Positions 1 to 64,000 of a DNA stretch of 64,000 nt are shown in pieces. A program made the translations under genes and the position numbers. The stretch's first letter is position 1; every line of letters starts with the position of its first letter. The notes beneath the pieces are model-generated. The model was not told the DNA's origin and ran no database searches. It saw only the letters and a program-made list of their open reading frames with translations. Source of the DNA: Pelecanus crispus (lineage: Eukaryota; Chordata; Aves; Pelecaniformes; Pelecanidae); contig NC_134649.1 of NCBI RefSeq assembly GCF_030463565.1, positions 320,001 to 384,000 on the forward strand, in the 5' to 3' direction.

Positions 1-279
1 TGATCAAGAATTTCGGCTTTCTGAAAGCCATGTGAGCAGTTTCTGTAATTCCTTCGATGACTGCTCATCTGCATTCATCAAATGTAAGACTGATTTACCA
101 TCTACCACCCCTTTTGTGTGCATGGCTAAGCCTTCCCACAGGCATTTCAGGGTTGCAACCAACACAGCAGCTGGAGAATGCCATGCTGCTGGGTGATGGC
201 TGTCCCTTGGACAGGGTTTGCACTTTGTCCCTCATGTAGCCATCACCCGCATTCTTTTGAGAAGATGGCAGGTACTCAC

Positions 280-3200
280 ATGGTGCCTGAAGTTGTGGGG
301 ACAATGGGAATGTCTTCTGCCTCTGTTGGGATGGACCAGGGAATATGAAACTGGGGAGCCAATTCCCGCATGATTATATTTCTGGAAGAAATTAGAATAC
401 AAAACTCACAAGAAATTCCATTCCCTTGGTTCTCCACTTCCTCCTTAGTGGTCCAGCTGATGGATTTGAAGAGAGCCACAGAATTTCTCCTCACCTTCCT
501 TGCAGAGACATCTATCACACCATGGGCTAGTTAGGGCACCCCAAAAGGACACCAATTTCCCTCACATCACCAATACTGCAGCTGGGCTTAGCATCCAATG
601 AAAAGTCCTGCAAGATACATCTAGCTGTAGACAAAGACAGCTAATGCTAATGCAGGCAGGAGCTCCAAGGGCTAAAAATAATTAACCCATTCCTCCCAGA
701 GCCAAGCTTTCACCAGCTGAACAAATGTCCCCATATGAACCCCCTGCAGACTTCTCCAACATACTCATCAGGACTCCATTTTTACTTTGCTATGAGTTAC
801 CTTACCCGCTATCAAAACTTGAATTTTACATACCCAAGGATTTTGGCACAGTCATCGTAATACTTCATAGAGTTCTTCACAAAACTGAAGCCATTCACAT
901 CACAAACAAAAGAGTGGCCGTTTGCCCGCAAGAGGTCGAACCCACACACTGTTTGCTGCATGAGGAAGCAGAGGACACAGGACTCAGGCACACTGTGAGG
1001 GAATGCAGCAAGGGGACAGCAGCTGCCCAGCCAAGTGGGGTGCACATGCAGACCCAACCAGCATACACTGCCCAGTTTGACTCCACTGGTGCTGCAGCCG
1101 TCCTCCACTCTATGCCTACCTCATGAGCCTTGAAGAAGTGTGAAAATACAGCCACTAGCCAGCAGTAACAGCCCCTTTAGAGGAACCTTCACAGCCTCAC
1201 AGCTGTATCGAAGACCCAACCCACGAGCCCCTGGATGAAGCCGTCAGAACCACGCCCCTGCCTCCCAGAGCTCTAAAGGCTTAAGACAGAGCAGCTCCTG
1301 GCTCTCCTGCTCTTGCCTCTAAATCCAACCATTTCGAACCAGACTGACAAGTACAGACAATAAGCGGTGCAGGCAAAGACATCCATCACTATGTGGAAAA
1401 GGCTACAAGGCAGAACAAGCCCACAGCTGTATCAGCACAACTGCATGGGTTGCAGATCGCAGCAGGAGCAGGAACAAGTAGCCGAGTGCTTCTTCTGCTG
1501 ACATTGCTGAACATATCATGTAACCATACCTAGACTCACACACTCACTCTACTGACCTGTAAAACAGAACACAAATGTGCACCAAAGCCAGATCAAAAAG
1601 AGAAAAAGAAAAAAAAAAACACAAAACCAAAAAACACCCCAGAAGAAAAGACCACCAAGCTTTCTACACAAACACAACTAGGAAACAGTAAAGGTGGGAC
1701 AAGTGCAGGTCAGATGGACAGCACATGCTCAGAATCTGATATTAAATGCTGGACACCAGCCACCTGCATTTGCTGCAGGCCCTCCTGCCTTCCCAGTCAT
1801 CTCTGACCAGCAGACTGCCATGGCCAGCAGAACCAGCTGCACCCAGCCAGCAGAGATGGCACGTGGCATCAGGTGTGGAAGACTACCACACCGGAGACAC
1901 ATCGGGGCAACAGAGCTCAAGCTTTAACACTGACCGAGATTCGAATCAGACATTCATGGAGTATATCCTGCTTGTATAGGAGAGAAAACACAGACCTTAA
2001 AGGCTACACAGACTTTCCGGGCAACTAGTTTCTCCATGGCAGTCAGCATGACTGGGTAACGGATTTCTTTCCCTTCACTGTCCCGTTCAACCTTCCCATC
2101 CAAAGCAGGGGATTTGCGAGCCTCTGCATGGGCATAGTCTGGCCCAACAGTGTACACCTGGGAAGAGAAACAGTTATACGTGACATAACCATCTAGACTA
2201 ACTGCAGCTTCCAGAAGGCATTTCTACTGCAGACACAGAGAGAAGATCAGACGGTCTCGTGCATTCCTCCTGTTACGACCTACAGAACACCCGCTCCCCG
2301 CTTTGGGATCCAAGCTGCACAGTCAGCACCTCGCAGCTTAAATAAACGCTCCAGAATCTAAGTAGGACTAAGGAGGACTGCCCAACCTTCAGCCACCCCA
2401 GACCTGGAGAAGGAAGGAGCTATTCCAGGCTTTTCCTCACCTTTACGTCAGTGCCATCTGTAGGCATGAACTCCTCATAAATGTAGGAGCCTGTCTTCCT
2501 CACACTGCTCTCTGGGGAGTACACGCTACTCCGGCTGCCGATCTGAAAGCACAGAATAAACACCTCAGGGAAGAGCATGGCACTCCTTTTCTTAGATGGA
2601 AGAACAAAAAGCCTAAGTTTCATCCCATATGTAGAGAATTAGCAGAATGCCCCTCAGAACCCCCAGCTATTACAGCGTGCTTATTTATGGAGGACAAAAG
2701 AGACTCCAAAATGCAGACAGTAGTTGTGTCCTTTTCCAGGCTTCAAAAAGGAGAGAAGTTATTATAGGCCATTAGGTTGACTCCAATCACTACAAGGATA
2801 TGGAACAAAAAACAGTGGATAAGGACCTAGAAAGTAAGAAGCCTAGCTAATAAGCAAATGAAAATAAATTATGACAGGTGATAATCAGACCAATTTAACT
2901 TCCTTCTAGGACAGTTGACTGATCTTATGGACAGAGGATGATGTTTTCATTTTTAGTAAGGCTTTGGATACAACCTCAAGTGGCATGCCTGTATGTTAGC
3001 TACGGAAACAATCATTTTAAGATTATTAATGGCAGATGCATTAACTTATTGGAAAAAAGATATATCACAGCTGTTAACTGTTTGCTGGCAAAGCGGAGGA
3101 AGTGAGAAAGGACAGATTCCCTGTGGAATCTAGGAACAAATATTGCATTTATCACATTTGCAAGCTACACTAAGTTGAGAAGGGCAAGAATGATGTTAGA

Positions 3201-6200
3201 GGACAGGAACATAAGTTTAAAAAAAATCATCTTGATAAACTGAGGAAGCGATCTCGAAAAAACAGCATGCAATTCAATAAGGGACACAGTTCTCCACGAC
3301 TGCTAGACAGGACATAGGTCAAACAGGCGATGGGGAAGGCAAAGTCAAGCACTACCACTAAAATATGTCCTTCTGCAATTCCCAGGTAGATGGGGATGAA
3401 CTAAAAGATCTAAGAAGGTCTAGATTTCCCCAACACAAAACCTTCCTTTTGTCTTCACCTGCCCCAACACTCCCTCCTGAAGCCACATGAGTCTCAGAGC
3501 CACAGATCTGTTGGTTCCAACACCAAAACTGGAGTCCCCCTCCTCACCTTCCGAAAGAGCCGCTGGCTGCCCCCACCTGCTGATGTCGGGTAGTAAATAT
3601 ACACATTATGATCTTCAGCACTGACTGGCTTCTCTACAAATGGCTTTGGGAAAACAGCTCCATTTACCTCCACATGGTCCTCTCCTTCCACCAAGTTGCA
3701 CTCTGAAGACAAAGCACAGCAGCAGCATGTTAGGAAAGGGTGAGACAGCCCTAGTGCGGAACCGAAGCCCTTCAGTCCTGGCCAGTCAGCCAGTTTTGCT
3801 GTTGGAACCTCTGTCCGCAAAAACCAACAGACTTGTGAATCAGGCCTCTTCAAGCTGATTATCAGTACCTGTTCTCTGCAGAACATCTGAAATAGTACAG
3901 GACGTGAAAATGGCTTTCAGTAGAGCCTGGACACTGACCTTCTGGTTTATCAGGGTCTCGATTGAGCACAGCATAGCGGGGCAAGTCTATTCCCTCTTCT
4001 TGAAGGATCCGATACACTTCACGCCTGTAGAGGACAGAAACAGTGTCAGAAGAGTCTAGAAGGTCCTCAGTGCATGGCAAGGGAAAAGCTTCACTCCCAC
4101 TGATGAACAAAGTCAAATGAACACAGAAAAGCCTCAAGACAGAGTGCAAATACTTCTCAGCACATGCTCTCCAGATAAGACCTACAGGCTATGGGGCGTG
4201 CCTCAGTCCTACTCCAGACAGAGGTGTCCCAGAGAAAATCTCTACTTGGCCTAAACATGGATGCTTATTTACTAGCACATGCCCAATCCACAGCAACGCG
4301 CCCAGCACACACCACCTACCCAGATCTGCCCTCTCAAAGGGTGCCCTGTCACGCTAAGCTGCTCAACACCCAGGCCAAGCAGATGCAGCAGAGCCTCTTC
4401 TCATCCTGTGTCAGTGGGGAAACCACAATTCTTTCACTAGAGCTACACCTTGGGGTGCTTGTCAGCACCTACAGGAACACTGCTCACAACCCAAAGACAC
4501 GGCAGGAGGTTTAAGGTCTGGTATGAGCCCTACCCCTACACAGCCAAAGCAGTCTGGCTGTATGCACTGAAGTACGTGACTGCTGGTGGCCTCTACCAAG
4601 AGCTGACTGAGAGGCCTCTTGAAATGTCTGACCAACATACTCTCCTCAGAATCTGACCTGGCCTTGTTCCCAATTTCCGTCCCAGAATCCCATCCCACTA
4701 CTTGGCTCTCCTACTCAGAGACTAGTCTTTTTGTCTTAGTTGTGGCAGTCTCGTTCTGTGAGACCTCTTCCACTTCCTACTTCCTTTAGCCATTCCGTAC
4801 AAGACATTTGCACCAGCCAATGAAACATGTCAAGTCTCGATGGTTTTACCCCCAAATCTATCCCACTCCATGTTTTGGAGAAACAACCCCTAAAAGCCAC
4901 TGCTTAGGTCCCCTTCCTCCCCATCTCACTCATTTGCTTGTGGCCAGGAAGACGAAGTTTGCACAGCATGCTGAGGAGAGGAATCAGACAAAGGAAGAAG
5001 GAAGGGGCTTTAGTGGATCACAGACACCTACCTGTCCTGGATATAATACTGCATATCAAGGTCATTAATCAGAAATGGCTTGCACAGCTTGGCATAAGCA
5101 ACCGCTTTATCCAGGGGGAATCCTGAAATATGGGGGGGGAGAATGAGTGGAAGCTCCCTTGCCCAGATCTCAAGTAGGCTAAGGCCTGCCACGGACTTTT
5201 TACCTTTGGAGTGGAACGATATTAGGCAGTCACACGAGGGCCAGTTCTCCACCGGTTCATTCAGAATAACATCTTCCCCCATAATCACCACTGTGATATA
5301 CTCAAACTTGCACAGACGCTCCAGAATCTGTGTCATGGGCTTTGACTTGGACTTTTTGGTCATGGCACAGATTCCAACCACAATCTGCCGTTCAGGTGGC
5401 TAAGGGAAGACAGAGATCAGTTTAGTACAGGGTCAACTACTTTACTGAATTTAAACTATAACAGTAGAAATGCAGCAATGCAGAACAAACAAGGGATTTT
5501 CTTCCAACCTTATGCACTCATGGCTCTTGCTGGACTCGAACCCATACACACTTCCAGCTCCCACTAGAGTCCACTGGGGGACATCATTAAGGAGCAGCCC
5601 AACACAACCGCTTCTTTGCCAGGTAGTATGTACCTCCTCCTTTTACTGGGCACTAACGCTAAGGTCAGAAGTAAATATCTGGCACCTGAACAAGCAGCAG
5701 GGCCTGGAATCCCACATCATGTTCTCTGGCCCATAACTCACCAAGACAGTTGGTGGACTTAGGTAGGCTCAGAGAAGAGCCGCAAATGTTTTCTAGCAAA
5801 AAAGTCCAGGAGCTCAGTCTGTTTGTCTCATCTGAGAGAAAATGAAGGGGAGATTACAACAGTAAGTAGCTATGAGTAGAAGAGAAACAGTACCAAGTGC
5901 TCTTCCACACATCTGACAAAGGTACAAGATCCCTTGCCGTTCCCTACGGTTGTGCCACGCAGCCTGGTGCCATGTCCCCTGAAGTCCTGACTGCCTGCGG
6001 CCTGAGCAGCAACCGCGCAAACCCCAGCTGAGACCCAGGAATTCTGCACAGATGCTCCAACCCAGAAGGCCAGGATCTCCTTACCGACTCCTCCTCTTCA
6101 TCATCTTCAAAGAAATCAGTTTCGTCTGTCTTCATGTTTGATCCCAGAAAGTCTGTCTCATCATCCCTGGAACCGACAACAAACCTGGGAGTGGAGTTCT

Positions 6201-6231
6201 CCCCCTCACTGGAGGTCGTCAGGGACGACAT
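280..6231 (-). CDS. PPIP5K1: PPIP5K1, N-terminal nine coding exons (3' part outside window)
   Basis: Diphosphoinositol pentakisphosphate kinase 1 (VIP1 family) makes inositol pyrophosphates in the cytosol. Nine exons on the minus strand: 6231-6085, 5399-5204, 5122-5032, 4024-3939, 3702-3548, 2542-2441, 2157-1996, 955-834 and 381-280. All junctions are GT-AG and all phases agree, giving about 387 residues that follow human PPIP5K1 closely from '[17 protein letters not shown]' through '[19 protein letters not shown]' to '[11 protein letters not shown]'. This is the RimK-like/ATP-grasp kinase half. The next human block, starting the histidine-phosphatase-like half (RHGDRTP), is not in positions 1-279, so the gene continues beyond the left edge. 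The start at 6231 gives an acidic N-terminus (FFEDDEEEE) like the human one but divergent in detail. A splice acceptor just upstream (about 6259) implies a 5' non-coding exon. Identification is very secure. Confidence 0.96.
2750..3350 (+). mobile_element. Old degraded LINE fragment, probably CR1-like reverse transcriptase region
   Basis: Within a PPIP5K1 intron, a stretch in plus orientation reads like a heavily mutated non-LTR reverse transcriptase. A segment around 2935-2960 resembles the 'DFSKAFDT' block. About 3210-3290 ('cttgataaactgagga', 'gcaattcaataagg') resembles the CR1 segment encoding 'LDKLE..MKFNK'. Many stops are present and no 3' end is visible. The family assignment rests on memory of CR1 consensus wording and needs an alignment. 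Confidence 0.45.
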
Positions 6232-6259
6232 TGCAGCTTCGGTGGTCGATCATCCCGCT

Positions 6260-9200
6260 CTGGAATCACAGCGTGCAAAAAGGGGTAGAGAAGGTCAGGT
6301 GCAAGGCGAGCCAGGGGCTGGCTGCGCTGCTGGAAGCGGGTGATGGTGGGAAGGGCAGGGACTGATCTGGTATGAGTGAGCCCAGGGACGTGCACAAAAG
6401 GAGGGAGCAGGGAGAGACCCTCAGGCTGGGAGGGGATCCAGGATTCAGGATCAGTTTAGATAGGCATAGGCAGCTCCATTGTGCCACTGACCCCTTTGCA
6501 CCGACTGGGAAAGGGACGGTGTCACCGCCAGCGCCAAAATCATGTAAACCTTACTTACAATGATGCATGCTCCAAGCCGCTGTCTGAATCATGGAACGGG
6601 ACAGTGGACACTCTCACAGGCTTGTACACCCAAAGACATCAACTGGGACTCCAGAAGTTAGGATGAAGCTTAGAACAGCGTCAGTGACTTTCCAGTTGCC
6701 AATTTTCATCCTTTCAGCTCAAGAAGACCTACAGTAACAGAGAGACGAGTTTGACAGGTGCATGAATTTGCAGGGAGGAGGGAAAGGGAAGAAGCGACAA
6801 CTCTTTGGCAGGGAAAGAGGACACAGAAGAAGCTTCAGCAACAGTTTGGGTTGCAGGTCAGGGCTTCTGGGTTTGTAAGCTGGCTCTGATTTACTCTGTG
6901 ACCAGGGAAGCCGATTATTGGGATACAAGCTATGCTTTATAAATGCCAGAAAAGGAGTGTGTCTTGCACCACCACCTACAATAGCAGCACTGTCTGCCGC
7001 AGAAGTGACAGAGCTTGAATACACAGTACGCATGACCTGTACACACCAAGGACACAGCTGTTCACCTCTGGCCATAGCTGCACATACCTAAATGTCAAGC
7101 AATTGCCCTTTACTGTGCTTTCCCCGACTATAAAGGGGTGAAAAGCATTCCTACCATGTAAGTGCAACCTTGAGAAGAGGACGTTGTGAACACCTCATGT
7201 TATTAAGTACTTCCTAAAAATGGACATGAGACACTCTCTGTCGCTGCTTCTCATGCTCACATGATTTCCAGCATTCCCCAGACTGAGGGTTACTGTATTT
7301 CCTCCTCTTTTGAGCATGCTTTCCCAAACAGCCAGTACACCATAGGAGACTATACTGCCACATACAGCTGTCAGTTCCCAGTCCCCTGGCAGCTCTTCTT
7401 CACAGAGCAGAGGAGGCACACCCAAACGCCATCGGCCTGCTGCCAGCACAGTTTCACAGTAGTTGAGAATCCCCTCACCAGGAACAACGGAGGGAGATTG
7501 CCTTAATCCATTTGAGCGGGGTGGGAATAGGCAAAAGAAACAAACACACAGAGCAATCCAGCTGCCTGTGAAATCCCCTTGGAAATAAGGGTAAATATAA
7601 AGCATGCCTCCATGCAGAAAGGCTGTGCATGCTCCCAGAAAGGACAGGAGATGTAACAGGTAAGCGCTCAGAGAAAGCACTGGAGCAGAAGCATGCCAGA
7701 CAAGGTCCCAAACCCACGCTACCAGGCACTAGTTCCACAGCAAGCCCATCGGTTATCACGCCGGATCTACTGGGGGAGCTGACACCAGCCCAACAGAAAC
7801 CAAAGAGGTGACACAGCAAGCCCGGACTTTGCACCTACCGCGCCAAGGACAATCTCCTCCGCCTGACTCCCAGCATAAGCCGTCTTCCACTTGTGCAGCA
7901 AGCCCAGGGCTGCCTGCTCCCACACAAACCTCGAGGCACAGTGCACACCCAGCACAGAACAGCGTCCTGATTAGCGAGAGTTAAAGCTGTAATTCACCAT
8001 CAGTGCTCTCTGCTGGCGGGAGCAACAGCACTGGCAGACCAGGCTATATAGGCATTTTACTGTGTGCTCCATATAGCCCTACTATTTCCACACAAGGACA
8101 ACAGTAGGATTTCCGACATGCTCAGGAACCATTTTCATTCCTGTGCCCTGCTGCCTCAGCACGCCAGCACAGAATGAGACCTTAGCAAGTACACTATCAG
8201 CTTGATGGCTGATGATTTAATGAAGTAAACCATGCAAGAAGAGGAGGAGGGTTGTTTTCTCCAATCTCTTACTCTCCCCTCCCTCCTGGAAAAAACAGAT
8301 CAAGCAGCAGGAAAACCTTTGCCCTAAGAACTAAGAAAGCAACAAGTTCTCTATATTCCTGCTCCTATCCCAGAAAAAAAAAAAAAGCCTCTGCCTTGCT
8401 CTGTAGCTATTTCTAGAGGCCACGACACGCCATATTCAAACCAGGCAAAAACCTAGAGCCTCAGTGAAGCCGACGGCCACTGATGCATCAGGCATACCCT
8501 TGGTGTTAACAGGGAAAGCCTCATGATCTTGGGTCGTTTCAGGTGTGGGGAAAGGGAGAAGGCACAACCAAAACCTTCTTCAAATTTCTCTGTAAAGTAG
8601 ATCCCTTATCTGACTAGGTTTATACCAAGAGAGACTACAGACTCTTGATGAAACAGAACTTTTAGCTACAGGCATAACTAAGGCATCTAAAACTCAGACA
8701 GACTGTTGCTGTGGAGCTCTATTCTGGTATCAAAGGCTAATAACATGAGGTTTTGCCACCACGCCTGAATCAGCTCTAGCGCTGGGCTATCAAAGAGTTT
8801 GTATGCCAGAAGGGTGGCAACTTCCCTTACAGAAACGGTACCAGCAAGGTTTCCGTACAGCGCTCAGCCCACACCACCACCGCACCGTTGCTTCTTTTCT
8901 TCAAACCTAGAGCTCTAAGAAGCTCTGACGGTATGCAATGCTGATGGTTCTGCATCATTCTCTGCTTCCTGCGCTAACTGTTCCTAGAGGTCATACATTC
9001 AGACCAGTCCCCATGTGCTGAGAGTGCTACAGGTCTCACCTTTTGCTAGTCACAGCAAGAAAATTAAGTGTTGAGTTATTGCTGCTGGCTGTATTGTCCA
9101 AGAGAGACAAAAACATTAACACGGCTCTGGCGCACACACAAAAAAGGTAAAGATGGTTCCGGCTTTGAGCACAGAATATTCAGGCTTGCTAGTTCCATCA

Positions 9201-10600
9201 CAGATACATGAGGAAATACACACCAGCCAAAGACATTCTTACATTCTCTTCCAAGAAGGGCAGCTATGATCTGCTGCACAATCATACCAAAGGTTACCAT
9301 AATCACCTAACAGCAATCAAAAGCTGCCAACACGCAACCTGAAACTGAGATGTAGACCTTGCCTCCAAGTGTCTGAGGACTAATTCAGCTCCCTAGTCTA
9401 CCCTGTATTAATGATAATAAATGAGATAGTCACTTTCCAGTTCCCCAGCATATCATTCTGGTGCTGTTCAGATAAGGATGTTCACAGCGCAAAGAGACTT
9501 TTTTGCGCCCTGCTTCTGAGGTACCAGAAATTTAAGAGAGAAGAAGGTACAATCAGGTCTCGTATTAACTTTGTACTCAGTGTGACATTAACCACTAAAA
9601 GACTGGGTTTGGGTGTTGGGTTTTTGTTTCATTTTGTTTTTTAAACAAAGCCTGTTCTAGGTGCAGATGCACGATTTGAAAGCGCAATCCCTACAGCGGC
9701 GGGCTGAAGGACAAGGCCTGCAGCAACCAGACAAGGCTGATCACATCGCTGGTGCGCCAGCCGCAGGCGGTGGAAGAGGCAGCTCTAGGCGTGGACGCCA
9801 GGCCTGCGCACCACAGGGAGCCTGGGGGAAGCGTTAGGCGGGAGGTCCAAGGAGCGCAGGGTACCACTGCATGCAGACAGGCTGCAAGGATGATTTAGCT
9901 TACAGACCCACAGCCTGATTTGAGCCAGGTCAGGTTATCTGCAGGACTGTAACCTTTAAGAATACACGTAGCTGCATTTTAAAACACTAATGCAGGCAAT
10001 GTCTTGTTAAAATACCTGAAACTGCTGTGGGCACTAAAAACAAAGAGCCAACCCAAACAAACAAAAAAAACCCAACCCTGAAAGTTTAGGCCTTGATCAG
10101 TGAAGTACCTTTGCCCAAAGAGCTACTCCCCTCATCACATGGGCTATTTGTATTAAGGTTAATTACATACTTGCATACAACAGGTGAAAGCTGTACTCTT
10201 ATCGTAGACACTGAATTGCTCGAAGAAAAAGAACACCTATTCTGGAGTTAATAATTAAAAGCTATTTGGACTTGGTGTATCAAGGAAAGCTCTCCATGTT
10301 CTACCAACACAGAAGTTCAATGTGTTCACAACCAGGAAGCTGAAATCAAGCTTCTAAACGTACAGTTCTGCCCGTCTGAGCAGCACTTTCGGTAACTCCA
10401 AATCTATCAATATCTTCAAACCCAGCCAGCGCATAGCAATGGTGGGAACGTTTCACATTTCCTGACCAGGAGCTCCTTCTGCTAGACAATGCCGTTTGCA
10501 AATTTAGCAAAAACCTCTTGGCTTATCACTTCTACATCTGAGCCAGTGTAATGTTGCTCACATAGCAACTGTAGCGGTAAGATCAATTCTTGCCTTAGGA
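6260..10600. other. Presumed PPIP5K1 intron 1, nothing else recognised
   Basis: About 4.3 kb of moderately AT-rich DNA between the first coding exon and the CpG island. The open frames are short and resemble no protein family I recognise. It contains only short A-runs (for example near 8373) and no clear repeat, RNA gene or exon. Confidence 0.5.
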
Positions 10601-11510
10601 GATTGTTTTTAATGAGGTTTTTTTAATGAGATTTATGAGATTGTTAAGCGTGAACCTTCACAGCAACGGAATTTCTCTGAGCCCGTTAATGAAGGGTTAT
10701 TAGCGGAGGAACCGCTGCCGCTCTGCCCTGCCCTCGCACGCCGGGGGCGATGCAGACACAAACCCCAGCCCGGCGCGGCGCCTTCCGCACGGCTTCCAGG
10801 CGGGAGGCCGGGGGCAGCGGCCCCGGGGGCGCGGGGGGAGCCTCCTCCGGGGGCAGCTACCGGGGCACGGCCCGGCAGAGCGGCGCGGCCGCAAGCAGCC
10901 CAGCAGCCGGCGAGCCGCCCCAGCGCCGGGGGGATGCACCGGCGCCGACACCGGCACGGACAGGCCACGCCGCGGCGGGCCGCCCGCTCCCCGAGAGACC
11001 CCGCCGCGGCCGGGAGGGGCTGCCGGACCCAGCCGTGGCAGGGTCGAGCCACCCGCCGCCCCACCGGCCCGCCCGCCGGGGCCCGCTGCGCCCTGCGCCG
11101 AGCGGCAGCTGCCGCGCCGCGCTCCGTGCCGAGGGGCAGGCCGCGCCGGGGGAGCCCGGGCGCCCCGGGCCCGAGAGACCCGGGCGGGCGGCGGGGAGCG
11201 GGCGGCGGGGAGCAGGCGGCCGGGGCAGCCCCGCGGGGGGCTGCAGGCCCGCGCCGGGGAGCCGGGCCGCGCCTCGCCAGGGGGCCGCCGCTGCCACCGA
11301 CCCGGCGCTCCCCGACAGTCGCCGACGAGCCGGGCCCAGCAGCGGCGGGGCCGGCCGCCCCCCCCTTCGCTTCCCTTCCTGGCCCGGCGCCGCCCGCCCC
11401 CCGCCCCGGCCAGGCCCCAGGCTCGGGCCCGGCGCACCGGGGACGCCCCGGCACCCCGCCGGCGGCAGCAGGGGGCGCCACGCCGGGCGCCGCCATTTCC
11501 CTCCGCTCAC

Positions 11511-11620
11511 CTGCGGCCTCCGAGAGCACCCTGCGCTGCCGGCGCTGCCGCCGGCCAATCACGACCTGCTGACGGCCGCGGCCAACCAATCGGCGGGGAG
11601 GGGGGCGGGCCGGGCGGGCT
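11511..11620 (-). promoter_or_regulatory. PPIP5K1: Probable PPIP5K1 promoter and non-coding first exon
   Basis: On the minus strand a textbook splice donor (CCGCAG|GTGAGCGG) follows position 11511. It lies just downstream of two CCAAT boxes (around 11553 and 11586, written 'ccaatca' and 'ccaatcg' on the plus strand). PPIP5K1 needs a 5' non-coding exon because an acceptor precedes its start codon at 6231, and this CpG-island exon is the best candidate. It would give a first intron of about 5.2 kb and a promoter about 1 kb head-to-head with CKMT1. The transcription start is not visible, so the upper boundary is approximate. Confidence 0.5.
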
Positions 11621-12454
11621 CCCGGCGGGCGCGGCGTGGCGGCCCCTGGCGGCGGCGACGGGGATCGCTGCGCGGACGGGCGTGCCGCGCGCACGTGGGG
11701 CGCGGGCCCAGCACCGGGCACCGGCAGCGCCGCCGGGTCCCGCGTTACCACGGCAACCGCGCCGCGCGGGCCGCCCCCGCCCCGCGGGAGCCCGGGCAGG
11801 AGGCGCGGCGGTGCCGGGCGGCCGCTCCCGGCGCCCCGGAGGAGCCGAGCAGCGCGGCCCCGGCCAGCGCACGTCCCGCGCGGTCTGCGGCGGCGGCACG
11901 CGGCGCGCTCCCTGCCCCGCCGGTGCAGCCCCGCCGGTGCCGCGGGCACGGGGCGCGCGGGGCCGACCGCCCTGTCCCGGCGTGCGGGGGCCGCGGAGGC
12001 AGCGCCCGGCGGCGGGCAACGGCAGGGAGCGCGGCGGGAGGGCCGGTGACCGCCGCCCGCGCCAGGCCGGGCCGCCGAGAACGGGCCGCCGGCCCCGCGA
12101 CCCATCCCGGGCCGCATCGCACGCGCGGCTCCGGGCCGTCGGGGAGCCGCGTCCGCCGCTCCCAGGGTCCGCGCCCCGCCGCTCCCGCTTCCAGGTGCGC
12201 GGGCTTCGCCCCGGCCGCACCCTCGCCGCCGCGGGTTGCGCCGTGCTGTGCCGTGCCCGCCCGCACCGGGGCCCGGTGGGGGGCCCGGCCCGGGCGCTGC
12301 CGCCCCTCCGGCGCTGTCCGGCGCGCGGTGCTGAAGGCGGCGGCGGCCCCGCGCGGGGCGGGGCGGGGCGGGGCGGGCGAGCAGGTGGCGGTTGCCGTCC
12401 CGGCCCCCCCCGTGCCCGCCGGCTCCCCGCCCCCCGCGCACCCTGCCGCCGCCG

Positions 12455-12484
12455 TTCCCATTCCCATTCCCGTTCCCATTCCCA
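12455..12484 (+). repeat. (TTCCCA)5 hexamer tract in CKMT1 5' leader
   Basis: Five tandem hexamers, TTCCCA with one TTCCCG variant, lie about 55 bp upstream of the CKMT1 start codon. The tract is short and probably polymorphic; no function can be read from it. Confidence 0.85.
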
Positions 12485-12538
12485 TCACGTCCGCCTTCCG
12501 GCCCCGCCGCGCCCGCTCCGCCGCGCCGCCGCTCCGCG

Positions 12539-22339
<9,801 letters not shown>

Positions 22340-22438
22340 GCTGGACCAAGGCAGCACCAGCCTCATGGGACACAGCTCCTCCCGTAGCTTACATGATCTC
22401 TGTGCGTCCTGTTACCCGCAACGCGCCAGGCCAGACCC

Positions 22439-22444
22439 CATAAA
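22439..22444 (+). terminator. CKMT1A: CKMT1 probable polyadenylation signal (CATAAA)
   Basis: A CATAAA hexamer, a known weaker variant of AATAAA, lies 100 bp after the CKMT1 stop. It is the only plausible signal before the convergent STRC 3' end. Confidence 0.5.
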
Positions 22445-22824
22445 CATGCACTGCTGTAGCCATGGCTCGGTCTCCTCCTTACCCCAGCACCCGCCACCCC
22501 ACTGGTGTCCCCAGCACCCCGTGCCCCTGCAGAGGTGCACCCACCCAGGTCTGGGTTTCCTGCACCTGCCCTGAGCAGCCCTCCCCGGGATTTCCCTGAG
22601 CCACTGCTGCCCTGGGGAGCAGGCCTGGGGGGGCCACTGGGGCTGCCCTGGTCTGGGGGGCCGCAAGGGACCGCATGTGGGTAGGGAACCAGGGCTGGGG
22701 GGCAGCTTGCTGCAGTGCCAGGAGCTGCAGGGACAGTCAGGGCTGGGCAGGGAAAGCTGCTCTGGGACGACGTGTTGCTGCAGGCAGGCAGGGAGCAGAG
22801 CTCATTGCTTGTGCCCATCACAAG

Positions 22825-22830
22825 TTTATT
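22825..22830 (-). terminator. STRC: STRC polyadenylation signal (AATAAA)
   Basis: Canonical AATAAA on the minus strand, 11 bp downstream of the STRC stop codon (22843-22841). This very short 3' UTR ends tail-to-tail with CKMT1, leaving fewer than 400 bp between the two transcripts. Confidence 0.85.
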
Positions 22831-22840
22831 CCTGGGATGC

Positions 22841-25800
22841 TCACAGAAAGCAGCGGGGTAGGCAGAGGAGGAGAGCCAAGGTGAAGTCAGACTGGGGCCT
22901 GGCTCCGCTCCTGCCTGCAGGAGAGAAAGCATCATCAGAGCTGAGCGTGCCAGCCCTGGCACGCTGTGGAGGGGCTCACATCCCTGCTGCTCCCAGGAGC
23001 CCTCACGGTGTTTACACGCATGTACACGTGCGCACATGCACGTGCATGCACAGCTCTGGGCAGGGACAGCGCAGTCTGCTGCTGCCCCCAGAGTGGCTGT
23101 TTGGGACCTGGGTTTAGGGCAGGGGCAGCAGCAGGGAGGTCTCATTTGGGCAGAGGTGGGACGGAACATGGCCTGACAGCGAGCGTGAGCTGGGCAGGCA
23201 GCGGGACCAGCCTTGTCATGGGGCAGTGCTGCGGGCACCAGGGGCCAAACCCGCACAACCTGAGCCCTCCCGGCATCCACGGGTGCCCGTGCTGAGCCCA
23301 GAGGTGCAGAGCAGGGACAAGGGGCAAGCGGGCAGGGGAGCCACCCGTGGCGGGCAGGCTGGGCGCTGCATGGGGACAGAAGCCACCCTGCCGCTCTCAC
23401 CTTGGCCGTCCTGGGCAGACTCTCCCTCGCGCTGGGCGCTGGCCAGGGCCTGGCGCTGGGCGCTGCTGAGCCACCGGCGCTGCCCCAGGGTGACAGCTGC
23501 AGCCTGGGCGCTGGAGAGGGTGCGCAGCTGAGCTGGGCCAAACACCACCTGTGGGGACAGGGCAGCCAGCCACGGCGAGGCCCTGCGCCTGCTCCCCAGC
23601 ACAGCCAGGACACGTCCCACCTCCGTCCCTCAGCGTCCAGCGCGGGGGGCTCCCACCACGCTGGCCCAGCCTGGGATCCCCCCTCCCCAGCCGAGCATGC
23701 TGGCAGGGGATGCTGGGAACTCACTGCGAACTTGGGTGCCGGCACAGCAGCGATGGCCTGGGGCGTGAGTGCCCAGATCTGTTCGGGGACCAGTGCAGAG
23801 AGGATGATGTCGGGGAGCCCAGCTGGGGAACAGAGTGCAGGGTCAGGACACCATCCCCAGGCACAGGGGCCAGCAGGGCAGACAGCCACAACCATGGGAC
23901 ATAGCGCTGTCCCAGCCCTCACCTGCCAGCGTCCCGACCTCCGTGAAGATTTCGGGTCCCCAGGCAGAGGCCAGGCCAAAGGCAGCACTGGAGGTCAGGT
24001 GGGCAGCCAGCACCTCCGCCTGCTGCTCTGTGCAGCGCAGGCTCAGTGAGCCCAGGAACGGGGCAGCTTTGCTGCAGGGAGCAGGCAGCATCAGGTGGCC
24101 GCATGCTGGGGCGCAGCACCCCTGCACGCTCAGCCCGCAGTCCCCGCGGGCGCACACCCACCTGAGCTCCCGACTGTCCAGGCTCCGCAGCTCAGCCACC
24201 GGCAGCCCGCAGAGCAGGTGCCCCAGTGCCACCAGCTCGGGCAGCCCCAGGTCCCGGGCGCTCCCCCTGCGCTGCCGCAGGAAGGCGGACACCACAGCCC
24301 GCATCTGGGGGAAAGCCCGTCACGGGGGCCAGCCGCCCCCCGCCCCCCCGGCCCCCAGGACCTCACCTGCTCGGGCGACCAGCCGTCCAGCTCCCCCAGG
24401 GCGGAGAGGGTCTCCCAGTCGGGCAGCAGCAGCTCCCGCAGCTCCAGCTCACCCAGCTGGGTGGCCAGCCGGCCCAGGCGCAGGGTCTGGGCTGGCTCCA
24501 GCGCCCGGGTGCTGCCCCACAGCTGCAGCACCAGCAGCACCGCGAGCTGCCGGCAGCCCCTGGCCCAGCGCCGCCGGGCAGCGCCAGCACGGACCCCCAC
24601 GGGCAGCCCCCCAAGGCCAGCACAGCTGCCCACAGACAGACCCCAAGGCCAGCACAGCCCTCCAAGGACAACCCCCCCCCAAGGCCAGCACAGCCCTCCC
24701 ACGGGCAGCCCCCCAAGGCCAGCACCCCCTGGCAGCCCCCCAAGGCCACCCCCCTCCCCCAGGGCCAGCCCAGCCCAGCCAGCCCTGCAGAGCCCCGTCA
24801 CACCCACCAGCATGGCCCCACGTATCTGCCCTCACCCGCCGGGCCTGGCCCAGGGCAGCCCGGAGCTGGTCTGGGCGCAGCGCCGGGTCCTGGCTGAGCA
24901 GCCCCAGGCAGCCCTCCAGCTGCTGGGGGGCCATGGCGGCCAGCTGGGCCGCGCTCCACGCCGCAGGGAAGGTGGCACGCATGTCAGCACAGCTGGGCAC
25001 GGGGGCTGCAGAGCCAGCCTGAGTGGGCTGGCCCCAGCCCCAGGTCCCCCGCAGTGCCAGCTGCGGGGTGCACAAGGGGGGGACACCACCTGGGGAGGAG
25101 ATGGCATGGGGACACCGAGCACCGGGGACACAGGGCCAGCCCAGGGAGGGGACGGCATGGGGGACACTGGGCAGCAGGGGCACAAAGCGTATGGGCAGGG
25201 CATGGGAGGGCACCAGAGACAGGCGGTGCACGAGCCGGGACAGGGGCCATGCAGGGCTCGGGGGGGGGAGTGCATGGTCTCACCTTGGTCGCCCGGCCTG
25301 GCAGCTGCCACCAGCGGGGCCACCAGCACTTCTTGCGGGCTGGGGCCCTCACCCAGCGTGCCAGAGGGGTGGCAGAGGCGTCCCAGCTCACTCTGCTCCC
25401 AGTTCTGCTGGCTCTGCAGCAGCTGCTCCACTGTGTCTCTGCTCAGCAAGTCCTGGGGCAGCACCAGGCAGACATGGAGAGAGGGGCCAGGACAGACCCC
25501 ACCGGCAGAAAGGCCCAGGGGAGCAGCAAGGACGGCACAGTCACAGGGGCAGGAGTGTTGATGGGATGGCACAGCCACAAGGACAAGGCACCGGCAGGGA
25601 CAGCACAACCATGAGGATGGGACGCCACTGGGGATGGCATGGCCACGAGGATGGGGCACCAGTGGGGATGGCACAGCCATGGGGATGGGGCATGGGGAGC
25701 GTCAACACAGCTGCAGGACCAGGCGGAGAGGCTGGGGCATGGCCAGCCGCAGGGCAGCACGGTGGCAGTGGGACAGGACACGGTGCTCACCCGGGGGATG

Positions 25801-28800
25801 GCGCGCAGGCTCTCAAGGGGCAGCAGGAAGACCAGGCGCCCCAGCTGCTGCAGGGTGGGCAGGTGCCAGCCTTGGGGGGGCCTGCGGGAGCAGGGGTCAA
25901 GGTGGTGCTGGCAGGGCCCTGTGCCCCCCTGGCCACCACCTACCCCAGCGCCTGCTCCGACAGCAGCAGCCGCCCCAGCTCGGCGGCTGCCTCTGCAGCC
26001 AGGCAGGTGTCCTGCAGGTCCCCCAGCCGTGGCAGCAGGCTCTCGGGCTGGATGCGGGCCACACTCTCCCGGCCCAGGAACCCCACCAGTGGGCCCAGAC
26101 GGTCCAGGTCCTCCCCAGCCAGCTCCCTCCCTACCGGGAGCTGCTGCAGCGGGGAGAGCAGAGGAGTGAGGGTGGGTGCCTGCATCTCCCCACACCCCTT
26201 GCAGGGCTCCCTCCCCTTACCAGGGAGCGCAGGGCCCTGCGGGCCAGAGCTGCCTGGCGGGTGGCTGGCAGGGCCAGCAGGCTGCGGGGCTGGCGGGTCG
26301 TGTGGTCCAGCACCAGCCGCATCACGGCATCAGGCAGCATCTCCACCATCTTCGCCCTGCGGGAGCCAGAACACAGCTGGGCACTGCAGGGCAAGGGGCT
26401 GCTCTGCCCAGGGATGAATGGGGCACCGAGCCCCATCCTGCAGACCCCCTCTCACAGCAGGGGTGCCCAGGCACCCTGGGCTGTCCCCAGGGACAGCTCC
26501 TGCCACCCGTCCCTGCTCCACACTTGTGGGCAGCAGGGCAGGGGCTCACCAGCCCCTTGGAGACACAAGGAGGGTGATGGGCCCAAGGAGGGGGCTGTAG
26601 GCCAGCAGGCAATGCTTTTCCCCCCAGGGAAAGGGGGCAGTGGGAGCAGAAGGGGTGGCCCACATCCCTGCCTCCCAGGGCAGGCTGCTCCCAACACCTA
26701 CGGTAACTCCATGAGGAACCGAGGTCCCAGCCATGCCAGCTCCTCCTCGGAGAGCGCAGGACGCCTGAGCACCTCCTCCTGCACGCAGCGCCTCTGGGGA
26801 CGCCATGCTGTGAGCGCAGGGCAGGGACAGGCTGCCCGCTAGCCACGGTGGTCGTGGAGCCTTCTCCTTACCAGGCTGGCAGGCAGGGAGCGGGGCTGTG
26901 TGTGGAGGGTCCGGAGAGCCCCCAGGAAATCCTCCCAGCCCAGCTCCTGCAGCGCGGCGCAGCTCATGCCCACCACCAGCGAGCCCAGGGCACTGCAGGA
27001 CAACGGCGTTAGACCCTGTTGGGGCTTCACCGCCCCCCACCCCACAGAGACCCGCTCAACCCTGCCCAGGGCACCCACCCACCTCCTGGACAGGGCAACC
27101 AACCCTCTCCCAGCTCCCTTCCCTCTGTGGGACCCCACAGTCTGCTCCCAAACGCCCCTGTCCCTGTGCCCCAGCTGGCACCCATCAGCCAGCCCAGGTG
27201 GGCTGCTCTCACCCAGCAGTGCAGTGGCTGCAGTTAGTGCCGGCTCCCACCTCCCTCCAGAGAAGCTGGGCCTGTTGGGGGGGCAGCAGTGGGAGGCACG
27301 GGGGTGCAGCACCTTCCCCCGCAGCCCTGTGCCTGGCCTCTGACCTGTTGTGGGGACCAGGGCAGGTTCGGGTCCCGTGGAGCCCCCCACAGAGCATGTG
27401 TGCCAGGACGCAGGAGCTGGAGGGGCAGCAGGGGCAGCAGGCAGTGGGGCCAGCTGTCCAGGGGCTGCAGAGCCTGCAGCAGGGATGCCATCTGTGCCGC
27501 CGAGAGCAGGGGTAGGGCTGGCCCTAGGCATGCACAGCCTTGGACCCGGAGAGGGGCCAGGACAGCTGCCAGCACCGTGGGTCCCAGGCCTGGCAGCAGG
27601 GGACACAGCCTGGCTGCTTCCCCTACCGTCACCTGCAGAGAAACGCGCTGGCCTCGCTCGGGCAGCCGTGCTGCAGCAGGGCTGCATCTTGCACGGGGAC
27701 CCTGCGACAGCACGGGGACTGGGGTGGCTGGCAGCCCATGCAGGCGTGGGGGGGTGAGATCTGGGGCTGCACTCAGGCACCAGGGCACAGCACCCACAGC
27801 CCGTCCTTTTCCTGCAGAGGCACCTCAGACACTCACGTTGTCCCTCTGGACAGCCCGTGCAAGCAGGAAGGATGCCTGGGGGGCAGGACCAGTGGTGGTC
27901 AGCAGGGCTAGCACAGCCCTGGCAGGGGCGGGGGGTGAGGCTCGGAGGCTGCCTGGCTGCACTGCGCTGCAGTCCCTGACAGTGCCCCAGGCCCAGGGGC
28001 CCCCTGCCCAGGGCATGTGCAGCCGCTGGACTCACCTGGGCACGCGTCAGCTGCGTCGGCCGCAGCTCGGGCAGGAGGGCGTTCAGCTGGGCAGATGACA
28101 GGCGCTCCAGGAAGCCCACTCCCATCTCAGGGAGGACACCCCTCCACGCTGGCAGCTCCCCGGGGCTCACCATGGACAGGCTGGTGGAGCGCAGCAAGTC
28201 TGCCAGGGCGAGCATGACCTGCCAGCACAGAGCAGGAGAGGCCATGAGCCCAGGGCCGGTGCGCAGCTTGCCCCACTCCCTGTCACAGGAGCCGGCAGGG
28301 GAAAGAACGGAGCTGATGTGCTGCCTGACCAGGGGCTGCTGCCCTGGCGCCCCTACTCGTGCCGGCACATTGCGGCTGGGCTCCCCAAGCGAGCAAGGGG
28401 ATGGGAGCCGAGCTCCGCAGGGCGCCCATCCACGAGGCGCCCCTGGGGGTGGCCTGGCACAGCCCACGCATCCCTCCTGGGGTCTGGCTCACCCGCCCGT
28501 GCTGCTGTAGGGTCCCCGCGGCTGCACACGCCAGCAGGCTCTGCTCCACTGCCCCCTGAGGGTCCTGCAGCCATGCCAGGTCCTGCAGCTCCTCGGGGCT
28601 CAGGAAGCAGGCAAGGGCCCCCAGCCTGCACAGAAAAAGCCTGTTAGCAGGCACGGGCAGCCCTGCCAGCACCCATCCTGGCCCGCTCCGCAGCAAGGCT
28701 ATGGCCCTCGCAGCAGGACCAAGGCCCTGCACCAGCCCGGCTTTGGGCATGGCTGTACTGGCACTGGCAGCCCCGGTCACGCTCACCTGCGCCCCGGCTC

Positions 28801-31800
28801 GGGGCCAGCCGCACGGCTCCTGTTCGCCAGGCTGCCTGCTATGTGGCGGCCCTGCACCAGCCCCAGCCGCAGCAGCTGCCAGCTGTCCCCCAGCCCCCAG
28901 ATCTGGGCAGGCAAAAGGGGAGACTTGGCTCAGGCCTCCTGACCGGAGCTGGGGCTCCCAGCTGTGGGATCAGTGTGCGGGGCCAAGGAAGGGCCTGTAG
29001 GGTTCCCAGCCAGGGGGTTGCAGGATCAGGGGTGCAGGGTTGGGCAGAGCAGGATTCCCAGCTCGGGGGTGCAGGGGTCCCAGCTCACTGGGTGCAGGGT
29101 TGGGATCCCCACCTGCCACGGGGTGAGGGCGCACTGGCTGGGCAGAGCAGCCTGCATGGGGGTCCAGGGTTCGCATCCCACCTGCTGGGGCGTGAGCTGC
29201 AGGAAGCAGCGCAGCGGCAAGTGGGGCAGCAGTGGCAGGACGGCACGGAGGAAGCCAAGGGGCCACGTGGACACAGCCCCGAGGAAGGGGGCCTGCAGCA
29301 GGCGCCTGGCAAAGGCGGCCTTCTGCCCCCGCGTCAGGCGGGCACTGTGAGTCCGCAGGGCAGCGAGGCTGTGGGGACAGAGTGCCGGGGCACAGCTGCA
29401 GAGAGACCTCCCAGGCCTGCACCAAGCCTGCACCCACCCCAAATGGCACCCCAGAGACCATCACCAAGCACGTGCCCTGCAGAGCCCAGGACCCAGGGGC
29501 ACTTAGACTCCTGCATGGCCATCGCATGGCGGGCTTGGGCTGGGGCTCTGCAGGCGACGGCAATGCAGGGCACAGGCCGGAGCTGGCCGCACCACGCATG
29601 CAGGCAGCCCAGGCACCCAGCGCTGCTTACACGCTCTCGTTGGCCAGGAGGGCCGGCGGGAGCCTCGCAATGTCGGACACGGCCATGAAGGGGATGAACT
29701 GCGACAGACTGACAAACAGCTCTGGGGTGAGATGGGGCAACCTTCGAAGCAGCAGCACGGCCAGCGACTGCATCGCCTCCTCCCTGGACATAGGTGATGG
29801 CACCTGCAAAGCTGTGTGAGCCCCAGCTCTGGCAGGACACAGCCCTGAGCAGCCAGCACAGCCCAGTGCCACCCAGCTGAGCTGCAGGAGAGCATCCCTG
29901 GCATGGGCTCTGCACCCCTGCGCCCAGGCTCTGCACCCCTGCGCCCAGGCTCTGCACACACACACACACACACGCGCACACACACACACACCTGTGCACG
30001 GGCTCTGCACCCCTGCACCCAGGCTCTGCACATGAACCCCCCCCGTGCATGGGCTCTGCAACCCCTCACACGTGGCAGCTCTGAAGTCCGGTGAGCACAG
30101 ACTCTGCACCTGCTCTGTGCAGGGTCTGCACCCCTGTGTGTGGGCCATACCCCCCACATGCTGTGCACCCCCCACATGCAGGCTCTTCTCCCCCATCACA
30201 CAGGCTCTGCAGCCACCGCACATGGGCTCTGCACACCCTGCCCCATCCCAGCCCCTCTAACCACCTCCCCACGCAGCCGGTGCCAGGAGCGGTGCAGCAG
30301 GGCCAGGAAGCGCTGCACAGACTCGGGCCCTGCTGCAAGCAGCAGCCCCTGGAAGCTCTCCTCTGGCATCTGCAGATACTCCTGTGGGGAGGCCACAGCT
30401 CAGCACAGCCGGCGGCATGGACCCAGGCCGCAGGAGCACAGGGAGCAGGCAGACCCTGCACTCTGCAAGATCCCGGGTGGGCCAGGAGCCAACCTGTCCG
30501 GGGCGGGCAGTACCTGCACCAGGATCTCCAAGGCGGGAGCACCCTCGCTGTCCTGGAGCAGGTCCCAGAGCACAGCCTGCAGGAGGGAGCAGAACTGCAC
30601 TCCCAGCCCTGGCCCAGACCTTCCCCCAGAGCTCCTTGCCCAGTGCCCACTGCAGGTCTGGGGCAGCCTTGCTGCCGCGAAGCTGACACAGGGGCAACGG
30701 GGGTGGCTTTGCGCCGAGCTGCAGCCCTGACACCCCACTCCAGGACCGGCCATTCCCAACTGCTGGTGGCTGAGCAGACCACATGCGCCAGTCCTGCTCC
30801 CTCCAGGGCTGGCACTGGACAGGGACCCCGGGACGGGGGCCTGCACCCTGGTCGGACCCCACAGCCAGTGGGAGGGCTCCCCGGCTCTGGCACCCTGACC
30901 GCTGCCCTGCACCCAGGGGGGCCCTCACTCGCCACCCCAGCACTGCCCAACTCACACCAAAGCAGCTCAGCAGCTCCCTCTTGGCTGAGGCCCTGTGCTC
31001 CTGCCCCAGGTACTGGCCCACGGCTCGCAGGATGCCTGTGGACGCGTTTGCCCCGAGCAAGCCCCAGAAGGAGGTGTTGTCCAGGAAGCTGGAGAGGAGA
31101 ATGGCCTCACTCAGCCGCTCCCCGGCCATCTGCCCAGCCTCCTCTTGTCCAGAGAGGGCCAGGCTGCGGTCAAGCAGGCGCAGGAGGTAGTTCACGTGGC
31201 GGGCCCAGCCTGGAGCCTCCTCCTGGCATCGCGGGAGCTGCGAGGCCAGCCCCAGCAGGTAGGCAGCCGGGTCCGGGCAGAGCTCCAGAGCGTCCAGCCT
31301 GAGGGGCAGGGGCAGGAGCGCCAGGAGCTGCTGCAGCAGGCAGCGTCCCCCAGGCAGGGCGCTCTGACAGCGCACCCCGACCGCAGGCTGGGGGTGCCCC
31401 AGCAGCTGCAGGAGGGAGGTGTTGGTGCACACCAGCTCCTGGAAGCAGCTGGGACTTCCAGTCCTGCACAGCTCCAAGAGGCTGGCGTTCCCGCGTGCCC
31501 ACAGGCTCCAGCCCCTGAAGGAGCAGGGGTCTGTGCTCCCAGGCTCTGAGGCACTGGGAGTCTGTGCCTGGGGCTGGGGACCGCCACACAGCTGGGAAAG
31601 CCAGACCCGGAGGTTGGTGAGCAGTAACTCACGGCTCCCACTGCCACAGAGCCGCGCACCCCAGAGCGTGCGGCTTCTCAGGAAGCAGCTCCAGGCGTTA
31701 TCCCAGCGTGCACCCAGTGGGCAGGCGCTGCGGCTGGGGGGCCAGCCCCCTGCCAGGCCCCAGGCCAGGTCGGCACAGAGCTGCTCCAGCAGGACCTGCT

Positions 31801-33714
31801 GGGGCCCGGGGTTCTCCCTCAAGGAGGTGTTGCTGCAGACGGTGCTGTTGAACTGGGCAGGGTAGCGCTCGCGGCAGGCCCGGGCCCATGCTGAGCCCCC
31901 CTCGCCCGCAGAGAGGTACCAGGCTGCGTTGGAGCAGGCAGCCCCCAGGTCCTGGCCGGAGCCCCGGGAGCTGTTGAAGAGGTTGCAGTAGAGGTAGACA
32001 GTGAAGTTGGAGACGCCTGGCAGCCCGGGGACGCTGTCATTGCACGCAGCCTCCAGAACGGGGGGCAGGAGCAAGGGCTGTCCCTGGGGCACGGCAGCTG
32101 CTGCCCGGTGGACAGGCTGGAGGCAGCCAGGGAGGGGTGGCGGCGTGGGGAGCACCCCAGCCGCGAAGCCCAGGCCCCGGGCATCCCAGCTGAGGTTGCG
32201 GTGGAAGCCCCTGGAGGGCAGAGACCAGATCAGTGACCGCGCCGGCCGGGGCAGCCCCAGCACCGCTCTCCAACTTAGCCGCCCGCTGCGGCCCTGCCTG
32301 CCCCGCAGGAACCCCTCGGCGGCCCAGGTGCCCCCGCTGCCCGGCCCGCCCCACCCCACGGCCAGGGCGCCCAGCACGGCTCCATGGCCCGGCCCATCCC
32401 GGCCAGCCGGGACGCGGGTCCGGAGCCACCCGGCGCAGCAGCCCCGCACCCTCGGGCCGAGCTCCCCCAGCCCCGGCCCGCTGCCCACCCCCCCCGAGCC
32501 TCGGGCGGCCCCAGCGACCCGCGGGGCGGGGGCCGGGCTCCCCGGGAGCGGCGGGGCCGTGCGGCGGCCCGGACTCACCAGAGCAGCAGCTGCGGCAGCG
32601 TCCCTGCGGGCGAGCGCGGCCGTCAGGCGGCGGCGGGGCCCCGGGCAGCGGGGAGCGGGAGCGGGGTCCGGCGGCGGGGAGCGGGGTCCGGCGGCGGGGC
32701 TCACCAGAGCAGCGCCCGTCGCTGCCGGTGCGCGGGGCCCCCAGCGCCCGCGCCGCCGCCCGCAGCAGGGCGTCCCGCAGCCCCGGCGCGCTGCTCCGGA
32801 GGGGCCCGCACAGCGCAGGGCCCGCGCCCCGCTCCCCCGCCCCGGCCCGGCCCGCCGGCAGCTCCCGGGGCGCGGGGGGCGGCCCCCCGACGGCGCGGCC
32901 CCGCAGCCCACGGGGGAGGCCGAGGAGCGCGGCCCGGCGCCGGCCGCCCCGCCACGGGAGCTGCAGCCGCACCGGCCCCCGCGGCTCGCCCGCCTGCCCC
33001 GGGCCGGACGGGAGGCCGGAGAGCTCGCCCGCGCCCCCCCGGGCGCCCCGCGGGGTCGAGGCAGCCCTGCTCGCCGGCGGGGCCCCCGCGGCCTCCCGCG
33101 GGCTCTGCCTGGGGGCTGGCGTCCCCCCGCGCCGCCGGGCTGCGGCTTGCGGGACGGCCGGGACGGTGCCGCTCGGTCGCAGCCCGGCCCGGGCCTGGAG
33201 GACGGGCAGGAGGCGTCGGGGCGCGGCGCCGCTCCCGCCCGAGGCAGCTCCTGCGGGGCAGGGCCCGGCTGGCCGGCACGCCGCACCGCACGGTCCTCGC
33301 CGGCCGCCCCCGGGCTGCCCCGCTGCCCCCGCAGCCCTGCGCGGGGTCCGCGTCCCTCGGGGGCCCTGCGAGCATCGCCCCGCGCCGGCAGCCGACGCGC
33401 GCACACCTGCGGACCCTGCTTTTTGGGACACCCCCCCCCCCCCGGTTCTCCGCGCAGCTCCGCACCATGTCACCACCCGAGACCACCACCCGCGTTTCCA
33501 GAGCTGGTGGGACACAAACATCGCCGGGGACCACCGCAGCGCCCAGGTGTGCAGGGCAGCCCCCACCCCGGGAGCGGGCTCTCTGCCTCGGGAGCTATGC
33601 CCCTCTCCGCACAGGGGGGTCTGCCCTCTGGGGGGGTCACGCTCACTCACCGGAGCTGGGGTCCCGCAGCAACAGCAGGAGCAGCATCCCAAAGCTGGGA
33701 AGGGAAGGAGCCAT
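22841..33714 (-). CDS. STRC: STRC, stereocilin
   Basis: Extracellular stereocilin/otoancorin/mesothelin-family protein of hair-cell stereocilia. 27 coding exons (5' to 3' starts): 33714, 33250, 32603, 32210 (1,255 nt, to 30956), 30576, 30381, 29803, 29368, 28902, 28625, 28218, 27875, 27632, 27271, 26992, 26793, 26356, 26143, 25881, 25452, 25005, 24522, 24304, 24071, 23822, 23548 and 22914-22841. Every junction is in phase; the total is 1,664 codons plus stop (human 1,775). Exon 1 is a signal peptide (MLLLLLL). Diagnostic matches to human include '[16 protein letters not shown]', '[10 protein letters not shown]', 'FPAAWSAAQ' and 'WGPEIFTE'. The last exon ends in a hydrophobic tail ([10 protein letters not shown]) suited to GPI anchoring. 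The N-terminal exon 33250-32705 is Arg/Pro/Gly-rich and poorly conserved, so its acceptor is the least certain. There are many N-glycosylation sequons in exon 4. It appears intact. Confidence 0.93.
24601..24775. repeat. Minisatellite in a STRC intron
   Basis: About five imperfect copies of a roughly 30-36 bp unit built on 'ccaaggccagcacagcc', in the intron between exons starting 25005 and 24522. It stretches this intron relative to its neighbours. Confidence 0.8.
25560..25700. repeat. Minisatellite in a STRC intron
   Basis: About four imperfect copies of a roughly 36-bp unit containing 'ggatggcacagccatgagg', in the intron between exons starting 25881 and 25452. Confidence 0.75.
29905..30070. 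repeat. Minisatellite plus (CA)n in a STRC intron
   Basis: Tandem copies of a roughly 22-bp unit ('ggctctgcacccctgcgccc') are interrupted by a (CA)n tract with two CG steps at about 29955-29991. Related 'gctctgca' copies continue to about 30235. All lie in the intron between exons starting 30381 and 29803. Confidence 0.85.
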
Positions 33715-33949
33715 TCCTGCGTCCTGCGGCCGGCAGGAATGAAAGAGAGGGAGAGATGAACGAGGGCCCGCAGGGCCTGCACCGGCAGGTGGGGCCTGCA
33801 CCGGCAGGTGCCCGCGTCCCCTGGCTCCAGGCCCAGCCACTCTCGCATCCTCTGTGGCTCCCAGCCCTGCTCCGACACAGGCAGCCCCAAAGACCCCCTG
33901 TCCCACGGACCGCCGAGGTGGGGCTGTGCCGCAGCCCCCCGCTGCCTGC

Positions 33950-34095
33950 CCCTGCACAGCCCCTGCCCCTGCCCCAGCCCCTGCCCAGCCCCTGCCCCAG
34001 CCCCTGCCCTTGCCCTTGCCCTTGCCCCTGCCCAGCCCCCCAGCCCCTGCCCCAGCCCCTGCCCAGCCCCAGCCCCAGCCCCAGCCCTTGCCCGC
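33950..34095. repeat. CCCTGCCCCAGC-type minisatellite upstream of STRC
   Basis: Roughly 140 bp of tandem CCCTGCCCCAG/CCCTTGCC variants immediately upstream of the STRC start exon, in the probable promoter or 5' UTR. It is C-rich on the plus strand (G-rich on the STRC sense strand), so G-quadruplex formation is possible. Confidence 0.85.
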
Positions 34096-34549
34096 TCACG
34101 CCGCTCCTGCCGCCGGGGCTGGAAGCTCCTGGCGCGGCGGGGCTGACTCCCGCAGGCCTCGGCTCGGGGCTGTAACCCGAGGCCGCCGCCGGTGCCGAGC
34201 TCTTGCATTATTGATGCCGGGAGCCCGGCGGGGGCGGCCGGGCCGCGGGGCACTGCCCGGCCCGAGGGCAGCCCGGCTGGCTGGGCCGGTGCGGGATCAG
34301 CCCCCGCGGTGGGTCTGCCCGGCACAAGGGCGGCGGCCCCCGGGCTGACCGGAGCGGGACGGCACCCCCGCACCCCCCCACCCCGCACCGGCGGCGGGCC
34401 CGGAGCGGGCGGCAGCGCCCCCTGCTGGCCCCGGGGCGCGCCGGCGCGGAGTAACGGGAGGGGGCGGCGGGCGGGCTGCGGGTGGCGGTGCCCCTTTGGC
34501 TGGAGGCGGCGGGCGGCTCCCGGCGGGGCGTGCCGCTCTTCCCAGGCCA

Positions 34550-34700
34550 CGGGATGGGATAGGTGGGGGAGTGCCCATCCCTGGAGGGGTTCAACAAACG
34601 GGCAGAGGTGGCACTTTGGGACATGGTTTAGTGGGCATGGGGGTGTTGGGGTGATGGTTGGGCTGATGATCTTGGAGATCCTTCCCAACCTTAGTGATTC
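34550..34700 (+). mobile_element. CR1 LINE 3' fragment
   Basis: Bird CR1 3' end wording, from 'gtgcccatccctggagg' through 'cttggagatccttcccaacc' to about 34700. Severely 5'-truncated, plus orientation, without the terminal octamer repeat. Confidence 0.85.
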
Positions 34701-34739
34701 CTGGTTGTACTTCATTAAAAATAATCCAGCCACCAAGCC

Positions 34740-34881
34740 AGGAAACATGAAATTGCTACTCTCCCCTTAACTGGTTTAGTGGCGGACTTGGTAATGTTAG
34801 GTTAATGGTTGGACTGGATGATCTTAAAGGTCTTTTCCAACCTCAACGATTCTATGATTCTATGATTCCATGATTCTATGG
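34740..34881 (+). mobile_element. CR1 LINE 3' end with (ATTCTATG)n tail
   Basis: A second, adjacent CR1 3' end in plus orientation, with 'ggttggactggatgatcttaaagg' shortened to its core and a clear (ATTCTATG)n tail at about 34850-34880. It sits directly beside the last CATSPER2-like exon, so it may have cut into that gene's 3' end. Confidence 0.9.
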
Positions 34882-34989
34882 TCCCGGTGCCGGTCCTGAG
34901 CCAGCCCTGCAGCTGGCCCTGCGGCGAGCAGCTGGGCTGTCAGGGCAGGGCAGGGCGAGTCCTGCTGGGTGGGCAGCCGCCCGTGGGGC

Positions 34990-37125
34990 CGCCCCGCGCT
35001 CACCGGCCCAGGCCTGCGGTGCTCCAGCGGGCTGTGCTGCAGCTGCTCCAGCAGCTCCAGGTAGCGGAAGAGTGAGTCCCGGGGCCAGGCCACCGGTGCC
35101 GCCTCCTTGGCTCTCGGTCAGGTTCTGCAGGTCCCGGTGGAGGTGCCGCTGCCGGGGCGCTGCGGGGCACCACCTGCATGTCGCCCTGCAAACGGGCAGC
35201 TGCTTCGCCCTGCTGCAGTGTCTCGCCGGCGTGCAGCGCAGGCCCGGCCCGATGCCCCGCCACCGAGGCCTGCCCAGCCGTGCCCCGCTCAAGGCGTGGG
35301 GCTCTGTGGCTCATGAGACTCACCAGCCTCGCCAGGAGGGCATCACTGACGAGCTTTGCTGGCGGCTTGAGGTCGGAGCTCTTCTCGCAGGGAGCAGCGG
35401 CTTCTCTGCCCAGCTCCACCTCTGGGCTCTGTAACCCTCTGCGGGAGGGAAACCCACCGGTCAGCTCTGGCTCTGGCTGGCCTGGAGCCATGTTCCCCCA
35501 GCACCTGGCTGCTGTACTTGGGTCTGAGCTAGCCCAAATCCAGCCTAGCAGATCTGCTTTGTTTCTGAAGTGGGGAAGGGGCAGAGCATCGTCAGACATG
35601 TCTGGCGCAGGGCTGGGCTTTTTCAGTGCAATATCGATGACAAAAATGCTGGAAATGGCCCAGATGGCTGCCTCCATGACAGTGGTGAACACCTAGTGAA
35701 CATTGGTCCTGTTCATCAGCTCGGGAGGGGAACAGGGGGCAGCTGCTGAAACTCAGCAGTCAGCAAGAGAGACCAGGTTACAGGGTGAGGGCAGGAGCGT
35801 GCTGCTCAAAGGAGAAACAAATGGTGAGATGGAAACACAGGTACTAAATACTGTCCCCCAACGTCCAGCTGAGCTGCCAGACTGGCTGTGATGGGAGGCA
35901 GCGCTCAGAGGCTGAGATTTGAGGGCAAAGGCTAGCTGGGGACACAAGGTCCTGGGGAGGATGGGACACAGCAGGAGGGAAGGCTGCTGCTCTGCGCTGG
36001 CTGTGGCCAGGGAAGGTGGCTATCTGAAATCAGCCCTGGACTTGAATTTGATAGCTAGCGCTGGCTCTCATGGGCATGTCCTGCAAAACTACCACGCAGA
36101 GTGTCCCTTGGCAGCAGCCCTAAGCCTGCTGCTGTGGCGTGTCACGGGGTGCAGCCAGCCCTCCTACACAGCGAGCGCTCAGCCCAGGCAGATCCTGGAG
36201 CAGCGGCGGGGTCAGGCGGGCTCTGTGCAGCGCGGAGAGCCTGTTCCTGCTCACCACCGTCGATCATCAGGATAAGGGTGTTCAGGATGATCAGGAAGAA
36301 GATGCTTTTTATGTACACAGTGGCTGAGTTTTGTCATTGAGAAAAACACAGGACACTACTTATTGCCTGTCAAACTCCATGGGCAGATGCACTTGCAAAG
36401 GGGACTCAGAGGTGCACTGTGGACACGCTGCTCCATGGACCGTGGGTTTCAGGACAAGCTTGGTCCTCGTCTTGGTACACTGGCAGCAGAGTTCTGCCTT
36501 TGACAAGTGATACCTAAAGCACTGGAAAAGCTGTGAAGTGGCCACCATGAAAAGCTGTTGGGGAACAGCTGCCCACCTGAGAAAGAAGTCCCAGGAGAGC
36601 TTGGGACCCAGTGATTCAGCCCTTCTGCACTAATTTGTTCTTATAGTCCCTGCTCAGCCTGCCCTGGACAAAGACTGTCCAGGCTGCCGGTACGCGGAGC
36701 CCATGTCCTGGCAGAAAGCCAGTCTGATCCACCCGGTTCCCAGAGCTCAGCCTCCGCCGTGCCTGGAGGCAGCCTGTGTTCCGTGGCTGGTGCTGCTGCT
36801 GCTGCTGTGTGGCAGATGCTCCCGCAAGCCTGCTGTCATCAGGCTGCCTGTGGAGGATACAGTGCAGGAACTGGGATACCGACAGGAGAAGGAAAGGCCA
36901 GCAGCCCATGTGGACCTTGATGGGGCTGTACAGGCATTCTTCTGGTCTTGCTGCGACTGATGTTGAAACAGACCTGCTGGTGATGGCCAGTGAGCATCAC
37001 CTTCCTCTGCTTCCAGGGATCTGTGTAGAGATCAAGCAACTCCTGAGAGACTCTGCCTTCTCCTCTGCCCAGCAGGGGTAGGAAGCCATGCAGCTGGAGG
37101 GCACTGAAGAAGACCTGGCCAGGCA
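34990..37125 (-). pseudogene. CATSPER2: CATSPER2 relic: N-terminal, S1, S2 and C-terminal exons, pore missing
   Basis: CATSPER2 is a pore-forming subunit of the sperm calcium channel. Four minus-strand segments match human CATSPER2 in order. (1) About 37120-36955: 'QELLDLYTDPWKQRKVMLTG' then 'HHQQVCFNIS', against human 'RELLDPSRQKKLVLGDQHQL..FSI'. (2) 36323-36255: 'IFFLIILNTLILMID', transmembrane S1, with AG acceptor and GTGAGC donor. (3) 35692-35618: 'EAAIWAISSIFVIDIALK', S2, after a CTAG acceptor. (4) 35093-35004: 'WPRDSLFRYLELLEQLQ', nearly identical to the human C-terminus, with a GTGAGC donor. The S2 exon has no evident donor. Only 525 bp separate it from the C-terminal exon, and no frame there encodes S3-S6 or the T.D.W pore. 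The position next to STRC on the same strand equals the human order. Surveys report CatSper genes lost in birds. A reduced functional gene is unlikely but untested. Confidence 0.8.
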
Positions 37126-37129
37126 GCAC

Positions 37130-38500
37130 CCTCCAGACAGAAGCAGATGGGTCGCTGCAGCATGAAGAGGGAAAAAGCCAGCTTTGCTGGACAATTTAGG
37201 AGGCTGTGCTCCAATTCTCTTAGCAGGGTATCGACGCTGAGCTAGCACAAGCAACGATACCCAGCTAGGATCAGGCTGGGCTGTGAACGTGCCTTAAATC
37301 TAGTCATGTATGGCCTCAGCGGCTGCCCTAGAATGACACAGCAGGACCTGGGAGTCCAGATGCCCCTGTCCCATCCAAGGCACTCTTCCCCAGCTATCTT
37401 GTTCACCCTGCTCTGTGTGCAGGCTCAGCCAAGCCTGTGACTGGCTGCTAAGCTGAGATGTGCAGGAATGTTAAAAGCTTCTTTTCTGCAGTGGTACCAA
37501 CAGCAAAGGATGCTGAAGCACAGACTGGGAGAGTATTTTGGAAGCGGACACTACTGCATCCTGCATACGTACACTCCAGCTCCTGTTTGCCAAATTACCA
37601 GATGCAGGAGAATAGCCGTGCCACCTCCTCCTGGTCTAGATGAGACCTGAGCAGAGAACGGGCACAGCTGCAAAAAACCTTCAGGCTGGGCTGACTTACC
37701 GTCCTGCAGCAACCCAAGCAGAGCTGTGGGAAGGGATGGATTTTATTCTGTCTTTTTATTCTTCTTTTCTTAACCTTCCTAAACTTTTGCTAGCCTGGTC
37801 TGGTTTTGGATCCTAGAGTAGCAATTTCTCTAAGGCAAAAAAAGCCCCAGGTGATTATTTTGTCTCTGTAACAGGGAAGCTCAGTTTTTTTTCATTCCTG
37901 CAGTTTGAAGTTCTATCTCTAGAGTCTTTTCCCACTCCTGGGGGTGTTTGAGGAACTGTAATTCCTCCTGTGCTTTTGGAGAAAGCATGTGGTAGCATGA
38001 ATTTGGAACTGCTGTATGCGTTCCCACAAACGAGATTGTTAGCAGTGGTCAGATTTATGCGGCTCTTAAATTGTATTCCTCGTAGGGGACCAGCACAGGA
38101 CCGCAGTGCTACCAGGGTGTGGTGGCAGCGATGTGGGAGCAGGGTGTGCCTGCACAGAGCTGGCCGGTGACGCCGCACACTTCAGCAGATACTCCGAACA
38201 GCGAAGAGAGTATTTCTGACCACACAGCCAAGCAGCGAAAGCTGCAAGTGCAGACTGACATGATGCAGTGGGGAAGACCCGATCCCGGGTTTGGCTCGGA
38301 GCACACGAGTGCTGGAAGCCAGGGGAATGCTGGTCTCCTCCGTAATGCAGGAGCGGTGCTCCCGTGGGATGCTGTGGCTCGGTGTTCACGGGTGGGTGTG
38401 CAAGTGGAGCTGCGGCGCGGCCCGCAGCCCTCGCCGGCCCGCGTGCTGGGTGCTGCTCAGCTGGACACCATCCCGTGGTGCTCTGGGCTGAAACAAGGCC
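37130..38500. other. Unassigned spacer between CATSPER2 relic and PDIA3 CpG island
   Basis: About 1.4 kb with only short open frames on either strand. The 5'-most CATSPER2 exon or promoter might have lain here, but no similarity is visible. There is a T-rich patch near 37740-37780. Confidence 0.4.
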
Positions 38501-38503
38501 CTC

Positions 38504-38580
38504 AACATAGAATCCTAGAATAGTTTAGGTTGGAAAAGACCTTTAAGATCATCCAGTCCAACCATTAACCTACACTACCA
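38504..38580 (-). mobile_element. CR1 LINE 3' end, reverse orientation
   Basis: 'agaatcctagaatagtttag' followed by 'ggttggaaaagacctttaag' and 'tccaaccattaacctacac' is the reverse complement of a CR1 3' end. The 'accattaaccta' wording is that of neoavian CR1 subfamilies as I remember them. Confidence 0.9.
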
Positions 38581-38596
38581 AGTCTACTCTAACCAA

Positions 38597-38652
38597 TCAA
38601 GGGTAGACTAGACTAAAACTAGACATAGACTAAGACTAGACTAGACTAGACA
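38597..38652. repeat. Tandem TAGAC-type simple repeat beside CR1
   Basis: Degenerate pentamer/hexamer tract of 'tagac', 'actagac' and 'taagac' units directly abutting the CR1 fragment at 38504-38580, probably grown from the element's flank. Confidence 0.85.
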
Positions 38653-38973
38653 TCACGGCCTTGTGTTCCGCACAGGCTAGCGGTGTGCTTTGCAGACACG
38701 CCGGCCGCGGCAGGGTTTTCAACAAACACGCAGTGATGAAATGAATGGAATCCCTTTCCCTTGGAGACCACAGCCATTCCCACAGCGTGCGGCTCCCGGG
38801 GAGGCTGCGCCTCCAGCCGCGGCACCCAGGCCCGGCAGGGGCAGGCCCCGCGCCCGGCGGGACTCGGGGCTGGACGCTGGGACGGGGCCGGGCGGCGGGA
38901 GGGAGCCCGGGGCTACGCCGCGGCTCGGGGACGGGGCCGAGCCCTGAGCGCGGGGCAGCCCAGCACGGTCGGG

Positions 38974-39018
38974 TCGGGCCGGGCCGGGCCGGGCCGGGCC
39001 GGGCCGGGCCGAGCCGGG
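38974..39018 (+). repeat. (GGGCC)n pentamer tract upstream of PDIA3
   Basis: About eight to nine tandem GGGCC units with GGGTC and GAGCC variants, about 300 bp upstream of the PDIA3 start codon. Runs of three G at five-base spacing make a G-quadruplex plausible on the plus strand. Confidence 0.9.
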
Positions 39019-39321
39019 AGCGATCGTCGCAGGGCCCAGCCGCGGCCCGGGGGGGCCCGAGGAGCCCGGTCCCGCCGCATCCCGAGCGCCGCCGGCCGGG
39101 GCAGCGAGAGGCGGGGTCGCCGCTGCTGGCCCCGCCCACCGCGGTCGGCAGCCCATTGGCCGGGGCTGGCGTGACACGCCGCACGGCGCCCAACGGAGAG
39201 CTGCCACACGGCAGATCCGGCCGGGGAGGCGGGACTTCCGGCCTGCGGCCCCCGGCGCCTGTTCAGCCGCCGCCGCCGCCGAGGAGGGAGCCCCGCGCCG
39301 CGCCGCCCCGCTCCGCTCGCC

Positions 39322-47441
<8,120 letters not shown>

Positions 47442-47705
47442 AGTACCCACTTGCCATCTTGTCAGGATGAGCTCTGTGTGAATTGGGGAAGCACTGGGCA
47501 GACTGGGGCCAGTTCTGGGTTGTGGAGAGCCAGTGACTATGTGGGCTGAGGGGACCCAGCTGCTGTATCTAGTTCTGTTTAATTTCCTGACGTCTCTTAG
47601 CTGCACTGTTGTGGGGCTCCCCAGACTGGTTTGTTTTGTGGTTTGGGAGGGGGTGGGGGGTAGGGTTATTTTCTAATTTCTTTTGTACATTCGGAGAAGA
47701 GACAT

Positions 47706-47711
47706 AATAAA
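47706..47711 (+). terminator. PDIA3: PDIA3 polyadenylation signal (AATAAA)
   Basis: Canonical AATAAA 265 bp after the PDIA3 stop, followed by a GT-rich stretch ('gtccgtgtcc'). Confidence 0.9.
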
Positions 47712-47759
47712 ATGACCCCCTTAAGACCAAGCGTCCGTGTCCTATGGAGACCTGTCAGA

Positions 47760-49505
47760 TGTAACGCCAGGATCCTGCTCTTCATAGGCAGCGACTTCCT
47801 ACTGTGAGCCTAGTTTCCTCCAGTGAGCCTTTAGAAGTCTGTTTCTAGATATTAAGCTCAGCCTTTAGTCTGTTCTCCTTCTTCCTTGGCTGATGCGAAT
47901 CCTTCCAGAACGTAGCAGCAACTGTCCCAATGTGCTGTGCTTCAGGTGCTATATTTATGCAGATTTTGGGCTTAGGGACTCTGGTCACAAATGCTTTTGC
48001 TCTCTGCATTCTGCCTGATAGGGTAGCAGCACTGCCTCGGGGAGTTCAGAGGTATGCAGTACTTAATGTGACTGTTGGATCTAGACAAGTGCAGGCGTAC
48101 GGAGCAGTCTGGCATAGGGCTTGCTCAGCAGTATACAAACAGCAATAAATTTGCTTTTAAGCTGGTAGAGTAGTAGTCAAGTGTAGGCGAGGAGTGCTAC
48201 TAACTACCTACTCTACCCAAACACAGGTAGGGCCAGCGCTGAGGGTGTTTCTCACAGCCAGTAGGCTTGTCTGTGGCTTGCGTGTGGTTAAGACCAGTTA
48301 ATTGTAAGATCATTACTTCTCTTGGTAGAAAGCAGGCTGGTAGCTGTGGCTTTCTTTTCAGGAGAGAGGGGAATAGGATCCTATGCTGCAGTTGGATGGT
48401 GTGGGCTGTGACCGACCGTCTCGGGGTACAGGCAGTCCTACCTTCCTTTGGCCCGGAATGTGCTGGCTGGGAAGGAGAGACGGTGGGTGAGGAGAGAGGG
48501 GCTGTTGCCCTGGCTCCCCAAGTCTCTCGGGCTGTGTGTGAGCTGAAGTGAGGATCAGCAGACTCTAGGCACTGCTGTGTTGCAGCCGTTACCATGGTAA
48601 GAGCCAGCGCTTGCTTTCTCTGTGGATTCTTCCCCCACGGCTCCAAAGGCTGTGTACCAATTATTTATTGGTGCTGGAATTCTCCAGGTACAGTAGATCA
48701 TATGACGCTTAGCACGCGGTTCTCTGTCTACAACAGCTATGCAGTACAAGAATTTCTTCCCCAGCTACATCAGTATCTTAAACCATGTCTACCTCCTGTA
48801 CTCTGCTTGCTGGCTATCGGCTGCTCTGTCTCCCAGATCAGACATCAAGGCACCCTGGGGGCGGGGGGAGTACGTGTGTGATGTTGGTCCTTGCACCTCA
48901 AGCTGGCCGCACGCCTGCAGCTGGCCGCAGACTTCAGGCGCTAGTGGGAGGAACAGGGGAATACAACAGGCCCTACTTCTGACTGCTGACGACTACCTTC
49001 CATAAAACCAAACTGGAGCACTGCTTCCCTAATGGACAGGGTACTGCCCTGCACCAGGCGAGGGAGAGCCAGGGGAAGCTTTTCTGATCCTCGCTTTGCT
49101 CCCTACTCTGTGACCTCAGACCCGGTGGCAGCTGGGTGCTAACCACGAATTGCGTTCTTCAGCGGGTTTGGCCCAGAGCCCATTGCCTGGGCAGCATCGG
49201 TGCCAGTGCCCGGACCCGCAGGGGTGAAGCAAGCACAGGCTTGGTCAAAGTGGTGAAGCTTTCTGGTGAGAGGGACAAAGGATGTGAGAAAGGGCGTTGT
49301 GCTGGAGGCTGCCCAGGTATCCCTTACTGTGTGCTGCAATTAAACTGAAGCTAAAGTGGCTTCAGTTGAGGAGAAACAGACAGCTAAGGAAGGATGCACT
49401 GATGGCAGCAGGATATTCCTGAACCTCACCCTCAGGGATCTGCTTCCTCCACCATTTCGGGGATATGTCCTGATAAGCAAGAAAAAAAAAAAATTGCAGC
49501 AGCGG
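47760..49505. other. Spacer between convergent PDIA3 and ELL3
   Basis: About 1.7 kb with no recognisable exon. A plus-strand AATAAA lies at about 48144 and a minus-strand AATAAA at 48664-48669. The latter could end a long ELL3 3' UTR. Confidence 0.5.
48664..48669 (-). terminator. ELL3: Candidate ELL3 polyadenylation signal
   Basis: AATAAA on the minus strand about 840 bp beyond the ELL3 stop. No closer canonical signal was found by eye. Confidence 0.4.
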
Positions 49506-49510
49506 TTTGC

Positions 49511-52500
49511 CTAGGAGCTCTCCCTTCCCTCAAACTCTAGAATCAGGCTTTTGATGTGAGACAGCTTCTGGTGGAGGTATTCACAGCGCTGCTTCTCCTG
49601 CTGATAGCTAGGATAAGTCTGAAGGGAAAAAAAATAAAATATATATGGATCAGCTCTGGGAGGGAACCCCGTCCCTGCCATGTGTCCAGCCTCACCTTCT
49701 TGAAGTGGCTGTACTCATGCAGAATTGTAGCTTCAAGTGCCTGAAACCCGAAAGAAGTGGGTGAGCAGAACCAGAGCACGGCTGTATTTTGCTATCATGC
49801 CCCAGGTCTCCCACTTGCCTTGCGTTCCTCTGTTCCTTGTTTCAATGTCTTCATTTTGGCTCCCAGCTGAATAAATTTCTGGCTCACGTTACCAATGCGA
49901 GCATGCAGGTAGCGGTACTCCGTGTAGTCTGCACTAAACACTGCCTCGTAAGCTCTGCACTGCTCTGCTGAGCAGATGGTATGGTATTTCCTGCCGCAAC
50001 CAGGAGAAGCCTGTTCTCCCTGGGCCTGCAAGACCTCTGCAGCAGAGCAGAGCCCTTGCTCTTGGTGGGGTGGGGGGCTAGCAGTGCTGTGTCCTCCTGC
50101 CGAGGCCCTTGGCATGAGGAGCAGCGAGCATGCAAGGCTGTGCCTGGCTTGCAGGTGTTTCTGCTGCTGCTGTCAGAGGTGAGGCAGGTAGCCTGTCTGT
50201 GGGGCCAAATTACACTGAGCAACAGGGAGCCCTGTGGCAGCAAGTGCCAAGCTCTCTTACCGCACGTAATCCGGGATCTCTGCTAAGGAGCAACTGTGAG
50301 CCTGGGACCTGGCATCTGGCAAGGAGCAGAAGATCCACGAGGGTTAAAGACCTTCTGGAGCACCTCTCCTCCACCTCGGCCAGAACCTGTCCTGCCCCGG
50401 GCTTGCTGGAAGGCCCCTTCCCTAAAGCTGAGCTTGCAGTCACGCAGCTCTGGTGGGCACAGAGCCCTTGGCCCACCGGGGAGATCCCAGCAGCCTTTCA
50501 GGGAGCGCCGGGGGACAGCAGGGTGCAGGGTCTGCCCCGCTCGGCCATGCAGCTGCAGCAGAGACAGCCCCAGGCCATGAGGCTGGGCAGTTCACCCAGG
50601 CTTGCACCGTCCCCATGTTTGCCTTGGCCCTCTGTGCTAAAGCCCCTCTGCTTGCCAGGAGTCCTGTTTTGGGCCACCCACCACCTCCCAGGGTCTGGTC
50701 CAGCTTCTGCTGCACAAGCTGGCAAGGCCAGCCCAGTGCTCCTGGGCTGTGTCCCTGGCCCCCCTCCCCAGGCAGCCCCTCACCTCTGGGGGCAGAGAGG
50801 TGCTGCTCCGGGCGCGGGGCACTCTCCTCCCGGTCATCGCCGGCCACCTCCTCGCTCTCTGGGCTCTCCAGCTCCCCAGCATGGCTGCTGGGGGGCAGAG
50901 GCCCAGCTTGCTGCTGGCCCCATGCTCCTGGGTGCCGTGTGCTGAGTGTCTGTGAGCAGCTCCGGTGCCACTCTTGCAAGCCAGGGCCAAATGCTGGGGC
51001 CTGGGACCTCTTGCTGGCTCTTGGATCTGAGAAATCCAGCAGTGCCAGGCGCTTCTGAAAGACAAACTCGCTCTGCCGTAGGCCTGTCCCGGACCCCTGC
51101 GCTGGGACCTGGTGCTGCAGCATCTCCCACCAGCTTCAGCCTGCGCAGCCCAGGGCCTCTGCATCTGATTCATGTCCGCGGCTCAGGTGTGCCCTGTCCT
51201 TTGGGATGTGCTGGGGGTGTCACAGCAGGGCCAGCTCCCCCACTGCCCAGGGGTGGCCAGGGCAGAAGGCAGGGGCAGACTCCAGAGCCCCAGAGCAGTT
51301 GGGCTGGGGGGCCTGAGGGGGCTTTGCTGGGAAGGAGGCACGGAGAGGAAGAAGCCTGATGCCTTCAGGAAGCAGCTATACTGAACCAGGCTCTCCCCAC
51401 ACGCACACACAGGGGATTTTTGCTGCTGGAGCCCATGAGCACTTACCACCCCTGGAAGGTTTCTGCTGGTGGCCTGAGGGGAGCCGTGCTCCGGAGGCTG
51501 CTGCAGAGGCACCAGGAAGGACGGGGCCGAGGGTCTGCAGTCCTGGCTCCTGGGGCACGAGAGACAGCAGAGACCAGAGACCAAGGCTGGGGAAGGCAAC
51601 TCCAGACACCAAGTGCCCAGGCAGCAGAGGGGTGGGTCCAGTCTTGCCCAAAGGGTGCCGAGTGAATGCAGCGTGCCCATGGCTGGACCCCAGCAGCGAT
51701 CGAGCACCCCCAGACACTGCTGCTCTCACTGTTGCTTGCCCCAGGGCTCCCGCTCTACCTGTGCTGCAGCAGGGCAGCCCGCTGCGGCTCCTGGGCCGTG
51801 TTCCCTGGCCAGTCCTCCTGTGCCTGGCCTGCCTGGGTCCCCTTCACACGGTAGCGGTGGGCAGTGGCATCCAGCTCTGTGACCTGGGGCGGGGGGGCAC
51901 AGCAGGGTGGGCATGGTCCAGCGCTCTCACACCCGAGCAGGCGCTGCAGCCAGCACCCTCACCTCCTCCAGCGCTGCCAGCAGCCGTGCCCCGTCAGGCC
52001 TGCCTGCCGGCATCCCATCCAGCTGCTGCAGGAGCCTGCTCTTGTGATGGGGCCTCAGGGCCCGGTGCTGAACCAGGCTTTGAACAGAAGCCCTGGGGCT
52101 GGCTGTTGTAGGGACATGGACATGGCAGGCAGAGCCCTTCCCTAGCAGGCCGGTCACACCGACCTTCTCAGGAGCTGTGACACCTTTGCCTGTGGACACA
52201 TCAGGACAGAATGGGGTCAGCCCCTGGGGGTAATCACACCAGGTTCTGCTTTCCTCCCCCATCAGTCTCGGCACATAATAGCCCCCCAAGCCCCTGTGCC
52301 CCCAGCCCACCATGCCCCCCCCCCCCCCCATGGCTGAGGGGACAGGGACACTGTACAGTTCTCCCAGTGCCACTGGTGCCTCCTGCTCACTGGTGTGGCC
52401 TGAGACCCCCAGACGTGGAGCTGCCACCCGGCCATGGCGAGCAGCACCCACCACGTCCCAGGGCCAGCTGGTCCCTGAGGAGGCAGCACCGTTGTCCCAG

Positions 52501-54092
52501 GGGAACAGCAGGGCCGCCGCAGCCATCAAACCCCAGCCTGGCAGGGGGTGAAGGCTCAGCACCCACTGTCATTCGGGCCAGTGCCGCCCGCAGCACCCCA
52601 CTAACCGTAGCCAAGCACAGCCGCATCAGGCTCAACAACTGCTCTGCCGCAGGGCTCCTTCCCTAAGGACACACACTCCCGCGGGGGTGGGCAGGTGCTC
52701 TCCCAGGCACAGACTGTGATTTTCTCCTGGATGCTGCCCAGGCTGTCCAGGCAGCTCTGACCTAGCCTGGGAGAAGACAACACCTCCCACCAGCTGAGCC
52801 CAGCCTGCTCCCCCTGGCCCCATGCGATGCCCAGAAAGGCCCTGCAAGGTGGGCACCCCAGCAAGCACGGGAGCAGGGAGTCTGTCCCCAGACTGTCTCC
52901 AAAGGCCCCGGCTCCAGGGCTGCCGCTGTCCCAGCGCTCTGGATGCCCCTATGGGGACCGGGGGGCTCAGGATGCCACGAGCTCGGGGAGGGCGTCGGGG
53001 ACTTTTAGACCCCAAAAGCACCGGGCTGCTCAGCCGGGGACACCGAGGAGAGCGGGAGCGAACCCGGCTGGTGGGGGCCGGGACCCCGTGGCCGCGCTCC
53101 CACCCGTCTGTGCCCGCGGCCCCGCCAGCGGGAGCGGGGCTGGGGCTGACCCCGGGGCGGTGCCGCCGGCGCAGCCCCGAGCGCAGAGGGACCGGCGGCC
53201 GGCCCCGCGGGGTCCGGCGGGCTCACCGGGGCACGGCCAGCCGCACGCACTCGAAGCTGCCCTGCGGCTCGTCCCGGCTGCAGCGGGAGCGGGAGAAGGT
53301 GAAGAACCGCGGGGGGGTCCCGGGGCCTCCCGGCACCGTCAGGCACTGCCGGCGGGACGGGCCGTCAGGGCCGCGGCCGCCCCGAGCCCCCCCGTCCACC
53401 CCGCGGGGCCGCCCCCTGCTCCCACCGGCGGGAGCACCGGTGCCGCCGGCCCGGCCCGCGGGGACCCGGCCCGGCCCTCCGATCTCCCCGGGTCCCCGAT
53501 CCACTCATCCCCGGCCCCCCGCCGCCGTGGCCGCCCTGGGTTCCCCGGTCCCCCCCGGTCCCCTCCGGTCCCCCCCGGTCCCCCCCGGTCGCCCGCTCCC
53601 CAGCCGCCCTGGGTTCCCCGGTCCCTCCCGCCTCCTTGTCTTCCCTGGGTTCCCCAGTCCCCTCCCCGGTCCCCCCCGGTCCCTCCCGGTCCCACCCGGT
53701 CCCTCCCGGTCCCTCCTGGTCGCCTGCTCCCCGGCCGCCCTGGGTTCCCCGGTCCCCTCCCCGGTCCCTCCCGGTCCTCCCGGTCCCCCCGCTCCCCGGC
53801 CGCCCTGGGTTCCCCGGTTCCCCCGGTCTCCCCACTCACCCCCCGGCTGCCCTGGAAGGCGATCACGGGCCCCGGCGCCCCCTGCAACAACAAGCGGGGC
53901 CCGGTGAGTCCCGCCTGCGCCCGCCGCCCCCGGCCCTCCGGCCCGGCCCGGTCCCACCTGCCGCCGCCCGCAGCCCCGCAGCGCCCGCGCCGCCGCCGCC
54001 GAGAGCCGCACGTGCAGGAGGCTGAGCCGGGGGCCCGGCCCGCAGCGCCGGTACCGGAGCCTCCCGCGCAGCTCCGCCCGCGGCCGCGGCAT
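49511..54092 (-). CDS. ELL3: ELL3, RNA polymerase II elongation factor
   Basis: Nuclear ELL-family elongation factor. Eleven exons: 54092-53958, 53881-53840, 53345-53227, 52766-52606, 52189-51963, 51883-51759, 51549-51447, 51054-50784, 50036-49819, 49740-49696 and 49618-49511. Phases agree throughout (517 codons plus stop; human 397). The N-terminal ELL domain carries 'LRGRLR', 'PGPVIAFQGSRG' and 'CLDSLGSIQEKI'. A middle ELL-type segment follows: 'LRPHHKSRLLQQL', then 'EDWPGNTAQEPQRAALLQHR'. Next is an acidic Ser/Glu linker, then the occludin-like C-terminal domain ('AYEAVFSADYTEYRYLHAR', 'QRCEYLHQKLSHIKSLILEF'). The intron after 49819 has a GC donor (AAG|GCAAGT) where human ELL3 has an exon boundary. 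The acceptors for 50036 and 52606 were chosen by phase and are less certain than the rest. Confidence 0.92.
53525..53835. repeat. Higher-order CCCGGTCCCT minisatellite in ELL3 intron 2
   Basis: Two nested periodicities are visible: a roughly 10-bp CCCGGTCCCT unit, and a larger unit of about 65-135 bp that starts 'ccgccctgggttccccggtc' and recurs four times (about 53527, 53602, 53737 and 53802). It is strongly C-rich on the plus strand, so G-rich in the ELL3 transcript. It ends only a few bases before the exon 2 donor. Confidence 0.9.
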
Positions 54093-54460
54093 GGCCCGGA
54101 GTGCGGGACCGCGGCGGGCGGGGCGGGGCGGGGCGGGGCGGGCGGTCCCGGGCCGGTCCCGGGGGGCAGCGGCGGGGCGGGAGCCCCGCACCGGGGCTCG
54201 GCCTGAGCCGGCTATTTTTGCCGCCGGCCCGGGCTAATCCCCTGAGCGGCTTCCCGGCGTTAGGTAACGGCGCGGCGGGATGCGCCCGGCGGCGGCGGCG
54301 GCTCCGGACCGGGCAGCCCCGGGCGGTCGCGGCGCGGCGGGGCCGGCGGCGACGCGCCCGGTGCGGGCTGGGGGCCGGGGACGCCCGCCGCCGAGCCCCG
54401 GGGGGGCCCGGAGCGAGGCCGGCCGGTAGCGGCGGGCGGCGAGGCTGGCCGGGGGCGGGC
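54093..54460. promoter_or_regulatory. Divergent promoter of ELL3 and the FKBP8-like gene
   Basis: The start codons of ELL3 (minus, 54092) and the FKBP8-like gene (plus, 54461) are 368 bp apart within a CpG island. It contains (GGGGCGGGGC)n Sp1-type boxes at about 54117-54142 and a 'gctatttttg' element near 54210. Head-to-head spacing of this size usually means a bidirectional promoter. Confidence 0.7.
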
Positions 54461-56486
54461 ATGCCGGGACCCTTGCCCGGCGGCTCCCCGGAGAGGGAGG
54501 CGGGGGCCGTGGGGCGGCCGGGGGGGCCCGGCCGGGGCAGGCGGGTGCGGTTCCGCCTGCCCCACACCGCCATCGCGCTGCCGTCGGTGTGCGAGGAGGA
54601 GCGGCTCTTCTACCGGCGGCTGGAGGCGCTGGCGGCCCCGGGGCCCGGCGGCTTCGGGCCGCTCTTCGCGGCCGACGGCTGGAGCGACCTGACGGGTGAG
54701 CGCCCGCGGGCGGCCCCGGGGGAAGCCGGGCCGGGCGTGCCGGGGGGAGCCGAGCCGGGGGTGCCGGAGGAAGCCGGGTCGGGGGTGCCGGGGGGAGCCG
54801 GGCCGGGGGCGTGCCGGGCCCCGGGGGTCCCGGTGCGGCTCTCAGGGCCGCCCCCCCCCCGCAGAGGACCGGCTGCTGCGGAAGCGTGTGGTGCGGGACG
54901 GGCAGGGCGGCCCGCGGCCGCGGCCGGGCCAGGAGGTGTCGGTGAAGGTGCTGGGCGCCCTGGAGGACGGCGGGCTGGTGGAGCGGGACCCGCGGCTCAG
55001 CTTCGTGCCAGGCCACGGCGACGTCGTGCAGGTCAGCCCCGGCCGGGCCGCGGTGCGGGCTGAGCGCCTCCCGCTACCGCGCCCGGCCAGCCCCGCCGTG
55101 CCCGCGTCCGCAGGCGCTGGAGCTGGGCGTCCCCACCATGCAGCCCGGGGAGGTCTCCTTCTTCCTCGCCGCCTTCCCCTACGGCTACGGCCGCCCGGGC
55201 AGGTAGGGCGGGCGGGCGGGCGGGGGCCGGGAGGGCCGGGGCCGGGGGGTCGAGGCGTCGGGGGCCGGGGGCAGCCGGCGCTGTGCCCGCAGGGAGCCCG
55301 ACGTGCCGCCCGAGGCACCGCTGCTCTTCGAGGTGACGCTGCTGGAGGTGCGGGACGGCCCCGAGCGGCAGCGGCTGCCGCCCGCCGCCCTCCTGCGCCT
55401 GGGCGCGCAGCGGAGGGAGCGGGGCAACTTCCACTTCGCGCGGGGCGACTTCGCGGCAGCGCTGCGCTCCTACCGCCTGGCCCTGCGCGCCCTCGACGGC
55501 CCCGCCGCCGGTGAGACCGGGCGGGGAGGGGGGAGCCGGGGCTGCGGGGCTCCTGGGGGGCTCCTGCAGGGCCGGGGCGCTGAGGCCGCGCTCGCCCCGC
55601 AGCCCCGCCCGGGCCGCAGGAGGAAGAGGAGCTGCGGGAGCAGCGCGTCAAGTGCTTCAACAACTGCGCGGCCGCCGAGCTGAAGCTGCAGCGGGCGGGC
55701 GAGGCGCTGGCGGCCTGCGAGGCGGCCCTGCGCATCAGCCCGGACAACGGCCGGGCCCTGCTCCGGCGGGGGCAGGTGAGCCCCGCGCCGCCCCCCGCCC
55801 GCCCGCCCCGGCCGCCCGCCCGCCACCGCCCCCTCCTCTCCCCGCAGCTGCTGGCGCAGCAGGGCCGGGACGCGGAGGCCGCGCTCGTCCTGAGGAGAGC
55901 CCTGGAGCTGGACCCGACCAGCAAGGTCCGGCGGGGCGGGCGGGGGTCCCGCGGGAGCCCGGCTCGGGGGGCACCGGGGCCGCCGGGGGTCCCGCCGGAG
56001 CCCGCCCCGCCGCAGCCGCCCCGCCGCCCGCAGGTGATCCACGCCGAGCTCTCGCGGCTGGCGAAGCGCCGGAGCCCCCCGGCCCCGCAGGAGCCCCGCC
56101 ACGGCCCAGCGCCGCCGCCGAGCCCCGGGTGCGTAGGCGCGCCGGCGAACCGGGCCGCCCGGGGACGGGCCGCGGCGGAGGGGGGGCGCGGGGGCGGTCA
56201 CGGCGGCCCCTCCCCGGAGCCCCCCGGGATGGCGGACGGGCTGCGGGGCCCGGCCCGGCGGCTGCAGCGGCTCCGCGCGCCCGGCCGAGGGGCGGGGAAA
56301 GCGTTGGCCACGCCCCTTTTCCCGCCCCACGTCGCTCGCCCCGCCCCCCGCACGGCTTCGGGGCCCGCCCCCCGCGTCATGACGGGGCGTGGCCCGCTCC
56401 CTGTGCGTGGGCGCGGCTCCGCGGCTCTGGCGCCTGCGCCGCAGCTTCCGGCTTTTTCGCCCCCGCCGGCGGAATGGCAGCCGTAG
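54461..56486 (+). CDS. FKBP8-like immunophilin with TPR domain; 3' end uncertain
   Basis: Seven exons: 54461-54695, 54865-55031, 55114-55202, 55293-55510, 55603-55775, 55848-55925 and 56034 onward, all in phase. The protein resembles FKBP8 (FKBP38). A degenerate FKBP domain shows 'GHGDVVQALELGVPTMQPGE' and 'PPEAPLLFEVTLLEV'. The TPR region shows 'RERGNFHFARGDFAAALRSY', 'VKCFNN', 'PDNGRALLRRGQLLAQQG' and 'IHAELSRLAKRR'. FKBP8 has a C-terminal transmembrane anchor; none is visible here. After 56128 either a donor (GG|GTGCGT) leads to an unseen last exon, or the frame reads on to a stop at 56486. No polyadenylation signal is evident before SERF2. It may be the non-mammalian FKBP8 paralog that fish databases call fkbp16, but I am not certain. 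It is extremely GC-rich. Confidence 0.8.
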
Positions 56487-56489
56487 CCC

Positions 56490-56660
56490 GCGGCCAATCA
56501 GGCGGAGCGTAGCCTGAGCGGAGGGCCAATAGGAGGGCGGTGGGGGCAGGCTCAGCGCGGCGATTGGCTGTGCCGCGCCCTTAAAGCGCGGGGCGGGGCG
56601 GGGCGTGGGGGGGCCAGTGCGGGACGTGGCGGCGGAGCGGAGGGCGGAGGGAGCGGCGCC
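56490..56660 (+). promoter_or_regulatory. SERF2: SERF2 promoter with three CCAAT boxes
   Basis: CCAAT boxes lie at about 56493 ('ggccaatcagg') and 56526 ('ggccaatagg'), with one inverted ('gattggctg') at about 56563. A GC box then leads into the short leader before the start codon at 56661. Promoter and possible FKBP8-like 3' end touch or overlap. Confidence 0.75.
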
Positions 56661-57153
56661 ATGACCCGTGAGTGCGGGCCGGGCCGGGCCCGGGGGAGTG
56701 GCGGCCCCGTTACCCGCTGGGCCGGGGGCGGGGGGTGGTGGTGCGGTGCGGCGCGGCGCCGTGATCCGTGATCGCGGGGCTGGGCCGCGGGGCCAGGGCC
56801 GGGGCTGGGCCTGGGCCTGGGGCCGGGCCCTGGGGCTGCGCTGTTCTGAGGCGGCCGCGCCGTCGCAGGCGGGAACCAGCGCGAACTGGCGCGGCAGAAG
56901 AACCTGAAGAAGCAGAGCGACTCGGGCAAGGGCAAGCGGCGGGACGACGGGCTCTCGGCCGCCGCCCGCAAGCAGAGGTGAGCGCCGGGCCGGCCCCGCC
57001 GACCCCCTTCCTCCCCCTCCCCGATCCCCGTCCCCGTCCCGGCGGTGGTGCCGGTACCGCGGCCAGCCCGGCGACGCGCTCTCCCGCAGGGACTCGGAGA
57101 TCATGCAGCAGAAGCAGAAGAAAGCCGATGAGAAGAAGGAGGGCGCCAAGTAG
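56661..57153 (+). CDS. SERF2: SERF2, small EDRK-rich factor 2
   Basis: A 59-residue, highly basic protein known to modify amyloid aggregation. Three exons: 56661-56667 (ATGACCC only), 56869-56977 and 57090-57153, all in phase. The product begins [20 protein letters not shown] and continues '[19 protein letters not shown]' to a KEGAK end. It has the same length as human SERF2 and only a few substitutions. The seven-base first coding exon explains why no simple open frame covers it. Intact. Confidence 0.97.
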
Positions 57154-57279
57154 CCCGCGGCCGGGCCGCCGCCCTGGGGCCGGGCCGCCCGCCGGCAGGA
57201 TGCCCAGCGCAGTCCCGGGGCCGGGCCGCCCCGCCGGGGACCCCGGTAGCGCCCTGCGGCCGCCTCGGGTCCGTCTCCT

Positions 57280-57285
57280 ATTAAA
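57280..57285 (+). terminator. SERF2: SERF2 polyadenylation signal (ATTAAA)
   Basis: ATTAAA, the second commonest polyadenylation hexamer, 127 bp after the SERF2 stop, with a GT-rich stretch downstream. Confidence 0.8.
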
Positions 57286-57887
57286 GTAGCTTGTGGAGCT
57301 CTGCAGGCCCTGTCTTCTCCCTCCGTGCGCCCGGGCGGGGGGGGCTGGGGCTGCCTGGGGAGCGGGGGGGCACCGCCGCCGTGCCCCCGGCTAGGAGGGA
57401 GCCTGCGCGGCCGCCCTTCGTCTGGCGAAGAGCAGGGATGGGCCGTGCGCGGCTGTTGCGGTGCGGAGCAGCTGCATCCTCACGGTGAGGAACAAAGGTG
57501 GGGCCTGGCCTGTGGTGTCTCCGTGGGCATCACCGGGGGGGTCAGAGCAGCCCGTGGGACCCCGAGCGCAGCCGCGGGCATGTAGGGAGCCTCGGAGGCG
57601 AGGTGTGGGCAGAGGGAGGTGAGGGGTAAATGCTCTGGGGAGGATGGGATTGCTGGAAGCCCAGAAAAATGAAGCCAGAAAAGGATTGCAGCGGAGAGGG
57701 ACGGGTTGTAGTGAGGGCAGGAGGGAGGGCTCGGGCTGGGTGTGGGGAGGCGATGGGGGTCTGGGGTCGGGGAGATGGCAGCCGGGCCTGCGCACGGACT
57801 GAGCTGCTCCCGCAGCTGCTGGGACAAGCAGGCGCAGGAGCTGAAGCGGGGTGAGCTGCCTGCTCCGCAGCACCTCTGTGGGCACAG

Positions 57888-60800
57888 TCAGAGCAGGGGA
57901 TTGTTCATGGAGAGGATGTGAAGCCGCAGCGAGCCCACCTCCTGCGCTAGGTCCAGCAGCAGCGCGGAGCTGCCCTCAGAAGGACGCTGAGGTCCGGTCC
58001 AGCGCTGTGGCCTTGGCTCTGGCCCACTGTCCGCTTCCCTGCGGGGCCATGAGCTGCAGCATCAGCCGGTCCCACCACCCTGGCAGGACAGAGCCCGGCA
58101 GCCGCCGCGAGCCCTGCGCAGCCTGGAGCTGGGTGCCGTGGCAGGCAGGGCTCCTCACCGCGCAACGAGCACCGCAGCCTCCACCATGTTGGCGCCATCC
58201 CTGGCGCTGGTCTCGCAGAACGGGGAGCTGGGGGGAGCAGTGGAGCAGTGGGTGTCAGTGGGGTCCCCGCTGCCCTGGGCGCCCACTCACCATGGCCAGC
58301 TGCTGCCTGTGGGCTCTGCACATCCTGGCTGCCTCTGGCAGGCCGCGCTGCGGGTCCCTCTTGTTCCCCACCAGCACAAGTGGCGGTGGCCTGCAGCAGG
58401 GAGGGGTGGCTCAGGGCTACGTGGGGCTGGCAGCCTCCAGCCGCAGCACTGCCATGGCCCATCTCCTCCAGGAGCCACAGAGCTCTGTTCCATGCACCAG
58501 CTGCCTTCTGTCATGCCTGTGCCGTGCCCGGGAGCAGAGTGTGGTTCCAGACTCTGCGCAAACACCGGCAAAAGGGAAAAGCTGGGGGGAAGCATTCCTG
58601 CTGCTCCCAGGGGCTGGCCCTGCGCCTTGCTTAGCAAGCAGCCCGGCTTGCTCCTGTCTTGTTCCTGCTCCCCAAGGACTGCCTGGGGCACGATACAGCC
58701 CAGCCTGCCCTGAGGAAGCCCCAAGGCCTCTGCCCCTCTCCATGGGGGCTGGGTGCCTGTCAGACCCTTCCCCTAGCTTGACGTCCCCAATGCACTGGTG
58801 GATGCTGAGGAAGCTGCTCCGGGAGCTGATCTCATAGAGGAGCAGCACGCCGTGGGCTTTGTGGAAGTAGGACTGGGTGATGCCCCGGTACCCGGGGCTG
58901 GGGGTGTCACTGCTGCGGGGTCAGGCCAGGCCCACCCTGCTGCCGGTGTGGCGACTGCCGGCCCACGGGGCTGCTGCTGGAGCAGGACCTGGCCCTGGCT
59001 GTGAGAGCCCCAGCCCCGTGCTCTCGCCTCTCCCGCCCGGGGGGTTCCCAGATCTGTAACGTGGTTTGCTCCTGTGCCTCTCCGGGGGTGCTCGGGGGGG
59101 CGGCACCGAGGGTGATGGAGATGTCTCCTCTGAACTCGTGCGGAGGTGCAGCAGGAAGCCGGACTTCCCTGTGCCCCTGCCCCCACCAGCCGGTACGTGG
59201 GGCAGGGGGGCACCAGCTGGTATGTGGGGCAGGGGGGCATGGGTTCCTCTCCTCTCGCACCCCTGGTGAGACAAGCAGCGGTGGGGGGCCGGTGTGGGTG
59301 TGCCCCAGCTCCCCAGCAGCCTTGCCCTTCGCACCGGATGGGGAGTTGCCGGTTACCTCCGGTGTGAAGGCAGGAAGCTTCCTCTTGCTGCAGCGCCTGA
59401 CAGAGCAGCGGGGTCCCTCTGCCTTGCTGGCCCGGGGTTTGCTGGGTGACAGATGCCACGGTGAGGGGCCTGAGCCTGGGAGCTGTGGGCAAGCAGACCT
59501 GTGTCCCTCTCCCCAGCCCAGGGTGCTGGGCCGGGGTCAGGTCCCTCACCTTGGTGCCTGGCGGGGGGCTGTCCTCCGAGCTGCGGCTGCCTGTGCTGCT
59601 GAGCGAGGAGGCTGTGTCCGTGCTGGAGGTCGAGCTCCCCGGCTGCCCGAGGCCGGCACCGCTGTGGCCCAGGTCTCCTGTCTGCCCAGGGGGCTGCAGC
59701 GGGGAGGGGGGCTGTGGTGGGAGTCGTCCCCTCTGCTCCTGTGCTGGAGGGCAGTGCTCAGGGAAGGGGGTCCGCAGCCCCTCCGCCCTCCATTGCTGAC
59801 CTGCTGCGGGTGCCCTCCGGGTGGGCAGCAAGGGGGCTGCGGGTGAGGTGGCATTCAGCATGGAGGCACCCTGTGGGGGGTTGAGGGAGTACCCTGGGGT
59901 GGACTCTGTGGCCTCCAGTTCCAGGGGCTCATGTGGGTCCCAGAGTGCTGGCAGCAGCTCGTGTGCTGTGTTCCCCGCAGGCAGGGGTGCAGGCAGGGCG
60001 AGTGAGGGCAGCCGGGTCAGCCTGCCCCTGGGCCCGGCATCCCTGCCTTCCCCCACTGCTGGGGTGGGTGCTGCTCCTGTCCCTCCCCCGCTGTGTGGGT
60101 GCCAGCCCTGCGCTCTGCAGCGGCTGCAGGGCTCGCTGCTTGCGGGTTGGCGTGCAAGCCAAGCAGCAGGGCTGAGCGCAGCTGCTGTTGCTCTTGCAGA
60201 GGCTCCTGCTCATCTTCCTGGCAGGAGGGAGCAGCCTGAGGCCCGGGGGCAGCAGGGCCTGACCCAGGGGAGGGCTGAACCCGCAGCAGTGGCACCCCCC
60301 AGGCAGGAACATGTCCCTGGCTGCTCCCCCCGCTGCTGCCCGGCCAGGCTTGGATGTACTGCAGCATCCTGACGTAGCTTGCGAATGCCGGGTTCTCCTC
60401 CGCCATCTCCTGCAGGGTCAGCTGCTCCCTGCAAGGACACAGCATCCTCATGGCAGGGTCCCTGGGGGCACCTGCCCTCTCGGCTGGCACAGCCCCAACC
60501 CAGCAGGCACCCCGCACCTTGGGAGGCAGAGGGGCCCGGGGGGGTGCTGGGAAAGCTGGGGAGCGCCAAGGACACTCAGCGTCGCAGGGCTTGCCAACAA
60601 CAGGCCTGGTGGGATGTGCCAGCAGCTCCGGGCAGGCTTCCCAGCTTCCTGTGCTCATGGCTGGGCTGAACAGGGCAGCGTTTCCCCAATGGGTGCCCGG
60701 CCCTCCCCACGGCCGCAGGGCAGGCAGGAGCGCACAGGGTCTGGCAGAGCCCCTCTGCCTGCAGCCGGGCTCAGCGGGGCACCCGCCGGCAGTGCCGCCT

Positions 60801-61200
60801 GCTCAGCTGCTGGAGCACTGCACGGGACTGGCGCTGGGCCACGTGCAAGCGGGGGTCTCCTGGAGAGCTGGGGGCAGCCCCACCATCCCCTTCCCCCCAA
60901 AATGCCACCTCTCACGCTGCTGGACCCGCTCAGAGAAGTCCCCCTGCAGCCACTCCAGCTCCGCCTGCAGCTGGGAGAGGCGGTGCTCGGCCTCTGCAGG
61001 GTGCGACACAGCCAATTGTTCTGGGCGGGGTGAGACAGGTCCCTGCTGGGGCACAGCGCGGTGCACTGGGGAGCCCTCGGGTGCCTGGGGTGCAGGGACC
61101 CCTGCCCGGCCCCCTCCCAGCCCTACCTGGGCCATGTCCCCAGGCTGGTGCTGCAGCCGCTGGATGCCCATCCCTGAGCCCCGCATGGGTCCCTCCATCT
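57888..61200 (-). pseudogene. RASEF/RAB44-type large Rab GTPase locus, probably decayed
   Basis: In order on the minus strand: coiled-coil exon at about 61016-60910 ('HRLSQLQAELEWLQGDF'); exon near 60430-60320 ('EMAEENPAFASYVRMLQYI'); Ser/Pro linker 60060-59550; basic exon near 59430-59350; then the Rab core. Core pieces are P-loop 'YRLVGAGAQG..KSGFLLHL' and switch 'HEFRGDISITLG' (59195-59050), 'DTPSPGYRGI' plus 'SYFHKAHGVLLLYEI' (58909-58784), 'LVLVGNKRD' (58390-58291), 'FCETSARDGANMVEAAV' (58227-58159) and a tail exon (58038-57888). Closest remembered relative is RASEF. Odd: the P-loop exon needs two reading-frame changes, its expected GT donor is absent, two further junctions disagree in phase, and the G3 motif lacks the catalytic Gln (DTAGQ to DTPSP). 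No prenylation cysteines. EF-hands and the true N-terminus were not found. Errors in GC runs are the alternative. Confidence 0.65.
59183..59252 (-). repeat. Short tandem duplication at the Rab P-loop exon
   Basis: A unit of about 33 bp occurs twice ('caccagc(c/t)ggta(c/t)gtgg' plus 'ggcagggggg' on the plus strand). On the minus strand this duplicates the coding start of the P-loop exon, giving 'TYQLV' and 'TYRLV' one after the other. Confidence 0.8.
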
Positions 61201-61219
61201 CCCGGGGAGGGAGAGGTGC

Positions 61220-62390
61220 AGGCCACAGCCCCCGGGGCAGCCTGGCACTGGGCGCTGCAGACCCCTGCCCCTGCTGCTCCCAGTGCAGCTGCCACCACTC
61301 CAGGCAGGGACCCTGCGGTGGCTGCACTGGGACCAGGACGGGGCCAGGCCAGGTCCCAGCGCTGCTCGTCCCATTTGGGGCCATATCCTGCCAGCTGTGC
61401 TGGTTCGGTGGGCACGGGGTCCCAGCCGTGGATGTTGGTCCCTGTCCAGCACCAGCCGCTGCCGCCACCACCGCGTGGGGCCCGTTGGGTGCAGCCGGTG
61501 CCGTGGCCCCGTGGTGCTGCCGGGCCCATGGAGCTGCCCTGCCTGCTTGCTCCACGGGTGGCATGGCGGCCCGGGGCCGGCCCATGATCCTGCAGCAGTG
61601 CCGGTACTGTGCTGTCCCGGGCAGCCAGGCTGGGCCGCCCCATGATGCCCTGGCTCGCTCCGGTGCCTGCACCAGTACCTGCACCCAGTGCCCCCGGCTC
61701 CCCCCGAGTCTCCCCTCCCGCCAGGCCCACTGAGGCACTGGGCACTGGCAGGTGCCAGGAGCTCTGTCCATCTGGCCACCTGTCCATCCATCCTCCATAG
61801 GCTTTTCTCAGCTGCAGAGAGCGGAAGGGGTGGAGGGAGGTCTGGGGATGCTGTGACCATGGTCCCCAGGGAGAAGGGCAGCTGCTGTGGTGGGACAAGA
61901 TGGGGTGGGAGCAGCTGGAGCCGGGGCTGGGCATGGTGCCCACAGCCGTGTCCCCATGTGCCCGTGGGCTGACATTGTCCCCGGCATCCTGGGGCAGGTC
62001 CTTGGCCAAGCAGCTCAGGACAGTCCCTGCTGCCTGGGCAGGTGTTTGTCTGGGGCTCAGTGCCCTGACAGCCCGCTGGCACCTTTTGGGCCAGTGCACC
62101 CAGCACCATGTTGTGTGGGAGCCATCCCTGTGTCCTCGGAGCAGGGGGGCTGGCTCCTCCAGGGGCTCAGCTGGGAGCGTGCTGGGGGCACTGGCCATGG
62201 GCTGAGCACCCTCCTGGAGCCCCAGACCCCAGGCCAGCGCTCCCTGCTCTGCTCAACCCCCATCTCCAGCAGAGCCGCTCTGAAGGCACCCTTGGCCATG
62301 ACTGCTGCATGGACAGGGCCGGTGCTGTGGGCACCTCCGTGCCCAGCCCCACAGCTGCTGCCTGCATGGGGACAGATGGCACAGGCTGAG
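61220..62390. other. Unassigned region 5' of the Rab locus
   Basis: Long minus-strand open frames (for example 60930-62198) are proline/glycine-rich and show no EF-hand or other domain. This may contain 5' exons of the Rab locus or only GC-rich spacer up to the SERINC4 3' UTR. Confidence 0.4.
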
Positions 62391-62397
62391 CTCAGAG

Positions 62398-62403
62398 TTT
62401 TAT
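62398..62403 (-). terminator. SERINC4: Candidate SERINC4 polyadenylation signal (CATAAA)
   Basis: CATAAA variant on the minus strand about 380 bp after the SERINC4 stop, in the only AT-rich patch (62395-62435) between this gene and the Rab locus. Confidence 0.5.
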
Positions 62404-62781
62404 GTAAAAATGTATTCAAGGAGCTATTTACAATGAGCACATGGCTGGCAGGCAAGCTGAGACACGGAGGTGGCCAGGGCAGAGCCCCGCTCCCCCGGCA
62501 AGCCCCGGGCCAGGGCAGATGGGCTAGTAAACGGTGCATGGCAGGAGCCGCCTCGTGCCATGCACCCGCCCCTTGGGTGGCCACAGCTCAGTGCAGGACC
62601 GGTGTCCCTGGGAGCTCCCACTTTTGGGTCCCCCTCAGGCTCTCGGATGCCGCTGTCTCCTGGGAGAGCAGGTCAGGGGAGGCCAGCGGGGCCAGGGCAT
62701 GGGCATGGGCACAGGGCATGGCAGACACCAGCCGCAGCTGCTACCGCGTGCAGGGCCAGGCACAGTCCGTCCCAGCAGGGA

Positions 62782-63758
62782 CTACGTGGAGACGCTGATG
62801 CGCTGCGGGGCACGTCGTCGTCGCAGGACACGCAGGGCTGGGCTGCTGCGCCGGTGCTGGGGGGAGCCGTGGAGGCAGAGGGGGCTCAGCAGCAGCCACA
62901 GGTAGAGCAGGACGCAGGCCCAGCATGAGGACATCTTCACCCAGAAGGTCGACCAGCTGCCGTGTGTGAAGGTGGTCTCCAGCACCGCATTCTCGTAGCT
63001 GGTGGGAGAGGGCAGGCGTTGGGTGCCTGAGGGACACTGACATGGGGGATCCCAGCACCAGCTGCAGCTGCCAGGTCACCCCGTGTCCCAGCAGCCACGT
63101 GTCCCTGGGCACATCCCACCTGCCATGGAGCCCCCCAGCCCTGCAGACCCCAGCCCCTCTCGCTGCAGCGCATGCAGCTCTGCAAAGCGGTGCAGGTTGG
63201 TGGGTGCAGAGCTACGCGCTTCCGCAGCAGGCGCCAGCTTGGTGACGCTGGCATGGCCCGGAGCAGAGGGCTGGTGAGGAGTGCGATGCTGCAGCCCAAG
63301 CCCGCGTGGGGAGCGGGTTGGAGCTGGCAGGGTGGTAATGCTGCAGGGGTGACAACGCTGGCAGGGCTGCAGCCCCAGCTGGATGGCTGCACTAGCAAGA
63401 GGGAAGGGGAGCGAGAGCAAGGAGCAGCGGGCAGCAGCGCGGGGCCCTACCTGAACCAGTTGGTGAGGGTCATCATGACGTAGAGCGAGGCAAGGAAGAA
63501 GACGAAGTGGAAGGCTGAGTAGCTGTAGACCACCCGGTCTCGCTCATCCTGGACGATGCACTGTCCCCCAGCCGTCTCCTCCACTTGCTCACACATCTGC
63601 TCGGTGCCTGGGAGAGCACACGGGCACGGCAGCTCCTGCACCCCCTCCTCGCAGGCGCAGCCGGGCTGGCACACAGGCGCCCGAGGGGGTGTGTTACTGC
63701 ACCCACCTCTCAGCTCCTCCTCCATCTTCTCGGGGCAGCAGAAGCAACAGGAGGGTTT
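62782..63758 (-). CDS. SERINC4: SERINC4, C-terminal exons (5' part outside window or not recognised)
   Basis: Serine incorporator family, multi-pass membrane proteins. Three in-phase exons: 63758-63707 (Cys-rich '[14 protein letters not shown]'), 63607-63451 and 62998-62782 (stop at 62784-62782). Diagnostic SERINC sequence: '[20 protein letters not shown]' and 'MMTLTNWF' (transmembrane), then '[20 protein letters not shown]' (last transmembrane segment). SERINC4 rather than another paralog is inferred from synteny with SERF2, ELL3 and PDIA3. The tail after the last membrane segment is unusually long and Arg-rich (about 30 residues) compared with the short tails of other SERINCs. No exon was recognised in 63760-64000; the rest of the gene lies to the right. 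Confidence 0.88.
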
Positions 63759-64000
63759 CTGCAGAGAGAGCACAGTGCACTGGCAACTGCTGCTGGGGCA
63801 GGGCAGCCCGGCCCCGCGGCCACTGCTGCGGGACTGACCCTGCTGCGGGATTTGGCCGTACCCGGCGCTGGGGCTGCCTGGCTCTGAGGAGCCGGCGCAG
63901 GCAGGGGTGTGCTGTGGGAAGCCCCCCGCGCTTGGCTGGACGAACCTGCCTTTGCGCCAGGCCTGGGGCTGGGATGGGGGCTCGGGCGGGCTTGGGGCAG

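Follow-up and report, generated by a model that had tools for sequence, protein, structure and literature searches.

CatSper is essential for sperm in mammals. The closest described counterpart of the locus reported here is in chicken, where the syntenic region contains short degenerate CatSper2 fragments (Cai and Clapham 2008, PMC2572835). A 2019 study mentions 'fragments of CATSPER2' in chicken and no trace of the gene in zebra finch; in both species it lists CATSPER3, B, D and E as fragments, and it records CATSPER1, 4 and G in ratites, these last three being absent from chicken and zebra finch (PMC6679542). According to another source, CatSper is retained in Apteryx (kiwi) and Tinamus (tinamou), and Struthio (ostrich) has three alpha subunits (PMC6660944), which contradicts the view, ascribed to comparative surveys in the first-pass annotation of the present DNA, that CatSper genes are absent from birds. 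A contrary report describes birds as lacking CatSper1 only and is based on database sequences, with six birds for CatSper2 (PMC11289002). In the literature searched, no account of the CATSPER2 locus of the present species was found. The novelty implied by the annotation does not hold at the level of the gene, CATSPER2 fragments being already known from chicken (PMC2572835, PMC6679542).

The window, that is, the whole stretch of DNA analysed, comprises 64,000 nucleotides of Pelecanus crispus. On its minus strand it most probably contains a unitary pseudogene of CATSPER2, still at the ancestral site of that gene between STRC and PDIA3 (estimated probability about 0.94).

The interval between STRC and PDIA3

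The neighbouring features are as follows.

5031..5399, minus strand: PPIP5K1 exon(s), Pfam PF18086 PPIP5K2_N, E=4.5e-38; the name PPIP5K1 is assumed from synteny
12539..22336, plus strand: CKMT1, tblastn with human CKMT1, nine collinear HSPs
22366..33740, minus strand: STRC (stereocilin), approximate extent, Pfam PF21058, putative outer limits
34798..34879, plus strand: repeat fragment just beyond the C-terminal block of the relic, outer limit placed by eye
39322..47396, plus strand: PDIA3, tblastn with human PDIA3, start codon read

The Stereocilin family PF21058 was found in four of the ten minus-strand ORFs scanned, at 28.0–31.1 kb, two of the four matches being over the curated cut-off. 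The exons of PDIA3 follow one another in order, with 9 of 14 HSPs 75–95% identical. In the outer flanks, eight chosen ORFs were scanned with Pfam and a family was found in two. The gene order is CKMT1(+)–STRC(−)–relic(−)–PDIA3(+), with the relic on the same strand as STRC. We take the human order to be the same, the human duplication not being present here; with STRC recognised by Pfam and CKMT1 and PDIA3 by tblastn, the earlier claim that the locus lies beside STRC as in humans stands, subject to that order.

Several other elements were observed in these flanks. The repeat fragment at 34798..34879, presumably CR1-like, has an inverted copy at 38506-38572 (96% over 67 b). An array of short CCCCTG/CCCAGC units occupies 33945-34105, just upstream of the STRC coding region, and an open stretch with TPR repeats is located at 55584-56483 on the plus strand, downstream of PDIA3.

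Four blocks of the relic can be read on the minus strand. They are hundreds of bases apart, and two of the four have plausible splice borders.

37021-36935, minus strand: N-terminal block, human aa 49-77, 10/29 identical in the chain alignment
up to 37130, minus strand: weaker N-terminal extension, read by eye, uncounted
36255..36327, minus strand: S1 block (IFFLIILNTLILMID); chain piece 36303-36259, human aa 114-128, 8/15 identical
35621..35722, minus strand: S2 block (ELMNRTN ... MEAAIWAISSIFVIDIALK), human aa 130-164; chain pieces 35722-35702 (aa 130-136, 4/7) and 35680-35621 (aa 145-164, 9/20)
35117..35620, minus strand: gap of 504 b at the expected site of S3-S6 and of most of the C-terminal linker, with shuffle-level scores only
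35005..35185, minus strand: C-terminal block (AWPRDSLFRYLELLEQLQ...); chain piece 35090-35013, human aa 490-514, 18/25 identical

The alignment was produced by frameshift- and jump-tolerant chaining against the minus strand of the STRC–PDIA3 interval (33741-39321). The query was human CATSPER2 (Q96P56), a sequence that matched mouse CatSper2 (7eeb_B) at E=9.9e-225; human and mouse were the CATSPER2 references aligned, so the exon boundaries and the deletion discussed below are inferred. A jump cost of 8 half-bits resulted in meaningless all-over chains and was raised ahead of any statistics, to 20 half-bits for the counted chain. Filler blocks of 21–29 half-bits in that chain were left uncounted; the ELMNRTN piece of S2, also of 21 half-bits, adjoins the S2 block and was retained for that reason. 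Raising the jump cost to 26 reduces the human chain to the four blocks listed above plus a single filler at 39.1 kb.

The human chain scores 219 on the interval and the mouse chain 196. The maximum was 139 among 200 dinucleotide shuffles of the interval, 147 among 200 shuffled proteins and 141 among 68 other tiles of the window, so that 219 exceeds all 468 of these controls by at least 72; the plus strand of the interval gives 129 and the reversed protein 119. When the C-terminal block is left out (aa 1-470), the protein still scores 168, more than any of 150 shuffles (maximum 152), and aa 1-165 alone, from the N-terminus to S2, score 131, again more than any of 150 (maximum 91). The reading of four minus-strand blocks matching human CATSPER2 in order is thereby borne out, as is that of a positional fossil of CATSPER2 beside STRC in a bird, to which the order of the neighbours also contributes.

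Taken one by one, the blocks are very unequal. The C-terminal block, used alone, has mouse CatSper2 (7eeb_B) as its top PDB chain (E=1.1e-5), and tblastn on the window detects it at E=1.35e-5; it is the only individually significant block of the four. The other three have tblastn E-values of 0.54, 0.54 and 1.2, and unrelated places of the window appear at 0.18, 0.24 and 0.93 among the matches listed. The N-terminal block alone, as a PDB query, retrieved no CatSper among 26 matches. The evidence for the three weaker blocks is their collinearity and their place. Chance resemblance of hydrophobic and charged segments would accord with E-values of 0.5–1.2 that are no better than those of unrelated places, and with the ability of T-rich DNA to imitate membrane segments: one S3-S6 tile, scoring 98, beat all 100 tile-wide shuffles. 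The same 98, however, was reached by 2/150 local shuffles and 1/150 shuffled proteins, whereas the chain lies above every control, aa 1-165 exceed 150/150 shuffles and the blocks are positioned as expected. Blocks at the level of chance, the outcome that the annotation had named as fatal to its claim, are refuted at the present sensitivity, and we regard this explanation as having a negligible probability.

The missing core and the lesions

The channel core could not be located. In the interval, S3-S6 (aa 166-376) score 56 against a shuffle mean of 59.7, with 107/150 shuffles equal or higher; on the plus strand of the interval the score is 69, which 18/150 shuffles reach. Within the 504-b gap, the score of S3-S6 is reached by 30/150 shuffles and that of aa 377-489 by 104/150, which upholds the earlier observation that S3-S6 and the pore have no place between the S2 and C-terminal blocks. 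Neither six transmembrane segments nor a pore loop were found, with S3-S6 at chance in the interval and no other CATSPER2-like exon found in the assembly. Human–mouse identity is 0.80 in S3-S6 and 0.62–0.78 in the parts before S3-S6; had drift been the only process, S3-S6 should not have vanished while S1 and S2 survived. With conservation in S3-S6 no lower than in the retained parts, and a gap of only 504 b, a deletion is the simplest account.

Over the whole window, the best of 84 S3-S6 tiles is the one scoring 98, on the plus strand at 37.5-38.05 kb. An inverted S3-S4 segment was considered there, its tile having beaten its own tile-wide shuffles (0/100 reached it). This candidate was rejected on the local and protein shuffles given above, on a local piece whose score was reached by 7/200, and as the best of 84 tiles.

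A separate open stretch at 35325-35438 on the minus strand, with acceptor TCCCGCAG and donor GTGAGT, is situated between the S2 and C-terminal blocks. It matches no CATSPER2 segment and is uncounted; it could represent a linker exon that has been lost. Likewise uncounted is a candidate for the last exon, read by eye as GQLQGWLRTGT near 34.92 kb.

Two stops were read in the sequence itself.

35693..35695, minus strand: in-frame TAG within the S2 block
35118..35120, minus strand: TGA in the WPRD frame (WPRDSLFRY), 10 codons upstream of W

If the exon starts at the nearest good acceptor (35185), the TGA falls inside it. The upstream homologous stretch of the C-terminal block, resembling human VHENLPGLMEMDQ, is in a frame other than that of WPRDSLFRYLELLEQLQ, and the 85-aa open frame at this block is a stop-to-stop ORF in which no ATG precedes the conserved part or falls within it. 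S1 and the C-terminal block both have plausible borders. The S1 exon would begin at 36323, behind a candidate acceptor, and end at 36255, where a phase-1 donor GTGAGC follows (GGT G|GTGAGC); the C-terminal exon would begin at 35185, again behind a candidate acceptor, and end at about 35004, with GTGAGC as its donor. No AG in phase was found ahead of the S2 block, and its acceptor looks lost. The first-pass annotation had credited three blocks with plausible splice sites; S1 and the C-terminal block retain that status, but S2 lacks an in-phase acceptor. With the TAG, the TGA and this missing acceptor, no open reading frame joined by splice sites was found.

The assembly (1,314,409,820 bases in 310 contigs) was searched with a CATSPER2 query, with matches collected up to E=10. 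Among the 32 matches, the C-terminal block of the relic ranked 13th (75%, E=0.18). The remaining 31 are 21–40% identical, many of them at sites that also match the ion-channel family PF00520, and none is another CATSPER2-like exon. The same search missed the N-terminal, S1 and S2 blocks of the relic itself and so is informative on well-kept exons only; the same type of search recovered CATSPER3 exons at 34–56%. No intact copy was found elsewhere in the 310 contigs, in a search blind to badly decayed exons.

These data bear on whether the gene could be functional in the animal, with the S3-S6 exons lost by the assembly through collapse of GC-rich sequence. The locus is GC-rich (0.665 at 34–36 kb), and GC-rich settings are where bird assemblies lose sequence. 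The window, however, is without any N, no other CATSPER2-like exon was found in the 310 contigs, S2 carries an independent stop, the frame of the C-terminal exon is closed, and the partners CATSPER4, CATSPERG and the CATSPER1 piece were undetected. A gene lost only in the assembly is accordingly very improbable.

Preservation of the C-terminal block and the course of decay

In the core of the C-terminal block, WPRDSLFRYLELLEQLQ, 15 of 17 residues equal those of human CATSPER2. Neutral decay was simulated by mutating the bird's own 17-codon core with human as the ancestral state, ignoring that this core is the best-kept piece. The probability of keeping at least 15/17 is 0.74 at 0.05 and 0.32 at 0.10 substitutions per site, falling to 0.08 at 0.15, 0.04 at 0.20 and 0.01 at 0.25. 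The core thus fits neutral decay up to roughly 0.15–0.2 substitutions per site. PMC2946954 cites neutral rates in birds of 2-3.9e-9 per site per year; taken with the simulation, they allow plain decay over tens of millions of years. Decay lasting a few tens of millions of years agrees well with the core, and decay since about the base of neognaths is at the edge (P about 0.04–0.08), the core being a little better kept than expected. Neither the recent decay nor the retained non-channel use proposed in the annotation is required, as neutral decay fits the 15/17 core.

A dead channel whose C-terminal exon survives in a different role, either as a peptide or within another transcript, would be in keeping with the 15/17 identical residues, the 85-aa frame and the good donor GTGAGC. 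Nevertheless, the TGA closes the frame 10 codons upstream and an ATG is absent before and in the conserved part, so the exon is in less good state than had been claimed. The end of the protein is also near-invariant between human and mouse, with 38 of the last 40 CATSPER2 residues identical, and ordinary decay from such a conserved start explains the condition of the block. We consider this reuse highly unlikely and favour a plain pseudogene.

According to the history that we propose, CATSPER2 would have been ancestral, common to mammals and the bird line, and would have become dispensable once the CatSper complex had been dismantled on the bird line. One or more deletions may then have removed the exons for about aa 166-475, after which the remainder would have drifted without selection. 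Judged by its sequence, the relic encodes no channel and most likely has no function.

Other CatSper genes and comparison with described loci

Remnants of other subunits were sought in the assembly. CATSPER4 gave 11 matches, none convincing (best E 0.07). A 168-aa C-terminal piece of CATSPER1 used as query gave three matches at 23–26% (best E 0.008), and the piece was regarded as undetected; the CATSPERG domain, with two matches in the assembly, both under the cut-off, was also undetected. The CATSPERB domain has five matches and the CATSPERD domain four, three of these within 948 b on contig C2. CATSPER3 has 31 matches, of which the best three and a weaker fourth are in order on contig C8.

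C6:55606024-55611127, minus strand: CATSPERB C-terminal domain, three fragments in order over 5.1 kb, two over the Pfam cut-off and one with a stop
C2:126428888-126429835, plus strand: CATSPERD-like stretch of 948 b, intronless, with stops and frame changes
C8:3966268-3973708, plus strand: extent of the CATSPER3 chain, from a chain alignment run without shuffle controls
C8:3967225-3967473, 3971015-3971185, 3971566-3971706 and 3973287-3973424, plus strand: strong CATSPER3 pieces, the others being weak

The CATSPERD-like stretch is probably a processed retrocopy. As a side observation, the assembly has four cytochrome b matches, on C1, C3 and C4. A nuclear mitochondrial DNA copy lies at C3:42662200-42667600 on the minus strand, where what we take to be ND5, then cytochrome b and, on the other strand, ND6 were recognised by eye. 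The order ND5–cytochrome b–ND6 is typical of birds. ARAGORN predicted 0 tRNAs in this copy.

No stop or frameshift was found in the CATSPER3 chain pieces. The core has three open stretches, 83, 61 and 47 codons long, and retains the pore motif TVDGW; the pore exon matches mouse CatSper3 in PDB at E=1.2e-13. One donor is lost: after the pore exon (...FSLVT) the sequence is CTAAGT, not GT. For the three open stretches, the probability of no stop is 0.16 at 0.10 and 0.04 at 0.20 substitutions per site, and allowing for frameshifts at an assumed rate lowers these values further. Given the open stretches and these probabilities, the death of CATSPER3 may postdate that of CATSPER2, or the gene may still be read by means of an unusual splice. 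A stronger version, in which the complex decayed out of step and CATSPER3 was under selection long after its obligate partners had died, is tentative and on balance doubtful; if true, CATSPER3 would have had a role independent of the CatSper tetramer, one that either continues or came to an end only recently. The uneven decay with CATSPER3 is a more interesting lead than the CATSPER2 relic. Apart from CATSPER3, the pattern is the neognath pattern of PMC6679542.

The legible blocks of the relic could date the loss of CATSPER2 once sister species are aligned, and dating the losses in birds gene by gene would indicate which subunit was lost first and whether any outlived the complex.

Compared with functional CATSPER2 (human Q96P56; mouse 7eeb_B), the relic has the N-terminal, S1, S2 and C-terminal segments and the STRC neighbourhood, but differs in the missing S3-S6 and pore, the stop in S2 and the closed C-terminal frame. 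Its likeness to chicken, as described in the sources cited at the outset, extends to the same gene, the same kind of decay and the syntenic region; chicken is also without CATSPER1, CATSPER4 and CATSPERG and retains CATSPER3, B, D and E fragments. The relic is a further example, after chicken, of a known kind of remnant.
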